A DNA stretch of 64,000 bases from Desulfogranum japonicum DSM 18378. Its GTDB lineage: Bacteria > Desulfobacterota > Desulfobulbia > Desulfobulbales > Desulfobulbaceae. A model generated the notes under the pieces. That model worked only from the letters and a program-made list of their open reading frames with translations, had not been told where the DNA came from and made no database searches. Below are positions 1 through 64,000 of this stretch, one piece after another; within the stretch, counting starts at the first letter, position 1; every line of letters starts with the position of its first letter. Location: positions 6,749-70,748 of the forward strand of contig NZ_KE386997.1 of the NCBI RefSeq assembly GCF_000429945.1, in the 5' to 3' direction. The position numbers were made by a program, and so were the translations under genes.

Positions 1-1
1 A

Positions 2-2311
2 CTCCAGTCAACTCTGCAACAAAAAGAGGCTGAGCTTGCAGAGGCTAACTCGAAAATTTCTGATCTCGTTCAGCTTTCAGATCAAGTTCAACAGCTCAAA
101 GCTTCTTTAGAAAACAAAGAGGTTGCTTTAAATGAAGTCACAGCCAAGGCTAATCAACTCGCGCCTCTACCTGAACAGCTCGGTGAACTCCAGACTGCCC
201 TGGAGCAGAAGAATGCTGCACTCACCCAAGCAAATGCTAAAATAGCGGAACTTGCACCTCTACCAGAAAAGCTTAAAAAACTCCAAGAGGATATCATACA
301 AAAGGAAACCATTCTCACGGAACTTACAGCCAAAGCTGAACAACTTGCTCCTCTACCTGATCAACTTAACGAATCCCAGACTGCCCTGGAACAGAAAGAT
401 GCTGAACTCACTCAGGCCAAAGCTAGAATCGCTGAGCTTGCACCATTACAGGAGGAAATCGTCCAGCTGAAAGAAACAATTCAGCAGAAACAAAGTGCAT
501 TGACTGAAGCTACGGCCAAGCTTGAAGAACTCACCCTGCTGCCTGAACAACTTACAGAACTCCAAACCGCGCTTGAACAAAAAGATGTCATACTTACCGA
601 AGCAAACACGAAGCTTGAAAATTTTATGACATTAGAAGCGGAAACTACAAAACTCAGCGAAGTAATAGATCAAAAGGACGCTGCACTTGCAGAAGTAAAC
701 GCCAAACTTGAAACACTTCCTGATATACAAACCCAACTGGAAGAATCAACGAACAGACAGGCCGAACTCAGCGCTACTCTTCAAGAGAAAGAAACAGCAC
801 TTGCAGCAATTCAGGCACAGCTTGAAACTCTTCCTGCCATGCAGGAACAACTGCAACAGCTGCAGCAGGCCAATGCGAAACTCAATGAGACTGTTTCGGC
901 AAAAGAAGCAGCTTTAGCTGAGGCACAACAGAGCATCTCTGCACTTACACCGTTAAAGGAACAGCTTGAACAATCCTCACAACAAATTTCTCAGCTAGCT
1001 GATAATGTTGAAAGCAAAGAAACTCGTATCAATGAGCTTTCTCAAGAACTGGATAAGTTACTGCAACAGAAAAACGCGTTGGGGGAAAAAGTAGAATCAC
1101 TGCAGCAAACAGCAAACAAGTTTGACGAACTGAAGGTGTCATTGCAGAAAAATGTCGATGCTCTGACCATTGCCAAAGTCAAATTGGCCGAGGTAACCAG
1201 TGAACAGGATGTCATTGCAGATCTTAACGCTAAACTCGAAAAGGTCAGTCAACAATTTGAGGATGCCAAAGCTGCTCAACAACAAGCTGAGCAGAATGCC
1301 ACTCAAAATAAACAACAAATTGAGCGGCTCACAACAAGTCTTGCTTCCAGTGAAGAAAAGATAGCCAGTCTCGAAACCCAGTTGCAATCCTCCTCCGAAA
1401 AAATAACTCAGCTCTCTGAAGAGTTAGCGGATAAGCCTGAAATAAATCAAGAAATGGTACAGCAGCAACAGGAAAGCCAAGACCTCATAACAGCATTAAA
1501 AACCCAAGTAGACCAACTGAAATCTCAACTGGATACCATGCAGGCAGAGCAGGAAAAGACCACGCAACAAATCCAGGCCCTTAACCAACAGCTTGAAGAC
1601 AAAACACAAGAGCTGAGAACAGCTGCAGAAAATGTTATTGAGCTGCAGAAAATAAAGACAAGCCTGGAATCTCAACTGGCTGAAAGTAATAAAACGGCTG
1701 AGGCTTCACAGACACAGATATCCTCACTGCAAGAGAAAATCAACGCATTGCAAAACAAAAATGAGCAAATGTTGATGCAGACAACCGACAGTGACAATGA
1801 TGGCGTCAATGATGCCCAGGATGCCTGTACCGATACACCTGAGGGTGTAACTGTTGATGCCACAGGATGTGAAGCTGATACAGACCAAGATGGCGTTGTT
1901 GATCGCCTGGACCTCTGCCCGGCCACAGAACAAGGCTCTACGGTAAATACAATGGGATGTCTCCCTGAGGCTGCCATTATTCTTGAAGGCGTCACTTTTA
2001 AAACAGGTACTGCAGTTTTAACCGATGAGGCAAAACAAGGGCTGGATAAAGTGGTGGCAATTCTAGCAGGCTTTCCAGCTATACAGCTCGAAGTAGCGGG
2101 CTTTACAGATTCCATAGGTGAAGAGACTCGCAACATGCAGGTTTCACAAAAGCGAGCCCAGGCCGTAGCAGATTATTTCATCAGCAAAGAACTTGCTGCG
2201 GAACGCTTTATCGTTAAAGGATATGGACCAGCAAATCCAATTGCTGACAACGGAACCGCAGCTGGGCGAGCTAAAAACAGACGTGTGGAACTCCATCCCA
2301 TCACAGAGTAA
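2..2311 (+). CDS. OmpA-family coiled-coil envelope protein, 5' end outside window
   Basis: The frame is open from the first bases of the window, so only the 3' part (about 769 codons) is present and the true start lies upstream. Most of it is Gln/Glu/Lys/Leu-rich coiled coil, beginning with a 31-residue tandem repeat. Two Asp-rich, calcium-binding thrombospondin type 3-like repeats follow (around 1790-1930, DSDNDGVND and DTDQDGVVD), then a C-terminal OmpA domain that should bind peptidoglycan (NMQVSQKRAQAV and GRAKNRRVEL motifs). I infer an envelope tether or spacer with the coiled coil spanning the periplasm. A strong terminator follows directly. The domain assignment is firm; the cellular role is inference. 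Confidence 0.85.
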   Translation, partial: LQSTLQQKEAELAEANSKISDLVQLSDQVQQLKASLENKEVALNEVTAKANQLAPLPEQLGELQTALEQKNAALTQANAKIAELAPLPEKLKKLQEDIIQKETILTELTAKAEQLAPLPDQLNESQTALEQKDAELTQAKARIAELAPLQEEIVQLKETIQQKQSALTEATAKLEELTLLPEQLTELQTALEQKDVILTEANTKLENFMTLEAETTKLSEVIDQKDAALAEVNAKLETLPDIQTQLEESTNRQAELSATLQEKETALAAIQAQLETLPAMQEQLQQLQQANAKLNETVSAKEAALAEAQQSISALTPLKEQLEQSSQQISQLADNVESKETRINELSQELDKLLQQKNALGEKVESLQQTANKFDELKVSLQKNVDALTIAKVKLAEVTSEQDVIADLNAKLEKVSQQFEDAKAAQQQAEQNATQNKQQIERLTTSLASSEEKIASLETQLQSSSEKITQLSEELADKPEINQEMVQQQQESQDLITALKTQVDQLKSQLDTMQAEQEKTTQQIQALNQQLEDKTQELRTAAENVIELQKIKTSLESQLAESNKTAEASQTQISSLQEKINALQNKNEQMLMQTTDSDNDGVNDAQDACTDTPEGVTVDATGCEADTDQDGVVDRLDLCPATEQGSTVNTMGCLPEAAIILEGVTFKTGTAVLTDEAKQGLDKVVAILAGFPAIQLEVAGFTDSIGEETRNMQVSQKRAQAVADYFISKELAAERFIVKGYGPANPIADNGTAAGRAKNRRVELHPITE
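65..715 (+). repeat. Seven degenerate 93-bp tandem repeats (31 codons each)
   Basis: Units begin at 65, 158, 251, 344, 437, 530 and 623. Each encodes 31 residues on the pattern LAPLPEQL, then LQTALEQK, then ALTQANAKIAE. The spacing is exactly 93 bp with no indels, although the DNA has diverged. The array probably continues upstream of the window, because the first 20 codons match the end of a unit. Confidence 0.85.
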
Positions 2312-2333
2312 ACACGCTTTGAGCATTGAAAAT

Positions 2334-2371
2334 AAAAAGGGCTTTGCCTATCATGGCAAAGCCCTTTTTTT
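2334..2371 (+). terminator. Intrinsic terminator after the OmpA-family gene
   Basis: A perfect stem pairs AAAAAGGGCTTTGCC (2334-2348) with GGCAAAGCCC plus a T-run (2355-2371) around a 6-nt loop. It lies 23 nt after the stop codon. The A-run before the stem would also let it act on the opposite strand. Confidence 0.9.
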
Positions 2372-2617
2372 GATTCTATGAACATTGATGAAATGCAATC
2401 ATACGCTGGGAAAATACCTCCATATTTTTTTTAGCTCTCACATGTAACTGTTTTTAAATTACGGCAGACTTCCGATATCAGCTCTATATCATTGGTACAA
2501 TGTATTGTTTGCTCGGTTGATTACTATTGCCTAAACTTAAGCAAAAATTCTCCTCTATGGACAGACACTACTTATATTTTTCAACAGCACACTCTGGTAA
2601 TAGCCGAAGAATAGTCA

Positions 2618-2623
2618 TATAAT
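2618..2623 (+). promoter_or_regulatory. Candidate -10 element for the hox operon
   Basis: A perfect TATAAT lies 55 bp before the hoxE start codon. No convincing -35 hexamer is found 16-18 bp upstream, so an activator or another sigma factor may be needed. The rest of the 2372-2678 gap shows no gene and no other clear site. Confidence 0.35.
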
Positions 2624-2678
2624 ACTGTAAAATCACTTCTTGGCAGTATATTGCCTTTTATTCAGCACAGGAGTTATC

Positions 2679-3212
2679 ATGCAAACCAATGCTGAAGCAG
2701 TAGACACGCCACTCGACTCCGCACTCAGTAAAACAAAAGACCCTCAATATCGCATGGTTAATCGTATCATGTGCCTTCATAACTATCAACCGGATGCCCT
2801 CATAGAGACCTTGCATGCTGCGCAAGATTCTTTCGGCTGTATTACATTGGAAACGATGCGCTATATCAGCCATATGCTGCATCTGCCTCTGTCCAGGGTC
2901 TATGCCGTAGCAACCTTTTACCACTATTTCACGCTCAAACCTCCGGGAAAACACCGCTGTGTCTTATGCATGGGAACCGCATGCTATATTGCAGGAGCAG
3001 AATCCATTGAAAAAGCAATTACAGAGAAACATCATATTTCACCTGGCGAAACAACAAGCGACGGAGAGATTTCTCTGTTAACTGCCCGTTGTCTTGGTTC
3101 ATGTGGTCTGGCACCTGCCGCTATTTTTGACGATAAGGTCATGGGGCAATTAACCCCTAAAAATGTTCTTAAACAGTTGCAGGACTGGAGGGATCATGTC
3201 GCTGACACTTGA
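2679..3212 (+). CDS. hoxE: Bidirectional [NiFe] hydrogenase diaphorase subunit HoxE (NuoE-like)
   Basis: The 177-residue protein is a NuoE/24-kDa-type thioredoxin-fold [2Fe-2S] protein. The four cluster cysteines fall in C97-x4-C102 and C138-x3-C142 (GTACY and RCLGSCGLAP contexts). The ATG at 2679 is chosen because CAGGAG lies just upstream; an in-frame TTG 39 bp earlier has no such site. It is the first gene of a tightly packed hoxEFUYH operon and ends inside hoxF. HoxE joins HoxF and HoxU in the NAD(H)-oxidising/reducing module of cytoplasmic group 3d hydrogenases. Confidence 0.93.
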   Translation: MQTNAEAVDTPLDSALSKTKDPQYRMVNRIMCLHNYQPDALIETLHAAQDSFGCITLETMRYISHMLHLPLSRVYAVATFYHYFTLKPPGKHRCVLCMGTACYIAGAESIEKAITEKHHISPGETTSDGEISLLTARCLGSCGLAPAAIFDDKVMGQLTPKNVLKQLQDWRDHVADT

Positions 3213-4836
3213 AGAACTGAACGATATTGCGGAAAAAGAACTGAGCAGACAGCAGCAATTTTCCAGACAGATCAGAGTGTGCTGTGCTGCCAGTTGCCTG
3301 TCCTGCCAGGACGCAGACCTAACGCAACAGTTACAGCAGACTGCCAGACAGCAGGCCATGGGAGAAACTGAAATTAAGCCTGTAGGCTGCCTGGGATTAT
3401 GCAAAGAAGGACCGCTTGTTTCAGTGCACCCTGAAGGGACGCTTTATTCCCATGTGCAAATAAATACCTCAAAAGCTATTCTTCTCTCTGAGTCGTCCCT
3501 GCCAAGGCCCAGTGCAATTGATCCCGGGCAATCCCTTTTCTTCACCAGACAAAATCCAATTGTCTTACGCAACAGTGGCTCCATTAACCCAGAACGCATA
3601 GAAGAATATATTGCTGTTGGCGGTTACAAAGCATTGTATCAGGCCATACGTAATATGCATCCCGGAGAAATTCTATCACAAATTCAGCAAAGCGGTTTAC
3701 GAGGACGAGGCGGAGCCGGATATCCCACAGGCCTGAAATGGTCTGCTGTTGCTAAAACAAAGAGCACCCAGAAATATGTGATCTGTAATGCGGACGAGGG
3801 GGATCCGGGAGCATTTATGGACCGGAGTGTCCTTGAAAGTGATCCACACAGCGTGTTGGAAGGTATGGCAATTGCCGGATATGCCGTAGGCGCTCAGGCT
3901 GGATATATTTATGTACGGGCAGAATACCCTCTAGCGGTTCAACGCCTGCGTACGGCTATCAGACAGGCAGAAAAATTTGGTCTCCTTGGTAACAATATTT
4001 TTAACTCATCCTTTCATTTTTCTTTGACTATACGATTGGGTGCTGGTGCATTCGTTTGTGGTGAAGAAACAGCCATAATAGCATCCATTGAAGGTCTGCC
4101 GGGTAAACCGCGACCTAGACCTCCCTACCCTGCCACATCAGGCATAAAAGGCTGCCCTACTCTAATCAACAATGTAGAGACATTCGCCAACATCTCCCCT
4201 ATTCTTACTCGCGGGAGTGCGTGGTTTGCTGGTATCGGCACAGATAAAAGCAAGGGAACCAAAGTTTTTGCCCTTGCAGGACGGGTGAAGCGAACGGGTC
4301 TCATAGAAGTTCCCATGGGGACGACTTTACGTGAAATCATCTTTGATATTGGTGGTGGAATAAGCGACAACGGCACATTTAAAGCAGCCCAAACCGGTGG
4401 ACCTTCAGGTGGCTGCATTCCAAAACAACATCTGGATATCCCCATGGACTATGAATCACTGGCCTCAATCGGGTCAATTATGGGATCAGGAGGGTTGATC
4501 GTTCTGGATCAAAGCTCCTGCATGGTTGATGTGGCGAAATTTTTTATGGAATTCTGCACGTCAGAATCATGCGGTAAATGCGTGCCATGTAGAGTTGGAA
4601 CCATGCAGATGTACACCATTCTGGATAAAATAACCCGAGGACAAGCACAACTAAGTGACCTCGAACAACTTGAAGATCTTTGTGATCTTGTCCGATCAAC
4701 ATCGTTATGTGGTTTAGGTCAGACTGCTCCCAACCCTGTTCTCAGTACTCTTCGCTTTTTCCGTGATGAATATATCTCCCATATTCAAGATCAACACTGT
4801 CCAGCCGGTGTTTGCTCTCTGCTAACTGGAAAATAA
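3196..4836 (+). CDS. hoxF: Bidirectional [NiFe] hydrogenase diaphorase subunit HoxF (NuoF-like)
   Basis: The 546-residue flavoprotein carries the NAD(H) site. An N-terminal thioredoxin-like [2Fe-2S] domain has C29-x4-C34 and C65-x3-C69. Next comes the NuoF core, with the Gly-rich RGRGGAGYPTG nucleotide loop and the FMN-binding segment CNADEGDPGAFMDR. A C-terminal [4Fe-4S] site reads SCGKCVPCR with a distal Cys in TSLCGLG. The ATG at 3196 follows GGAGGG and overlaps hoxE by 17 bp, which suggests translational coupling. Length and domain order match HoxF rather than plain NuoF because of the fused N-terminal domain. Confidence 0.94.
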   Translation: MSLTLEELNDIAEKELSRQQQFSRQIRVCCAASCLSCQDADLTQQLQQTARQQAMGETEIKPVGCLGLCKEGPLVSVHPEGTLYSHVQINTSKAILLSESSLPRPSAIDPGQSLFFTRQNPIVLRNSGSINPERIEEYIAVGGYKALYQAIRNMHPGEILSQIQQSGLRGRGGAGYPTGLKWSAVAKTKSTQKYVICNADEGDPGAFMDRSVLESDPHSVLEGMAIAGYAVGAQAGYIYVRAEYPLAVQRLRTAIRQAEKFGLLGNNIFNSSFHFSLTIRLGAGAFVCGEETAIIASIEGLPGKPRPRPPYPATSGIKGCPTLINNVETFANISPILTRGSAWFAGIGTDKSKGTKVFALAGRVKRTGLIEVPMGTTLREIIFDIGGGISDNGTFKAAQTGGPSGGCIPKQHLDIPMDYESLASIGSIMGSGGLIVLDQSSCMVDVAKFFMEFCTSESCGKCVPCRVGTMQMYTILDKITRGQAQLSDLEQLEDLCDLVRSTSLCGLGQTAPNPVLSTLRFFRDEYISHIQDQHCPAGVCSLLTGK

Positions 4837-4841
4837 AGACC

Positions 4842-5579
4842 ATGACAGATCACAGACTCCAAAATAGCGTACGGCAGCGCCATTCACTTCATCCTGAAGA
4901 TATTGTTACCCTGGTCATCGATGGCCAACAGCTAACTGCCGACCCCAACGACACCCTGCTCACTATTGCCCAAGCCCACAATATACACATCCCTACCCTC
5001 TGCTTCCTTGAAGGAATCTCTGCTTACGGCGGCTGCCGTGTATGCCTGGTTGAGGTAGAAGGCTATGGCAAACTGGTCCCTGCCTGCCTTACCCATCCTG
5101 CAGAGGGCATAATTGTGCGTACCCAGTCGCCACGTGTTATAGAATACAGAAAAAAAATTGTTGAACTTCTACTCAGTGAACGTAATCATATCTGTTCTGT
5201 CTGTGTTACCAACGGTCATTGTGAGCTGCAACAATTAGCTTCAACTCTAGGAATCACCCATATTCGCTACCCAGGTCTCTTCCCATCACTTGCAATTGAT
5301 GCAAGTAATACGCGATTTATTCATGACCCCAACAGATGTGTACTCTGCAGTCGCTGCGTGAGGGTATGTGCAGAGATTGAAGGAGCCCATACCTGGGATA
5401 TTATACATCGAGGCATAAAATCCAGAGTATCTGCTGATCTCAATCAGCCCTGGAAAGAAGCTGTTACCTGTACCGGATGTGGAAAATGTGTTCAGGCCTG
5501 TCCAACCGGAGCTCTCAGTGAACAAGGTAAGGCTGTTGGAGAGATGCTGAAAAAGAGATATACAGAATCTACAACATAA
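4842..5579 (+). CDS. hoxU: Bidirectional [NiFe] hydrogenase diaphorase subunit HoxU
   Basis: The 245-residue protein resembles the N-terminal part of NuoG. In order it shows a [2Fe-2S] ferredoxin domain (YGGCRVCLVEVEG and a distal Cys in VPACLTHP), a His/Cys-rich cluster motif (NHICSVCVTNGHCELQ), and two [4Fe-4S] motifs (CVLCSRCVRVC and CTGCGKCVQACPTGA). It wires electrons from HoxF/HoxE to the hydrogenase small subunit. The ATG at 4842 lies 5 bp after the hoxF stop; an ATG-like start at 4812 inside hoxF is possible but lacks a better ribosome site. Confidence 0.93.
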   Translation: MTDHRLQNSVRQRHSLHPEDIVTLVIDGQQLTADPNDTLLTIAQAHNIHIPTLCFLEGISAYGGCRVCLVEVEGYGKLVPACLTHPAEGIIVRTQSPRVIEYRKKIVELLLSERNHICSVCVTNGHCELQQLASTLGITHIRYPGLFPSLAIDASNTRFIHDPNRCVLCSRCVRVCAEIEGAHTWDIIHRGIKSRVSADLNQPWKEAVTCTGCGKCVQACPTGALSEQGKAVGEMLKKRYTESTT

Positions 5580-5612
5580 TTCTATGGCATGATCCCAGGC
5601 AGGAGTACGAAG

Positions 5613-6152
5613 ATGACCATAAATACATTGCAGATTGCAACTATCTGGCTTGACGGGTGTTCAGGGTGTCATATGTCTTTACTTGATATGGACGAACACC
5701 TCGAAAAGATTGCTCACCTCTTTGATATGGTCTACAGTCCCCTGGTTGACTCAACGTCTCTTCCGGCTTCAGTGGATCTTATCCTCATTGAAGGAGCTGT
5801 AAGCTCTGAAAAAGACCTAGAACACCTTATGAATGCACGGAAAAGTGCTGCATGTCTGGTCGCTCTGGGGGATTGCGCTGTAACCGGTAATGTCCCGAGC
5901 ATGCGAAATTCATTTTCTCTCTCTGACGTTCTTGCCACAAGCTATCAGAAAGATGTTTCTGCCAATCCGCAGATACCAACCGGTTTTGTTCCAGCCCTTC
6001 TTGAACACGTCACACCTCTGCACGCACATGTTCAAGTGGACCATTTTCTCCCAGGCTGTCCTCCTCCTGCGTCAGCAATTTTCGCACTCTTATCGCATCT
6101 GCTGCAGGGAAAGCAACCTGATGTCAGCAAATTGAGCAGATTTGGATCTTGA
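5613..6152 (+). CDS. hoxY: Bidirectional [NiFe] hydrogenase small subunit HoxY
   Basis: The 179-residue small subunit carries the single proximal [4Fe-4S] cluster. Its ligands are visible as DGCSGCH near the N terminus, GDCAVTGN in the middle and LPGCPPPA near the C terminus. There is no twin-arginine signal, as expected for a cytoplasmic group 3 enzyme. CAGGAG lies 8 nt before the chosen ATG. It sits between hoxU and hoxH and forms the catalytic dimer with HoxH. Confidence 0.94.
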   Translation: MTINTLQIATIWLDGCSGCHMSLLDMDEHLEKIAHLFDMVYSPLVDSTSLPASVDLILIEGAVSSEKDLEHLMNARKSAACLVALGDCAVTGNVPSMRNSFSLSDVLATSYQKDVSANPQIPTGFVPALLEHVTPLHAHVQVDHFLPGCPPPASAIFALLSHLLQGKQPDVSKLSRFGS

Positions 6153-6168
6153 ATCTACGGGGAATATC

Positions 6169-7584
6169 ATGGATCAACCCATTATAATTGAACCTATTAC
6201 ACGCATAGAAGGTCATGGCAAGATATCCATCCATTTAGCGCCCAATGGAGAAGTAGCTGACGCCAAACTGCATGTGACCCAATTTCGAGGATTTGAGACA
6301 TTTTGTCAGGGCCGACCATTTGCAGAGATGATTTCCCTGGTAGAAAGAATATGTGGAATTTGCCCGATCAGTCACTCCCTTGCATCTGCCAAAGCCTGCG
6401 ACGATATTCTAGGAATCAGAGTCCCTGAAACTGCACAAAAACTCCGGGTTTTACTGAATTGCGGCGAGTTCATCCAGTCCCATGCTTTAAGCTTCTTTCA
6501 TCTTTCAGGCCCTGATTTAATTCTCGGTATGGATGCACCTGCAGAAAAACGTAACCTGTTTCACATGTTACAAAGTCACCCTGAGATAGCCAAAGACGGT
6601 ATTCGCCTCAGGCAAATTGGCCAGCAAATCATTGAAGGCTTAACAGGAAAACGCATTCATCCAGCCTGGGTTGTACCTGGTGGGGTCCGTACTCCACTGC
6701 AGGAGCATGAACGAGATACACTGCTTGAACGTCTGCCGGAAGCGCAGGCTATTCTTGAGAGAGCTATTACTCTCTTCATTGAATCACTTAAAAAATGGCA
6801 AGATGAAATTGAACACTTTGCTAATTTCCCAACGCTTTTTGTCGCTCTCACCAACAGTTCGGGCCAACTCGAGCATGTACATGGTAATCTGCGATGTATT
6901 GACGAAAATGGTGCAATTCTGGAGCAATGTCAAACAGCAGCCGCCTATCAGGATATTATCGGCGAAGCCTCTGAACAATATTCATACTTGAAATCTCCGT
7001 TTTATATACCAAGGGGATATCCTGCTGGAATGTACAGGGTTGGTCCTGCTGCGAGGCTCAATGTGGCAAATGGATGCCCTACTCCATGGGCGCATACATT
7101 GTGGGAGCAGTTCAGATTATTTGCACAGGGTCCTATTTTGAGTTCGTTTTATAATCATTTCGCTCGATTGGTAGAAATTGTTTACTGCCTTGAAACAGCA
7201 GAACAGTTACTGCAGGAATCAAATATCACAAGCAAACATATTCGCGCCCATGCACAACCAAATTACCATGAAGGAATAGGAATTGTTGAAGCTCCCAGAG
7301 GAACGCTTATCCATCATTATAATGTTAATACAGATGGACTGATAGAGCGGGTTAACCTCATCGTGGCAACAGGGAACAATAATCTTGCCATGAATAAAGG
7401 CCTGGTTCAGGTTGCAAAAAAATGGGTGAAAGGTTCTTCTCTGTCTGAAGGTGCTATTAATCGTCTCCAAGCCGTAATCAGGGCCTTTGATCCGTGTCTC
7501 AGCTGTTCGACTCATGCCGTGAGAGGGCCGGTTACCGCCATTGAATTACTCAATTATGATGGAAAACTTCTGGATTCCATATGA
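6169..7584 (+). CDS. hoxH: Bidirectional [NiFe] hydrogenase large subunit HoxH
   Basis: The 471-residue catalytic subunit holds the Ni-Fe(CN)2CO site. Both ligand pairs are intact: C62-x2-C65 (RICGICPISH) and C443-x2-C446 (DPCLSCSTH). Twenty-two residues follow His449, so the protein is presumably made as a precursor and clipped there by a HoxW-type protease. No hoxW or hyp maturation gene is visible anywhere in the window. The ATG at 6169 follows GGGGA and lies 16 bp after the hoxY stop. It is the last gene of the operon and meets opgH tail to tail. Confidence 0.95.
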   Translation: MDQPIIIEPITRIEGHGKISIHLAPNGEVADAKLHVTQFRGFETFCQGRPFAEMISLVERICGICPISHSLASAKACDDILGIRVPETAQKLRVLLNCGEFIQSHALSFFHLSGPDLILGMDAPAEKRNLFHMLQSHPEIAKDGIRLRQIGQQIIEGLTGKRIHPAWVVPGGVRTPLQEHERDTLLERLPEAQAILERAITLFIESLKKWQDEIEHFANFPTLFVALTNSSGQLEHVHGNLRCIDENGAILEQCQTAAAYQDIIGEASEQYSYLKSPFYIPRGYPAGMYRVGPAARLNVANGCPTPWAHTLWEQFRLFAQGPILSSFYNHFARLVEIVYCLETAEQLLQESNITSKHIRAHAQPNYHEGIGIVEAPRGTLIHHYNVNTDGLIERVNLIVATGNNNLAMNKGLVQVAKKWVKGSSLSEGAINRLQAVIRAFDPCLSCSTHAVRGPVTAIELLNYDGKLLDSI

Positions 7585-7632
7585 ACAAGACTGCTTCTCC
7601 CCAACTACATGGCCGAGAAAAAGACCGAATCG

Positions 7633-9735
7633 TTAAACAGGCTCAACCTGAGGAATCAACTCAAGAAGTTGTTTATAATATTGCGGTGTGGAGAGAATCC
7701 AGGCCTGCTCGTCTTTATTCATAAACTCTAAAATATCCTCTGCGTTCCGTACATCATTCCATTTGGCTACGACCTGAGCCTCTCTGGTTGTAAATACACC
7801 TCGGAGATGCTGAGGGACGGGAATGATAAACGATGTCCGACGTAAAGCACAGCTTTTATCCTGGATAAGGTCTTTCACCCTAGGTGTTCTTTTGACCATT
7901 TCCTGATACCATGGCAGAAGTTCTTCCATCTCCTGAAGCACATAAGGCCTGGACACCTCTTCCGGAGTGACCAACAGACCTTTATGCTGAAACCACTCCC
8001 CCCAGTCTTTTCTGGCTGTACAATAGGAAAGAGGAATAGCAAGCAACATACCGATAATTGCAGGCATCATCCAGGCGAGAAGCTGACCAGAATGAAATGT
8101 TGCTCCCACTGCCATAAGCAGTCCAATACATGTATGAACTCTGTGCTTGTAAATCACTGTTGACCAAGGCAGAGAACCGTCATCACGACGTTGAGCTGAC
8201 CAACCACTATCTCTGCCGCTGAGTATAGACCAGACTGCACCGGTATGGATAAGCATCATAACCGGCGCAATAAGTGCGGAAAGAATGACTTCAGTCAAGG
8301 CACTCTTCACTATTTGCCATCCTCCGCCCAGGATTTTACGAGAACTGCGTCTGCAGAGATTATCGATTACACCTAAAAATTTGGGACAAAAAAGTACAGA
8401 CATGGTCACAGCAAAAAGACGCAGCGCCCGTTCAGCATCCAATATTGGCCACACAGGAAACAGGGAAAAAGTAGCGGGAAAATATTCCGGCCGTACAAAA
8501 TGAGTTTGCAGCGCCATGGCAAACCCTGCCAATACCAGCATCAGCCACAAGGGAGAACACATAAAAGACATTATTCCAGTAACCATGTGCATTCGACTTA
8601 CAAAGGTAAGGCCTTTGGAAAAAAGTATCCTTGTATGTTGCATATTACCCTGGCACCAGCGCCTATCGCGAACTGCCATATCTAAAAGCGACGGTGGGCT
8701 TTCTTCATACGATCCCTGTAGATCCCAGGCAATGTCCACCACCCAACCGGCACGGCGAAGAAAAGCAGCCTCAACAAAATCGTGGCTGAGCACATGTCCT
8801 CCGAAAGGAGGCTTGCCTGGCAAAACCGGCAATCCAGCTGCTTCCATAAATGCGCTCACCCGAATAATGGCGTTGTGTCCCCAAAAATTCCCATCTTTAT
8901 CTGCCCACCAGGCCAGTCCCGTACCAATTACAGGCCCGTAAATTCTGTTCGCAAACTGCTGGAGCCTGGCCATGAGTGTTTTACCCCGTATCAGACATGG
9001 GATGGTCTGAATCAAGCCAGTGTCCGGACAGGCTTCCATTCTCCTGGCAAGCTCTATAATGGTTTCTCCTTCCATCAAGCTGTCAGCGTCCAACACGACC
9101 ATATGATCGTATAATCGCCCCCAGTTAACGCAAAAATCCTGAACATTACCTGCTTTTTTGCCAATATTTTCTCTGCGTCTCCGGTAGAAAACATTCGCCT
9201 TCCCCTGGAGTTTTTTCTGAATTACTCGAACCGCCTCTTCCTCCTGCAGAAAGATGTCAGGTTCTGTTGTATCGGAAAGAACGAACCAATCAAAACTCAA
9301 CCCTGCATTGTTCTGTATAAGCCCATTGGCCATTGCCTCAATGGCGGCAAACACATGGGCGGTATTTTCATTGTAAGTCGGGATTAAAATAACATTTTTT
9401 GACTCAACCTTTTCTTTCATTTTGGGTTTCTTTGTACATACTATACGAAGGCCAAAACCAAAAAGACCACTGACACAAGCCAATGCAATCCAGAAAAAAG
9501 TCGCACCAAAGAGAGCAACCACAATATACTCTGTCCAGGCTGTATCCCCGACAGCAAACACCTGATGCATTTCATTTACGGCAAATGCAGTCAGTAACGT
9601 TGCTCCCCCCAAGACAATTACTCTCCTGTACCCGCGAGAACGAACAGCAGAAGAAGAAACAGCCTTTCTCAACTTACATACAGAGAGAGATTGCGGGGGC
9701 ATCTCCCCTGGTAGCTTACTTGGGGTAACTTTCAT
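7633..9735 (-). CDS. opgH: Glucans biosynthesis glucosyltransferase OpgH/MdoH
   Basis: The inner-membrane family 2 glycosyltransferase polymerises the backbone of osmoregulated periplasmic glucans from UDP-glucose. About 700 residues show N-terminal membrane segments, a cytoplasmic GT-A domain with VVLDADSLMEG (DxD-type), SHDFVEAAFLRRAGW and the RRWCQGNMQH motif, then a series of C-terminal membrane helices. The ATG at 9735 overlaps the opgG stop as ATGA, favouring translational coupling; an ATG at 9750 would add five residues. It is shorter at the N terminus than the E. coli protein, whose N-terminal region has been linked to FtsZ, so that moonlighting role need not apply. Confidence 0.9.
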   Translation of the reverse strand: MKVTPSKLPGEMPPQSLSVCKLRKAVSSSAVRSRGYRRVIVLGGATLLTAFAVNEMHQVFAVGDTAWTEYIVVALFGATFFWIALACVSGLFGFGLRIVCTKKPKMKEKVESKNVILIPTYNENTAHVFAAIEAMANGLIQNNAGLSFDWFVLSDTTEPDIFLQEEEAVRVIQKKLQGKANVFYRRRRENIGKKAGNVQDFCVNWGRLYDHMVVLDADSLMEGETIIELARRMEACPDTGLIQTIPCLIRGKTLMARLQQFANRIYGPVIGTGLAWWADKDGNFWGHNAIIRVSAFMEAAGLPVLPGKPPFGGHVLSHDFVEAAFLRRAGWVVDIAWDLQGSYEESPPSLLDMAVRDRRWCQGNMQHTRILFSKGLTFVSRMHMVTGIMSFMCSPLWLMLVLAGFAMALQTHFVRPEYFPATFSLFPVWPILDAERALRLFAVTMSVLFCPKFLGVIDNLCRRSSRKILGGGWQIVKSALTEVILSALIAPVMMLIHTGAVWSILSGRDSGWSAQRRDDGSLPWSTVIYKHRVHTCIGLLMAVGATFHSGQLLAWMMPAIIGMLLAIPLSYCTARKDWGEWFQHKGLLVTPEEVSRPYVLQEMEELLPWYQEMVKRTPRVKDLIQDKSCALRRTSFIIPVPQHLRGVFTTREAQVVAKWNDVRNAEDILEFMNKDEQAWILSTPQYYKQLLELIPQVEPV

Positions 9736-11258
9736 GATTTCGATGTCCATCTATAGAGCCATGTTTCAGCCTTTCTATTGTCTTCAAACTTTAATTCAAG
9801 CCGAAGCTCGGAGAGTGCTACACCATCAGGCTGTAAATGAAAACTCACTCTGTAGCCATGCACATGTGGATTTTTTTGAACAACAACATTGCTGATTTTC
9901 CCTGCAGATGCAAGCACCTGTGCATCTGGCAAAATTGTTTCATCAAAATCAGGATCAGTATAGTCCACAACAAACAAACGATCAGGAGTGGGATGTTTAA
10001 CATCAGCCCTTCCCATTCTTGTGGCAACAACCCGGGCTATATCTGTTATGGATTCATTGCCCCAGGAAAGTCTGTAGCTGAACGAATACTCGCTTCCAGC
10101 TTTAAACAGTTCTCTGGGTTTCCAAAATGCGACAATGTTATCATGTATCTCAGATTGACTCGGGATCTCCACAAGAATGACATTTCCATCCCCCCAGTTT
10201 CCCACAGGCGCAACCCAGAGGCCAGGTCTGTTTTCGTATGCTGCTTCAAGATCTTCATAGGATGAAAAATTACGTTCGCGCTGCATCAGCCCAAAACCAA
10301 CAGGCGCAGAATCTGCAAAAACACAGATCTGCAATGTCTGAGGATTCGCAAGAGGCCGCCAGAGTCGTTCTCCCTTACCTGTTTCCATCAACAACCCGTC
10401 AGAATCATGGACTTCCGGCCGGAAATCATCTGCCACCCTTCCATTCATGGAGAACATATACATACTGGTCAAGGGAGAAAGCCCTACTTTGTCCATGTCG
10501 GTTCTTGGAAACAATGTGGCTTCGACATCCATTATTGTATTATCACCAGGACGAATGGTAAAGCGATAGGCACCAGCCACACTGGGACTATCAAGGAGAG
10601 CATGAACGACAATAGAGTTGCTTTTAGTGGTAGGTTTTTCTATCCAGAATGAACGAAACACCGGGAACTCCTCACCTTTAGGATCTCCGGTACGTACAGC
10701 CAATCCCCTTGCAGAAAGCCCGTAATTCTGTTTCTTACCAAGCGAGCGGAAATAACTTGCCCCTTGGAAAACCACTACTTCATCAAAATAATCCGGCCTG
10801 TTCATGGGATTATGAAGACGGAAACCTGAAAAGCCCACTTCTTCCTTAGGTAAGGATTGATCTGGATTGTTGCGATTTACAAACATTTCAGGATGATAAT
10901 GCACTGTATGAACACGATTCTTTTCAACAATTCCAACCTCAATCGGATTTTTAAAAATATGCCCAAGAAGGAAAAATTGCATCTGATAGGGTAAATCCGT
11001 TTTTGCCCAAATTGCCTGTTTAGGCGAAAAGGCAATATTCCGATAGGTATCGTAGTCCATATTCTTTATGGCGTCAGGTATGGTCTGCTCAATTGGTTGA
11101 TAAGGTTTTCTTGCCAGATTTCTAGCATAGGAAATGACCATTTCCCGATTAAATGGCCCATCCTGAATGAGAAAAGGCGATGACTCCTCCTGGGCTGTAC
11201 AAACCGAAGACATCCCTAAAAAAAAGAATATAACAAACACTGTAGACAAACCTTTCAT
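9732..11258 (-). CDS. opgG: Periplasmic glucans biosynthesis protein OpgG/MdoG
   Basis: About 508 residues, the family's usual size. A classical signal peptide (MKGLSTVFVIFFFLG, cleavage near TAQEES) sends it to the periplasm, where OpgG proteins modify or branch the nascent glucan. The internal sequence is typical OpgG: GFRLHNPMNRPDYFDEV, an FQGASYFRSLGKKQ block, and aromatic-rich beta-sandwich segments. The ATG at 11258 has AAGGAG just upstream; a TTG six bases earlier is possible but unnecessary. It is first in a two-gene operon with opgH. The 618-bp gap upstream holds a dispersed palindromic repeat. Confidence 0.92.
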   Translation of the reverse strand: MKGLSTVFVIFFFLGMSSVCTAQEESSPFLIQDGPFNREMVISYARNLARKPYQPIEQTIPDAIKNMDYDTYRNIAFSPKQAIWAKTDLPYQMQFFLLGHIFKNPIEVGIVEKNRVHTVHYHPEMFVNRNNPDQSLPKEEVGFSGFRLHNPMNRPDYFDEVVVFQGASYFRSLGKKQNYGLSARGLAVRTGDPKGEEFPVFRSFWIEKPTTKSNSIVVHALLDSPSVAGAYRFTIRPGDNTIMDVEATLFPRTDMDKVGLSPLTSMYMFSMNGRVADDFRPEVHDSDGLLMETGKGERLWRPLANPQTLQICVFADSAPVGFGLMQRERNFSSYEDLEAAYENRPGLWVAPVGNWGDGNVILVEIPSQSEIHDNIVAFWKPRELFKAGSEYSFSYRLSWGNESITDIARVVATRMGRADVKHPTPDRLFVVDYTDPDFDETILPDAQVLASAGKISNVVVQKNPHVHGYRVSFHLQPDGVALSELRLELKFEDNRKAETWLYRWTSKS

Positions 11259-11440
11259 AGACAACTCCTTCTAAAAACGAGAGTACCTGCACTCAGTTAG
11301 CAGCACGTGCAATGTGCACAGGAAATATATTTTTCAAGGATGCAATAAGATCAAAATTTCGTTAGAAACAATTTAATTTTAAGTTAAAAAACTCATTCCA
11401 TCTTGATGCACTTTCCTAATAATCTGATGGATATATCGCT

Positions 11441-11606
11441 TAAGGGTCACAGAACAAATAAATTATCCAATCTTGCTTGTCTCTCAACTCGGTAACGTCA
11501 TCGCGTAAATGGCTCAATACGGCCGATATGGAACCATTGACGCGACGATGTTACCATACCGATATCCTACGCAATTTTTGAATATCTATTATTTTCCGTG
11601 ACCCTA
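11441..11606 (+). repeat. Dispersed palindromic repeat, copy 1 (MITE-like)
   Basis: About 166 bp. The core is an imperfect inverted repeat with arms at 11491-11512 and 11534-11555 (19 of 22 positions pair) and a 21-nt loop. The outer ends are also inverted (AAGGGTCAC on the left, GTGACCCT on the right). Three further copies lie at 15143, 28911 and 50311. There is no coding capacity. It occupies the gap between divergent opgG and the DUF6178-like gene; the rest of that 11259-11875 gap shows nothing recognisable. Confidence 0.85.
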
Positions 11607-11875
11607 AGATAATGCTGACATGCAGCAAAACATGTTTCCAATTGCACCACAGATATACACTTGATATTATATGGATAAATTCAAGAGCGTAATGAAAAAT
11701 TGCTCACGAAGTCCATATGACATATTGTCCGACACTTCATTTAAGCAAAAAGCATTCCAATTTATTGAGATAACAATATGGGATAAAAAAAGAAAACGAG
11801 AAAAAAGAGAGGACCTGAATACTTGTTTTTTCCCTCAAGATCTATATGCAAAAAAAATAAGACTTCAAACGTCAT

Positions 11876-13150
11876 ATGAACACCACCTTAGACTTGATAT
11901 ACCAGCTTATTGAGGATTCCCGTCTCGTGGAACTTATCCAGGCACTGGATGGCGAACAACTTCTACAGGTTATCGATCATGTGGGGGTGGAAGATGCAGG
12001 AGATTTCATGTTACTTGCCTCTCCCACACAACTTACCCAGATTTTTGACAACGTATTCTGGAAAAACAGCAAACCAGGGGGAAGGGAACAATTTGATCCC
12101 CATCAATTTGCACTTTGGCTGGAAATAGCCTGGGAGCACTCAGCTGATACGGCTAAAAAAATTATCAACGATATAGATGATGAATTACTCACCCTTGGTC
12201 TGGCTGAAAATCTAATCGTCATTGATCATGAATCCTTTTTGCTGCGTATGCAGAATTCAGCTCGATCTTTTGAAGACGATCTGCTTGACAAACTCCTTGA
12301 TAGTGATCGCTTAATGGAATGGAGCAACTATTTCATTATTCCAAGAACCGGAACCAGCTGGGATGCGATTATTGCCATACTGGTGGATATTGATAATGAA
12401 GACAGTGACCGGGTAAACAGAATGCTGGAGACGATAAACCATATTTCCACAGAATACATTCAAGATAACGGTGAGTTATATCAAGTTCTTACTTCCTGCG
12501 AAATGCTGGAAAGTGATTTGGCTGCTGCACGGGAAGGGAGAAGGGAAAAACAGGGGTATGTATCACCTGAATCAGCTGTAGCGTTTCTACAACAAGCACA
12601 GATAACCACTCTTGATGAACTTATATCATCCCCAAAATATGATTATTTGACCAGTTGCTATTTTGCGGCGTTTTCACCGACTGAACGTGCACAAATGAGA
12701 AGCAAAACGTCCCGTACAGGGGTTCTGGAATACATTTCCAACTCTTTCCCAGGTACTGGCTATCAGTTTTCCGATACTGCAAAAAAAGTCTCTCTGGGGA
12801 TAGAAAAATTACCCATGGAACCCGAAAAAAAGACTCCTCAAGCGGATATTACCTCGGCACTTCAGCTGATTAAAAGAGAGGAACCGCAAAATTTCAACAA
12901 ATATATTTATGAACTCAACTATCTTGCCAATGTTTTAATTGCTGGAGATATCAGTACAAATAGGCAATTAACACCAGTTGAAGCAGCCGAGAGAACCATA
13001 CAGGTCTGCCAAGCTGGAGTGTTACATATTCTCGATTCAGGACAGAAAATACATCCGCATTCCATCAAACAACAAATATTCAACAACGGTTTAGTGAAAC
13101 TATTTCGTATTGGTTGGAATATAACAGCCAGTAGCAGGAATCAGGAGTAG
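11876..13150 (+). CDS. DUF6178-like hypothetical protein
   Basis: A 424-residue soluble, mostly helical acidic protein without signal peptide or membrane segments. The N-terminal part (LDGEQLLQVIDHVGVEDAGD, then LLASPTQLTQIFD and FDPHQFALWLEIAWE) resembles a family of uncharacterised proteins I know from sulfate-reducing deltaproteobacteria as DUF6178. That assignment is from memory and tentative. The gene stands alone, divergent from opgG and convergent with the CLC gene. No Shine-Dalgarno sequence is evident before the ATG, so the start is uncertain. No function can be given. Confidence 0.7.
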   Translation: MNTTLDLIYQLIEDSRLVELIQALDGEQLLQVIDHVGVEDAGDFMLLASPTQLTQIFDNVFWKNSKPGGREQFDPHQFALWLEIAWEHSADTAKKIINDIDDELLTLGLAENLIVIDHESFLLRMQNSARSFEDDLLDKLLDSDRLMEWSNYFIIPRTGTSWDAIIAILVDIDNEDSDRVNRMLETINHISTEYIQDNGELYQVLTSCEMLESDLAAAREGRREKQGYVSPESAVAFLQQAQITTLDELISSPKYDYLTSCYFAAFSPTERAQMRSKTSRTGVLEYISNSFPGTGYQFSDTAKKVSLGIEKLPMEPEKKTPQADITSALQLIKREEPQNFNKYIYELNYLANVLIAGDISTNRQLTPVEAAERTIQVCQAGVLHILDSGQKIHPHSIKQQIFNNGLVKLFRIGWNITASSRNQE

Positions 13151-13287
13151 CCCGCATTTCAGCCCTTCATTTTACAGCCATGGTTCGCGAAGAGTCCCCA
13201 GCAGCTCGATGATCTCTCTTGTATTTATCCTGATTGGAACAAGTACATGAATGCAATCACAATGTCTCCTCTTTTGACATTGCTGAA

Positions 13288-15039
13288 CTAATCCGGCAAT
13301 TTGCAAATCCACCTGGCAGATGGTTTAACCTGTTCACTTAGGATATATTGGTCATAGGTTGTTAACAGATCCCCTTCTTTCAGATAACCTACCACCGTAT
13401 CAGGTGCGTCCTGGGAAACAACCGGCAGAAAAGAAAAATGACGACTGGAAAAAATATGAAACGCATCTTCAAGATTTTGATCCTCTCTCACCGTCACTAC
13501 TTTGCGGCTCATTAAATCAGCAGCCACCACGCTCGCTTGATCCTGGCTGTCGTCAAGAAGAACGGCACGCACATCGCGCAGGCTGAGTACTCCTGCTAAT
13601 TTGTCTTTAGAATCCAGTACAACGAAGTGTGGAAAAGAACTGGTCAACACCAGATCCATTACGTCCTGCAACGGCATATGGGTTCGAATGGTCTCAAAAT
13701 TGCGAATCATAGTGTCGCTGATTCTAATAGCCCGTAATCGATTGACATCGTGTCCACGGACGATTTTTATTCCGCGATTTAGGAGTGTGGTTTCATAAAT
13801 AGAATAACCATGCAGAAGCCGAACCACTATTATTGCTGGTATACAGGCGGTCATCAATGGAAGGACAACTTCATAATTATAGGTGAGTTCAAAAATAGTC
13901 ATGATCGCAGTGATCGGGGCCAAGGTTGTTCCGGCAACCACAGCTCCCATACCGACTAAGGCAAAATGGCCTGACGACAATAAAGCCTGGGGCCAAACAC
14001 TGATTGCCAGATGACCAAAAAGTGACCCCAGCATTGCTCCCTGAAACAAAGAAGGTGCGAATATTCCGCCACTCATTCCAGAACCGACACAAACTGCGGT
14101 GCAGATGAGTTTGGCTAAAAGAAAGATCAGCACCGCTGAGAACACAAGTGAACCATTAAGAGAACTATGCATGGTTGTTGTACCAAGGCCAAGGGCTTCA
14201 GGAGCCGCAAGACCAATACACCCCGCTATGACACCACCGATGCAAGGCGTCAACCATGGAGGAATACGCAAGTGCTCCCACAGTTGACTGGTTTTGAAAA
14301 TTGCCCACAGAAATAATAGACTGAAAAAACCGGCAGCGATACCGAGTCCAAAGTAAAAAATCAGCTCAATTGGCTGCTCCAGGGAAAAAAAAGGAATTTC
14401 AAATACAGTTTCTCTGTCCCAGAAAAGCCTGGAGACAACGGTGCCGGTAACAGCAGCGATGACAATGGAAGAAAGAGACCCCACTTCCAAATCAAACAGG
14501 AGTATCTCTACAACAAACATGGTGCCGGCAATAGGTGCCTGAAAAATAGAGGCTATACCTGCGGCAGCGCCACAGGCTATGGCAAGCTTACGTTGCTCCG
14601 GCCCCATGCGGAAAAGCTGAATTATAGAAGAGCCAATGGAGGCTCCTATCTGCACAGTGGGCCCCTCCCTGCCTACGGAATTACCTGCAGCAACAAAAGT
14701 AGCTGTTACAAAGCTTTTCAGAGCGGTAATTCGATGACGGATAATGCCATCTTGCTGGTTAATAGCAACCATCACCTCTGGGACGCCGGTACCCCTTGCT
14801 TCCGGAGCGACATACATAAGCAACGGCCCCAACAGAAGTCCGGCCCCAGCGGGGATACCCACCTTCATCCACCAGGGCGAGCAACTATACTGATGGAGAA
14901 AATCAGCTCCGGCCGGCCATAAAAAACTCTGTTCCCAGCCAATGAGCCAGCGAAAAGCCACTGCAGCAAAACCTGCCAGAGCACCAATTGTCACAGCAAT
15001 CAGCAGAGGTAACAACATATGATTAAAAGAATGTTTCAA
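13288..15039 (-). CDS. CLC-family chloride channel/transporter with C-terminal CBS pair
   Basis: The 583-residue membrane protein has the CLC anion-path motifs GTGVPEV, GREGPTVQIG (gating Glu at residue 125) and GSGMSGGIFAPSL, plus two CBS domains in the last 150 residues (for example VVLDSKDKLAGVLSLRDVR). Exactly 55 residues after the gating Glu, where E. coli ClC-ec1 has its proton glutamate E203, this protein has Ile180 (FVVEILL). This favours passive or uncoupled anion flow over H+/Cl- exchange, but that is inference. Translation probably starts at a TTG that sits about 7 nt after GGAGAGG; an ATG seven codons later is the alternative. Confidence 0.88.
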   Translation of the reverse strand: MKHSFNHMLLPLLIAVTIGALAGFAAVAFRWLIGWEQSFLWPAGADFLHQYSCSPWWMKVGIPAGAGLLLGPLLMYVAPEARGTGVPEVMVAINQQDGIIRHRITALKSFVTATFVAAGNSVGREGPTVQIGASIGSSIIQLFRMGPEQRKLAIACGAAAGIASIFQAPIAGTMFVVEILLFDLEVGSLSSIVIAAVTGTVVSRLFWDRETVFEIPFFSLEQPIELIFYFGLGIAAGFFSLLFLWAIFKTSQLWEHLRIPPWLTPCIGGVIAGCIGLAAPEALGLGTTTMHSSLNGSLVFSAVLIFLLAKLICTAVCVGSGMSGGIFAPSLFQGAMLGSLFGHLAISVWPQALLSSGHFALVGMGAVVAGTTLAPITAIMTIFELTYNYEVVLPLMTACIPAIIVVRLLHGYSIYETTLLNRGIKIVRGHDVNRLRAIRISDTMIRNFETIRTHMPLQDVMDLVLTSSFPHFVVLDSKDKLAGVLSLRDVRAVLLDDSQDQASVVAADLMSRKVVTVREDQNLEDAFHIFSSRHFSFLPVVSQDAPDTVVGYLKEGDLLTTYDQYILSEQVKPSARWICKLPD

Positions 15040-15142
15040 TGTTATCCTCTCCGAATAGCCAGTGTTTGTCCTGTGTCGAGATTTTTGAGTTACGTTAAGA
15101 CAATAGCTGTGAAAAAAACTTTATCCACTTGTAATGGTCTCT

Positions 15143-15265
15143 CAGGGTCGCGAACATTAATAAATACCCAAAAATGGAATATATCGGTTTGGTAACGTCC
15201 TCGCATCAATGGTTTCATACTGGGCGTATTGAACCATTGACCATTGTTTAACGAGACACACCAAC
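15143..15265 (-). repeat. Dispersed palindromic repeat, copy 4, inverted orientation and degenerate
   Basis: Read on the minus strand it matches the copies at 11441, 28911 and 50311. On the plus strand the core reads GGTTTGGTAACGTC, then TCAATGGTTTCATACTGG, with arms at 15191-15212 and about 15234-15252. The second arm and that end are eroded. It lies between the DUF445 gene stop and the CLC gene start. Confidence 0.7.
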
Positions 15266-15316
15266 AGTACACATCCTGCGCATCACAATTGACAAGAAAT
15301 AACAAACACAAACCCT

Positions 15317-16918
15317 TCAACCAAGCTGCAAAAGGAATAAATTCATTAATCCAATAATAAACCCCAGCATAGCTCCAAAGAGATTAATATACTTAAACTG
15401 CTCTTCCATAATTGATAGCAGCAACTGTTCAAGCTTCAATAAATCCAACGTGTTAATTTTATCAGTTACCAACTGGCTGATCTGCAATGACTGCACCAGG
15501 CCTGGTACTTCTTTGAGAAAAACCCTGTTCAGAGTCATAACACCATATTCAGTTATTGCCTCATGAATAGAAGGATGAATCATTGTCGAAAGTTGACCGA
15601 TACGTATCTCCAGGAGACGATGACCAGCTGTACAAAGAAATTTTTGTAGATTTTTTTCAATATTGCTGCTTCTGGTAACGGCAAGAATGACCTTATGTAA
15701 TGCAAACTCTTTTTGATCAATTGTTTTTGACGCATTAATTTTTTCTAAAAGACTATCAACAGTCATACTGCCATTTGCAATAAAGGCCTCACAAGTCTCC
15801 TTAATCAACCGTTGCATGCCCCCCGCCTCCTGGTTGGAGAACGGCATCAATATCATCTGCGCAAGCGAATACAAAAATGCCTGTAGTTTCTCCTCACCAA
15901 TGTGGTCCTTAATATCTGCAAAGCTTGCATCTAACAGGCCATCAATGTGTTGCTGAAGCGCGATCGTTACCTTTTCTATCAACTTGGGATTCTGCAACCA
16001 GGTGAGTATTTCATCTTCCTTACTCTGTAGATACGTGTCCAGGCTTTGCTCCAGGTTTTCAGCGTCAATGAATCCTTTTGCCATGGCTCCCATTGGCCCA
16101 AGAGAATCCAAGAAATGGTCAACTGCGCCAAGTATTCCCTGGATAATTTTACTTCGGACCTCAGGTTCGGTTAGCTGTCGTCCCATGAGTTCAAGTAATT
16201 GTGGAGCCTGGTCTCCCATGACACCGTGTAACATCTGGACCAATTGCTCAGGACATACCTGTCGAAGACATTTCTCCGCCTTGCATCCCTCCTCAAACCA
16301 GGCTAAAAAAACTGAACCTATTTTTTCTTCAGTTTCTGAAGAGGCTAATACCGAACCGAAAATTTGTCCAGCCAGGCCATACAGTTGTTCCCTTGTACGT
16401 TTATCAATGAACACCTCTACAGGTTCTGAGCCTAACTTCTCCAATTGTCCCTGCGTGGTTTCATGCAGCTGTCTTTCCCATTCATCGGTACTGAAATATG
16501 CTGTCATCCGTGCAGCCGCCGTTTGAGCGAACTGTTCCAATCCGCCGGAAACCATGGCATTATGCGATTCAGGCATGAGAGATGATAAAGTGCCCAGATC
16601 TTTATCCAACAACTCAGCAAGACGATTTGAAATAATATTGTGAAGATGCTGTTGGAACTGTTCTGTAGAGAGAGCGGTTCCTATTTCTGTACTTGTCAAA
16701 AGGTGACTTCCAACCATTTCACCAATATTGGCGGCCAGATCATGCCTTTTTGAGGGGATGACCCCAGGTGTCATGGGGACTCTAACCCCAAATATTCGCC
16801 AGGCCTTTAACGGCCTGAAAAGCATACGGATGGCTACCCTGTTTGTCAGATAACCGATAAATGCACCAATTAGAGGAGGCCCGGCATAGGTTGCAGCGGG
16901 TAAAAACTCAGATATCAT
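15317..16918 (-). CDS. DUF445 family membrane protein
   Basis: A 533-residue protein with a hydrophobic N-terminal segment that includes GAFIGYLTNRVAIRMLFRP, the family block VPMTPGVIPSKRHDLAANIG, a long helical middle section, and a C-terminal membrane helix (FGAMLGFIIGLMNLFLLQLG). This hairpin-like architecture is that of DUF445 (YheB/YtjP-type) proteins. Their biochemical role is not established. The ATG at 16918 has no strong ribosome site. A HAD phosphatase gene lies 177 bp upstream in the same direction, so co-transcription is possible but unproven. Confidence 0.82.
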   Translation of the reverse strand: MISEFLPAATYAGPPLIGAFIGYLTNRVAIRMLFRPLKAWRIFGVRVPMTPGVIPSKRHDLAANIGEMVGSHLLTSTEIGTALSTEQFQQHLHNIISNRLAELLDKDLGTLSSLMPESHNAMVSGGLEQFAQTAAARMTAYFSTDEWERQLHETTQGQLEKLGSEPVEVFIDKRTREQLYGLAGQIFGSVLASSETEEKIGSVFLAWFEEGCKAEKCLRQVCPEQLVQMLHGVMGDQAPQLLELMGRQLTEPEVRSKIIQGILGAVDHFLDSLGPMGAMAKGFIDAENLEQSLDTYLQSKEDEILTWLQNPKLIEKVTIALQQHIDGLLDASFADIKDHIGEEKLQAFLYSLAQMILMPFSNQEAGGMQRLIKETCEAFIANGSMTVDSLLEKINASKTIDQKEFALHKVILAVTRSSNIEKNLQKFLCTAGHRLLEIRIGQLSTMIHPSIHEAITEYGVMTLNRVFLKEVPGLVQSLQISQLVTDKINTLDLLKLEQLLLSIMEEQFKYINLFGAMLGFIIGLMNLFLLQLG

Positions 16919-17095
16919 TGTTGTTTACTAATGGTATTTGTTGATCGAATCAGTGCCTGTTCATACATGGTATCTTTGCCATATCGTGCATTATGCCAAA
17001 TGTTACCTCTACGCATCAAACATATGGCTACCGTAATTTTTCACATCTCTGCAATGTAAAGCAAAGCCCTCTTTTTCGAGCAGACACCTGTTGTA

Positions 17096-17758
17096 TTATT
17101 TATCCAATGTTACAAGTGGCACAAGTTCTTCTGGTGATGCCACCAGATACTTTGCTCCTGCTTGTTGCAATTCTTCTCTGGTTCGAAACCCCCATAGAAC
17201 GCCGGCACTGTCAAGCCCCGCATTGGCAGCGGTCTGCATGTCAATAGAGGTGTCTCCCACATAAAGGACTTGCTGTTTTTCCATTCCCAACTGTTCAACT
17301 ATTTCCAATGCCCCCCGAGCATCAGGTTTTTTGGGAACACCAGGCCGCTGTCCAAGCACCTTGAAAAAGCTCCATCGAGGAAGTAATTTTTCAACGCAGA
17401 GCGTTGTAAAATCGTGAGGTTTATTAGACAGAATGCATAAGGTAGCACCACATTCCTTCAGGCCATCCAGCATGTCAGACACGCCCTTATACGGTCCTGT
17501 TTTAGCGTACCAGTTTCGACTATACTGGGTTTTGAAAATTTCTATGGCCGTTCCCAGGGTTTGGGTTGTCCTCTCATCTTCCGGTAAAATTCTTTCCACG
17601 AGTGTATGCATGCCACTGCCAACAAAGTACCGGTAAGCATCGACAGGATGTTCCGGGAATCCCAACTGCTTCAGCGTATGATTTGCGGCGTCGGCTAGGT
17701 CGTCAAGGGTATCTAATAATGTTCCGTCAAGATCAAAAATTACAGCTTTATAATACAT
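17096..17758 (-). CDS. gph: HAD-family phosphatase, phosphoglycolate phosphatase-like
   Basis: A 220-residue HAD hydrolase of the Gph/PGPase subgroup. Motif I is VIFDLDGTLLDT (nucleophile D9, acid D11). Motif II is ILSNKP, which also contains the conserved Lys. The metal-binding motif is GDTSIDMQTAANAG. A helical cap follows motif I, typical of subfamily IA. The ATG at 17758 follows TTGAGGC and gives the usual MYYKAVIFDLDG beginning; a longer reading frame upstream has no better site. The substrate (2-phosphoglycolate or another small phosphate ester) cannot be settled from sequence. Confidence 0.8.
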   Translation of the reverse strand: MYYKAVIFDLDGTLLDTLDDLADAANHTLKQLGFPEHPVDAYRYFVGSGMHTLVERILPEDERTTQTLGTAIEIFKTQYSRNWYAKTGPYKGVSDMLDGLKECGATLCILSNKPHDFTTLCVEKLLPRWSFFKVLGQRPGVPKKPDARGALEIVEQLGMEKQQVLYVGDTSIDMQTAANAGLDSAGVLWGFRTREELQQAGAKYLVASPEELVPLVTLDK

Positions 17759-18347
17759 GTATTGCCTCAATGTCATTGTATCAGAGGGTAACGGGTTTGA
17801 GCAGCCAGTCTCACATTTTAAAAAATGAGATAACACATTCCTGTTTCCATGCCTTATTTTGAAAAGCAGAAAATCTTCAGGCTTGGTAAGGGGCGCGAAA
17901 AATAAAACCTATCCACAAATTATACAGGATATCAACGAGATTAGATACTTTCTTTTATGCGCGATCCTAATGGCTCAAAGGTAATGAAAATCGGGGAACT
18001 GTAGCTCTGTGGGCAATGATTTATACATAAAACTTATACTTTGCTGAACCTGCAAATCATGCGGCACGCGTCTTACGAAGTACCCCGATTCTTTATTTCA
18101 GACAGTTTAATTACGTCTCCCCCCTTTACAATGCAACAAAAAACCTGATAAAAATGTATGATTTGGGTATGCTATTATTCAGGAGACTGAAATACCACAT
18201 GAAAGGTTGGCCCATAGGTAACTGGCACCACCTTGTGGAACCGAATAAAGCTGGGACAGCTGGTCCCTTTTCAGAACCAGCTACCGCAACACACTCGTCA
18301 TGCGGGGGTCCTTATTATCAAACGGAGCACCGCACACCACGGAGTCT
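17759..18347. other. Divergent intergenic region between gph and ftsE
   Basis: 589 bp with no supported gene. Apart from the hairpin at 18253-18271, I see no repeat or operator that can be named. It should contain promoters for gph on the minus strand and ftsE on the plus strand. Confidence 0.5.
18253..18271 (+). terminator. Short hairpin with T-run in the ftsE leader
   Basis: GGGAC and GTCCC pair around AGCTG and are followed by TTTT. It lies about 80 bp before the ftsE start. It could be a weak terminator or attenuator for ftsE transcripts. The stem is only 5 bp. Confidence 0.3.
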
Positions 18348-19073
18348 ATGACACAACTGAACACATCTTCACAGGCCATGGTTGATCTTACCAGAGTTTC
18401 TAAAACATATCCTCCGGATGTGAGAGCCTTGGATGATATAACCTTGTCGATCAGCAAAGGAGAACTTGTCTATCTTATTGGCCGCAGTGGATCCGGCAAA
18501 ACTACCCTGCTCAAACTTATCAGCAGGATTGACCGTCCCACCAAAGGTATGATCGAAGTGGCGGGAATGGATATCACTAAAATTCAAGACAACCGCCTGC
18601 ACCTACTCCGAAGAAAAATAGGCATGGCATACCAGGATTTCAAACTTCTCCCTGACCGTACAGTGGCAGCTAACGTGGCGATCTCGATGGAAGTTGCTCA
18701 TAGAAAAAATTCTTTTATCCATAAGCAGACAAAAGAATTACTTGATCGCCTCGGCTTGTCCAGAAAAACCCACACGCTTGCCGCTGAATTGTCCCGTGGA
18801 GAACAACAGCGTGTTGCCATAGCCCGTGCAGTTGCCAATCAACCCGAAATAATTCTGGCTGACGAGCCAACAGGAAACCTGGATTCTGATACCACATCAC
18901 GGGTCATGGACCTTTTTCATGAACTGCATAAAAAAGGTACGACTCTACTGATAGCTACACATGATGAAAATATTTATAAAAATTCCTCAAACAGAATTAT
19001 TGAGTTAAGATTTGGCCGACAGCAAGCGACTGATCTTCCCGCTCCGATAGATACTCAATCAATAATCCTGTGA
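18348..19073 (+). CDS. ftsE: Cell division ATP-binding protein FtsE
   Basis: A 241-residue ABC ATPase. Walker A is GRSGSGKT (45-52), the signature is LSRGEQQRVAIARA, Walker B is ILADEPTGNLD, and the switch His lies in IATHDEN. FtsE binds FtsX and uses ATP to control periplasmic peptidoglycan hydrolase activators at the septum. The ATG at 18348 follows GGAG closely; an ATG ten codons later is also possible. The stop overlaps the ftsX start as GTGA. The following envC- and ctp-like genes confirm the FtsEX context and argue against another LolD/MacB-type ATPase. Confidence 0.9.
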   Translation: MTQLNTSSQAMVDLTRVSKTYPPDVRALDDITLSISKGELVYLIGRSGSGKTTLLKLISRIDRPTKGMIEVAGMDITKIQDNRLHLLRRKIGMAYQDFKLLPDRTVAANVAISMEVAHRKNSFIHKQTKELLDRLGLSRKTHTLAAELSRGEQQRVAIARAVANQPEIILADEPTGNLDSDTTSRVMDLFHELHKKGTTLLIATHDENIYKNSSNRIIELRFGRQQATDLPAPIDTQSIIL

Positions 19074-19975
19074 CACAGCCCTATACCATGAGCCTTGTAT
19101 CAACTGCCCTGAGCCATACAGGTCGAAATCTGAGACTGACCTGGAAATCACAGTTCATGACCCTTTGCACAGTTACCTTATCGGTGCTGATCTTTTCTTT
19201 TTTCTACCTCATCTACATTAATGCCATGCATATCAGCCATGAACTTGGTGATGATCTTCGGCTTGTCATTTATCTGGATGAAGAACCTTCTGCTCCCTTG
19301 CAGGAAGAATACAGGAGAAAAATTCTCAAATTCGATCAGGTGGAAAAAATTGTCTTCATTAACAGAGATGAAGCATACAATCGATTCAGTGACCAACTGG
19401 GAGAAGACAAAGATATCCTTGTGGATATACCTAAAACCTTTCTTCCTCCATCCATTGAAGTGTATCCCATAAAAACACTGGACAGCCTCTCCAGGATTAA
19501 ACGGTTTTCAGATTATCTGCAAACCTTACCTGGCGTACTCAAGGTACAATACGGCAAAGAATGGATTGAGCGGTTCTATTCTTTTGTCCAGATTATTCGC
19601 ATTGTGGTTATTCTTTCAGGCTTTCTCCTCATAATGACAACAACTTTCATGGTAGCGCATACCATTCGCCTCACCCTGCTTGCCAGAAAAAAAGAACTGG
19701 AACTTCTCCGACTTGTCGGGGCCACCAACAATTACATCCGAACCCCTTTTCTTCTTGAAGGAGCATTGCAGGGACTTTTTGGGGCATCGTTAGGTGTAGG
19801 CGCACTCTTTCTCCTGTACACGTGGATTGAACTGCAATTCACAGGAGCGACTTTATTACGTCTGTTCCCATTTACATTCCTCTCTCCCAAATCCATTGTT
19901 CTGGTCATCGGTGCTGCAACCTTGCTCTGCTCGTTGGGGAGCTTTACCTCAACACGAAAAATGATTCACTTGTAA
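19070..19975 (+). CDS. ftsX: Cell division membrane protein FtsX
   Basis: About 301 residues with FtsX topology: a cytoplasmic N terminus, a first membrane helix (around residues 26-50), a large periplasmic domain of about 110 residues, and three more helices forming the FtsX permease domain, including ARKKELELLRLVGATNNYIR in the cytoplasmic loop. The periplasmic loop is where FtsX contacts EnvC-type activators. It starts at a GTG that overlaps the ftsE stop (GTGA); an ATG six codons later is the alternative. Confidence 0.9.
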   Translation: MTQPYTMSLVSTALSHTGRNLRLTWKSQFMTLCTVTLSVLIFSFFYLIYINAMHISHELGDDLRLVIYLDEEPSAPLQEEYRRKILKFDQVEKIVFINRDEAYNRFSDQLGEDKDILVDIPKTFLPPSIEVYPIKTLDSLSRIKRFSDYLQTLPGVLKVQYGKEWIERFYSFVQIIRIVVILSGFLLIMTTTFMVAHTIRLTLLARKKELELLRLVGATNNYIRTPFLLEGALQGLFGASLGVGALFLLYTWIELQFTGATLLRLFPFTFLSPKSIVLVIGAATLLCSLGSFTSTRKMIHL

Positions 19976-19984
19976 AGCCTATCC

Positions 19985-21160
19985 ATGCGACTGATTACTA
20001 CCGTGCTCATCATTAGTCTTTTTTCTTCATGTCTTGCTGCAACAGGATTGTGCCTGGCTGCGGAGTCCCAGCCTATTAAACGACACAAGTTGACCATAGG
20101 TAAGCTCAGGCAGGAAATGAAATCACAGAGTATAAAAATTGAACAAAATGAACAAAAGCAAAGCAGCCTGCTTAATGAATTAAATACAATTGACGATAAA
20201 ATAGCTGAGCAACAAGAAAAAGTTCTTCAAATTCAAGACAAAATCATTGAGCAAAAAAAAATAATTGCCTCAAAAACCGCTGAAATAGAGGCGATAAATG
20301 CAGAAAAAATGGCCTTGCAGGCTCATCTAGAAAAACGTTTACATGCATACTATCTCATGGGGAAAAATGGCATACTGCACATTGCCTTTTCCAGAGAATC
20401 TATCCCTGAGCTTCTTATATTCAACGATTCTTTTAAATATCTTGTAACGTACGACCATGCTATTTTTGAAGCATATCGCCAGAGAAAAGAATCTATTATA
20501 CATGCAAAAAAAGCACATGAACTGGAAAAAAGTGTCCAGGAAAATTTTTTACAGCGTGCAGAAGAAGAAAAAAAGACACTTCTCTACATTTCCGAGCAAA
20601 AGAACCATCTTCTTAAAAGAGCTAAAACTGAAAAAAGCTTATATGAACTTGCTCTAAAGGAAATGAAACTCTCAGAAACTGAGCTGACAGATCAAATAGC
20701 AAGTCTTAAGAAAAAAGAGGAAAAAAAAGCCAAAGGATTTCTTTTGAACAAAGGGAAGCTCACCGCTCCAGTAGATGGAACTTTGCTTTCAACCTTTGGG
20801 CAATCCGACAAGGATGTATCCCAGTCAAAAGGTATAACAATCAGCATACAGGATGGTGCGCAGGTGCATGCCATTTTTCGCGGCAGAGTTATTTTTACTG
20901 GATACATGCGAGGATATGGCAGAACGGTTATCATTGATCATGGCTACAATTACTTCACAGTGACATCACGACTAGAACAGATTATTGTCGAAAAAGGCGA
21001 TAAGGTCGAGCAAGACCAGATTATAGCTACCAGCGGTGATATTGCCACCCTTTTTGGGAAAGGACTGTACTTCGAAATCCGCCAGGGATCCGTAGCACAA
21101 GACCCTTTGGAGTGGCTCCGACCAAACGCTTTTTCCCAAGAACAAGATCCCGGCAAGTAA
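19985..21160 (+). CDS. envC: Murein hydrolase activator EnvC-like protein
   Basis: A 391-residue exported protein with a signal peptide (about 1-26), a long coiled coil (about 35-245) and a C-terminal LytM/M23-like domain. In active M23 peptidases the last zinc motif is HxH. Here it reads LYFEIRQG, the same wording as in E. coli EnvC, so the domain is probably not a peptidase but an activator of amidases. The coiled coil should dock on the FtsX periplasmic loop, which fits the gene lying 9 bp after ftsX. The start ATG has a poor ribosome site and may depend on coupling. Confidence 0.88.
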   Translation: MRLITTVLIISLFSSCLAATGLCLAAESQPIKRHKLTIGKLRQEMKSQSIKIEQNEQKQSSLLNELNTIDDKIAEQQEKVLQIQDKIIEQKKIIASKTAEIEAINAEKMALQAHLEKRLHAYYLMGKNGILHIAFSRESIPELLIFNDSFKYLVTYDHAIFEAYRQRKESIIHAKKAHELEKSVQENFLQRAEEEKKTLLYISEQKNHLLKRAKTEKSLYELALKEMKLSETELTDQIASLKKKEEKKAKGFLLNKGKLTAPVDGTLLSTFGQSDKDVSQSKGITISIQDGAQVHAIFRGRVIFTGYMRGYGRTVIIDHGYNYFTVTSRLEQIIVEKGDKVEQDQIIATSGDIATLFGKGLYFEIRQGSVAQDPLEWLRPNAFSQEQDPGK

Positions 21161-21281
21161 ATAATTACCCTGTTTGATTTCTGATTAAACTGAGAATTGC
21201 CACATTATCCATTGCCACACCAGCTATTTCCAGTTACCCTAAATAGTTAAGATCAAGATATCTTATTTATCCACAGACTCA

Positions 21282-22658
21282 ATGATAGAAATCATGAAGC
21301 TCCCTTTTTCACTCCACCCTTTCATATATTCTTATCACATGCGCCTCAGTATTGTTTTATGTTGTATTGCAATAAGTTACCTGTTTCCTTTTACTCCAGC
21401 CATTGCCGATGATACATCGCAGAACAGGGACACCTATCAGCAGTTGGAAACTTTTGCCAACGTTCTCACCCTGCTCCAGCAACATTATGTGGATGAAATA
21501 GATACTGAAGATGTTATCACCGGAGCCATAACAGGTATGCTCAGTTCTCTTGATCCTCATTCTGCTTATATGTCTCCTGAAGATTTCGCGGAACTGCAGG
21601 AGGAAACCAAAGGCAGCTTTGATGGCATTGGCCTGGAGATAACCATTCGTGACGAAGTGCTTACTGTTGTAGCCCCAATAGAGGGAACTCCAGCAGCGAA
21701 ACAAGGTATACAGTCCGGAGATCAAATACTAAAAATCAATGGAGAAATAACAAAGAATCTCTCTCTGATCGAGGCTGTTCAAAGACTCAGGGGAGCCAAA
21801 GGAACGAGCGTTACTCTTTCTATTTTCAGAAAGTCATGGCAGAATATGCGGGATATCACCCTGAAGCGAGATATCATTCCTGTGCAGTCAGTACGTTCTT
21901 TTGAACTGGAACCCGGTATTTTCTACATACGGATTTCTAATTTTCAGGCAACCACCACGCGTGATTTCCGCAAGCAGCTTGCAAGCGAGAAAAAAGATCA
22001 TCCCATTAAGGGGCTGGTCCTGGATTTACGTAACAATCCTGGGGGGCTTCTTGACCAGGCTGTTAAAATTTCGGATATTTTTATCGAAGAAGGGTTGATC
22101 GTATCTACTAAGGGGCGCAATGGTCAGGAGCAGATGGTGTTCAATGCACATAAAGGCGGCTCCGACACAGATTACCCCATGGTAGTCCTCGTTAATGGAG
22201 GGTCAGCGAGCGGAGCAGAAATTGTTGCCGGAGCTCTGCAAGATCATAAACGTGCGATTATACTCGGAACAAGCACCTTTGGTAAGGGGTCGGTTCAAAC
22301 TATCCTTCCTATTCCGGGAGGAGCAGGAATTCGTCTGACAACGGCCAGGTACTATACTCCGAGTGGAGACTCCATTCAGGCAACAGGAATAAAGCCTGAC
22401 CTTATCGTCCCCCTGAACGAGGTACAGCCTGAACAGCAGAAGGGACAAGCACAGCATCAATTAAAAGAACGCGACCTTCCCGGCCATTTTACCAATGACG
22501 GCACGACAGAAGTCCATGAGGCAGACCAAAAGCCATCAGTCGCGCCTGCCTCAGAAGAAGATGAAAATGGCGCAGTCAGCCAACGCCTGGCAACGGATAA
22601 TCAACTGCGCACAGCCTTGTTCATCCTGAAAAGCCTGGAAATTGCTGGCAAACAGTAG
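21282..22658 (+). CDS. ctpA: C-terminal processing protease, S41 family (CtpA/Prc-like)
   Basis: A 458-residue exported Ser/Lys protease. The order is a signal sequence, a helical region (QQHYVDEIDTEDVITGAI), a PDZ domain (IEGTPAAKQGIQSGDQILKI) and the S41 domain. The catalytic Ser310 (GGSASGAE) and Lys335 (TFGKGSVQ) are 25 residues apart, as in characterised family members. Several in-frame ATGs exist (21282, 21294, 21339). The last gives the most compact signal peptide (MRLSIVLCCIAISY), so the mature N terminus is the same but the start is uncertain. CtpA-type proteases trim periplasmic and cell-wall proteins; here it follows ftsEX-envC. Confidence 0.9.
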   Translation: MIEIMKLPFSLHPFIYSYHMRLSIVLCCIAISYLFPFTPAIADDTSQNRDTYQQLETFANVLTLLQQHYVDEIDTEDVITGAITGMLSSLDPHSAYMSPEDFAELQEETKGSFDGIGLEITIRDEVLTVVAPIEGTPAAKQGIQSGDQILKINGEITKNLSLIEAVQRLRGAKGTSVTLSIFRKSWQNMRDITLKRDIIPVQSVRSFELEPGIFYIRISNFQATTTRDFRKQLASEKKDHPIKGLVLDLRNNPGGLLDQAVKISDIFIEEGLIVSTKGRNGQEQMVFNAHKGGSDTDYPMVVLVNGGSASGAEIVAGALQDHKRAIILGTSTFGKGSVQTILPIPGGAGIRLTTARYYTPSGDSIQATGIKPDLIVPLNEVQPEQQKGQAQHQLKERDLPGHFTNDGTTEVHEADQKPSVAPASEEDENGAVSQRLATDNQLRTALFILKSLEIAGKQ

Positions 22659-22821
22659 AGCATACCCTGAACCGATGCCTGTTCAAAAATGCTGACTTGC
22701 ATTAACGTTTAGGACACGCTCAACATTTTGCCATAAACATTGCTTGCCTTGAACATTGGTTTTCTGGAAATACAAGCGGAAGGAACACAAAAGCTTTCTC
22801 GCCCAGAGAGCAGCTATCAGG

Positions 22822-23757
22822 CTACTTGAGGCCAAGCTCTCTGAGCATGCTTTCATTTTCAGTCCATTTTTTTCGTACTTTTAACCAAAGATGAAGACGT
22901 ACTGAACAACCAAGCAACTTCTCTATGTCAGAGGTGGCCTGCTTACGAATTTTTGCGAGCATCCTTCCTTTGGCTCCGATAAGGATTCCTTTCTGTGACC
23001 CCCTTTCAACCAGGATGGTGGCGTGAATAATAATAGGTGAGCTATCATCAGTTTCCTGAAAAGAATCGATGACCACTGCGGTTGAATATGGAACTTCTTC
23101 CTTGGTTAAAAGAAATATTTTTTCACGGATGATCTCTGCCACTATAAAACGCTCAGAGGCATCGGTTGGAATATCGTCTGGGTAATACTGAGGGCCCTCG
23201 GGAAGAAAAGAAACAATTTTTGCAATCAGTTCTTGCGTCCCCTCCCCGTCCAGGGCACAAACCGGCATTACAGCATCAAACCCATGCATTTCCACAAACC
23301 ATTGAGTCAGTGGCAGAAGCGCTTCTTTTTCTATCAGATCGGATTTATTGAGAGCTAATACGGCGGGAACACGAATCTGGCTGAAATACTCCCGGTACTG
23401 TTTAACAACCTTTTCTCTTTGTTTGTGTGACATTGCAGCGCTATCTTCTACAAAAAGTACCACATCTGCCTCATCCACACTGTCGAGAGCAACTTTTACC
23501 ATTTCCTGGTTCATCAAATCACGCGCTTTGTGCAAACCAGGGGTATCCAATAATATGATCTGGTATGTATCGCTGGTCACTATACCGGCAATACGGTTAC
23601 GGGTTGTCTGTGGTTTGTGTGAGACAATTGATATTTTTTGTCCCAAGAGATAATTTAACAGAGTGGACTTGCCTGCATTGGGTGGCCCCACAATGGCCAC
23701 AACACCGGAACGATAGTCAGCAAGGCCATTGTTTTGCCTAAATTTAGTCAGTTCCAT
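22822..23757 (-). CDS. era: GTPase Era
   Basis: A 311-residue GTPase that binds 16S rRNA during 30S assembly. Motifs are GPPNAGKS (G1, residues 24-31), DTPG (G3, 71-74) and NKSD (G4, around 136-139). A C-terminal KH domain follows, with its GAKG loop inside ILIGAKGRMLAKIRKQA. Length and order are standard. It is transcribed alone on the minus strand, convergent with ctp and divergent from the RNB exoribonuclease gene. Confidence 0.95.
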   Translation of the reverse strand: MELTKFRQNNGLADYRSGVVAIVGPPNAGKSTLLNYLLGQKISIVSHKPQTTRNRIAGIVTSDTYQIILLDTPGLHKARDLMNQEMVKVALDSVDEADVVLFVEDSAAMSHKQREKVVKQYREYFSQIRVPAVLALNKSDLIEKEALLPLTQWFVEMHGFDAVMPVCALDGEGTQELIAKIVSFLPEGPQYYPDDIPTDASERFIVAEIIREKIFLLTKEEVPYSTAVVIDSFQETDDSSPIIIHATILVERGSQKGILIGAKGRMLAKIRKQATSDIEKLLGCSVRLHLWLKVRKKWTENESMLRELGLK

Positions 23758-23880
23758 AATATTCCAACATAGCCTTATAGCCTCATTTTAACTTTTAAAA
23801 AAAATAAACTTAAGAAATTAATGACAAAGGATAATATTCCTGCTATCCACTGTACCTTACCATGACTTATAAACTTCGCA

Positions 23881-24093
23881 ATGCGTAAGCTTGTAATTTT
23901 CGTCATTTCTGGCCGCGACAGATTCAAGGTCTTTGGCAATTACATACAGCACCGTCCCACGGATGAACAGCCTCCGGCAAAATACTACTATAGCGCATTG
24001 CATACATTTGCCGAACATCATGAATGAATTTTGGAAAATTACGATAGAACCCCCTTTGCTGCATACGTTGACCATCTCCCCCCATGCTCATGA
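23881..24093 (+). pseudogene. Possible small or broken reading frame in the era-rnr gap
   Basis: From the ATG at 23881 a protein-like frame of 48 codons runs to a TGA at 24025 (MRKLVIFVISGRDRFKVFGN at its start, then KYYYSALHTFAEHHE). The same frame continues past that TGA for 21 more protein-like codons (ILENYDRTPFAAYVDHL) to another TGA at 24091. Another in-frame TGA lies at 23863, with further sense codons before it. It may be a decayed gene, a genuine small protein, or chance. I recognise no family and see no ribosome site. Nothing else is visible in the 354-bp gap. Confidence 0.25.
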
Positions 24094-24111
24094 GAAATTC
24101 GAGTTAGACAC

Positions 24112-26112
24112 ATGATCAGTACCGGTAACCTCATAGAGTATTTGGATAGTGGCAAATTTCTTTGCGCCCTTGTCACCCAGGTCCAGGATAAGCGACTTCT
24201 TGTCATCAATCAAAATGGCAGAGAGATACCTTTGCCCGTTGCCAGAGTGCTCTCTGCTTCCAGCGAACAATACAGCACGAACCAGACAAGGGAAGAGGTC
24301 ATGGACCTGCTGAAAGCAACAGCTGATAAACGTGCGGCGTTGGCAGCAACTTTCGATTTAGAGGAACTGTGGCAGATTGTTTCAGAAGAAGAACACCTAA
24401 CATTCTCCCCCCTTTTCCTTGCTGAATTGATTCTTGGCCACCAGCCTGACGATGATGACCTTGCAGCGTTCCTCAGAGCTGTTATAGCAGATCCCTTTTA
24501 CTTTAAATATAAAAATCAGCGAATAACGGCGTATACGCCTGAGCAGGCAACACACCTGCAGGACGAATTTCAAAAGCAGCAGGAAAAGGAACAACTGCTT
24601 AAGGATGGAGCGTTCTTCCTTCACAAAATACTCGAGGGCGAGCCTGTCAGTTCCGACCAGTGGCCAGACAAAGATAAATGCCTCACCTGGTTGGAAGACT
24701 ATGTCCTTTTTGGTAACGATGCGCAAGAAAGCAAGCTGATAAAAAATCTCCTCAAAGAGGCATGTCTGACTGCTCCTCATGTTGGGTACAACATTCTCGT
24801 ACGTGCCGGCAAATGGGACCGGGATGAAAATCTATCCCTGCGCAGATCCGATCAACCGGTTGATTTTTCCGATGAATGCAATGTTAAGGCAGATTCCTTT
24901 AAAGAACCCTCGGCTGAAGAACTGTTAACCGATACCAAGCGTAAAGATTTTCGCAGCCTTAACATTGTTACCATTGATGGTACCTTTACCCGGGATTACG
25001 ACGACGCTCTTCACATTGAACGTGTTGATAATGGATACCTGGTCGGGATTCACATTACCGATGTCAGCTATTTTGTATCTCAACGCGATGTTCTTTTTGC
25101 TGAGGCTCAGCAACGGGGCACCAGTCTGTACTTCCCGGAAGGCCATATCCCTATGCTGCCCCAAACTCTTTCCCTGGGAGTTTGCAGTCTTATACTTGGA
25201 AAAATCCGTCCGGCAATAAGCTTCCTGGTCACACTATCCCATGATGGCATGATAATGCACACCAGTATCGTTCCATCTGTTATTCAAGTAAAAAGACAGC
25301 TGAGTTATCGTGAAGCAGATACGCTAGCTGAAACAGACCCTGACCTGCGTCTGATGAGCAGGGTCAGGGATCTTCTGCGTAAACGTCGCGTGGACAATGG
25401 TGCTTTACTTTTACCCTTTCCCGATGCCAATATTGACACCAGAGACAAGGATAATATTCAGATTTTTCTTTCTCCCATGGATACGCCTTCTCGCAGCCTG
25501 GTTTCTGAACTCATGATCCTGGCCAACGGGGTGGCGGCAGATTTTCTCGCCAGTCGGGGAGCACCAGGTCTTTTTCGTTCTCAGCCACCGCCTAAAAAGC
25601 GTATCATTGAGGGTATCAATAATAGTCTCCAGGATATTGCCCTGCAGAGGAGGTTTCTTTCTCGAGGTGAACTGACAGCGCACCCCAAACCGCATAGCGG
25701 CCTTGGACTAAACAGCTATACCACCATTACGTCTCCGATTCGCCGTTTCCTCGATCTGGCCATGCAGCACCAGATCAGTAACATGATTCATGGCAAAGGC
25801 ATATTGTTCTCCAGCGAGGAGTGTAAATCCTTTGCTGGAGTTATCCAGCAAAAATTAAGCCGTGCCAACAGTGTACGCCAACAACGACACAGGTATTGGA
25901 TTTTACGCTATCTGGAACCCAAAGTAGGTCAAAAAATGAATGCCCTGGTTGTTGGCCAGGGAAGCAAACGGGTTAACCTGCTCCTTACTGATTGCCTGTT
26001 TGATGTAGACCTACCTCCCAACCCCTACTTTCCCGTTGATCCCGGCGACATGGTTCGTATACGTATAGCTAAGGTCAATCCTCTCGATAATATTCTGAAG
26101 GTCGAATGGTAA
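24112..26112 (+). CDS. RNB-family 3'-5' exoribonuclease (RNase II/R-like)
   Basis: A 666-residue ribonuclease. The catalytic RNB domain starts near residue 280, with the metal-binding acidic motif in [17 protein letters not shown], followed by [11 protein letters not shown] and [13 protein letters not shown]. The tail contains [14 protein letters not shown] and a short RNA-binding end. The N-terminal 270 residues do not look like the usual cold-shock domains of RNase R, and the length is nearer RNase II, so I avoid the symbol rnr. It degrades single-stranded RNA processively from the 3' end. It stands alone between era and a non-coding stretch. Confidence 0.85.
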
Positions 26113-26325
26113 TAAAGTGGTCTGGCAAGGCCATAGCTGTTCATAGCTGAGGATTTTGGTTAGAAAGTAGGGCCGCGAAAACTCCAGAACATCTTCAATA
26201 GTTATCGCAGAAATATACTGATATCAGACCGGTAAGCGAGGATGGGAATATCCGGAAAGGACATGAATTAAGGCGCAAACACCAGGAGATTGTCCGAGAA
26301 TAGGAATTTTCGTTCAGCTCGGGGC

Positions 26326-26384
26326 AAACCTGAAAAAATACCACAGGCATATATATGATATTCCGAGGATATTTTTTCAGGTTT
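26326..26384. repeat. Perfect 15-bp inverted repeat in a 400-bp non-coding gap
   Basis: AAACCTGAAAAAATA (26326-26340) and its exact reverse complement (26370-26384) flank a 29-nt centre that contains CATATATATG. A second short perfect hairpin (AGCGCTC/GAGCGCT) lies at 26419-26435. The surrounding gap (26113-26512) lies between the convergent exoribonuclease and rfbC genes and holds no supported gene. It may act as a two-way transcription barrier or be an element remnant. Confidence 0.6.
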
Positions 26385-26512
26385 AACGAAGATATGGGCG
26401 GAAATAACATTCTTGGACAGCGCTCCTAGAGCGCTACCCGCATGCTCGGCTACAGGCATGGGATTATGCTATTTTTTTAGGCATAGGAAAACTGTTACAA
26501 ACAGACACGCAT

Positions 26513-27064
26513 TTACATATCCATATACACTTCCGCTTTTTTAAAAGAGGCAGCCTGCCTGTCTTTTTCAGAAAGGATCGGTTTGTCGTCATACTGCCAG
26601 TCAATGGCCAGGTCCTTATCGTTCCAAATGATAGACCGCTCATGCTCGGGAGCGTAATAGTCAGTGGTGTGATACAAGAATTCCGCGACATCACTGAGAA
26701 CGATAAAGCCATGAGCAAACCCTGGTGGTAACCAGAACTGTTTTTTATTCTCAGCTGAAAGATGCACACCGGTCCATTGACCAAAAGTCGGTGAAGATCG
26801 CCTTAAGTCTACGCCGACATCAAAGACCTCCCCGACTACGACACGGACAAGTTTCCCCTGGGGTTGCTGAATCTGATAATGGAGTCCTCGCAGAACACCT
26901 TTTATAGAACGGGAATGATTTTCCTGAACAAAAGGCAGGGTGACACCAGTTTGCTGCTGCCAGTTGCGCAGGTTAAAACTTTCAAAAAAAAAGCCTCGGT
27001 CATCACCAAAAACTTTTGGTGTCACAATAAGAACATCATTAATGGATGTTTTTTCTATTTGCAT
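26513..27064 (-). CDS. rfbC: dTDP-4-dehydrorhamnose 3,5-epimerase
   Basis: A 183-residue cupin-fold RmlC. The catalytic His lies in GVLRGLHYQIQQPQGKLVRVV-type context, with FVQENHSRS before it and LPPGFAHGF after it. It converts dTDP-4-keto-6-deoxyglucose to the 4-keto-rhamnose form in the dTDP-L-rhamnose pathway. The ATG at 27064 follows GTAGGAG; a TTG further upstream is less likely. It lies 14 bp after rfbB in one operon. The rfbA and rfbD partners are not in the window. Confidence 0.93.
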   Translation of the reverse strand: MQIEKTSINDVLIVTPKVFGDDRGFFFESFNLRNWQQQTGVTLPFVQENHSRSIKGVLRGLHYQIQQPQGKLVRVVVGEVFDVGVDLRRSSPTFGQWTGVHLSAENKKQFWLPPGFAHGFIVLSDVAEFLYHTTDYYAPEHERSIIWNDKDLAIDWQYDDKPILSEKDRQAASFKKAEVYMDM

Positions 27065-27078
27065 TCTCCTACTCCTAC

Positions 27079-28149
27079 TCAACGATTACCATACATGGTT
27101 TGATAGTATTGCTGGTAGGAACCATCCATTACGCCTTCCAGCCACTCTCTATTTTCTAAATACCAGTCAACGGTTTTGTCAATTCCCTGTTCAAAAGTAA
27201 ATTTGGGTGTCCAACCTAATTGAGCTTCTATTTTTCCCGCATCAATGGCATAACGGCGGTCATGTCCTTTACGATCTGTAACAAAAGTGATCAGATCCCT
27301 GCGTGGTTTACCGGTGTGACATGGCCCCACTTTTTCATCCAACATATCACATAAAAGTCGTACGATTTCTATATTTTGCTTTTCATTATGCCCACCGATA
27401 TTATACGATTCACCCAGTGTACCCCGTTCAATCACTTCAAGTATTGCCTCACAGTGATCTTGCACATACAGCCAGTCCCTGACGTTTTTTCCATCCCCGT
27501 AAACCGGCAATGGTTTTCCGGTCAGCGCATTATTCATAATGAGAGGTATTAACTTTTCGGGAAATTGATATGGTCCGTAATTATTGGAGCAATTGGTGAG
27601 CAAGGTCGGCAGCCCGTAAGTATGGTGATACGCCCTGACGATGTGATCTGACGAGGCTTTTGAAGCAGAATATGGTGATCTTGGATCATAACAGGTATCT
27701 TCTCTGAAATACCCGGTTTCTCCGAGACTGCCATAAACCTCATCTGTACTGACATGCAAAAAGCGATGCTCAGAAATACCGTTAGTGTTCTCCAGCCATT
27801 CTTTGCGTGCAGTTTCCAGTAACACGAATGTTCCCTGAATATTTGTCTGGATAAACGCCTCTGGACCAGTTATGGAGCGATCCACATGGGATTCAGCGGC
27901 AAAGTGAACAACTGTATTTATTGCGTGGTCCCTGAAGAGCTTTTGTACGAGCTCCTGATCGCAAATATCTCCATGAATAAAATGATAGTTTGGCTTATCC
28001 TGAATATCCTTTAAATTTGCAAGGTTACCTGCGTACGTCAGCTTGTCGAGATTCACGATCTCCCATTCAGGTCGGGATTGCAAGGCAATACGCACAAAAT
28101 TGGCCCCAATAAATCCACATCCTCCAGTAACAAGAACTTTTTTTCTCAT
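27079..28149 (-). CDS. rfbB: dTDP-glucose 4,6-dehydratase
   Basis: A 356-residue short-chain dehydrogenase/reductase. The NAD-binding loop is VTGGCGFIGANFVR. The catalytic pair YxxxK is in YSASKASSDH, and the dehydratase-specific acidic residues sit in STDEVYG. It makes dTDP-4-keto-6-deoxyglucose, the substrate of the downstream RfbC. The ATG at 28149 gives the usual N terminus; a TTG three codons earlier sits closer to AAGG. It follows the DUF134 gene by 9 bp, so the three genes may share a transcript. Confidence 0.94.
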   Translation of the reverse strand: MRKKVLVTGGCGFIGANFVRIALQSRPEWEIVNLDKLTYAGNLANLKDIQDKPNYHFIHGDICDQELVQKLFRDHAINTVVHFAAESHVDRSITGPEAFIQTNIQGTFVLLETARKEWLENTNGISEHRFLHVSTDEVYGSLGETGYFREDTCYDPRSPYSASKASSDHIVRAYHHTYGLPTLLTNCSNNYGPYQFPEKLIPLIMNNALTGKPLPVYGDGKNVRDWLYVQDHCEAILEVIERGTLGESYNIGGHNEKQNIEIVRLLCDMLDEKVGPCHTGKPRRDLITFVTDRKGHDRRYAIDAGKIEAQLGWTPKFTFEQGIDKTVDWYLENREWLEGVMDGSYQQYYQTMYGNR

Positions 28150-28158
28150 ATTTTTCAA

Positions 28159-28497
28159 TTACCTTGTATGGTTATTATCGTCTTGGAAATCATCGTTTTT
28201 TTCAGGATTCACCTCTTCTTCCAACTCAAAAACCAGGGCTGAACCTGTGGTAATTGCACGGGCAACCTTCTTTCGGGCTGAAGTCAAAATACGCTGAATC
28301 GTTCCACGGGAAACTCCCATCATAATTCCCGCCTGTTCTTGAAAGAGACCTTCCAAATCGCAGAGACGAAGTGCTTCCAGCTCGTCCCTTTCCATTGATA
28401 TATGGTCGAGTTCCTTCAAGGGGATACCGCTTGGCTTATACGCCCTGCCGCAATATTGTCCATGGCAGCGCCGTTCTTTTCTTGGTCGTGGTGACAT
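28159..28497 (-). CDS. DUF134 (UPF0251) family predicted DNA-binding protein
   Basis: A 112-residue protein with the family beginning MSPRPRKERRC, a Cys pair region (CHGQYCGRAYKP), the block SMERDELEALRLCDLEGL and a sigma-region-4-like helix-turn-helix (QEQAGIMMGVSRGTIQRILTSARKKVA). UPF0251 proteins are presumed DNA-binding regulators with unknown ligands; the conserved cysteines may bind a metal. The acidic C-terminal tail is unremarkable. Its stop lies just before rfbB, so it may regulate or merely precede the rhamnose genes. Confidence 0.85.
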   Translation of the reverse strand: MSPRPRKERRCHGQYCGRAYKPSGIPLKELDHISMERDELEALRLCDLEGLFQEQAGIMMGVSRGTIQRILTSARKKVARAITTGSALVFELEEEVNPEKNDDFQDDNNHTR

Positions 28498-28910
28498 GAC
28501 TGCTTGCTGTTTATATATTAAGAAATGCAACCCATTTCCGGGCACGATACCGAATCAATGCCTGTATTGATCACGTGTATCTCTATATCATTCTTTGAGA
28601 AAAGACTATAAAGTACGGAGTGTATGCAAAAGGACATTTTTGTGTCCAATTCATACACATGAAGGTCATCGTACAGCCTCTGGCTCAAGTGTGTTTTATT
28701 GTCGTAGCAGGTAGACCATCCCATCGATATATAACCTCATGGGATGCTATTTCGAGGCGACGTTATACAGAAGAATACGCTGAAATAAAACGATTTTTAC
28801 AAATCAACACAGTTACCATGAGAATTATTGTCTAATCATAGACAAAGAATGGTTGATCAGGTACTATGGATGGTCTGAAGGAAATATGCTACAATTTTTT
28901 GTATGAATTG

Positions 28911-29062
28911 AGGATCACGAAAAAAATAAATTATCCAATCTTGCTTGTCTCTCAACTCGGTAACGTCGTCGCATCAATGGCTCAATACGGCCAGTATGGA
29001 ACCATTGATGCGACTTCTTGTAACAAATTTTTCTGTGCAATGCGTAATTTTCTGAGATAAGC
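28911..29062 (+). repeat. Dispersed palindromic repeat, copy 2
   Basis: Near-identical to copies 1 and 3 over its left two thirds (from TTATCCAATCTTGCTTGTCT to the arm at 28959-28980 and the CCATTGA of the second arm from 29002). The right end from about 29015 has diverged. It lies in the 28498-29186 gap between the divergent DUF134 and DUF4390 genes. The remainder of that gap shows no gene or clear site. Confidence 0.8.
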
Positions 29063-29186
29063 AAATATTTCTACACCATGGTTCCTGATGGCTACCGCTT
29101 AGACCTACTGCGCACTCCTTGCACCTGATTCCATGCCAGGTCTTCGGACATAACCCAAAGCATCCGTATTTCTACCTATTCGTTTT

Positions 29187-29762
29187 ATGAAACATTTCTC
29201 TAGCCTGCTCTTTTCGATCATTTTTATGGTGCTGCTTCTACTCCCAGCATCTGGTCTGACCAAAGACTCTTCAGAGCCGGAACTTACTGATATCATAGTT
29301 ACGACATCAAACACGCACCTGCTTATTTTTGCAACAGTTTCCAATGCGTTTACCCCTGATATGGTAGAAGGTGTACAAAACGGGTTACCCATTACCTTTG
29401 TCTTTAAACTCCAGCTCACTAAATTACGTCCTCGATGGTTTAATTCAGATCTGGTGGATATCCAACTTACCCATACCCTCACCTATGATAGCCTCAAAGA
29501 GGAATATACGGTTCAGTACTCGTACAAAAAGGGAAAACTCCAGAAAACCCGTTCGCTTAACGAAGCAAAGCAACTCATGGCTGAACTCAATGGATTACGA
29601 GTTATTGACCTGAGTAACTTGTTACTTGACGCTCCTTATGCCATTCGCCTGAAAGCCACACTGGCTAAAAACACGTTGCCACTGGGCATGCATTATGTTC
29701 TTCCCTTTACTTCTTTATGGGATTTTGAAACAGACTGGCGAACCATAGAATTCAGGTATTAA
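29187..29762 (+). CDS. DUF4390 family exported protein
   Basis: A 191-residue protein with an N-terminal signal peptide (MKHFSSLLFSIIFMVLLLLP) and a beta-rich mature domain (FVFKLQLTKLRPRW, TLTYDSLKEEYTVQYSYK, IRLKATLAK) ending with a WDFETDW motif typical of DUF4390. The family is commonly found immediately before an NtrY-like kinase, as here (106 bp upstream of it), so it may be a periplasmic accessory of that signalling system. This role is inferred from context only. Confidence 0.8.
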   Translation: MKHFSSLLFSIIFMVLLLLPASGLTKDSSEPELTDIIVTTSNTHLLIFATVSNAFTPDMVEGVQNGLPITFVFKLQLTKLRPRWFNSDLVDIQLTHTLTYDSLKEEYTVQYSYKKGKLQKTRSLNEAKQLMAELNGLRVIDLSNLLLDAPYAIRLKATLAKNTLPLGMHYVLPFTSLWDFETDWRTIEFRY

Positions 29763-29868
29763 CGTGCTACCTGCAGGTTGGCGATTCATTCGCAGCCATC
29801 AGACAGCAAAAGGAATATTCCACAGATAAAGCCCGATTCCCCTAACAGCCCAAACAAAGATGTAGAAC

Positions 29869-32094
29869 ATGCTTACCCCTGAGCAAAGAAAAAAAAAGCA
29901 GCGTTTGATTAGGTATGTCATCATTTTCTGTCTGACCTTGATCCCGCTCCTGGGCTATCTGCAAAAAGGCCTGCTGAAAGGTGAATTTCATCTTCCCATT
30001 TCCAGCACTGTTCTTATTTTTGCTCTGATCAATATCAATGGTCTCCTACTGCTTCTGATGTTGTACCTGGTCTTACGAAACCTGGTAGAACTTGTTTTTG
30101 AACGCAATCAGAAAATCCTTGGCTCCAAGCTTCGCACCCGCCTCGTGGTCTCCTTTGTGGCGCTCTCCCTCATCCCCACTGTATCTTTATTCTTCATCAG
30201 TCTCAGCTTTGTCTCGACTTCCATGGATTACTGGTTTAACTCCAACGTGGAAGAGTCCCTTGACGCATCGCTTAGTCTTGCCCGGTCCATATTTCACGAC
30301 ACGGAAAAACGCGCCATAAATATAGGGGCTCAGGTGATCAACCTGCTTGATTCCCAGACGGTAAAAACCGATGACATTACCTCTCTTGAAAATTTTTTTA
30401 AACACTCCCTTGAGATAGCCCCGCCTGGAGCACCCGATGCCATCACCTTGCTCAAAAAGGACCATCGTCCTCTCCTCTCCCTGCAGGGGCCACGCCTGGA
30501 AGGTACAGTACTTCCCACAATCCCTTCCGAAGCCATACGGCACGCAGCCAGCAATAACCAGCCTACTGTAGTTACCACCGAAACCAGCTTCGGCGAGTTT
30601 ATACAGGCCATTCAACCATTTACGGCAACGACAAAGCAAGGTGAATCCAGATTCCTGGTTACCAGCCTTCTCATCCCAGCGGCAAAACTTGAACAGATGA
30701 AAACCGTCTCTGACGGTATTGCAGGATACAAACAATTGGTTATCCTCAAAGCACCAATAAAACTGAGCCTCATTATCATGCTGCTCATAATCACCCTGTT
30801 GATACTTTTTGGAGCTATCTGGTTTGGTTTTTACATTGCCCGTAGCCTTACAGGCCCTATCAACAATCTGGCGCTGGCCACTCGAAGAATTGCAGACGGT
30901 GACCTGGACTTTCACCTGGAAAGGGAATCTGACGATGAAATGGGACTCCTGGTCGATTCTTTCAACTCGATGACGGCTGACCTTCGTGCCTCCCACACCA
31001 AACTGGGAGAAGCCCACAAAGCCTTGCAGGAAAGCAACCTCATATCTGAACAGCAGCGGAGATACCTGGAAACCATTCTGGAAAATGTCGCTGCAGGCGT
31101 TATTGCCCTGGACGAAAATAATAAAATCACGACCATCAATCGATTTGCAGAAGAGCTACTGCATATTCAACCTCAACGCCTACTGGGTAAGGATTTTCAT
31201 CAGTTTCTGCCGAAATCGCATACTGCCATTGTGGAAAGTTTTTTAAACGAACTGATTCACAATAAACACCATTCCATTGAGCGGCATCTACGGGTCACCA
31301 TACGCAGAGGGGAAACACTTTCCTTGCAGGTGAATATCACCCGCATGCTCGACAAGCAGGAGCAGCCAATTGGGTTCGTTATTGTTTTTGACAACCTTAC
31401 AAAACTTGAAAAAGCACAACGTCTGGCTGCGTGGCAGGAAGTCGCCCGCAGAATCGCCCATGAAATAAAAAATCCTTTGACCCCCATCCAACTTTCAGCG
31501 CAGCGATTGCGGAAAAGATATCTCCATACTATTACCAAGGATCAGGATATTTTTGACCAGTGTGTCAACACCATCGTTAATCAAGTTGACGAAATCAAAA
31601 GGCTGGTCAGCGAATTTTCTGACTTTGCCCGTATGCCGAAATTAAACAAGCAGGTTGGCCAGATAACAACCATTGTCGAGGAAGCATTTTTTCTATATCG
31701 AGAAGCCCACAAAAATATCCGCTTCACCCTTGAAATTCAAGGCACCTTCCCTGAATTTACTTTTGATGCTATTCAGATAAAACGTGTTGTTATCAACCTG
31801 CTTGACAACGCTATCAATGTTATGGATAAAGAAGGGGCAATTCAAGTTCGTCTCCGTTTTGGTAGCCCTGAAAAGACTACCATGCGTATCGAAGTGGCGG
31901 ACAATGGGCCTGGAATTTCCGAAGAAATCAAGTTACGCTTGTTTGAACCATATTTCTCAACAAGAAAGTCAGGGACAGGACTCGGCCTGGCCATAGCGCA
32001 TACCATAGTTGCTGAACATAACGGTTCGATTTCGGTTTTCGATAATCAACCGACAGGAACGGTATTTAGTGTTGAGCTGCCCTTGGACAGTTGA
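29869..32094 (+). CDS. ntrY: NtrY-like membrane sensor histidine kinase
   Basis: A 741-residue sensor. Three N-terminal membrane helices, a periplasmic region (about 120-295) and a fourth helix (about 300-325) precede a HAMP domain (ARSLTGPINNLALATRRIAD), a PAS domain, a HisKA domain with the phospho-acceptor in IAHEIKNPLTPIQLSAQRLR, and an ATPase domain (NLLDNAINVM, VADNGPGIS, GTGLGLAI). Domain order matches NtrY, which signals to NtrX. The cognate regulator gene follows 80 bp downstream. The stimulus is unknown; NtrY names do not prove a nitrogen role in this lineage. Confidence 0.9.
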   Translation: MLTPEQRKKKQRLIRYVIIFCLTLIPLLGYLQKGLLKGEFHLPISSTVLIFALININGLLLLLMLYLVLRNLVELVFERNQKILGSKLRTRLVVSFVALSLIPTVSLFFISLSFVSTSMDYWFNSNVEESLDASLSLARSIFHDTEKRAINIGAQVINLLDSQTVKTDDITSLENFFKHSLEIAPPGAPDAITLLKKDHRPLLSLQGPRLEGTVLPTIPSEAIRHAASNNQPTVVTTETSFGEFIQAIQPFTATTKQGESRFLVTSLLIPAAKLEQMKTVSDGIAGYKQLVILKAPIKLSLIIMLLIITLLILFGAIWFGFYIARSLTGPINNLALATRRIADGDLDFHLERESDDEMGLLVDSFNSMTADLRASHTKLGEAHKALQESNLISEQQRRYLETILENVAAGVIALDENNKITTINRFAEELLHIQPQRLLGKDFHQFLPKSHTAIVESFLNELIHNKHHSIERHLRVTIRRGETLSLQVNITRMLDKQEQPIGFVIVFDNLTKLEKAQRLAAWQEVARRIAHEIKNPLTPIQLSAQRLRKRYLHTITKDQDIFDQCVNTIVNQVDEIKRLVSEFSDFARMPKLNKQVGQITTIVEEAFFLYREAHKNIRFTLEIQGTFPEFTFDAIQIKRVVINLLDNAINVMDKEGAIQVRLRFGSPEKTTMRIEVADNGPGISEEIKLRLFEPYFSTRKSGTGLGLAIAHTIVAEHNGSISVFDNQPTGTVFSVELPLDS

Positions 32095-32174
32095 TATTGT
32101 ACACAGCGATTAGACAGCACGGTTGTAACGCGGCACGCTGTATGGGCTTCCCCATCTATACCTCATAATTACCA

Positions 32175-33551
32175 ATGGCAAAAACGATACTCATCATTGA
32201 CGACGAAACACCAATACGAGAATCCCTTTCAGGAATACTTGCAGATGAAGGATTCACCCCCCTTTCGGCTGGATCAGCAGAGGAGGGTCTTTCAATCATT
32301 GAGGAAGAAGAAATCAGCCTGATTCTGCTTGATATCTGGATGCCGGGAATGGATGGACTCGAAGCACTGAGTAAAATCAGGGAACAGTATGAAATACCAG
32401 TGGTTATGATTTCAGGTCACGGTACCATCGATACGGCGGTACAGGCGACAAAAATGGGGGCTTTCGATTTTATTGAAAAACCGCTCTCATATGACAAAAT
32501 CATACATGCCATAACAAAAGGATTGCATGTTGCCCGACTAGAACGAGAAAACAGGCTGCTGCGGGAGAGCAATCCGCAAAAAAAGAATATCACGGGGAAA
32601 AGCAAACTCGTGACCATGCTCAGAGATCAAATCGAGAGGGTGGCTCCCACCGATGCCTGGGTACTTATCAGGGGAGGCCATGGTACAGGCAAAGAACTTG
32701 TTGCCCAGACCATTCACAGATTGTCAGTCCGTGGAAAGCAACCAATGATTGAAGTGAACTGTGCCGCAATCCCTGAAGAACTCATAGAGTCAGAACTTTT
32801 TGGCCATGAGAAGGGCTCCTTTACCGGTGCGACAGAAGCCAAAAAAGGGAAATTCGATCAGGCCAACGGGTCCACACTTTTCCTTGACGAAATTGGAGAC
32901 ATGAGCCTTAAAAGTCAGGCCAAAGTGCTGCGAATTCTTCAGGAGCAGAAATTTGAAAGGGTCGGCGGCTCAAAAACCATAACCGTTGATGTCCGGGTAC
33001 TTGCCGCAACCAATAAAAATCTTGAAGAAGAAATTGAAAAGGGAAATTTCAGGGCAGACCTGTTCTATCGACTCAATGTCGTACCCATCAACGTTCCTGA
33101 TCTTGCCGAACGGGCAGAGGATATTCCATTGCTTGTAGATGATTTCCTCAATGATCACCTGCAAAAGGGTATGGGGCAAAAAACTGTATCCCCTCAAGCT
33201 ATGGATCTACTTATGCAGCATTCCTGGCCAGGTAATGTTCGTGAACTGCGTAACATGGTCGAGCGACTGGTGATCATGAGTCCAAACAAAATTATCGCTC
33301 CTGAAGATGTTGCCCTTTTTCTCGGTGTTTCTCCTCCACAGGAACATAAAATCAGCTTACCTTCTTCCCATTTACACGCACTTAATTATAAAGATGCCAG
33401 AAGGGAATTTGAAATTGAATACCTCAAAACAAAGTTAGAAGAAAACGATGGCAATATATCCAAAACAGCCGAACAGGTAGGTTTGGAGCGTAGTCATCTG
33501 CACAAAAAACTCAAAACACTGGGGATAGAAACTGCAAAAAACAATCATTAA
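32175..33551 (+). CDS. ntrX: NtrX/NtrC-like sigma-54-dependent response regulator
   Basis: A 458-residue regulator with a receiver domain (phospho-acceptor Asp in [13 protein letters not shown]), an AAA+ sigma-54 activation domain (Walker A GGHGTGKE, an unusual form of GESGTGKE; sigma-54-contact loop GSFTGATEA; Walker [10 protein letters not shown]) and a C-terminal Fis-type helix-turn-helix ([20 protein letters not shown]). The intact GAFTGA-like loop implies it activates sigma-54 promoters. It pairs with the preceding kinase and precedes hemB by 41 bp. Confidence 0.92.
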
Positions 33552-33592
33552 GCGTTTCCCTCTCCCTTATTTTACCTCTTACAGGAGCACCC

Positions 33593-34576
33593 ATGGTTTT
33601 TCCAGAATACCGTCCACGAAGAATGCGTCAAAACGAGACGCTGCGCGCCATGATCAGAGAGACCCGCCTGTCTGCTGATCAACTTATTCTCCCTCTGTTC
33701 GTTGCGCCAGGAAAAAAAGTACGCGAACAGATCCCCTCAATGCCTGGAGTTTACAGGCTTTCCGTAGACCTGTTGGCCGATGAAGCCAGGGAGTGTCTGC
33801 AACTCGGTGTTCGCTCTGTTATTCTATTCGGGCTTCCTGAAAAAAAAGACGGGGTCGGGTCCGGAGCCTATGCAAAAAATGGTATTGTACAGAAGGCTAT
33901 CAGGGAACTCAAGAATACAGTTCCTGAGTTAAATATCGTAACAGATGTCTGTTTATGCGAATATACGGATCATGGCCACTGCGGCTGCCTGCACAATAAT
34001 AGCGTTGACAACGACGCTACTCTTGAACTACTCGCTAAAACTGCTCTTTCCCATGCCGAGGCCGGCGCAGACATGGTTGCCCCTTCTGACATGATGGATG
34101 GTCGAGTCAGTGAGATACGGGCGGCTCTGGATGAAAATTCCTTTCATATGATTCCGATCATGTCGTATGCCGTCAAATATGCTTCTGCTTTCTACGGCCC
34201 TTTTCGTGATGCAGCAGAATGTTCACCTCAATTTGGTGATCGAAGAGGCTACCAGATGGATCCCGCAAACAGCAGGGAAGCTCTCCGAGAAGCGACCCTT
34301 GATGTTGAGGAAGGGGCTGATATCCTCATGGTGAAGCCGGCAGTAGCCTACCTCGACATTATCCGTCAGATCCGTGATGAATTTGACCTGCCAGTGGCTG
34401 CCTATCATGTAAGCGGCGAATACGCCATGATTAAGGCGGCTGGTGAAAAAGGATGGATTGACGAACAGGCAGTAATGGCAGAGACTCTGCTTTCTATCAG
34501 GCGCGCCGGTGCAGATATCATCCTCACCTACTTTGCAAAAGATATGGCAAAACTACTTCAGCAAGGTTGTATATAA
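33593..34576 (+). CDS. hemB: Delta-aminolevulinic acid dehydratase (porphobilinogen synthase)
   Basis: A 327-residue HemB that condenses two aminolevulinate molecules to porphobilinogen in haem, sirohaem and cobamide synthesis. The zinc-type cysteine cluster is present ([15 protein letters not shown]). The two active-site lysines are in [15 protein letters not shown] and ILMVKPA. CAGGAG precedes the ATG. It is probably the end of the ntrYX transcript, followed by a long stem-loop. Confidence 0.96.
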
Positions 34577-34595
34577 GATACAATCCAGAGCATTG

Positions 34596-34638
34596 CCATC
34601 AGCTGTCTTGATTATTCCATACTCAAGGCAGCTGATGG
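34596..34638. terminator. Long stem-loop between convergent hemB and DUF4388-like gene
   Basis: CCATCAGCTGTCTTGA (34596-34611) pairs with TCAAGGCAGCTGATGG (34623-34638) at 15 of 16 positions around an 11-nt loop. There is no T-run on either side, so it is not a canonical intrinsic terminator. Its position between two convergent genes suggests a shared 3' boundary. Confidence 0.55.
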
Positions 34639-34695
34639 GATCGTCCTCCATAGCCATTGTTTACAGCGTGAATCATCTGGCTTTACAAATATTTT

Positions 34696-35256
34696 TTATG
34701 AATGCTTTGCGATCAGATTTTTAAATTTTTCCACTTGATCAGCGGAAGGAATTTCAGCAGCTAATGCCTGAACATTGGCATCAAAATCTAATGCAGGATC
34801 AAGACAATCTTCACAGATGATAGTCGCCATGGGGCCAATACAAGTTGCCAGGGCCTTCTCCAATATGGCTATTTGTTCATCCGTCAGCGGCTGCCCTGCC
34901 CCCTTGGCCCTTTCCTGATCTGGGTGTTGAGCATCTTTAACATCGGTCTCGGGTATGGATTTTCCCACCAACAGACGTAGAATATCACCCGTGGCAGGCA
35001 GTTTCATTGGTGTTACAGAAAGGGATCCTTCCTGGAATCTATACCGGCAGGAATCCATCACAGCAAGAAGATCAATGGCCTCTTCTCCCCTTTTATTGGA
35101 GTAATACACATAGACAATCGTCCCCTGATCCAGCATGATCTGCCCGGAACGATTATTTTCAGAGACAATGTAGGCAACCCCTGTTTGCCTTTCCCTGCAC
35201 CTCTTGGCAAGATCTTCTGCTATTTCCCTTGTTGTATGAATATTATCCGCACTCAT
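34696..35256 (-). CDS. DUF4388-like signalling partner protein
   Basis: A 186-residue soluble protein. The N-terminal half (ARQTGVAYI-like block RQTGVAYIVSENNRSGQIML, then GTIVYVYYSNKRGEEAI) resembles DUF4388-type domains that occur with bacterial two-component and GTPase signalling. The C-terminal part (LEKALATCIGPMATIICEDCL) resembles an LGPIA-type helical domain seen at the ends of some kinases and DUF4388 proteins. Both are family impressions. The ATG overlaps the stop of the upstream dCache-HAMP receptor gene (ATGA), so the two are co-translated and likely work together. Confidence 0.6.
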   Translation of the reverse strand: MSADNIHTTREIAEDLAKRCRERQTGVAYIVSENNRSGQIMLDQGTIVYVYYSNKRGEEAIDLLAVMDSCRYRFQEGSLSVTPMKLPATGDILRLLVGKSIPETDVKDAQHPDQERAKGAGQPLTDEQIAILEKALATCIGPMATIICEDCLDPALDFDANVQALAAEIPSADQVEKFKNLIAKHS

Positions 35257-36347
35257 TTTTTCTTCCGAAGCCTATCAAACGCCATCTGCAGACTCACGCC
35301 CATACGCTCAATTGCCTGCGCCAAATCACCAATCTCATCACGGCGTTTCGTCTCATTAATTGTTGCATCCAATTTCCCCATGCTGATTTCATCGGCAATT
35401 CTGGTTAAGTTCTGAATTGGACCACTTAACCTGCGGGCAAGAATCCAGGCTATCAATAATACCATAAGCATTGTAACTACCAACAGAACAAGTGACTGCC
35501 TTTGGGAAGCATCGGCTGCTGAAAAAGCTTCAGAATAATCCTGCTGAACGATGAGCGTCCAACCCAGATTTGTTTCATATTTATACGACACTATCTTTGT
35601 GCCATTATAATCAAAAATAAACCCATCCTGTTGTATTTGCTTAGGAGCACGTAATACAGGATGTTCACTCATATCCTGCAATTTACCGGAAACATCTCCC
35701 TTTCCTTGAGCTATCAGCCGATTATTTCCATCCACCAGGGTTACATATCCAGTATCACCTATTTTCACATTGGCGATGGTTTCAGAAAGATTATCAAGGC
35801 TCATGGCCATGGCAATAGCCCCTCCCAGTTTACGACCATGGGTAATAGGCCGGGCAAGTACCAGAGCTGGTTTATCTGAAGTACGCCCCATGAGCACTTG
35901 CTGTCCCAAATCCTTGCCTATCAATACCTGTTTATAATAAGAACGATCGCTGTAATCTATGGCAGGTTTATCATCACTTCGGCCAAGACTTTTGCCGTTG
36001 GCATCTACGACAAAGCTAAGATATATGTAATCATACGTATCAGTAATGGATTTAAGAACCGGATTCTGACGACCTGCATCCATAGATTGAATATCTTCAA
36101 GGCGAGAGTTCTGGTCCATAATCTTAAGATTCATCTCAGCCCATTCATCTATTCTTCCTGTCAAGGCCAGGGTCTGCCTCTTCAATGACTGATAAGTGCT
36201 TGCCTCCCAGTCTTGTTTGGCCTTGAACAAACTAATGTACCAGAGTCCTCCAAACGGTATCAATGCGACAATAACCATGGTAAAGAGGATTTTATGAAAG
36301 ATCGTCAATCCCCGTTTTTTTGATGTGTTTTCTCCACTTCCAGACAT
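35253..36347 (-). CDS. dCache-HAMP transmembrane receptor without output domain
   Basis: A 364-residue membrane protein with a helix at about 19-38, a periplasmic double-Cache domain (SYYKQVLIGKDLGQQVLMGR, PITHGRKLGGAIAMAMSLD, GDTGYVTLVDGNNRLIA, NLGWTLIVQQDY), a second helix (about 283-303), and a HAMP domain (SGPIQNLTRIADEISMGKLDATI). It ends about 20 residues after the HAMP domain, without a methyl-accepting, kinase, cyclase or GGDEF domain. AAGGAG precedes the ATG. The small gene that overlaps its 3' end is the obvious candidate effector or partner. No frameshifted output domain is apparent downstream. Confidence 0.85.
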   Translation of the reverse strand: MSGSGENTSKKRGLTIFHKILFTMVIVALIPFGGLWYISLFKAKQDWEASTYQSLKRQTLALTGRIDEWAEMNLKIMDQNSRLEDIQSMDAGRQNPVLKSITDTYDYIYLSFVVDANGKSLGRSDDKPAIDYSDRSYYKQVLIGKDLGQQVLMGRTSDKPALVLARPITHGRKLGGAIAMAMSLDNLSETIANVKIGDTGYVTLVDGNNRLIAQGKGDVSGKLQDMSEHPVLRAPKQIQQDGFIFDYNGTKIVSYKYETNLGWTLIVQQDYSEAFSAADASQRQSLVLLVVTMLMVLLIAWILARRLSGPIQNLTRIADEISMGKLDATINETKRRDEIGDLAQAIERMGVSLQMAFDRLRKKK

Positions 36348-36741
36348 TTGCTTCTCCTTAATTTCATATAGCTGTTACAACATAAAGGTCAAAATGTTCT
36401 CTTTCGCTATTCCCCAGTTACAAGTCATCAAGCATATACAATGGGATTTCCATTGCAGATGTTCGGAATCAATGCGGCAAATACTATTGCACTTACAAAA
36501 GCATACGGGAAATACGTAAGAAAAAAATCTGAATTATTCTTTCTGCTGAGAGTTACCGTGTAACCATTTGATGCACAAATTATGAAAAATGATGAGTTCA
36601 CCTATTAGCCAGTGCATACGATACATGGTACCACTATGCAGACATGTGAAAACTTTTCTAACCCGCATTACCAATGACTTCTCAAAATACATTTAACCAC
36701 TTGAAATCACGGAATTTCCCCAAAATTTAAAAGTATTTTTT
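36348..36741. other. Non-coding stretch upstream of the receptor gene
   Basis: 394 bp. I find no supported reading frame, tRNA or strong hairpin. It probably carries the promoter of the dCache-HAMP gene on the minus strand. Confidence 0.5.
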
Positions 36742-37038
36742 TCAGGGAAATTCAAAAAAGTTACCCTGCGGGACGAGTAGATTGTACAGCAACAGTTTTC
36801 TTACCGGGCATTTACAGGTAGACGAGACTCCGCCAAGTCTGTTCCAAGGCATCTTCCATGCCTTGCAATCACCACAAAAATGCCATGAGGGATCCGGGCT
36901 AACAGTGCGAATAACTGGTTGCCATTCTGCGAGCAGTGTTTCCGCCCATTGCCACATTGGTCCAGAAAACATACCCTCAAACCAGTTTACTAATAAAAGT
37001 ATAGCAAAAACAATCTGTACTACAAATTTTTTGCGCAC
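36742..37038 (-). CDS. Possible small membrane-anchored Cys-containing protein
   Basis: From a GTG at 37038 the frame encodes 98 residues: a basic start and hydrophobic helix (MRKKFVVQIVFAILLLVNWF), a Trp-rich stretch, and cysteines in FCGDCKAW and STCKCPVRK. This looks like a small exported or anchored protein that could bind metal. There is no clear Shine-Dalgarno sequence, and the start could lie 12 codons upstream at a TTG. An overlapping plus-strand frame of similar length exists, so chance cannot be excluded. I recognise no family. Confidence 0.35.
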   Translation of the reverse strand: MRKKFVVQIVFAILLLVNWFEGMFSGPMWQWAETLLAEWQPVIRTVSPDPSWHFCGDCKAWKMPWNRLGGVSSTCKCPVRKLLLYNLLVPQGNFFEFP

Positions 37039-37339
37039 TTTTATTATGGTTATTGGAAAAAAACACCTAACCAATTGAATATGCTTGGCTTATCGAAACA
37101 AACAGATTTGTCGACGCATTTACAGTAAGATACAAAAATGAAAGAAGTTTACATATGGATCTGTACGAATGATGCCCCATGATTTCTGCAACAACTGACT
37201 AAAACATGCCAGTATCATACATGATAAACGATCTATCTGCCCTGGTGCTGGAGACTTAAAAAATATAAGAAAAATAAAGATATACCGTTTAGACTATTTA
37301 GGATGGCCCAAGCAGGAGAATATACTAAATCTCAAAATA
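37039..37339. other. Non-coding stretch before vanZ-like gene end
   Basis: 301 bp between the possible small gene and the VanZ-family stop codon. It is AT-rich and shows no feature I can support. Confidence 0.45.
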
Positions 37340-37732
37340 CTATTTATAGATTATCCGTCGAATTTTAGTGTACAGAAACGGATAGACAGATGCAGCGACA
37401 ATACCACCGAATGCATCTGCAACCAAATCTGCGCCAGAGACCATTCGGCCAGGGACAAAAGCTTGATGTAATTCATCGCTGATACCATAAAGGAGACACA
37501 AGAGTATAACTGTACATTGGATCTTTCGAGGTTTATCAGACCAATGAATATCTGGAAAAGCAAACGCGTAAGACAATCCCAAAACCGTGTATGCTATTGC
37601 GTGGAGCAGTTTGTCTACACCTGGAATGGACGGCAGGTGAATGGTATCACCGGTTTGATGAGAAAGAAAAAAAATCACCCCCATAATAATCATCATAGGG
37701 GGCGTTTTGATAAGATCGAAACGAATGGACAA
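37340..37732 (-). CDS. VanZ family membrane protein
   Basis: A 130-residue integral membrane protein with four hydrophobic segments and the family signature YGISDELHQAFVPGRMVSGADLVADAFGG-type block (here SDELHQAFVPGR then DLVADAFGG) plus an early PGVDKLLHAIAY motif. VanZ-like proteins are widespread and mostly uncharacterised outside teicoplanin resistance. The start is a TTG at 37732, about 8 nt after AGGAG; the nearest ATG is 12 codons inside and would cut the first helix. It follows the SEC-C gene by 21 bp. Confidence 0.82.
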   Translation of the reverse strand: MSIRFDLIKTPPMMIIMGVIFFLSHQTGDTIHLPSIPGVDKLLHAIAYTVLGLSYAFAFPDIHWSDKPRKIQCTVILLCLLYGISDELHQAFVPGRMVSGADLVADAFGGIVAASVYPFLYTKIRRIIYK

Positions 37733-37753
37733 GATACAAAACTCCTGTCAGAC

Positions 37754-38257
37754 TTATGGCTGACTGATGTGCACCTGCTCAAGCAGTTCAGGTGAAAAGC
37801 GTTTTTTCATACGTCGAATGGCAGCTGATATTCTTTGGGTCGGAACATTATCAAGCGGGTATCGGTTTTTATCCTCATAGGATGTAAGACAAAGCTGCTT
37901 ATTCTCAATGGCAAAGGTATGACTCCAATTGACCTCAATGGTTTCCGGAGTTTCCTCAATAGGCACTTCAAGAAGTTCACCATCACGAGCAAGTTGAATG
38001 GCATCGGACTCACTCACTTCCAGCAACCATGCATCTCCATTGCCATTACTGAAAAATATAAAGACACCAAGCTCAAAAAAGTCCTCTTTATGAGAGACTG
38101 CGGCCCGTTGAATCTGTTCGATTGCATAGGTCAGGGTTACCTGGCCGTCCTGCTTTTCAGTTATTTGCTGTTCAACCTGTTTTACGGTGCGGCAACAATG
38201 TTTATATTTTTTTCCTGATCCACAAGGACAGGGTTGGTTCCTTCCTATTTTTCCCAT
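37754..38257 (-). CDS. SEC-C motif protein
   Basis: A 167-residue protein that begins with a zinc-binding SEC-C motif ([18 protein letters not shown]; Cys10, Cys12, Cys21, Cys22), like the tail of SecA but here at the N terminus. The remainder is an acidic, hydrophilic domain that I cannot assign. The ATG at 38257 is the natural start. SEC-C motifs can mediate binding to SecB, ribosomes or other partners. It appears to be in one transcript with the VanZ-like gene. Confidence 0.78.
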
Positions 38258-38567
38258 ATGTGAGACCTTCTATTATGCGAAAACAAATCAATGTGTTTTT
38301 AGTAAGTTAACATAAACTCTGCGATTATTACCGGGAGAAGATAATATGTTCCCAGCAATGCTGCAATGACATTTCCATTCCTCTTCTCTGTCTGCTCATA
38401 AATGGCTTTTTCGAAGTCTCGTTCCTTTCTTACCTGCTCAATGTTGCTTTATGCTCAATATTTTTTTCTCAAGAAAACGTAGACTCCGAGATCGACTCTA
38501 TGGCTGCGGTAAAATTTATCGCATTCCACTAAGTTTGCGCGTACCTAAACCAGAGTAAAAAATCGTC

Positions 38568-38624
38568 ATTTTTGGTGAGACGCTATCTCGTCTCTTATCG
38601 CGACATTTCATTCCCACCAAAAAT
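38568..38624. repeat. Nested hairpin in the gap between SEC-C and hybrid-kinase genes
   Basis: Outer arms ATTTTTGGTG (38568-38577) and CACCAAAAAT (38615-38624) are exact complements. Inside them GAGACG (38577-38582) pairs with CGTCTC (38589-38594). The structure lies in the 483-bp gap 38258-38740, downstream of the hybrid-kinase stop and upstream of the SEC-C gene on the minus strand. It may be a terminator-like, leader RNA or repeat structure. The rest of the gap shows no gene. Confidence 0.5.
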
Positions 38625-38740
38625 ACCGTTTCCCCATGATCAATTGCATAACACAATATTTTCAAAAGTTATGAAACATTTCACCAAGTCTATATTTTTC
38701 ACAGATACATATTACAGCACATGCGTGGCTCCCGACTCAG

Positions 38741-40732
38741 CTATTGCAATACAGAATGAACGGCATAAGCAAGATCTTCCATGAGCACAGGTTTGTTAAG
38801 GTAGGCGTCCACGCCGATAGCGACTGATTTACGGTGATCCAGCTGTTCACTAAACCCTGTACAAATAATGACGCGTACGCTTGGACTGATTTTCTTTATT
38901 TTGGAATACAATTGCAAACCCGTCATCTGAGGCATGGTAAGATCAGTGATGACCAGATCAATTTGACTGGACAAATTTCGAAATGCTTCCAATGCCTCGA
39001 CACTGGATACCCTTACTGTAACCTTATAACCTAACCGCGTTAGCATATCTCCGGTTACTTCAGCAATGGCAGTCTCATCATCAACCAGGAGAATGTGTTC
39101 GCCATTCCCCATTGGGGTTTGCTTCTGCCTGGGCGATTGAACTTCATTCTGCTCACAGATATCCACTACCGGAAGATATACAGTAAACATTGTTCCTTTA
39201 TCCACCGTACTCTGCACATGGATATCTCCCCCATAACTTCTTAATATACCATGAACAACTGCAAGCCCCAGGCCTGTTCCCTTATCCCTGGCTTTTGTAG
39301 AAAAATATGGATTAAATATTTTTCCCAGCGTCTCTTCATCCATACCATGCCCAGTATCACTAATCTGCAACTGCAGGTATCGCCCAGGAGAAAGAGTGTA
39401 CTCACTGAGGTCCTGATATTTCAGTATTTTTTCGCGTAAAACAAAAGCAAGGGTTCCCCCTTTTTCTTCCATGGCATGAAAAGCATTGGTGACTAAATTC
39501 ATAACTACCTGGTGCAGCTGCGTTACATCGGCCATAACAGGAGAGAGATCATCCTGGATGTCTATTTCCAAAGCAATAGTAGTCGGTAGGGTTGGCCGCA
39601 CCAATTGAATAATGTCCCGCAACACATTGGACAGATATACAGGTTTGATTTCCTGGTCGACCTCACGACTGAATGCCAGTATCTGTTTGATCAGATCCCT
39701 TGCCCTTTTTGACGCCTCCAGAATTGTCTGGCAATGTTCACGCATAACAGGATTGCCTTTTGACTCAATGAGCATCAGCTCAGCCCTTCCCATTATCGGG
39801 CTGAGAATATTATTAAAATCATGGGCAATACCGCCAGCCAAACTTCCGATAGCTTCGAGTTTCTGGGTTTGCTGAAGCTGTTTTTCGTACTGTTCCTTCT
39901 CTTTCTTCAGCTTGGTCTGTTCAGTTATGTCGACCACTGAGACATACACTTTCTTCCAGGTATGCTCATATCCCTCGGCAACTACTGCACGTAACTCAAT
40001 AGTTAGTTCACGCCCACCGAAGGTGCGGTTCATCACTGTAATTTCAAATTTCCCATGCTGTAAAAGCTCTACCAACTCTTCCTTGACTATCCACTCAGAC
40101 TCTTCAGGTAAAAAATGAGACAATCTTCGCAAGTCATCAACTGAATCGGTTTCATACAGATCCAAAGTTCGGGCATTGACTTCAACAATACGGATTTTTT
40201 CAGCACACAGACGAAGTAAATTAGGATGCGTTGTGAAATATCTGTGAAAATCAGTGACACCCTGACGAGCAAGTTGGTCTAAATATTGGCGAACTTCTGA
40301 AAGATCTTCTTCCCAGAGAGAAATGGGAGACTGCTCGAAAAGATGACGATATCTGGCTTCGGCGATCAGGAGCTCTTCTGTGGTATTAAGAATGACCAGC
40401 TTTTTTCTGTGATTCAAATACACAAGCAATAAAATGAGAAACAGGACTGTAATCAGCCCTGAAACAACAAAAAAATTTTCCTGGGAGAAAATATTTTCAA
40501 GATGTTGCCTGTGTACTGCCCCGGACACTGATATCCGGGCAGAGGAGGATTGCACCACTTCACTCCTTTGAACCTCTGCCACTGCCAGAGAGAAGCTCGG
40601 TAGACACATATATTGGCCCATATTGTTACAGGTTGCGTGACTTTGACCTTGAAAAGGGCCTAACACCACCATACAAACCAAAAAGAAAAGATATGAAATG
40701 TTTATTTTCCCTGAAAAAAGATGCACAATCAA
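38741..40732 (-). CDS. Hybrid sensor histidine kinase with PAS and receiver domains
   Basis: About 663 residues. An N-terminal hydrophobic or signal segment and a second helix (about 88-107) flank a short periplasmic part. Then come a PAS domain (about 125-245), a HisKA domain with the phospho-acceptor in LAGGIAHDFNNILSPIMG, an ATPase domain (MNLVTNAFHAM, DTGHGMDEE, GTGLGLAVVHG) and a C-terminal receiver domain with Asp in LVITDLTMPQMTG. The start is uncertain: the frame begins at a TTG with no good ribosome site, and a GTG follows two codons later. No separate response regulator lies beside it. Confidence 0.87.
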   Translation of the reverse strand: MIVHLFSGKINISYLFFLVCMVVLGPFQGQSHATCNNMGQYMCLPSFSLAVAEVQRSEVVQSSSARISVSGAVHRQHLENIFSQENFFVVSGLITVLFLILLLVYLNHRKKLVILNTTEELLIAEARYRHLFEQSPISLWEEDLSEVRQYLDQLARQGVTDFHRYFTTHPNLLRLCAEKIRIVEVNARTLDLYETDSVDDLRRLSHFLPEESEWIVKEELVELLQHGKFEITVMNRTFGGRELTIELRAVVAEGYEHTWKKVYVSVVDITEQTKLKKEKEQYEKQLQQTQKLEAIGSLAGGIAHDFNNILSPIMGRAELMLIESKGNPVMREHCQTILEASKRARDLIKQILAFSREVDQEIKPVYLSNVLRDIIQLVRPTLPTTIALEIDIQDDLSPVMADVTQLHQVVMNLVTNAFHAMEEKGGTLAFVLREKILKYQDLSEYTLSPGRYLQLQISDTGHGMDEETLGKIFNPYFSTKARDKGTGLGLAVVHGILRSYGGDIHVQSTVDKGTMFTVYLPVVDICEQNEVQSPRQKQTPMGNGEHILLVDDETAIAEVTGDMLTRLGYKVTVRVSSVEALEAFRNLSSQIDLVITDLTMPQMTGLQLYSKIKKISPSVRVIICTGFSEQLDHRKSVAIGVDAYLNKPVLMEDLAYAVHSVLQ

Positions 40733-41018
40733 AAAATGACGTAAGAAATAAAAATTGGTGGGCTGCTTCCGGGCAGCGTATCTTCTTGAATTCGAGGCAA
40801 TGCTCTAAAGAGTGTCGTAGCCATCGGGGCAACACACTCTACCACATTCTATAGGGTGATTGGGGACGATGTCAAAAAAAAGCATGGGGCTCTTTAAAAA
40901 GTAAAGATAATCTTCTCGAATAAAACGCCACGATACGGTAACTTGCCTGTTATTATATTTCACACCGCAATTTACTCATAACTCTTTCATATCAATATAT
41001 TTTTTACCGGTTAACACC

Positions 41019-44000
41019 ATGGGATCCAAATACCAGTTCTGGATTGATCGGGGTGGAACTTTCACTGATATTGTTGCCAAACACCCGGATTCATCACTCA
41101 GCACTTGCAAACTCTTATCTGAAAATCCCGAGCAATATGAAGACGCCGCCATAGCAGGAATAAAAAAAATCATGGGGCTTGCCCGGGATAAATCCATTCC
41201 TGCAGAACTGGTTTCATCTGTAAAAATGGGCACAACAGTTGCTACCAATGCCCTGCTGGAGCGTAAAGGATCACGCACGCTGCTGATTATCACAAAAGGG
41301 TTCAAGGATGCCCTACGTATAGGGTATCAGAACAGGCCTGACCTGTTTGCCCGCCACATACTCTTGCCAGAATTACTTTATGAAGCAGTCATTGAAGCTG
41401 AAGAACGCGTAGATGCCTCGGGTAATGTTCTCACCCCATTACACCTGGAAAAACTGCGCCCACAATTGCAACATCATTACCACAGGGGAATTCGTTCGGT
41501 GGCTATATGCCTCATGCACGGTTATCAGTTCCATGACCATGAATCCCGCATATTTGAACTTGCTTATGAAATAGGCTACACCCAAATTTCAGCCAGTCAT
41601 GAGGTCAGCCCTCTGATGAAGCTTGTTTCGCGAGGCGATACAACTGTTGTAGATGCCTACCTTTCGCCCATACTTAGAAACTATGTTGATCAGGTCAGCA
41701 AAGAGATTGATACAGATTCCACCAACCTGATGTTTATGCAATCAAATGGCGGATTGACAGATGCCAGTATTTTTCGAGGCAAGGATGCAATACTCTCCGG
41801 TCCGGCAGGAGGTGTAGTGGGCATGGTACGTACTGGTGAAATGAGCAGTTTTCACAAACTTATCGGCTTTGATATGGGTGGAACATCGACGGATGTAGCC
41901 CATTACGATGGAGAATTTGAACGAAGCTTTGAAACTATGGTAGCCGGTATACGCATGCGTGCTCCTATGATGTATATACATACGGTAGCAGCAGGAGGAG
42001 GGTCTATTCTTCATTTTGATGGCGCCAGATATCGAGTGGGTCCGGAATCAGCCGGGGCGGAGCCGGGGCCCGCATGCTACAGAAAAGGCGGACCGTTAAC
42101 AGTGACCGACTGCAATGTAATGCTTGGCAAAATACAGCCCCATCACTTTCCTGCCGTTTTTGGGCCTCATGCAAACCAACCTCTGGATAAAAAGACAGTA
42201 ATCAAGCAATTCGAACTGCTGACACAACGTATTGAACAGGAATCAGACAGCAAACCTGCATCTCCTGAAGCAGTAGCCGAGGGGTTTCTCCGCATTGCTG
42301 TGGAAAATATGGCCCATGCCATAAAAACAATCTCTGTTCAACGTGGATACGATGTTACCGAGTATACACTCAACTGTTTCGGGGGGGCAGGAGGACAACA
42401 CGCTTGCCAGGTCGCCGACGCTTTGGGGATGACACAGGTATTTCTTCATCCCTACGCCGGGGTACTTTCCGCTTATGGCATGGGCCTGGCAGATGTCAGT
42501 GCCATGCGTGAACAACAGGTGGAACTGGATTTAATCACGCCGAACCTTTCTTCACATTTAGCCAAAATACTGCCACCCTTACAGAAGGAGGTCTATGAAG
42601 AGGTACATAAGCAGGGGGTTGCCGGCTCTGATATCAGCATTACCTGTAAAATTCATCTACGTTACAAAGGAACGGACACCTCCCTCCTCATTGACCAGGC
42701 ACCACCAGACACCATGCAGAGACAATTTGAACATCTTCATCAGCAACGATTCGGCTATGTTCCCCTGGACAGAGAACTAGTGATCGAGGCTGTTTCCGTT
42801 GAAGCTATTGGCAAGGCCGAACATCTCCAGGATATAGAGGTCAAGGAAAGTTTCGGATCTCCTGTCCCTCTTGAACAGGTGCGCATGTACACCAACGGAA
42901 AATATCACCACACGTTCCTCTACAACAGAGATCAATTTCTCCCCGGCCAAGCAATAAAAGGGCCTGCGATACTGATTGAAACCACTGGAACCATTGTTGT
43001 TGAAGAGGGCTGGAAAGCCGAGATTAACGGCAGAAATCACCTGATAATGACCAGGTATCTGCCAAGACCTGTGAAAGAAGCCATCGGTACACAAAATGTG
43101 GACCCTGTAATGCTTGAGGTATTCAACAATCTTTTCATGTCCATAGCCGAGCAGATGGGTGCCACACTTGCCAATACAGCTTACTCGGTTAATATCAAAG
43201 AACGTCTGGATTTCTCCTGTGCCCTGTTCGATGCTGCAGGCAACCTGGTTGCCAATGCGCCGCATATCCCTGTTCACCTCGGCTCCATGGGAGAATCCAT
43301 CAAGGCCGTTATTCAGGCCAACTCCGGTGTTATTGAACCGGGTGACGTATATATGCTCAATGATCCTTACAACGGAGGTTCACACCTGCCAGACGTCACT
43401 GTCATTACACCGTTCTTTGACAGTAAAGGCAGAGACATCCTTTTTTATCTTGGTTCTCGCGGACATCATGCGGATATAGGTGGTCGTACCCCTGGCTCCT
43501 CCCCACCAGACAGCACCCATATAGAACAGGAGGGTGTTCTCATAGAAAACTGGCTCCTGGTTAAACGCGGACGCCTTCGGGATCGTGAAACCCGTACCTT
43601 GCTTGCTTCCGGCCCATTTCCCTGTCGTAATATAGATCAGAACATGGCTGACCTTGCTGCCCAGATTGCTGCCAATGAAACAGGTGTTCAGGAGCTGCAG
43701 AAAATGGTAGACCATTTTGGCCTTGAGGTAGTAAAGGCCTATATGGCTCATGTACAGGACAATGCTGAAGAAGCTGTTCGATGTGCCGTAACTACACTGA
43801 AGGATTGCTCTTTCACCTACCCCATGGATGATGGCAGTAAAATTAAAGTGAGCATCAAGGTCGACCACAAGAAACGTTCCGCTGTCATCGATTTCAACGG
43901 CACCTCACCCCAGCATAAAGGTAACTACAATGCTCCGGAATCTGTCTGCAGAGCAGCAGTTTTATATGTATTCCGCACTCTGGTTAACGATGATATTCCT

Positions 44001-44639
44001 TTAAATGCTGGCTGTCTGAAACCTCTGGACATACGCATACCCAAAGGCTCGATGATCAGCCCTGTCTATCCTGCTGCCGTTATTTCCGGAAATACTGAAG
44101 TTTCGCAGGCAGTGACCGATACACTTTTTGCAGCACTCGGCATACTGGCTTCTTCACAGGGTACCATGAACAACTTCCTTTATGGTAATGAGCATTATCA
44201 GAACTACGAAACCATCTGTGGCGGCACAGGAGCTGGCCCAGATCACCCTGGTACAAGTGCGGTGCACAGTCACATGACCAACACTCGCATGACAGATCCA
44301 GAGGTAATTGAACATCGTTTTCCCGTACTGGTGGAAGAATTTTCCATCCGGCGTCACTCAGGTGGTCCTGGTCACTTTGCCGGTGGAGACGGAGTTGTAA
44401 GAAAAATACGCTTTCTGGAATCCATGACGGCAACGGTGCTCTCCTCGCACCGTAAAACAGCGCCATTTGGCCTTGCAGGAGGCGGCGACGGGCTCTGCGG
44501 GAACAATTATATTATCCGTGTCGATGGTACCTTTGAACAATTGCATGGCAATGATGAAGCAACCATGCGTCCAGGAGATGTTTTTATCCTGGAAACACCT
44601 GGAGGGGGTGGTTATGGGCCACCAGATGCAAACTCCTGA
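41019..44639 (+). CDS. Fused hydantoinase/oxoprolinase (HyuA-HyuB, OPLAH-like)
   Basis: A 1206-residue single chain. The N-terminal half is HyuA-like with an ATPase fold (WIDRGGTFTDIVAK, FDMGGTSTDVA, CFGGAGGQHACQVA). The C-terminal half is HyuB-like (NIKERLDFSCALFDAAGNL, VYMLNDPYNGGSHLPDV, RGHHADIGG). The length and fusion match ATP-dependent 5-oxoprolinases of the OPLAH type, which open 5-oxoproline to glutamate; the hydantoinase relatives are usually two genes. The exact substrate is not provable here. An MFS gene overlaps its end and may import the substrate. Confidence 0.9.
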   Translation: MGSKYQFWIDRGGTFTDIVAKHPDSSLSTCKLLSENPEQYEDAAIAGIKKIMGLARDKSIPAELVSSVKMGTTVATNALLERKGSRTLLIITKGFKDALRIGYQNRPDLFARHILLPELLYEAVIEAEERVDASGNVLTPLHLEKLRPQLQHHYHRGIRSVAICLMHGYQFHDHESRIFELAYEIGYTQISASHEVSPLMKLVSRGDTTVVDAYLSPILRNYVDQVSKEIDTDSTNLMFMQSNGGLTDASIFRGKDAILSGPAGGVVGMVRTGEMSSFHKLIGFDMGGTSTDVAHYDGEFERSFETMVAGIRMRAPMMYIHTVAAGGGSILHFDGARYRVGPESAGAEPGPACYRKGGPLTVTDCNVMLGKIQPHHFPAVFGPHANQPLDKKTVIKQFELLTQRIEQESDSKPASPEAVAEGFLRIAVENMAHAIKTISVQRGYDVTEYTLNCFGGAGGQHACQVADALGMTQVFLHPYAGVLSAYGMGLADVSAMREQQVELDLITPNLSSHLAKILPPLQKEVYEEVHKQGVAGSDISITCKIHLRYKGTDTSLLIDQAPPDTMQRQFEHLHQQRFGYVPLDRELVIEAVSVEAIGKAEHLQDIEVKESFGSPVPLEQVRMYTNGKYHHTFLYNRDQFLPGQAIKGPAILIETTGTIVVEEGWKAEINGRNHLIMTRYLPRPVKEAIGTQNVDPVMLEVFNNLFMSIAEQMGATLANTAYSVNIKERLDFSCALFDAAGNLVANAPHIPVHLGSMGESIKAVIQANSGVIEPGDVYMLNDPYNGGSHLPDVTVITPFFDSKGRDILFYLGSRGHHADIGGRTPGSSPPDSTHIEQEGVLIENWLLVKRGRLRDRETRTLLASGPFPCRNIDQNMADLAAQIAANETGVQELQKMVDHFGLEVVKAYMAHVQDNAEEAVRCAVTTLKDCSFTYPMDDGSKIKVSIKVDHKKRSAVIDFNGTSPQHKGNYNAPESVCRAAVLYVFRTLVNDDIPLNAGCLKPLDIRIPKGSMISPVYPAAVISGNTEVSQAVTDTLFAALGILASSQGTMNNFLYGNEHYQNYETICGGTGAGPDHPGTSAVHSHMTNTRMTDPEVIEHRFPVLVEEFSIRRHSGGPGHFAGGDGVVRKIRFLESMTATVLSSHRKTAPFGLAGGGDGLCGNNYIIRVDGTFEQLHGNDEATMRPGDVFILETPGGGGYGPPDANS

Positions 44640-45888
44640 TTCCCAAAACTGTACTCCTGAGATCACATTGACACGTAACACAATACATTATGGCTGGGTC
44701 ATAGTACTACTGGGTGCAGCCGGCATTTTCTCTGGACTTGGACTGGGTCGTTTTGCCTTGGGAATGCTGCTCCCTGCCATGGCTGACTCTTTACACCTCA
44801 ACTATGAACAGATGGGGACGATTTCCACTGCAAACTTCATTGGCTATTTTATTGGAATCCTTTTCTCTGCCAAGTTAGTGCGCCGTTTTGGAGCACGTTA
44901 CATAGCATCCTGTGGTCTCGTCTTGACAGGTATTTCAATGATATTTGTGGCATGCGCTCAAAATTGGATTATCCTGGCCTTTCTTTACTGGTTCACCGGT
45001 GTGGGCGGTGCCTGGGCTAATATCGCCATCATGTCGCTCATCGCAGGCTGGTTTGCACCAACAAATAGAGGAAGAGCTGCCGGGTTCATAGTAACAGGTA
45101 ACGGCGTCGCCATTGTCTTTTCCGGCCAGGTCATCCCCATACTTAATAGCATGACCACCCTTCACTGGAGACTGAGTTGGATTGTTCTGGCCGCCATCAT
45201 TCTGTTTGTGGGTGCCCTCTGCCTCTTGTTTCTCAGAAACTCTCCCCAGGAAAAGCACCTGCTGCCTGTAGGCGACCAAACTGAAAGCGACACGTACCCC
45301 TCGCAAACATTTAAAAACCGCCCTACCCTGCCTCTCACATTGCATACGGGGCTACTCTACTTTGTCTTTGGCTTTACCTTTGTAAGTTACGCCACATTTA
45401 TTGTGACTACCATGGTGGAACAGTTTGCCATGTCCCAGATTACAGCAGGAAATTTCTGGTCATGGGTTGGAATCCTCAGCCTCGCATCCGGTCCCGTTTC
45501 AGGTTATTGTTCTGATCGTTTCAGCAGAAGGGCGACCCTTGCCGTCATATTCATCCTCCAAACCTTTTCCTATGCACTTGTTGGTATATCTGCGTCCCCT
45601 GTTTTTCTTTATTTCTCCATCTTCTGTTTTGGCATAGTAGCCTGGGCAGTCCCTTCAATAATTGTAGCTCTGTGTGGCGATTACGCCGGGCCAATCCACG
45701 CAGTATCCATGTTCAGTACAGTCACACTGATCTTTGCTCTGGGCCAGGGGTTGGGGCCTTACCTTTTTGGAGTTATGGCGGAAATAACCGGGACATTCTC
45801 CAACGCCTACCTGCTGGCAGCTGTCATGACGGCTGCGGCTGCAATCGGTTGCTTTATGCTGCCAAAAACAAGTACACGTATTGCGTAA
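44614..45888 (+). CDS. MFS transporter, YbfB/YjiJ-like
   Basis: A 424-residue protein with twelve predicted membrane helices. The first (YGWVIVLLGAAGIFSGLGLGRF) has the GxGxGRF motif of the YbfB/YjiJ group, followed by the MFS loop motif around KLVRRFGARYIA. The ATG at 44614 has GGAGGGGG upstream and overlaps the oxoprolinase gene by 26 bp, so the two are translationally linked. I infer uptake or export of a small acid or amide used by that enzyme. Confidence 0.85.
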   Translation: MGHQMQTPDSQNCTPEITLTRNTIHYGWVIVLLGAAGIFSGLGLGRFALGMLLPAMADSLHLNYEQMGTISTANFIGYFIGILFSAKLVRRFGARYIASCGLVLTGISMIFVACAQNWIILAFLYWFTGVGGAWANIAIMSLIAGWFAPTNRGRAAGFIVTGNGVAIVFSGQVIPILNSMTTLHWRLSWIVLAAIILFVGALCLLFLRNSPQEKHLLPVGDQTESDTYPSQTFKNRPTLPLTLHTGLLYFVFGFTFVSYATFIVTTMVEQFAMSQITAGNFWSWVGILSLASGPVSGYCSDRFSRRATLAVIFILQTFSYALVGISASPVFLYFSIFCFGIVAWAVPSIIVALCGDYAGPIHAVSMFSTVTLIFALGQGLGPYLFGVMAEITGTFSNAYLLAAVMTAAAAIGCFMLPKTSTRIA

Positions 45889-45916
45889 CAGAGGGTAGCA
45901 TAACAAATTTATTCAA

Positions 45917-45946
45917 TTGGGTTTTGTTCTTAAAAGCTGTTATAAT
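45917..45946 (+). promoter_or_regulatory. Candidate promoter for the rhodanese-MBL gene
   Basis: TATAAT (45941-45946) has TTGGGT 18 bp upstream (45917-45922), a partial match to a -35 box. Transcription would begin about 80 nt before the start codon. Confidence 0.35.
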
Positions 45947-46034
45947 TTATGAAAAGAATAGTCTGAGAGGATAATGCACAAGAGATACCTGTTCGCAGCG
46001 TTACCAACCAACAGCATGCAAGGAGATAAAACCA

Positions 46035-47195
46035 ATGGCAATTTTTATGTATCAGGCCAAAGAGTTGTTTCAGTGGTTGACAGACAAAGAAGACATCACC
46101 GTACTTGATGTACGAAATGATAAAGATTTCAACAGGTTTCAAGTAGAAAGTCCTTACCCTTTTACCATGCTCAATGTTTCCTATTATGACTTCATGGAAA
46201 TAGAGGAGGAATCCGTTGCCCGTGTCCCCAGAAATGCCAGGATACGTATAGTCTGCGCAAAAGAAGGCTCTGCCAAATATGTTGCTGAAATACTCGAAAA
46301 GCATGGGTTTGCCGATGTTGGTTACTTGGCCGGTGGCATCAAGTCGTGGGGCAATTTACTTGTGCCTAAATTGCTTGAAAAAAACGATTCCTACACCTTG
46401 TACCAATGCATTCGTCCTGGAAAGGCGTCCTGCAGTTATGCTCTTTTGTCTGGTCAGGAAATGATGGTTTTTGACCCATCCAGAGATATAGATTTTTACA
46501 TGAACCTGGCCAAGGAACACGGGTGTTCCATTGTCAAAACCTTTGAAACCCATTTACAGGCAGACTATATAGCTGGCAGTCGTGATATAACCAAGGCGAC
46601 AGGTGCAACCTTTTATGCCAATGAAGGTGATTTTGCCGGCTCTAAAAATCCCTACACAAAACTCACAGATGGACAAACTTTCTCTTTCAGCCAGGGAAAA
46701 GATATAGTGCGAGTACTCTTCACCCCTGGCCACACGCCAGGCTCAACCTGCTATATAATTGATGAGAAATATATTATTTCCGGAGATATGATTTTTATCA
46801 ACTCTGTGGGACGTCCAGACTTGGGTGGAAAAGCAGAAGAATGGTCGGGCATGCTATACGATTCAATCCAGAAAGTCAAACAGTTACCTGAAACACTTCA
46901 AGTTCTACCTGGGCATTATATGGAGTGGGAGGAAGCGAATTCAGACCTCTTGTTTACCCTGCCGCTTGGCCAGGTACTGGCAAGAAATAAAAATATCTAT
47001 GATCTTGACAACCTGGAGGATTTCATCACCTTCATCAAGGACAACATTCGTCCTCAGCCGGAAGAATACACAACTATTCGCCTGGTAAATGCAAACCTTG
47101 AACAACCAGATGATGAAAAACAGGAAGAATTGGATCTTGGTAAGAATGAATGTGCTGCAAGCATGTATGCAAAAAGTCAGGAGCAAAAAGAATAG
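46035..47195 (+). CDS. Rhodanese / persulfide dioxygenase-like metallo-beta-lactamase fusion
   Basis: A 386-residue fusion. Residues 1-110 are a rhodanese domain with the sulfur-carrying Cys at 74 (IVCAKEGSA). Residues about 120-320 are an ETHE1-like metallo-beta-lactamase domain. The first metal motif, normally THxHxDH, here reads H173-L-Q175-A-D177-Y178, so the second His, an iron ligand in ETHE1, is Gln. The other two expected ligands are present: His233 (FTPGHTPGS) and Asp251 (ISGDMIF). Such fusions oxidise or transfer glutathione-type persulfide sulfur. AAGGAG precedes the ATG. The substitution casts doubt on dioxygenase activity. Confidence 0.85.
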   Translation: MAIFMYQAKELFQWLTDKEDITVLDVRNDKDFNRFQVESPYPFTMLNVSYYDFMEIEEESVARVPRNARIRIVCAKEGSAKYVAEILEKHGFADVGYLAGGIKSWGNLLVPKLLEKNDSYTLYQCIRPGKASCSYALLSGQEMMVFDPSRDIDFYMNLAKEHGCSIVKTFETHLQADYIAGSRDITKATGATFYANEGDFAGSKNPYTKLTDGQTFSFSQGKDIVRVLFTPGHTPGSTCYIIDEKYIISGDMIFINSVGRPDLGGKAEEWSGMLYDSIQKVKQLPETLQVLPGHYMEWEEANSDLLFTLPLGQVLARNKNIYDLDNLEDFITFIKDNIRPQPEEYTTIRLVNANLEQPDDEKQEELDLGKNECAASMYAKSQEQKE

Positions 47196-47420
47196 AACCG
47201 GCCACTCCACACATATGTATTTTTATTATATTCCCGGGCAGTTGCAATAATACCCACTGCTTCATGCCCGGTTCCTTTTCCGGGACTACTTATACAATCC
47301 AGATTATGCGCCACTTCGCAGGTGCTCTCCAAGACAAAGTATGATACACTGCCGTATTCTTTCTGGTACAGTCTACAAGCAGACAGTAGCATGCCAACCA
47401 TTTTATCATAAAGACATCCC

Positions 47421-47756
47421 ATGAATGAGCGTAGAAAAGCACAACGAATCACCTTTGAAACTGCAGCCCAGGTTCACCTGGCCAACAACGAATCATTTCC
47501 AGCAGAAGTAGAAACAAAAAATATCAGTTTGACCGGACTCTACCTCAAAACCGACAAATCCATCCCAATACATACCAGCTGCTCAGTGGAGATTGACCTG
47601 CGGGGTTCTACTTCAAAAATGCACTTTATCGTTGACGGTAAGGTCTGTCGGCATGACGAAAACGGGCTGGCTATTACCATTACCCATCTGGACGCGGATA
47701 GTTACACCCACATCATCAATCTCGTCAATCTTAACTCCGCCCAAGAACAAACCTGA
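47421..47756 (+). CDS. PilZ domain protein
   Basis: A 111-residue stand-alone PilZ domain. The cyclic-di-GMP motifs are visible: RRKAQR near the N terminus (RxxxR) and NISLTGLYL (D/NxSxxG type). Single-domain PilZ proteins act as c-di-GMP-responsive adaptors; the partner is unknown. It stands between the rhodanese fusion gene and the convergent Crp/Fnr gene. Confidence 0.85.
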   Translation: MNERRKAQRITFETAAQVHLANNESFPAEVETKNISLTGLYLKTDKSIPIHTSCSVEIDLRGSTSKMHFIVDGKVCRHDENGLAITITHLDADSYTHIINLVNLNSAQEQT

Positions 47757-47786
47757 GAGGCTCTATCACTCCAAGATCGCAGCCGT

Positions 47787-48449
47787 CTATACCTCCTGGA
47801 GTAACTGCAGATCAAGCAGGTAAATTGTTTTCCCCTCCACCCTGATCAATCCATCTTCTTTCAGTCGGGCAAAAATACGCGACAGGGTTTCAGGTGAAGT
47901 GCCCAGCAGACTGGCCAGCTGTCCTTTAGGTATTTCTAGTTCTACTTTGTCTTTTCGCTTCTGCTCTTCGCTTAAGTACAATAAATGAGCTACCAGTCGC
48001 GCCGGAACATCTTTTAATGAGAGATGTTCAACCTGTGTGGCAAACCGACGAAGCCTGAGAGAGAGCATAGCAAGCATGCCAAGGGCTAAAGAGGTATTAG
48101 AGGTCACCAATTCAACAAACTCATTACGGGGAAAAAACAGTGTCTCTGTAGTCACCAGGGCGGTAGCCGACGCTGGAAATGGAGCACCGTGAAACACAGG
48201 GACTTCTCCAAACGGTTCGCCTGGGCCAAAAACGTGTAGTATCTGTTCTTTCCCGTCCTGACTCATCTTATAGATTTTTACTTTTCCCGAGGCCACCATA
48301 TAGAAGCCAATCCCTGGATCACCTTCCAAAAAAATAGTTTGCCCACGACCATATCTCTTTGTAACAGCGATGCCAGCTACCAGTTGCAGTTGCTCTTTCT
48401 CGAGCCCTTGAAATAAAAAACTTTGAGCCAGAAATTCTTCTTTTTTCAC
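47787..48449 (-). CDS. Crp/Fnr family transcriptional regulator, cysteine-free
   Basis: A 220-residue regulator with an N-terminal cyclic-nucleotide-like sensor domain (GDPGIGFYMVASGKVKIYK, GPGEPFGEVPVFHG) and a C-terminal winged helix. The recognition helix reads PETLSRIFARL, with the E-x-x-S-R pattern of Fnr that reads TTGAT half-sites. The protein contains no cysteine, so it cannot carry an Fnr iron-sulfur cluster. A haem-based or ligand-based sensor, as in the HcpR or Dnr groups, is more likely. It starts at a GTG and is divergent from hcp, with a perfect TTGAT-ATCAA box 24 bp upstream. Confidence 0.88.
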   Translation of the reverse strand: MKKEEFLAQSFLFQGLEKEQLQLVAGIAVTKRYGRGQTIFLEGDPGIGFYMVASGKVKIYKMSQDGKEQILHVFGPGEPFGEVPVFHGAPFPASATALVTTETLFFPRNEFVELVTSNTSLALGMLAMLSLRLRRFATQVEHLSLKDVPARLVAHLLYLSEEQKRKDKVELEIPKGQLASLLGTSPETLSRIFARLKEDGLIRVEGKTIYLLDLQLLQEV

Positions 48450-48472
48450 TATTTTTAAAAAAGTTTGTTTTT

Positions 48473-48486
48473 TTGATCTACATCAA
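48473..48486. promoter_or_regulatory. Perfect FNR-type operator between crp/fnr gene and hcp
   Basis: TTGATCTACATCAA is an exact match to the FNR palindrome TTGAT-N4-ATCAA. It lies 24 bp from the regulator start and 94 bp from the hcp start. The divergent regulator has the matching recognition helix, so self-regulation and hcp activation through this site are plausible. Confidence 0.8.
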
Positions 48487-48579
48487 AGAATGATACCATA
48501 GATAGTGTACGCTACAGACATACTACAAAGCAACCTTATCTCACGCGATAAAAAACGCACACACAAGGAGATTCAAATT

Positions 48580-50208
48580 ATGTTCTGTAATCAATGTGAA
48601 CAAACGGCTAAAGGCACAGGCTGCAACGTCATGGGTGTTTGCGGTAAAAAAGAAAATGTTTCCGATCTGCAGGATCTGCTCATATATGCTTTGCAAGGTC
48701 TTGCTCTTTATGCAAAAGAAGGCAGAAAGCATAATATCATTGATGAAGACATTGATCTGTTCACCTACGAAGCTATCTTTTCTACCCTGACCAATGTAGA
48801 TTTTGATCCGAATCGTTTTCGCATGTTGATAAACAGAACAGTGGAGCTCCGTGAAACAATGAAAGCGAGTGTCGCTGCGGCAGGTGGCAACACTGACTTT
48901 GAGCAACCACAGGCGTCCTTTATCCCCGCAGACACAGAAGACGGTATGGCATCACAAGGTGCAGAGCTGCACTTTATCGAACAGCTGGACAGTGATGAAA
49001 ATATTCGCTCCTTAAAACAAACCTTGCTCTATGGTGTGAAAGGAATCGCTGCCTATGCAGATCATGCGGCCATTTTAGGCCAGAAAGATCCTGCTGTGGC
49101 CGAATTCTGTTATGAAGCGCTTTGTGCCCTCATGGCCAAAGGGTTGACCATTGAACAGTGTGTACCAGTGGCAATGAAAGCAGGAGAAATCAATCTGCGT
49201 GCCATGGAATTACTGGATGCCGCCAACACCGGAACCTACGGACATCCTGTACCGACTTCTGTTCCCCTTGGCCATCGTAAAGGGAAGTGTATTCTTATAA
49301 CCGGGCATGATCTTCATGATCTGGAACTGCTGCTTCAGCAGACCCAGGGAAAAGGAATCGACATCTACACCCATGGAGAAATGCTCCCCTGTCACGCATA
49401 CCCGGAACTGAAAAAATATGACCATTTTTACGGCCATTACGGGACAGCGTGGCAAAATCAGCAAAAAGAATTTCCACATTTTCCCGGACCGATTCTGTTT
49501 ACCACCAACTGCATCCAGAAACCCGCTGAATCCTACATGGATCGTGTCTTCACCAACGGCCTTGTTGGATGGCCTGGCGTGAAACATATTGCAGATAAAG
49601 ATTACAGTGCTGTTGTGGATATGGCGTTGGCAATGGAAGGATTTACAGATGAAGTGGACAGTGGCTCAGTTCTGGTTGGTTTTGGGCGCAATACGGTACT
49701 GGGCGTTGCCGACAAAGTTATAGAAGCGGTACAATCAAAGGCTCTCAGACATTTTTTCCTTGTCGGCGGTTGTGACGGCGCCAAGCCGGGCAGAGACTAT
49801 TTCACCAAATTTGTCGAACAGGTACCCGATGACTGTGTTGTTCTCACCCTTGCCTGCGGCAAATTTCGTTTCTTTGACAAAAACCTTGGCAGCATCGGTG
49901 ATTTACCGCGACTGCTCGATGTGGGCCAGTGTAACGATGCCTATTCGGCCATTCAGATTGCAGTAGCTTTATCCAAAGCCTTTGACTGCGATGTCAACGA
50001 TCTCCCACTGTCCATGGTTCTTTCATGGTATGAACAGAAAGCTGTGGCAATCCTGCTGACCCTACTTTATCTCGGTATTAAAGATATCCGTCTGGGGCCT
50101 TCCCTGCCTGCATTTGTGTCACCGGCAGTTCTACAGTTTCTGATAGATACCTTTGAAATCAAACCAATAACGACACCAGAAGAAGACCTGAAGGCTATAC
50201 TCGGATAA
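48580..50208 (+). CDS. hcp: Hybrid cluster protein (hydroxylamine / NO reductase)
   Basis: A 542-residue Hcp. The N-terminal cluster motif C3-x2-C6-x8-C15-x5-C21 (CNQCEQTAKGTGC) is the anaerobe-type [4Fe-4S] arrangement. Hybrid-cluster ligands are seen in conserved segments such as TTNCIQKP, VGGCDGAKPGRDY and LACGKFRF. Hcp proteins reduce hydroxylamine and nitric oxide and have been linked to S-nitrosylation. AAGGAG lies 9 nt before the ATG. An FNR-type box and a divergent Crp/Fnr gene lie upstream. A ferredoxin partner gene follows after a palindromic repeat insertion. Confidence 0.94.
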   Translation: MFCNQCEQTAKGTGCNVMGVCGKKENVSDLQDLLIYALQGLALYAKEGRKHNIIDEDIDLFTYEAIFSTLTNVDFDPNRFRMLINRTVELRETMKASVAAAGGNTDFEQPQASFIPADTEDGMASQGAELHFIEQLDSDENIRSLKQTLLYGVKGIAAYADHAAILGQKDPAVAEFCYEALCALMAKGLTIEQCVPVAMKAGEINLRAMELLDAANTGTYGHPVPTSVPLGHRKGKCILITGHDLHDLELLLQQTQGKGIDIYTHGEMLPCHAYPELKKYDHFYGHYGTAWQNQQKEFPHFPGPILFTTNCIQKPAESYMDRVFTNGLVGWPGVKHIADKDYSAVVDMALAMEGFTDEVDSGSVLVGFGRNTVLGVADKVIEAVQSKALRHFFLVGGCDGAKPGRDYFTKFVEQVPDDCVVLTLACGKFRFFDKNLGSIGDLPRLLDVGQCNDAYSAIQIAVALSKAFDCDVNDLPLSMVLSWYEQKAVAILLTLLYLGIKDIRLGPSLPAFVSPAVLQFLIDTFEIKPITTPEEDLKAILG

Positions 50209-50227
50209 AACAACCTGTCTATGAAAA

Positions 50228-50271
50228 AATGTTCCCTCGTTCTAGCTCCACACGCACAGCGTGGGAACATT
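50228..50271. repeat. REP-like double hairpin after hcp
   Basis: AATGTTCCC (50228-50236) pairs with GGGAACATT (50263-50271), and CACGC/GCGTG pair inside it. The wording CTCGTT...CACGC...GCGTGGGAAC resembles a short palindromic repeat that I recall as common in proteobacterial intergenic regions. It may help end hcp transcription. Confidence 0.5.
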
Positions 50272-50310
50272 GTGGATCAAACCACCAGTTATGCAGACTA
50301 TTACTAGACC

Positions 50311-50477
50311 TTAGGGTCACGGATAAAATACATTATCCAATCTTGCTTGTCTCTCAACTCGGTAACGTCGTCGCGTCAAGGATTCAATACGGCCAGTATG
50401 GAACCATTGACACTACGACGTTACCAAACCGATATCATACGCAATTTTTGAATATTTAGTATTTTCCGCGCCCCTTA
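50311..50477 (+). repeat. Dispersed palindromic repeat, copy 3
   Basis: About 167 bp. It matches copy 1 over almost its full length, including the left end TTAGGGTCACGGA, the core arms (50361-50382 and 50404-50425) and the right segment ACGCAATTTTTGAATATT to ATTTTCC. The right terminus is partly mutated (GCGCCCCTTA). It sits between hcp and its ferredoxin-like partner gene. Confidence 0.85.
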
Positions 50478-50499
50478 TGTTGATGCAGGAACAGATATT

Positions 50500-51243
50500 A
50501 TGAAAGTAACACGAAAAATTATTGAAATAGACGAGGAGCTCTGCAATGGATGCGGCCTCTGTGTGCCGGATTGTGCCGAAGGCTCGCTGCAGATCATCGA
50601 CGGCAAAGCAAAACTGGTAGCTGACAAACTCTGCGATGGTCTCGGTGCCTGCCTGGGTTCCTGTCCCACAGGAGCTCTGCGCATTATTGAACGTGAGGCA
50701 GAAGAATTTGACGAAGAAGCCGTGGAAGAATATCTGGCTGCTCATAATGATACGCTCAAGGAGCAGAAGAACTCTACTCCAGTCGGCTGTCCTTCCGCAC
50801 AGCTGCAGATGATGCAACCGGCCAGCAGTTGTCAGGCTTCCAATGAACCTGCAACACAAAACGAATCTAACCTCTCGCACTGGCCAGTACAGATACGGCT
50901 TATTCCTCCCACCGCACCTTTCCTTGAAAACGCGGACCTGTTGGTTGCTGCGGATTGTACGGCTATCGCATACCCCAATATTCAGCGGGATTATGTGGCA
51001 GGACGGGTAGTTATGATGGGATGTCCTAAATTTGACGACCAACAGCTGTACGTGGACCGTTTTACAGATATCTTCAGTAACAGAAAAATTAAGACGTTGA
51101 CTGTCCTGATAATGGAAGTTCCTTGCTGCAATTCCATGCTGCACATAATCAAAGACGCTTTTAACAAAACAAATCCGACTTTTCCAGTTCAACAGGTTGT
51201 AATTTCCCGAGAGGGAAAAGTTCTGCAAACAAAGACATGGTAA
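50500..51243 (+). CDS. Hcp-associated 4Fe-4S ferredoxin-type protein
   Basis: A 247-residue iron-sulfur protein. Two N-terminal [4Fe-4S] motifs are visible: CNGCGLCVPDCAEG and CDGLGACLGSCPTGA. A linker with an SxPVGCPSAQ-like segment leads to a C-terminal domain (ADLLVAADCTAIAYPN, MMGCPKFDD, IMEVPCCNSML) with further conserved cysteines. Proteins of this build occur next to hcp in many anaerobes and probably deliver electrons to it. Here the repeat at 50311 separates the two genes, so joint transcription is uncertain. The start follows AGGAA. Confidence 0.85.
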   Translation: MKVTRKIIEIDEELCNGCGLCVPDCAEGSLQIIDGKAKLVADKLCDGLGACLGSCPTGALRIIEREAEEFDEEAVEEYLAAHNDTLKEQKNSTPVGCPSAQLQMMQPASSCQASNEPATQNESNLSHWPVQIRLIPPTAPFLENADLLVAADCTAIAYPNIQRDYVAGRVVMMGCPKFDDQQLYVDRFTDIFSNRKIKTLTVLIMEVPCCNSMLHIIKDAFNKTNPTFPVQQVVISREGKVLQTKTW

Positions 51244-51612
51244 AACGATTACCTATGGGAATATTTAGGGTAATGTGACATCATAATCTATAATCTGGTG
51301 GCACTTTAGCCAATAATGTTTAATACATTATGGATAACTACTCACTGCGTACCTGATTTTTCCGCACTCAGCCTGGCTTTCGTATGCTGCAATACACTGC
51401 GCCAACCTGCTTGGGAACACCTCAGGCATCCTGTAACCAATGAAATAGGTGAGACGTTCAAGCTTGTCCGTCTCATCTGTGAGTAGGTACCACTATAATA
51501 GAGTTAAACCTGGATTTTTTCTTGCACGAAATTGTTGCCGCAACTGCGAGATACCGGGCATGCAATCGAAGTCACCTGACAAAATCTTCGCCTCCACTGG
51601 AGAGTTGTTACC
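51244..51612. other. Non-coding stretch before the shikimate kinase-like gene
   Basis: 369 bp between the ferredoxin-like gene and the kinase gene. I see no supported gene, repeat or strong stem-loop. Confidence 0.5.
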
Positions 51613-52113
51613 ATGAAAACAAACCTCACCCTTATAGGTATGCCTGGAGCTGGAAAAAGCACAATAGGCATCATCCTTGCCAAAAATCTCTCCATGGGTT
51701 TTATAGACACAGATGTCCTTATCCAAATCAATCAACAGAAATCACTCCAGGAAATCCTGGATGAAAGCGATTATCTGAACCTGAGACACATTGAAGAACA
51801 GGAAATCTGCAAGCTGAACATTTCCAAACACGTTATTGCCACTGGAGGAAGTGCAGCTTACAGTGATCGAGCAATGCGCCACTTACAGACGATGTCCACC
51901 ATCATCTTCCTCAAGGTATCCTATGATGAGATCAAACGCCGCATTAAAAACTTTGAAACTCGTGGTATAGCCAAAGCGGAGCACCAGAGTTTTCAAGAAC
52001 TTTATGACGAACGGCAAGAACTGTATAACAGATATGCAGATATCACCATCGATTGCCAACTTCGAGACCAGGAAGACATCGCAGTAGAAATAGCTCAACG
52101 ATTCATTATTTGA
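51613..52113 (+). CDS. aroK: Shikimate kinase-like P-loop kinase
   Basis: A 166-residue kinase. The P-loop is GMPGAGKS (9-16). The shikimate-kinase acidic motif is IDTDVLI (Asp32, Asp34), with Arg58 in NLRHIEEQE. Two positions differ from classic AroK: the Gly-rich substrate loop reads ATGGSAAYS instead of GGG, and the lid has RGIA where RPLL is usual. It may phosphorylate shikimate or a related substrate, so the symbol is tentative. GGAGAG precedes the ATG. It sits just upstream of the lactate genes without an obvious functional link. Confidence 0.7.
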   Translation: MKTNLTLIGMPGAGKSTIGIILAKNLSMGFIDTDVLIQINQQKSLQEILDESDYLNLRHIEEQEICKLNISKHVIATGGSAAYSDRAMRHLQTMSTIIFLKVSYDEIKRRIKNFETRGIAKAEHQSFQELYDERQELYNRYADITIDCQLRDQEDIAVEIAQRFII

Positions 52114-52267
52114 TTTAGCGCAGCTGAGCGTTCAGATATGATACAGATATATACTTGCTGCCCAGACGTTTACCCTGACTCTGCGATTACTCTTTCATGG
52201 GTTTACATAAAAGTCATGCCCTGTCCACACCAGATATTTTCATTATAGCGACCAACGATAGTAACCA

Positions 52268-53698
52268 ATGCTGAATAAAGACCTCCTTCTGAGCCTTGAA
52301 AGAATTGTCGGCCCGGAAAATGTACTGACAGAACAGTCTGATCGACTTATCCACGGCTATGATGCTACCCAGAAGCAATACATGCCAGATGTTGTTGTCT
52401 ATGTAGAAAACAGTCTGCAAGTAAGCGAAATAGTCAAACTTGCCAATCAATACAACATCCCCATTCTACCAAGAGGAGCTGGTAGCGGCTTTACAGGAGG
52501 CTCATTGCCAGTACAGGGTGGTATCGTGGTTGTTCTCACACGAATGAATGCCATCCTGGATATTGATGAGGACAATCTCACAGCCACAGTTGAACCAGGG
52601 GTAGTTACCGCACATCTGCAAAGAGAAGTGGAAAAATCTGGATTGTTCTACCCTCCAGACCCGGCATCCAAAGAATTCAGTACCATTGGCGGCAATGTTG
52701 CCGAGTGTGCTGGTGGTCCGAGATGCGTCAAATATGGTGTTACCAAGGACTATATTCTGGGCCTGGAAGTTGTTACCCCCACTGGAGATATCCTGCACAC
52801 CGGTGGCGTAACCATGAAAAATGTTGCGGGATACGACCTGACCAAACTCTTTGTTGGTTCCGAAGGAACCCTTGGAATTGTTACCCGTATCACGGTAAAA
52901 CTCCTTCCAAAGCCCGCTGCAAAAAAAACCATGCTGGTTCAGTTTTCATCAATCGACAGTGCAGCCCGGGCAGTCTCCACTATTATTCGTAATAAAATTA
53001 TTCCCACCACCCTGGAATTTCTGGATGCCACAACCATCGAGTGTATTCGTGGTAAAACCGGACTTCCGGTGTTGGAAAAATGCAGAGCGCTTCTCATTAT
53101 AGAGGTGGATGGTGATCAGGAAATCCTGGAAAAGCAAACTGACAAAATTCTGGGACTTCTCACCCCGCTAGGTATCCTGGAAAGTCGTGTTGCGGCAGAT
53201 CATACAGAGGCCGAAGCCATCTGGGATGTACGTCGTAGCGTGAGCCCCAGCATGCGAAAAATCAATCCGGATAAATTCAATGAAGACATCGTTGTCCCAC
53301 GGAGTAAAGTACCGGACATGATTCGGGCATTGGAAAAAATCAGTTCCACCTATGATGTACCAATTGTCAATTTTGGCCATGCCGGTGATGGCAATATCCA
53401 TGTCAATGTGATGGTTGATTTACAGCAACCAGGTATGCAGGCAACGGTTGACAAAGTGCTTCTTGAAATATTTCAAACTACCGTTGATATGGGTGGCTCA
53501 ATCAGTGGAGAACATGGCATCGGTACAGCGAAAGCTCCCTTTCTGCGCCTGGAAATTGATCCGGCAACACTCCACTACATGCAGATGCTTAAAAAAGCAC
53601 TGGACCCTAACAATATTATGAATCCAGGAAAAATTTTCCTGGAAACTTCTCCTGAACAATTGGCCTTCCCCACGCAGTTACAAGATGATCCGCAATAA
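52268..53698 (+). CDS. glcD: FAD-linked oxidase subunit, GlcD-like (D-lactate/glycolate dehydrogenase)
   Basis: A 476-residue flavoprotein of the VAO/PCMH-type family. The FAD-binding region has ILPRGAGSGFTGGSLP and the NVAECAGGPRCVKYG segment. The C-terminal catalytic part has FGHAGDGNIHVNVM and SGEHGIGTAK. Members oxidise D-lactate, glycolate or 2-hydroxyglutarate. It overlaps the iron-sulfur subunit gene by 14 bp, and larA follows, which makes lactate the most likely substrate. It would feed electrons from D-lactate into the membrane or ferredoxin pool. Confidence 0.9.
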   Translation: MLNKDLLLSLERIVGPENVLTEQSDRLIHGYDATQKQYMPDVVVYVENSLQVSEIVKLANQYNIPILPRGAGSGFTGGSLPVQGGIVVVLTRMNAILDIDEDNLTATVEPGVVTAHLQREVEKSGLFYPPDPASKEFSTIGGNVAECAGGPRCVKYGVTKDYILGLEVVTPTGDILHTGGVTMKNVAGYDLTKLFVGSEGTLGIVTRITVKLLPKPAAKKTMLVQFSSIDSAARAVSTIIRNKIIPTTLEFLDATTIECIRGKTGLPVLEKCRALLIIEVDGDQEILEKQTDKILGLLTPLGILESRVAADHTEAEAIWDVRRSVSPSMRKINPDKFNEDIVVPRSKVPDMIRALEKISSTYDVPIVNFGHAGDGNIHVNVMVDLQQPGMQATVDKVLLEIFQTTVDMGGSISGEHGIGTAKAPFLRLEIDPATLHYMQMLKKALDPNNIMNPGKIFLETSPEQLAFPTQLQDDPQ

Positions 53699-54995
53699 AA
53701 CACTTCAAGACTATGAACAGAGTATCAACCAATGCGTCCGGTGCGGAGCTTGTCAGGCACATTGCCCGGCATACCTCCAGCAACGTAATGAAGGCGCTGT
53801 TGCCAGGGGAAAACTCGCAATAGCAAGGGCCATGTTACAAGGAGAGGTTCAAACGGGCGCACATCTGACGGAAGACATGTCCATGTGTCTGCTCTGTGGT
53901 TCCTGTGTTATCAAATGTCCTAATAAAGTTCCCACAGACAAAATTGTCGGAGCTGTACGCAGGGAATTGAGCAGGCAGTCAGGGGTATCTTTGACAAGTC
54001 GTGCCATTGGCGCAATCACTGGTTCAACCTCTCTCATGAAAAAGCTGGCACAAGCTGTAAGGAGAGTCTCTCCTGCTGTGTTTCGAAAAATTCCAGCTTC
54101 CAGCGGGTTACGCCTCCGTTTTCCGATACAGGGGATGGAATTGCGAACCATACCATTATTTGCACCAAAAAATCTCTTTGCATATTACCCTGAGTATCAG
54201 CCTGGTGATCCTGACAAGCCTGTAATCGGCATTTTTGCAGGATGCGGTATAACCTATCTCTACCCTGAAATAGGCAAATACATGATAGAAATTCTGCGCT
54301 TACTTGGATATTCTATCTTTTTCCCACACGATCAGGGATGTTGCGGGATCCCGGCACGTTCAGCGGGAAACGGTCCAGTTATTGAAAAACTGGTTCGACA
54401 AAACGTAGCTGCCTTTTCCAGACGCCGGGTGGACTATATCCTTACAGGATGTGCATCCTGCCATGCGGGCATCGGAGAGTTGCCGGAAACCATGGTTGGA
54501 CCTGTGGAGGAGTTCAGCAGCAAAGTGATGGATATCCATGTATTTCTCTATCAACAGGGACTGCACCACTCTCTTTCTGCGCTTCCTCGTTCTACTTCGC
54601 GAATCGATCTCACGTACCATGATCCCTGCCATTTGCGGACCCACGGCATAACCAGAGAGCCAAGGGAACTCTTGCAATCCCTCCCCGCAGTACGATACCG
54701 GGAAATGGAAAATGCCGGATCCTGCTGTGGACTTGGTGGGACCTTTTCCATCGCCCACTATGAGCAATCTCAGAAAATAGGCGCTCTCAAGGCTGAAAAC
54801 CTGAAAAAAACAGGTGCACAATATATCGCCACCGCCTGTCCGGGATGCATGATACAACTGCAGGATGCCATTAATCAGGCCGGACTTCATACACAGGTCA
54901 TGCATACCTTGGAATTACTTCATAGTACCCTAACCCATACTGCCGATATATCCAGGCTTAAAGAACTCCTTCCATCGGTAAATACGAACCAATGA
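53685..54995 (+). CDS. glcF: Iron-sulfur subunit, GlcF/LutA-like (lactate/glycolate dehydrogenase)
   Basis: A 436-residue protein with two N-terminal [4Fe-4S] motifs (CVRCGACQAHCPAY and CLLCGSCVIKCPNKVP) and two C-terminal CCG domains (CCGIPARSAG and CCGLGGTFSIAH). The order is that of GlcF-type subunits that accept electrons from the GlcD flavoprotein. It overlaps both neighbours: glcD by 14 bp and larA by ATGA. There is no membrane segment. Confidence 0.9.
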   Translation: MIRNKTLQDYEQSINQCVRCGACQAHCPAYLQQRNEGAVARGKLAIARAMLQGEVQTGAHLTEDMSMCLLCGSCVIKCPNKVPTDKIVGAVRRELSRQSGVSLTSRAIGAITGSTSLMKKLAQAVRRVSPAVFRKIPASSGLRLRFPIQGMELRTIPLFAPKNLFAYYPEYQPGDPDKPVIGIFAGCGITYLYPEIGKYMIEILRLLGYSIFFPHDQGCCGIPARSAGNGPVIEKLVRQNVAAFSRRRVDYILTGCASCHAGIGELPETMVGPVEEFSSKVMDIHVFLYQQGLHHSLSALPRSTSRIDLTYHDPCHLRTHGITREPRELLQSLPAVRYREMENAGSCCGLGGTFSIAHYEQSQKIGALKAENLKKTGAQYIATACPGCMIQLQDAINQAGLHTQVMHTLELLHSTLTHTADISRLKELLPSVNTNQ

Positions 54996-56206
54996 TCCGC
55001 CTTGCCTATGGAAATGACAGCATCGAATTTGCCCTACATAGACATGCAGAAATTCTCTCTATTCAGGAACCAACAATCCGAATTTCCGAAGAAATATTCA
55101 GGCATGGCATTACGCCGTTTCTGAAACAACTGCTACCAACGGACAATCTTGCCATTGTTGTTGCTGATAAAACCAGACTCTGCGGTTACGAAACAGTGCT
55201 TCCCTGGTTGGTGAAAAGCTTGCGCGAGAAAGGGCTGAGAAGACAACAGATAACCTTTTACATAGCATACGGTACCCATCAGCCACAAGATGATCGAACA
55301 TGCCGGCACTGCTATGGCCAGGTATACGATGAATACCATTTTATCCATCACCACTGTGATCATGCTCAGTTTACCGAGTTAGGGAAAACGCAGCGGGGAA
55401 CACCAATCCTGATCTGTCAGGATATACTCGAGTCTGACGCCATACTGACCATTGGCGCGGTCAGTCACCATTATTTTGCAGGATATGGAGGCGGCAGAAA
55501 ATTACTGTTCCCAGGTCTTGCAGAGCGCTCAGCTATTCACAGCAACCACAGTTTGTATCTCAATCGTCAGACGGGTAATCTTGAGGAACAATGCCAGCCA
55601 GGTAGCCTGGACACCAATCCGATAGCTGAAGATCTGAAAGAAATCAACAGCTATTTACCAGACTATTTTTCCATTCATGGAATCCTCAACAGCGATGGAC
55701 AACTTGCTGATTTTCTTTTTGGTTCAGGATATGATGTTTTTCTCTCTGCCTGTTCACGACTTGATGGCTATTATCGACATGAAAATACTAAAGAATTTGA
55801 CATTGTCCTCGCTTCTGCCGGAGGATCGCCCAAAGATATTAATTTCATCCAGGCTCACAAGGCCATTCATAACAGCAGCCGCTTTGTACGCGAAGGGGGG
55901 CAGTTAATCATGCTGGCTCGGTGTCCTGATCAAATCGGCTCAACCACATTCCTCCCCTACTTTTCAAAAAATGGTTTTACCCAGGCTTTTGCCGGACTCA
56001 TTGACAAATATTCAGGAAACGGCGGCACGGCTCTGGCAATGATGAAAAAAACAGACCGAATAGCCATTTCTCTGCTTACTGATCTGACGCCAGACACGTG
56101 TAAAAAAATTGGTGTGCAAAAATGGGACATAACTCGAATCCAAAATGCCTTGGCAGATGAAGATACATCACTGGCCATTATCCCAAATGCGTCGCTGCTT
56201 ATATAA
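54992..56206 (+). CDS. larA: LarA-family nickel-pincer lactate racemase
   Basis: A 404-residue LarA homologue. Key positions match L. plantarum LarA in spacing: His160 (AVSHHYFAGYGG), Lys170 (GGGRKLLFPG, which would bind the pincer cofactor) and His186 (HSNHSLY). The early GTH (His96) lies at nearly the expected position. LarA interconverts L- and D-lactate using a nickel-pincer nucleotide made by LarB, LarC and LarE; none of these is in the window. Some LarA homologues act on other 2-hydroxy acids. The ATGA overlap with glcF ties it to lactate oxidation. Confidence 0.85.
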   Translation: MIRLAYGNDSIEFALHRHAEILSIQEPTIRISEEIFRHGITPFLKQLLPTDNLAIVVADKTRLCGYETVLPWLVKSLREKGLRRQQITFYIAYGTHQPQDDRTCRHCYGQVYDEYHFIHHHCDHAQFTELGKTQRGTPILICQDILESDAILTIGAVSHHYFAGYGGGRKLLFPGLAERSAIHSNHSLYLNRQTGNLEEQCQPGSLDTNPIAEDLKEINSYLPDYFSIHGILNSDGQLADFLFGSGYDVFLSACSRLDGYYRHENTKEFDIVLASAGGSPKDINFIQAHKAIHNSSRFVREGGQLIMLARCPDQIGSTTFLPYFSKNGFTQAFAGLIDKYSGNGGTALAMMKKTDRIAISLLTDLTPDTCKKIGVQKWDITRIQNALADEDTSLAIIPNASLLI

Positions 56207-56436
56207 CTGGCAGCTTGAATGATAGGGAAAATATGTTGTACAAGCTACGAGAAAATACGGGCCTGTTCGGAACAAACATTTGCCATTTTCCTCTGTTTCA
56301 ATTAAGAATTGTTCTTGGGTGAAGGGTGAACGTATACCAGTTGTACTTGAAATGTAACATTTTTTGCCTGTAATAACCTCTGACCAATAACCACAAACCA
56401 TCAGTCTGAGTTGCAGCAGTCTGTGTAAACGTATCC

Positions 56437-57813
56437 ATGTCCAACGCAAGATCAAATCCTATCGTGGCCTTCTTTGCATCCGTGCAACTGGCCCTGTTTC
56501 TTCTCTTTATTCTGGCTGCCACTTCAATCATCGGTACCATAATTCCACAAAATCAACCTTCACATTTCTATATAGAAAAATATGGGGAGCAGGCTGCCCG
56601 TTTCATGGGCATACTGGACTTCACTGATATGTACAGTTCGTGGTGGTTTCTGGCCCTGCTTCTCCTATTTGTTATAAACCTGATTGTTTGCAGTCTCAAA
56701 CGTATTCCCCAGGTTCTCAAGCTCATTCGTAAAGATAATCTAAAAATCCAGCCGGACCGCTTGCAAAACATGCATTTCTCGCACAGCGTGAGCTACGATG
56801 AGCAAACAACACCTCAGCAAATTGATTCTTTCCTACGAAACAACGGATGGAAACCGGAACAGCGCGTATTCAAAAATGGCATACTGTTTTTCTCCGAGAA
56901 AGGTGCCTGGACACGCTTTGGAGTCTATGTGGTCCACCTGTCCATTTTGATTATCCTCACAGGCGCGGTACTGGGTTCGTCCATGTTTGCAAACAAAGTA
57001 TTACACAGGCCTGACTTTGCCTTTAAAGGTTCCATGGCCATTCCCGAAACCCAGAAAAACAATAGGGTTTTTCCTTTTGGAAAGCAGACTCCAATTCCAT
57101 TAGGATTCACAGTTCGCTGCAACTCTTTTTCCATTGATTATTACGCAAACGGCATGCCCAAAACCTATCTTTCCCAGGTGACGATTTTCGAAAACGGGAA
57201 ACCTGTACCAACAATGGAAGATATTGCCATCAAAGTGAACAAACCACTTAAATATAAAGGGGTGACTCTCTACCAATCCAGCTACCAGCCATTCCAAGAC
57301 TTTCTTGTAACTGTCAAGAAACAGGGAGATAACGATCAACCGACCTTGCAGAAACAGGCAGTCATAGCTCCTGCAAAACAACAAAAATGGCAAGAAGCAG
57401 ACGTTTCGTTTGGGATCCTTAACCGGGAAATTTCTCGTAATATAACCCAAAGAATAAAAGTCTGGTTTTCCGACAACCAGGGCAAACCTTCTATTTTCTG
57501 GGTTGCGGCCGGCCAGGAGGCCTCCATTGAAAGGCCAACGGGTACATACACGTTTACTGCTAAACAGCTCTATGCCACAGTCTTTCAGGTCACCAAAGAC
57601 CCCGGTGTATGGTTAGTGTATCTTGGATGTGGCCTGATGTTGTTAGGGCTATACATAGCATTTTTTACTTCGCATAAAAAAATATTTGCCTATCTCAATA
57701 TGGAAGACCAAGGTTGCACATTACTCCTTGCTGGAAACACCAATAAAAATAAAGTTGGCTTTGAAAAAACGTTTCAGGCACTAGTTGACGCATCTGATGA
57801 GTTGCACCACTAA
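56437..57813 (+). CDS. resB: Cytochrome c biogenesis protein ResB/Ccs1
   Basis: A 458-residue membrane protein with early helices (SVQLALFLLFILAATSIIGT, WWFLALLLLFVINLIVCSL), a third helix after residue 155 (VVHLSILIILTGAVLGS), a large periplasmic domain with the LKYKGVTLYQSSY motif, and a C-terminal helix (LVYLGCGLMLLGLYIAF). Together with CcsA it forms the system II cytochrome c synthase that delivers and attaches haem. The start ATG has no strong ribosome site. The CcsA gene follows 62 bp downstream. Confidence 0.9.
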   Translation: MSNARSNPIVAFFASVQLALFLLFILAATSIIGTIIPQNQPSHFYIEKYGEQAARFMGILDFTDMYSSWWFLALLLLFVINLIVCSLKRIPQVLKLIRKDNLKIQPDRLQNMHFSHSVSYDEQTTPQQIDSFLRNNGWKPEQRVFKNGILFFSEKGAWTRFGVYVVHLSILIILTGAVLGSSMFANKVLHRPDFAFKGSMAIPETQKNNRVFPFGKQTPIPLGFTVRCNSFSIDYYANGMPKTYLSQVTIFENGKPVPTMEDIAIKVNKPLKYKGVTLYQSSYQPFQDFLVTVKKQGDNDQPTLQKQAVIAPAKQQKWQEADVSFGILNREISRNITQRIKVWFSDNQGKPSIFWVAAGQEASIERPTGTYTFTAKQLYATVFQVTKDPGVWLVYLGCGLMLLGLYIAFFTSHKKIFAYLNMEDQGCTLLLAGNTNKNKVGFEKTFQALVDASDELHH

Positions 57814-57875
57814 GCGTGCGAATTTTGAAGCGTTAAAAGACACTCAAGACAGTTTTTATTCACTGGAAAATACAT

Positions 57876-58727
57876 ATGGATAGTTCAACTCTGCTGGGCC
57901 TCACCATGCTGGCCTACCTGCTGTCAACGGCATTTCATGCCGGACAGCTGGTTTTTCGTTCCAAAGGCGCAGGCCTTGTAGGCCTCTTTCTTGCCGTTCT
58001 TGGTCTTCTTATTCAAACAGCGGGCATCGGATTACGCTGGACCGAATCATACGCAATGGGAATTGGTCATGCGCCACTGACCAACATGTATGAATCTCTG
58101 GTCTTTTTTGCCTGGTGCACAACCTTGTTTTACGTGCTCATTGATTTCAAATACAAGGCAAGGGTTCTTGGCATGTTCACCATGCCACTTTCTTTCATTG
58201 CCATGGCTTATGCATCTTTCTCCGGCCATATCTCTGCTGATATAAAACCACTGCTTCCCGCGCTCCAATCCAATTGGCTCATAGCCCATGTTGTTACCTG
58301 TTTTATTGGCTATGGAGCATTTGCTGTGGCTGCAGCGCTGGGGGTTATGTACCTGGTAAAATTATCAAGCCAATCCGGAGGAACAAATACATATACTGAG
58401 TCTGCACTTCCTGCCCTGACAGAGCTGGACGATCTAACCCACAAAACTATTGTTTTTGGTTTTATGTGGCTTTCCGCCGGCATTATCACCGGAGCCATCT
58501 GGGCAAATGAAGCCTGGGGAACATACTGGAGTTGGGATGCAAAAGAGACCTGGTCTCTCATTACCTGGTTTCTCTATGCCATTACACTTCATGTTCGCTT
58601 CACCATAGGTTGGACGGGTAAACGAATTGCCTGGTTGGCGATATTTGGCTTTTTCGCTGTTTTGTTTACCTACTTTGGTGTCAATTACCTCCTTGCCGGG
58701 TTACACAGCTATGGAACACCAGGTTGA
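57876..58727 (+). CDS. ccsA: Cytochrome c biogenesis protein CcsA/ResC
   Basis: A 283-residue polytopic membrane protein with the haem-handling tryptophan-rich motif GTYWSWDAKETWSLITW (family WWxWD-type) and flanking histidines near helix ends (for example GIGHAPLTNMYES and ITLHVRF). It is the haem-transporting half of the system II synthase and partners ResB. It lies directly upstream of a tetraheme cytochrome, an obvious client. Confidence 0.93.
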   Translation: MDSSTLLGLTMLAYLLSTAFHAGQLVFRSKGAGLVGLFLAVLGLLIQTAGIGLRWTESYAMGIGHAPLTNMYESLVFFAWCTTLFYVLIDFKYKARVLGMFTMPLSFIAMAYASFSGHISADIKPLLPALQSNWLIAHVVTCFIGYGAFAVAAALGVMYLVKLSSQSGGTNTYTESALPALTELDDLTHKTIVFGFMWLSAGIITGAIWANEAWGTYWSWDAKETWSLITWFLYAITLHVRFTIGWTGKRIAWLAIFGFFAVLFTYFGVNYLLAGLHSYGTPG

Positions 58728-58901
58728 TGAAGAAATATAAAAAACATAGGGTTAGTGCACTACTGTCCTGAGCATTGTTGACAATGAACGGGGAAAGAGC
58801 TATACCTTTTGCCGATTACAGTTGTTTTGTTCATATACCAATAACTCGTGCCATTCGGCCACGCAACGTGTCTGAAGAAGCGCAAACCAAGGAGGATTGA
58901 C

Positions 58902-59291
58902 ATGAAAAAGCTACTGGTGTGCGGCGCAATACTGGCTGCCTTCTTCGTAGTTGGAAGTGGTGTGTCCTTTGCATCTGACAAAGGGCCTGCGGAAATCACC
59001 CTGGAATCAACCATTGATACCGCTAAAAAGCCCAAACCAGCTACATTTCCCCATGCAGAGCACCAATCACGACTGGCGTGCGGTGACTGCCATCACGGAA
59101 AAGATGCTGATGGCAAAAAGATCGATTATGTAGAAGGACAGGAAATCGGCAAATGTGAGTCTTGCCATAACAAGGCTGCAGGGATGCCTAAAAAAGTTGC
59201 AAGCTACAAAGATGCCGCACATGCTCTTTGTAAAGACTGTCACAAACAGCAGGATGCAAAACTGGCTAAGTGTAATGTCTGTCACAAATAG
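58902..59291 (+). CDS. Tetraheme cytochrome c3-family protein
   Basis: A 129-residue protein with a signal peptide (MKKLLVCGAILAAFFVVGSG) and four haem-binding CxxCH sites: C60GDCH64, C85ESCH89, C110KDCH114 and C124NVCH128. Extra histidines (51, 54, 65, 108) could supply sixth ligands. All four motifs are CxxCH, without the CxxxxCH forms found in classical Desulfovibrio cytochrome c3. It is a soluble periplasmic electron carrier. AAGGAGG lies just before the ATG. A strong terminator follows. Confidence 0.95.
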   Translation: MKKLLVCGAILAAFFVVGSGVSFASDKGPAEITLESTIDTAKKPKPATFPHAEHQSRLACGDCHHGKDADGKKIDYVEGQEIGKCESCHNKAAGMPKKVASYKDAAHALCKDCHKQQDAKLAKCNVCHK

Positions 59292-59320
59292 CTGATCATA
59301 CACAGAAGTGATGCAATAAA

Positions 59321-59358
59321 AAAAAAGCTGCTCCATTAATATGAAGCAGCTTTTTTTT
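59321..59358 (+). terminator. Intrinsic terminator after the cytochrome c3 gene
   Basis: AAAAAAGCTGCT (59321-59332) pairs with AGCAGC followed by eight T (59345-59358), around a 12-nt loop. It lies 29 nt after the stop. The leading A-run means it could also stop glyS transcription from the other side. Confidence 0.88.
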
Positions 59359-59464
59359 ACCAGCAAAAATCTTTCTTACACTTCGTTGAAACAACAGGCT
59401 ATAGCAATGAAGAACTACCTCTGTAATCTGCTGCCTTCAATACATTTGTATGCAGATCATCAAG

Positions 59465-61543
59465 TTACTCAACATGCATACGGGATATATCTCCAACCTG
59501 TAAGACCAATTGCCCTAAAGCGGTGAGCATGTTCAACCTGTTTTGCCGCACTGATGCATCCTCTGCCATGACCATCACCTGATCGAAAAAGGTGTCAACA
59601 GGGGTTTTCATGGCCAACATTTCTTCAAGGGCCTGGGAATACTTCTTCTCATTCAACAAGGGCGCGGTAATAGTCTCTACCTGCTCAAAAGCCTGGAACA
59701 AATCCTTTTCCGCCTGTTCCTGAAGCAAAGCGGTATCCACTGTTGTTGCACTGTTATCTTTGATAATATTGCGAATTCGTTTAAAGGAACCGGCAAGCAC
59801 GGCAAACTGTTCCTGACCCTGAATTTGATTCAGTGCTTCTATTCGTGCAAGGCAATCAACCGGATCATCAAATTTTATAGCAGTAGCAGCATCGACGACT
59901 TCCTGAGGAAAACCACTGGCAACCTGCTCGTTGGCAAATCTCAGACTGATAAATGCCAGAATATCTTCAGCAGTTTTGTTTTCAATAGTCAATTGCCCAA
60001 CATAGCCTTGTAAGGCGGCATCCACAAATACAGAGAGCTTGATGGAGATTGACAGTCCCTTGAGAATATTGATCAGACCTATGGCCTGCCGACGTAAACC
60101 AAAAGCATCTTTATTCCCTGTGGGCCGTTCACCTATGGCAAAACATCCAGCTATGGTATCGAGCCGATCAGCAATCCCTACAATTGCACCCAATATGCTT
60201 CCGGGAAGCTCACCTCCTGAGCGAACAGGCATATAATGCTCTTCGATTGCCTGAGCTACAGAGAGTGGTTCGCCATCCCTGGTTGCATATTCTCTCCCCA
60301 TGATTCCCTGCAACGATGGAAATTCTCCAACCATTTCAGTTAACAGATCAGCTTTGGCCAATCGGGCAGCACGTACAGCTTCTACTTTAAGCTCAGGTTG
60401 AATAGCCTCGGCCAGCTGCTCTGCCAACTTTGCTACTCGTTCTGATTTTTCAAGCATGGTGCCTAATTTATGCTGAAAAACAATGCCACTGAGTCGCTCT
60501 ATACGAGTTTCCAGCTTCTCTTTCTGATCTTCTTTATAGAAAAACAATCCATCCTCAAGTCTGGCTCTCAATACCCTTTCATGACCACTGGCTGCAAATT
60601 TTGTATCTGCAATCTCAGTGTTGTTTACAGCTACAAAATATGGAAGCAATTTTCCCGTGGTACTGTCAGTAACAGGAAAATATTTCTGGTGCTCACGCAT
60701 GGAAGTTATGAGAGCTTCATCTGGGAGTTGCAAAAATTTTTCATCAAATGATCCACAAATTCCATATGGTTTTTCAACCAGATTGGTCACTGTATCTATG
60801 AGACCATCATGCAGCACAGGTTGTGCCCCTGGCACATTCTGCTGTTCACGAACGGCATGCTCAACCTCGTTGATAACCATTTTTCGCCGCTGCTGCATAT
60901 CGACAATCACAAAATGGTCTGCCATTGCCTGCCGATACTGCGCAATACCAGAAATAGTGATATTGCCAGATGCGAGAAAACGATGTCCTCTGGATGTGTT
61001 ACCAGCTACAACACCTTCTATTTCCAGATCTATGACACTTCCATCAAAAAGAGCGACTATCCATTGAATGGGACGAGCAAAGGCCAAACATGTTTCAGAC
61101 CAGCGCATGGATTTAGGAAAAACAATTTCCCGTATTAAGGATTCAAGTAAATCAGGGAGTAAATCGATGCTATCCTGCCCCTGTACTTCTTCAATCACCA
61201 TGAGGTATTCACCTTTGGGAGTTTCCACAACTTCCAAACTCTCAGGAGCCTTACCTTTGGACCGGGCAAATCCTATGGCTGCTTTGGTGGGATTGCCGTC
61301 AGCATCAAAACCGGCACTACGGGAAGGGCCGATGTGTTCAAGACGCTGGTCAGGCTGCCGACTCTCAAGATCCTGGATAATCAGCGTTAGCCGCCGCGGT
61401 GTTCCATAAGTCTCTATCCCATGGAAATGTAAGCCAAGGCCGCGTAACTTCCTGTCCATTTCCCTGCCAAGGGTTTGCAATGCAGGTTGTATATACCCAG
61501 CAGGTATTTCCTCGGTTCCGATTTCAAATAGTAGTTCACTCAT
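59465..61543 (-). CDS. glyS: Glycine-tRNA ligase beta subunit
   Basis: A 692-residue protein, the full family length. It begins MSELLFEIGTEEIPAGYI and has the HD-like and anticodon-binding parts typical of bacterial GlyRS beta (FGLRRQAIGLINIL, SGHERVLRARLEDGLFFYKED, IADRLDTIAGCFAIGERPTG). The alpha subunit gene glyQ is normally directly upstream in bacteria with the alpha2-beta2 enzyme, but here the upstream gene is a FolE2-like protein and no glyQ is seen in the window. Confidence 0.95.
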   Translation of the reverse strand: MSELLFEIGTEEIPAGYIQPALQTLGREMDRKLRGLGLHFHGIETYGTPRRLTLIIQDLESRQPDQRLEHIGPSRSAGFDADGNPTKAAIGFARSKGKAPESLEVVETPKGEYLMVIEEVQGQDSIDLLPDLLESLIREIVFPKSMRWSETCLAFARPIQWIVALFDGSVIDLEIEGVVAGNTSRGHRFLASGNITISGIAQYRQAMADHFVIVDMQQRRKMVINEVEHAVREQQNVPGAQPVLHDGLIDTVTNLVEKPYGICGSFDEKFLQLPDEALITSMREHQKYFPVTDSTTGKLLPYFVAVNNTEIADTKFAASGHERVLRARLEDGLFFYKEDQKEKLETRIERLSGIVFQHKLGTMLEKSERVAKLAEQLAEAIQPELKVEAVRAARLAKADLLTEMVGEFPSLQGIMGREYATRDGEPLSVAQAIEEHYMPVRSGGELPGSILGAIVGIADRLDTIAGCFAIGERPTGNKDAFGLRRQAIGLINILKGLSISIKLSVFVDAALQGYVGQLTIENKTAEDILAFISLRFANEQVASGFPQEVVDAATAIKFDDPVDCLARIEALNQIQGQEQFAVLAGSFKRIRNIIKDNSATTVDTALLQEQAEKDLFQAFEQVETITAPLLNEKKYSQALEEMLAMKTPVDTFFDQVMVMAEDASVRQNRLNMLTALGQLVLQVGDISRMHVE

Positions 61544-61790
61544 GGCTACTCACGACCTTAAAATCTGTTTAATAGGGTGCTCAGACAAATGCACATCCCA
61601 AGGATTCTGAGACACTCTCTCTATTTGTCTTTATATAAATAATGGGATCAATTTTCAGGGATTGGGTATCATACTCGAAGGTTGCACCGACATCAACAAC
61701 CAAGACCAAGTTTTTAGGCATGCCTGTTGTCGTATGGAGTTTCTCTGACCTTAAAATCAGAGCGCACAACTTCTCTACTCAACCGTTACA

Positions 61791-62492
61791 TCAAGGCCCT
61801 TCTATGGCGGCGTAGCTGGAAAATCCGCGTTCCACATGCTCAACTTTAACCCGAAACCAGGAAAATGCAGCCAGTGAACTCAATATTTGCCCGATTCTCT
61901 TACACATTGCTTCCGGTGAATCGCCACCAGATCCACCAGATGCACTACCTCTCTCTATATGTTGTATAAGATCCTCCAACCAGACGAAATGGTTGAGGCG
62001 TACGGCAACCAGGACTTTACCCCACAGACCGGAGACAGCCTGCACACCATTTTTCCTAGCGTTGGTATTTAACTGTACAGGAACTTCAACCTCGACTACC
62101 AGGTCAAGCTGTTCTTTAAGAGAACCACACATACTGCAGTCATACCTTCTGGAAATGCATTCCGAATTACCTAGGGAGGCAGCAAAAAAGTAGGGAAAGG
62201 AAATTTCCAGATGGGCGGCTTCAGCTTCGAGACGTTTGCGCATTTCTTCCAATATGTTATGTAGCGCAAGTAGATCAAACTTATGATGAAAACAGTTCAA
62301 AATCTCTATAAAACGACTCATATGAGTCCCTTTAAAGTGTCTGGGAAGATGTACGTACATATTGACACTGGCAACAGTCTGTTGCGACTGTTTTGCCTTA
62401 TCTTGTAACGTGATAGGATAAGAGATATTTTTAACCCCAACTTTTCGGATGTCTATGCATCTTGAATCGGGAGAGGACTGAACGTCTTGCAT
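61791..62492 (-). CDS. FolE2-family protein lacking the catalytic residues
   Basis: A 233-residue protein that aligns with GTP cyclohydrolase IB (FolE2) at the N terminus (MQDVQSSPDSRCIDIRKVGV, ISYPITL, HFKGTHMSRFIEIL) and in the middle (VVEVEVPV, NHFVWLEDLIQHIE). At the site where FolE2 has CPCS, ending in AHNQR, this protein has N142-T-N144-A and S154-G-L-W. The tail ESIHNH is replaced by ERGFSS. The cysteine and both histidine positions are lost. A frameshift was checked and is not the cause. It also has an unusual cluster C112, C119, C122. It is unlikely to be a GTP cyclohydrolase; function unknown. The start agrees with FolE2 N termini but lacks a ribosome site. Confidence 0.75.
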   Translation of the reverse strand: MQDVQSSPDSRCIDIRKVGVKNISYPITLQDKAKQSQQTVASVNMYVHLPRHFKGTHMSRFIEILNCFHHKFDLLALHNILEEMRKRLEAEAAHLEISFPYFFAASLGNSECISRRYDCSMCGSLKEQLDLVVEVEVPVQLNTNARKNGVQAVSGLWGKVLVAVRLNHFVWLEDLIQHIERGSASGGSGGDSPEAMCKRIGQILSSLAAFSWFRVKVEHVERGFSSYAAIEGP

Positions 62493-62890
62493 TAGTAAAT
62501 AAAATAAAAAGTATAAAAAACCGAATTGAGGGCTCTCCGCTCCACGCTCACACCTGACACGCCCCAATGGCGGTGAATAACTCAAATATCAGTATTGGGG
62601 AAAACCCTGTTGAAACCGAAACAGAGTCGGTTCTGGAGATATGATATCCTATCTGACAAACAAATGAGAACCAATATTACAATGTTCCAGAGAGACTCCG
62701 AACTTCCTGCTCCATGAAATGGAATACAACATTATAAAAATAGTGCTGCATAATGTGTAATATTTGCTGGTTCAGACAAGGGAATGTTAATATTTCACAC
62801 TCTTAGCCATTCTTTTTTCATGCTGCCATGAACCCGTTACAATACGGTGATGAAAAAATAACGGGCAAAGTAACAGAGTCGTGTAAAGTA
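62493..62890. other. Non-coding stretch upstream of the FolE2-like gene
   Basis: 398 bp between the FolE2-like start and the receiver-protein stop, both on the minus strand. I see no gene and no strong hairpin here. Confidence 0.5.
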
Positions 62891-63247
62891 TTAATCAAGG
62901 TATTTATGCACAGCTTCCTTAAGTTCGTCAATATTTGCAGATTTCACAATATACTCATCAGAAGCCCAACTCTTAAAATCATTTTTAAATTCCGGGTATG
63001 CTGAACAAAGAATAACTGGAAGTTGAGCATTGATTTCCTTCATACGGCTTAACACATCAATGCCATTCATCCCTGGCATATTTATATCCAACACAACCAG
63101 GTCAGGCTGATGCTCACGAAATTTCTCTAAAGCTTCTTCTCCGTTAAAGGCTGATATAACCGTATACCCATCTTCTTCAAACTCACCCCGGTAGAGCAAC
63201 TGTATCCCCTGCTCGTCATCGACCAACAAAATAGTTTTATTTGACAT
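62891..63247 (-). CDS. Single-domain response regulator
   Basis: A 118-residue CheY-like receiver without output domain. It has the acidic pair (LLVDDEQ), the phospho-acceptor Asp in LVVLDINMPGMNG, the switch Ser in ILCSAYPE and the conserved Lys in YIVKSANI. The Lys is followed by Ser instead of the usual Pro. GGAGGAG precedes the ATG. The cognate kinase is not adjacent; the hybrid kinase at 38.7-40.7 kb is too distant to assign. Confidence 0.9.
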   Translation of the reverse strand: MSNKTILLVDDEQGIQLLYRGEFEEDGYTVISAFNGEEALEKFREHQPDLVVLDINMPGMNGIDVLSRMKEINAQLPVILCSAYPEFKNDFKSWASDEYIVKSANIDELKEAVHKYLD

Positions 63248-63335
63248 ATTCTCCTCCAAAGCCCTTCACGTGGGGCGTCCCCTGTGGGATGTAGCCTTAC
63301 CGAATGTGGCTCCTACTTTTAGTAGTCCGATCAGC

Positions 63336-64000
63336 CTAGGCCTGCAATTGAATTTCTTTAAGATATTTACACGTATCTTCAGGGGGTATCGGATTAATAT
63401 AAAACCCGGTTCCCCACTCAAATCCTGCAATGGAAGTCAATTTAGGTACTATTTCAAAATGCCAGTGGTAATGCTCCAGCGGTCCGGACCGCAACGGTTG
63501 AGTGTGCAATACAAAGTTATAAGGAACATTAGGTATACAGGCATCCAATCTCCGCAGTGACTCACTGAATATTGCTGTCAGTGCCTGCAATGAGTCCTCG
63601 TCCTGATTAGCGTAATTGGAATTATGATGACGTGGCATGATCCACATTTCAAACGGTGATCTCGGAGCAAATGGGGCCACGGTCACAAAATGACTGTTTT
63701 CACATACCAGACGAATATCCTGCTGGATTTCCTGGCGAATGATGTCACAAAAAACACACCGGTCCTTGTACTTATAGTAGGAAAGACTGCCATCGAGTTC
63801 AGATGAGACCATCCGCGGTAGAATAGGAAGTGCAACAAGTTGTGAGTGGCTATGTTCCAGAGAAGCACCGGCTGCTTTACCAAAATTTTTAAAGACCATC
63901 ACGTAACTGAAACGATCATCTTTTGCCAAATCCCGTATACGATCACGAAAAGCCCGAAAAGTCAGAATCATTTTATCTGCGGGCAAATCAGAAAATTTCT
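63336..64000 (-). CDS. galT: Galactose-1-phosphate uridylyltransferase-like HIT protein, 5' end outside window
   Basis: The frame stays open to the window edge, so the N-terminal part is missing; about 221 codons are present. The segment has the GalT-type motifs GASLEHSHSQLVALP, a Cys pair CVFCDI, and HYHWHFEIVPK with histidines of the HIT fold. Nucleotidyl transfer between sugar phosphates is the likely chemistry. Galactose-1-phosphate is not certain, since relatives act on ADP-glucose or other sugars. The gene is followed by a lone receiver gene on the same strand. Confidence 0.8.
   Translation of the reverse strand, partial: KFSDLPADKMILTFRAFRDRIRDLAKDDRFSYVMVFKNFGKAAGASLEHSHSQLVALPILPRMVSSELDGSLSYYKYKDRCVFCDIIRQEIQQDIRLVCENSHFVTVAPFAPRSPFEMWIMPRHHNSNYANQDEDSLQALTAIFSESLRRLDACIPNVPYNFVLHTQPLRSGPLEHYHWHFEIVPKLTSIAGFEWGTGFYINPIPPEDTCKYLKEIQLQA

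Follow-up and report, generated by a model that had tools for sequence, protein, structure and literature searches.

GTP cyclohydrolase IB (FolE2) appears to have been divided between two genes across a bacterial order, with the residues that are invariant in the complete enzyme distributed over two paralogues. This arrangement of a known enzyme, as read from the sequences, appears unreported: no heteromeric or split FolE2 was found in the literature searched, which included few subscription papers. Structure papers on FolE2 include Sankaran 2009 and Paranagama 2017. One of the two genes lies in the window, i.e. the whole stretch of 64,000 nucleotides that was analysed; its product, encoded at 61791-62492, is here called FolE2B, whilst FolE2A denotes the second FolE2 copy in the same genomes. 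We propose that the GTP cyclohydrolase IB of these genomes is probably an obligate A/B heteromer, with FolE2B as its non-catalytic subunit. If so, an essential housekeeping enzyme would have become a two-gene heteromer by reciprocal loss of half-sites in one whole bacterial order, providing a clean natural test of the transition from homomer to obligate heteromer.

FolE2B, its motifs and its locus

The intact reading frame described in the earlier note was confirmed as an ORF of 233 amino acids on the minus strand. Its assignment as a FolE2 paralogue without the active-site motifs likewise holds, with a match to Pfam PF02649 (GCHY-1/FolE2; E 1.1e-38, 133.7 bits, above the cut-off of 25) and with CPCS, HNQR and ESIHNH all absent. 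The Pfam match spans profile positions 1-143 of 260 only, and FolE2B scores below the cut-offs of both the NCBIfam FolE2 equivalog NF010200 (113.8 bits vs 215) and the MptA profile TIGR00294 (42 bits vs 220). An AF2 model (pLDDT 79.6) adopts the tunnelling fold, with TM-scores of 0.81 to 2r5r and 0.80 to 5k95; within the chain, confidence falls lowest at residues 146-154, the loop that once held CPCS. The gene, segments of its protein and the conserved neighbouring genes are as follows.

61791..62492, minus strand: folE2B, non-catalytic FolE2 paralogue, 233 aa
62460..62492, minus strand: N-terminal M.D.Q...D.R segment, residues 1-11, present in FolE2B and absent from all FolE2A copies
62310..62330, minus strand: GTHMSRF, residues 55-61, invariant in FolE2B and in complete FolE2
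62019..62069, minus strand: former CPCS...HNQR catalytic stretch, residues 142-158, a variable loop followed by a conserved S-x-G-x-W-G
61917..61946, minus strand: residues 183-192, where the LLKRPDEK.VTE loop has been deleted, from the family alignment
61815..61832, minus strand: residues 221-226, reading ERGFSS instead of ESIHNHS, from the family alignment
62891..63259, minus strand: single-domain response regulator, neighbour in 21/21 genomes
63336..63998, minus strand: galT, neighbour in 21/21 genomes, extending past the window end
59465..61543, minus strand: glyS (glycyl-tRNA synthetase beta), neighbour in 20/21 genomes

All 30 aligned FolE2B sequences lack CPC, HNQR, LLKRPDEK..E and ESIHNH, and the N-terminal D.Q...D.R and GTHMSRF are invariant among them. 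That FolE2B is catalytically dead on its own is well supported. The details of the altered site differ from those first described. The active-site stretch had been taken to align without gaps, but the family alignment opens a gap of one residue within the CPCS loop, removes the LLKRPDEK.VTE loop (some 14-18 residues) altogether and leaves ESIHNHSAY two residues short. An 'NTNA' active site could not be sustained, as the loop is hypervariable and differs from genome to genome; what is conserved is S-x-G-x-W-G, at the position where complete FolE2 has AHNQRG. The proposed new trio of cysteines (112, 119 and 122) reduces to C119, conserved as Y-x-C, a motif also common in FolE2A, since C112 and C122 are not conserved among FolE2B sequences and position 122 is usually His; a new metal site built on the trio was therefore rejected. 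No conserved Cys/His cluster in place of the metal site was present in the FolE2B alignment.

FolE2B is a real, old and conserved family. Full-length orthologues (45-76% identity) were found in most of the 37 related genomes searched, a 76%-identical copy being in a Desulfobulbus MAG (L033), and most of these genomes also contain a second, weaker FolE2 match. Among close pairs dN/dS is 0.09-0.17 overall, with 0.02-0.05 for the N-terminal part vs 0.12-0.34 for the C-terminal part, indicating purifying selection and bearing out the initial view that this is not simple decay; the homologues too are without the catalytic residues, and the gene is not specific to one strain. The order galT - response regulator - folE2B - glyS is kept in 20 of 21 mapped genomes, and in the remaining one, G446, the stretch with folE2B contains just galT and the response regulator of these. 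Further conserved neighbours are dksA, moaC, dnaJ, rpoZ and purA; an operon with folate genes was ruled out, there being no folate gene among the conserved neighbours.

Reciprocal losses in FolE2A and FolE2B

The genome from which the window derives contains exactly two PF02649 genes, the second being FolE2A at G000:C1:373169-373894. In the same genomes FolE2A retains TLCPCSKEIS, GAHNQR, LLKRPDEK.VTE and ESIHKHSAY. Its N-terminus is shorter by some 12 residues and lacks the D.Q...D.R segment, and R.SC... is found where KGTHMSRF stood, such that the His is replaced by Cys and the Arg is lost. An AlphaFold model of FolE2A (pLDDT 83.8, pTM 0.84) is on the whole confident, like that of FolE2B. The Cys at the position of the GTHMSRF His is almost invariant (30/31 copies, e.g. 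L066 / L001 1462-2211, minus strand), and it is possible that it has a thiol or metal role in a dead site. In 19 of 20 genomes folE2A adjoins HSP15(S4)-purH-purN-pyrR (L130 and the other A loci), and it lies next to folE2B in none of the genomes mapped. Its neighbours include genes of folate-dependent purine synthesis.

The complementarity of the two proteins was quantified by aligning 25 complete FolE2s together with 31 FolE2A and 30 FolE2B sequences, taking as invariant those positions conserved in at least 95% of the complete enzymes. The 90 such positions comprise 31 kept by A only, 16 kept by B only, 26 kept by both and 17 intermediate, with none lost from both. Those kept by B only lie at positions 4-64, plus R170 and N241, and those kept by A only at 109-250, including C147, C149, H159, N160, Q161, R162, D200, E201, E243 and H246 (by the alignment, the numbering of C147 and C149 agrees with that of the gonococcal chain in 3d2o). 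At a retention threshold of 50%, A has lost 24 positions and B 37, with an overlap of 0 (hypergeometric P 1.8e-7), a P value that is only a guide and overstates the independent evidence, because the sites are not independent and the losses are clustered, N-terminal vs C-terminal. Overall divergence follows the same division: across 24 matched genomes, identity is 0.51 for A, 0.81 for B and 0.74 for complete FolE2 in the N-terminal segment, and 0.70, 0.44 and 0.64, respectively, in the C-terminal part. Both halves, with every element, are present in all 20 of the single-copy FolE2s that were drawn from genomes beyond the order. In the tree A and B each form a clade with 100% support on a long stem; their placement relative to the single-copy enzymes has only 67-84% support. 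An outside genome, G416, carries two complete, diverged FolE2 copies with all motifs in both (L067, L080).

Distribution and need for the activity

Our survey covered 160 genomes, each at least 90% complete, of the Desulfobulbales-type order, counting as FolE2B any match with E < 1e-60. FolE2B was found in 155 and full-length FolE2A in 149 of them. Most, not all, of the apparent absences coincide with contig ends or missing loci. For FolE2B, glyS is absent too in G017 and G004, and the glyS contig of G452 starts partway through the gene, which means that these three assemblies do not include the B locus; in G540 (92% complete) A is present, B was not found and the neighbourhood of glyS is rearranged and devoid of B. 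For FolE2A, the contig ends shortly past HSP15 in G429 and G033 and less than 1 kb beyond it in G536, where A should start; A is cut by a contig end in G522; the purH locus is entirely missing from G029 and G529; and G520 has HSP15 and about 0.9 kb beyond it, with no A in that stretch. The three genomes of genus g9, of the same family (G014, G444 and G445), have neither A nor B and one complete FolE2. In G014 this copy groups with FolE2s from outside the order on a long branch, which suggests a joint replacement of A and B. The galT - response regulator - folE2B block upstream of glyS is gone in this genus (L151 in G014, L152 in G444).

A separate type-IA FolE performing the reaction was ruled out: none was found in the 37 relatives, including the 100% complete genome of origin, and the same search was positive in 11 of 14 controls. 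The genome of origin and nearly all relatives encode HPPK (FolK) and QueD/PTPS, so that the product of a type-I cyclohydrolase is used. In the genome of origin there is no candidate for a type-I GTP cyclohydrolase besides the A/B pair, and, with the downstream enzymes present and no type-IA FolE, the gene content indicates that A plus B must presumably supply the activity. The genome of origin and some congeners have two PTPS/QueD genes (G000:C32:4946-5329 and G000:C2:71181-71534 in the former); most relatives have one.

A putative heteromer, its alternatives and related systems

The suggestion that the genome be searched for a second intact folE or folE2 was answered in part: a second FolE2 exists, but it too lacks conserved residues, complementary to those missing from FolE2B. 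As the residues conserved in FolE2B are ancestral FolE2 residues lost from its partner, they suggest that FolE2B belongs to a split FolE2 as the subunit without catalytic function. Known FolE2 forms homotetramers whose active sites lie where three adjacent subunits meet (PMC6718149). Following gene duplication and reciprocal loss, FolE2A would contribute the catalytic half-site (CPC, AHNQR, LLKRPDEK..TE and ESIHKH) and FolE2B would contribute the N-terminal half-site (D.Q...D.R and KGTHMSRF) across the subunit interface. Sites pairing the catalytic half of A with the N-terminal half of B would be live in such an oligomer, and the reciprocal sites, degenerated in both chains, would be dead. A single arrangement of this kind would account for both sets of losses and for their failure to overlap. 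We infer that A and B associate physically, that the half-sites are drawn from different chains and that the pair acts as a GTP cyclohydrolase; against the second of these stands the related bimodular QueF, in which a single chain contains the whole composite site (PMC5372742). The separate loci of the two genes and G540, with A and no B, also speak against the proposal. If true, it would predict which FolE2 residues act across the subunit interface. Each such genome would then hold two genes that databases call FolE2, each insufficient alone, and annotation, metabolic models or heterologous expression of either would mislead. We think it unlikely that the dead sites, in which the S-x-G-x-W-G of B would face the Cys58 half-site of A, are kept for allosteric or metal/thiol sensing; were they so, splitting would have added a regulatory pocket to the step with which the synthesis of folate and queuosine begins.

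Among the alternatives, a rather improbable one is that FolE2A is active alone with a remodelled N-terminal half-site and FolE2B serves in the oligomer as a non-catalytic regulator or stabiliser akin to PDX1.2. FolE2A does keep every residue of the catalytic half, the conservation of its Cys58 in 30 of the 31 copies could mean that it still works in modified form, and pseudoenzyme partners are known elsewhere, e.g. plant PDX1.2 (PMC6829848). However, a regulator need not keep exactly those ancestral residues that A has lost, the N-terminal part is the most constrained of FolE2B, and B is as universal in the order as A, being retained even in the reduced 1.7-Mb genome G219.

The heteromer is also preferred over neofunctionalisation, by which FolE2B would work without FolE2A as a tunnelling-fold enzyme or binding protein, and for which the conserved S-x-G-x-W-G at the old catalytic site and the conserved locus of its own could be cited. 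This we regard as very improbable, since the best conserved residues of FolE2B are ancestral ones, its catalytic C-terminal part is the fast-evolving one and no Cys/His cluster takes over the metal site; of the two possibilities raised in the earlier note, a pseudoenzyme stands, though probably not a lone one, and a new activity is unsupported. Taken by itself, the absence of catalytic motifs would also fit a decaying pseudogene, frameshift or assembly artefact, an explanation already refuted by frames that are intact throughout the order (45-76% identity), the conserved synteny and dN/dS well below 1.

FolE2B resembles FolE2 (PF02649; 3d2o, 5k95, 2r5r and 8g6c) in fold (TM 0.80-0.82), N-terminal motifs and overall length, and A and B jointly contain every invariant FolE2 residue. 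Unlike the homotetramer, in which all residues reside in one type of chain, these are here split over two genes, one of them without the catalytic residues. Bimodular QueF, also of the tunnelling fold, offers a parallel in its duplication, its one module that lost catalytic residues and its composite site (PMC5372742), although its halves are fused in one chain with an intra-chain interface and here the genes are separate. In PDX1.2-type partners and paralogous homomer-to-heteromer transitions an inactive paralogue is likewise conserved beside an active one (PMC6829848, PMC11066126); the difference here is that the 'active' paralogue, FolE2A, lacks residues as well, complementary to those lost from FolE2B. 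In one closed genome, G309, the sole FolE2 is interrupted, falling into two frames with the stretch LNAESAHMEI repeated (L074/L085, G309:C1:2417010-2417904), which is either a sequencing error or a real split.

The MptA-type GTP cyclohydrolase (TIGR00294) belongs to the same superfamily as FolE2B, but MptA-like copies retain GIHMSR, CPCT, HSQR and ESIH and FolE2B does not. As a general substitute a third copy of this kind was ruled out, the genome of origin having only the two PF02649 genes. Some other families of the order carry such a complete MptA-like copy, and it stands beside A/B as a third copy with all four motifs at L076 (G033:C273) and L082 (G219:C16).
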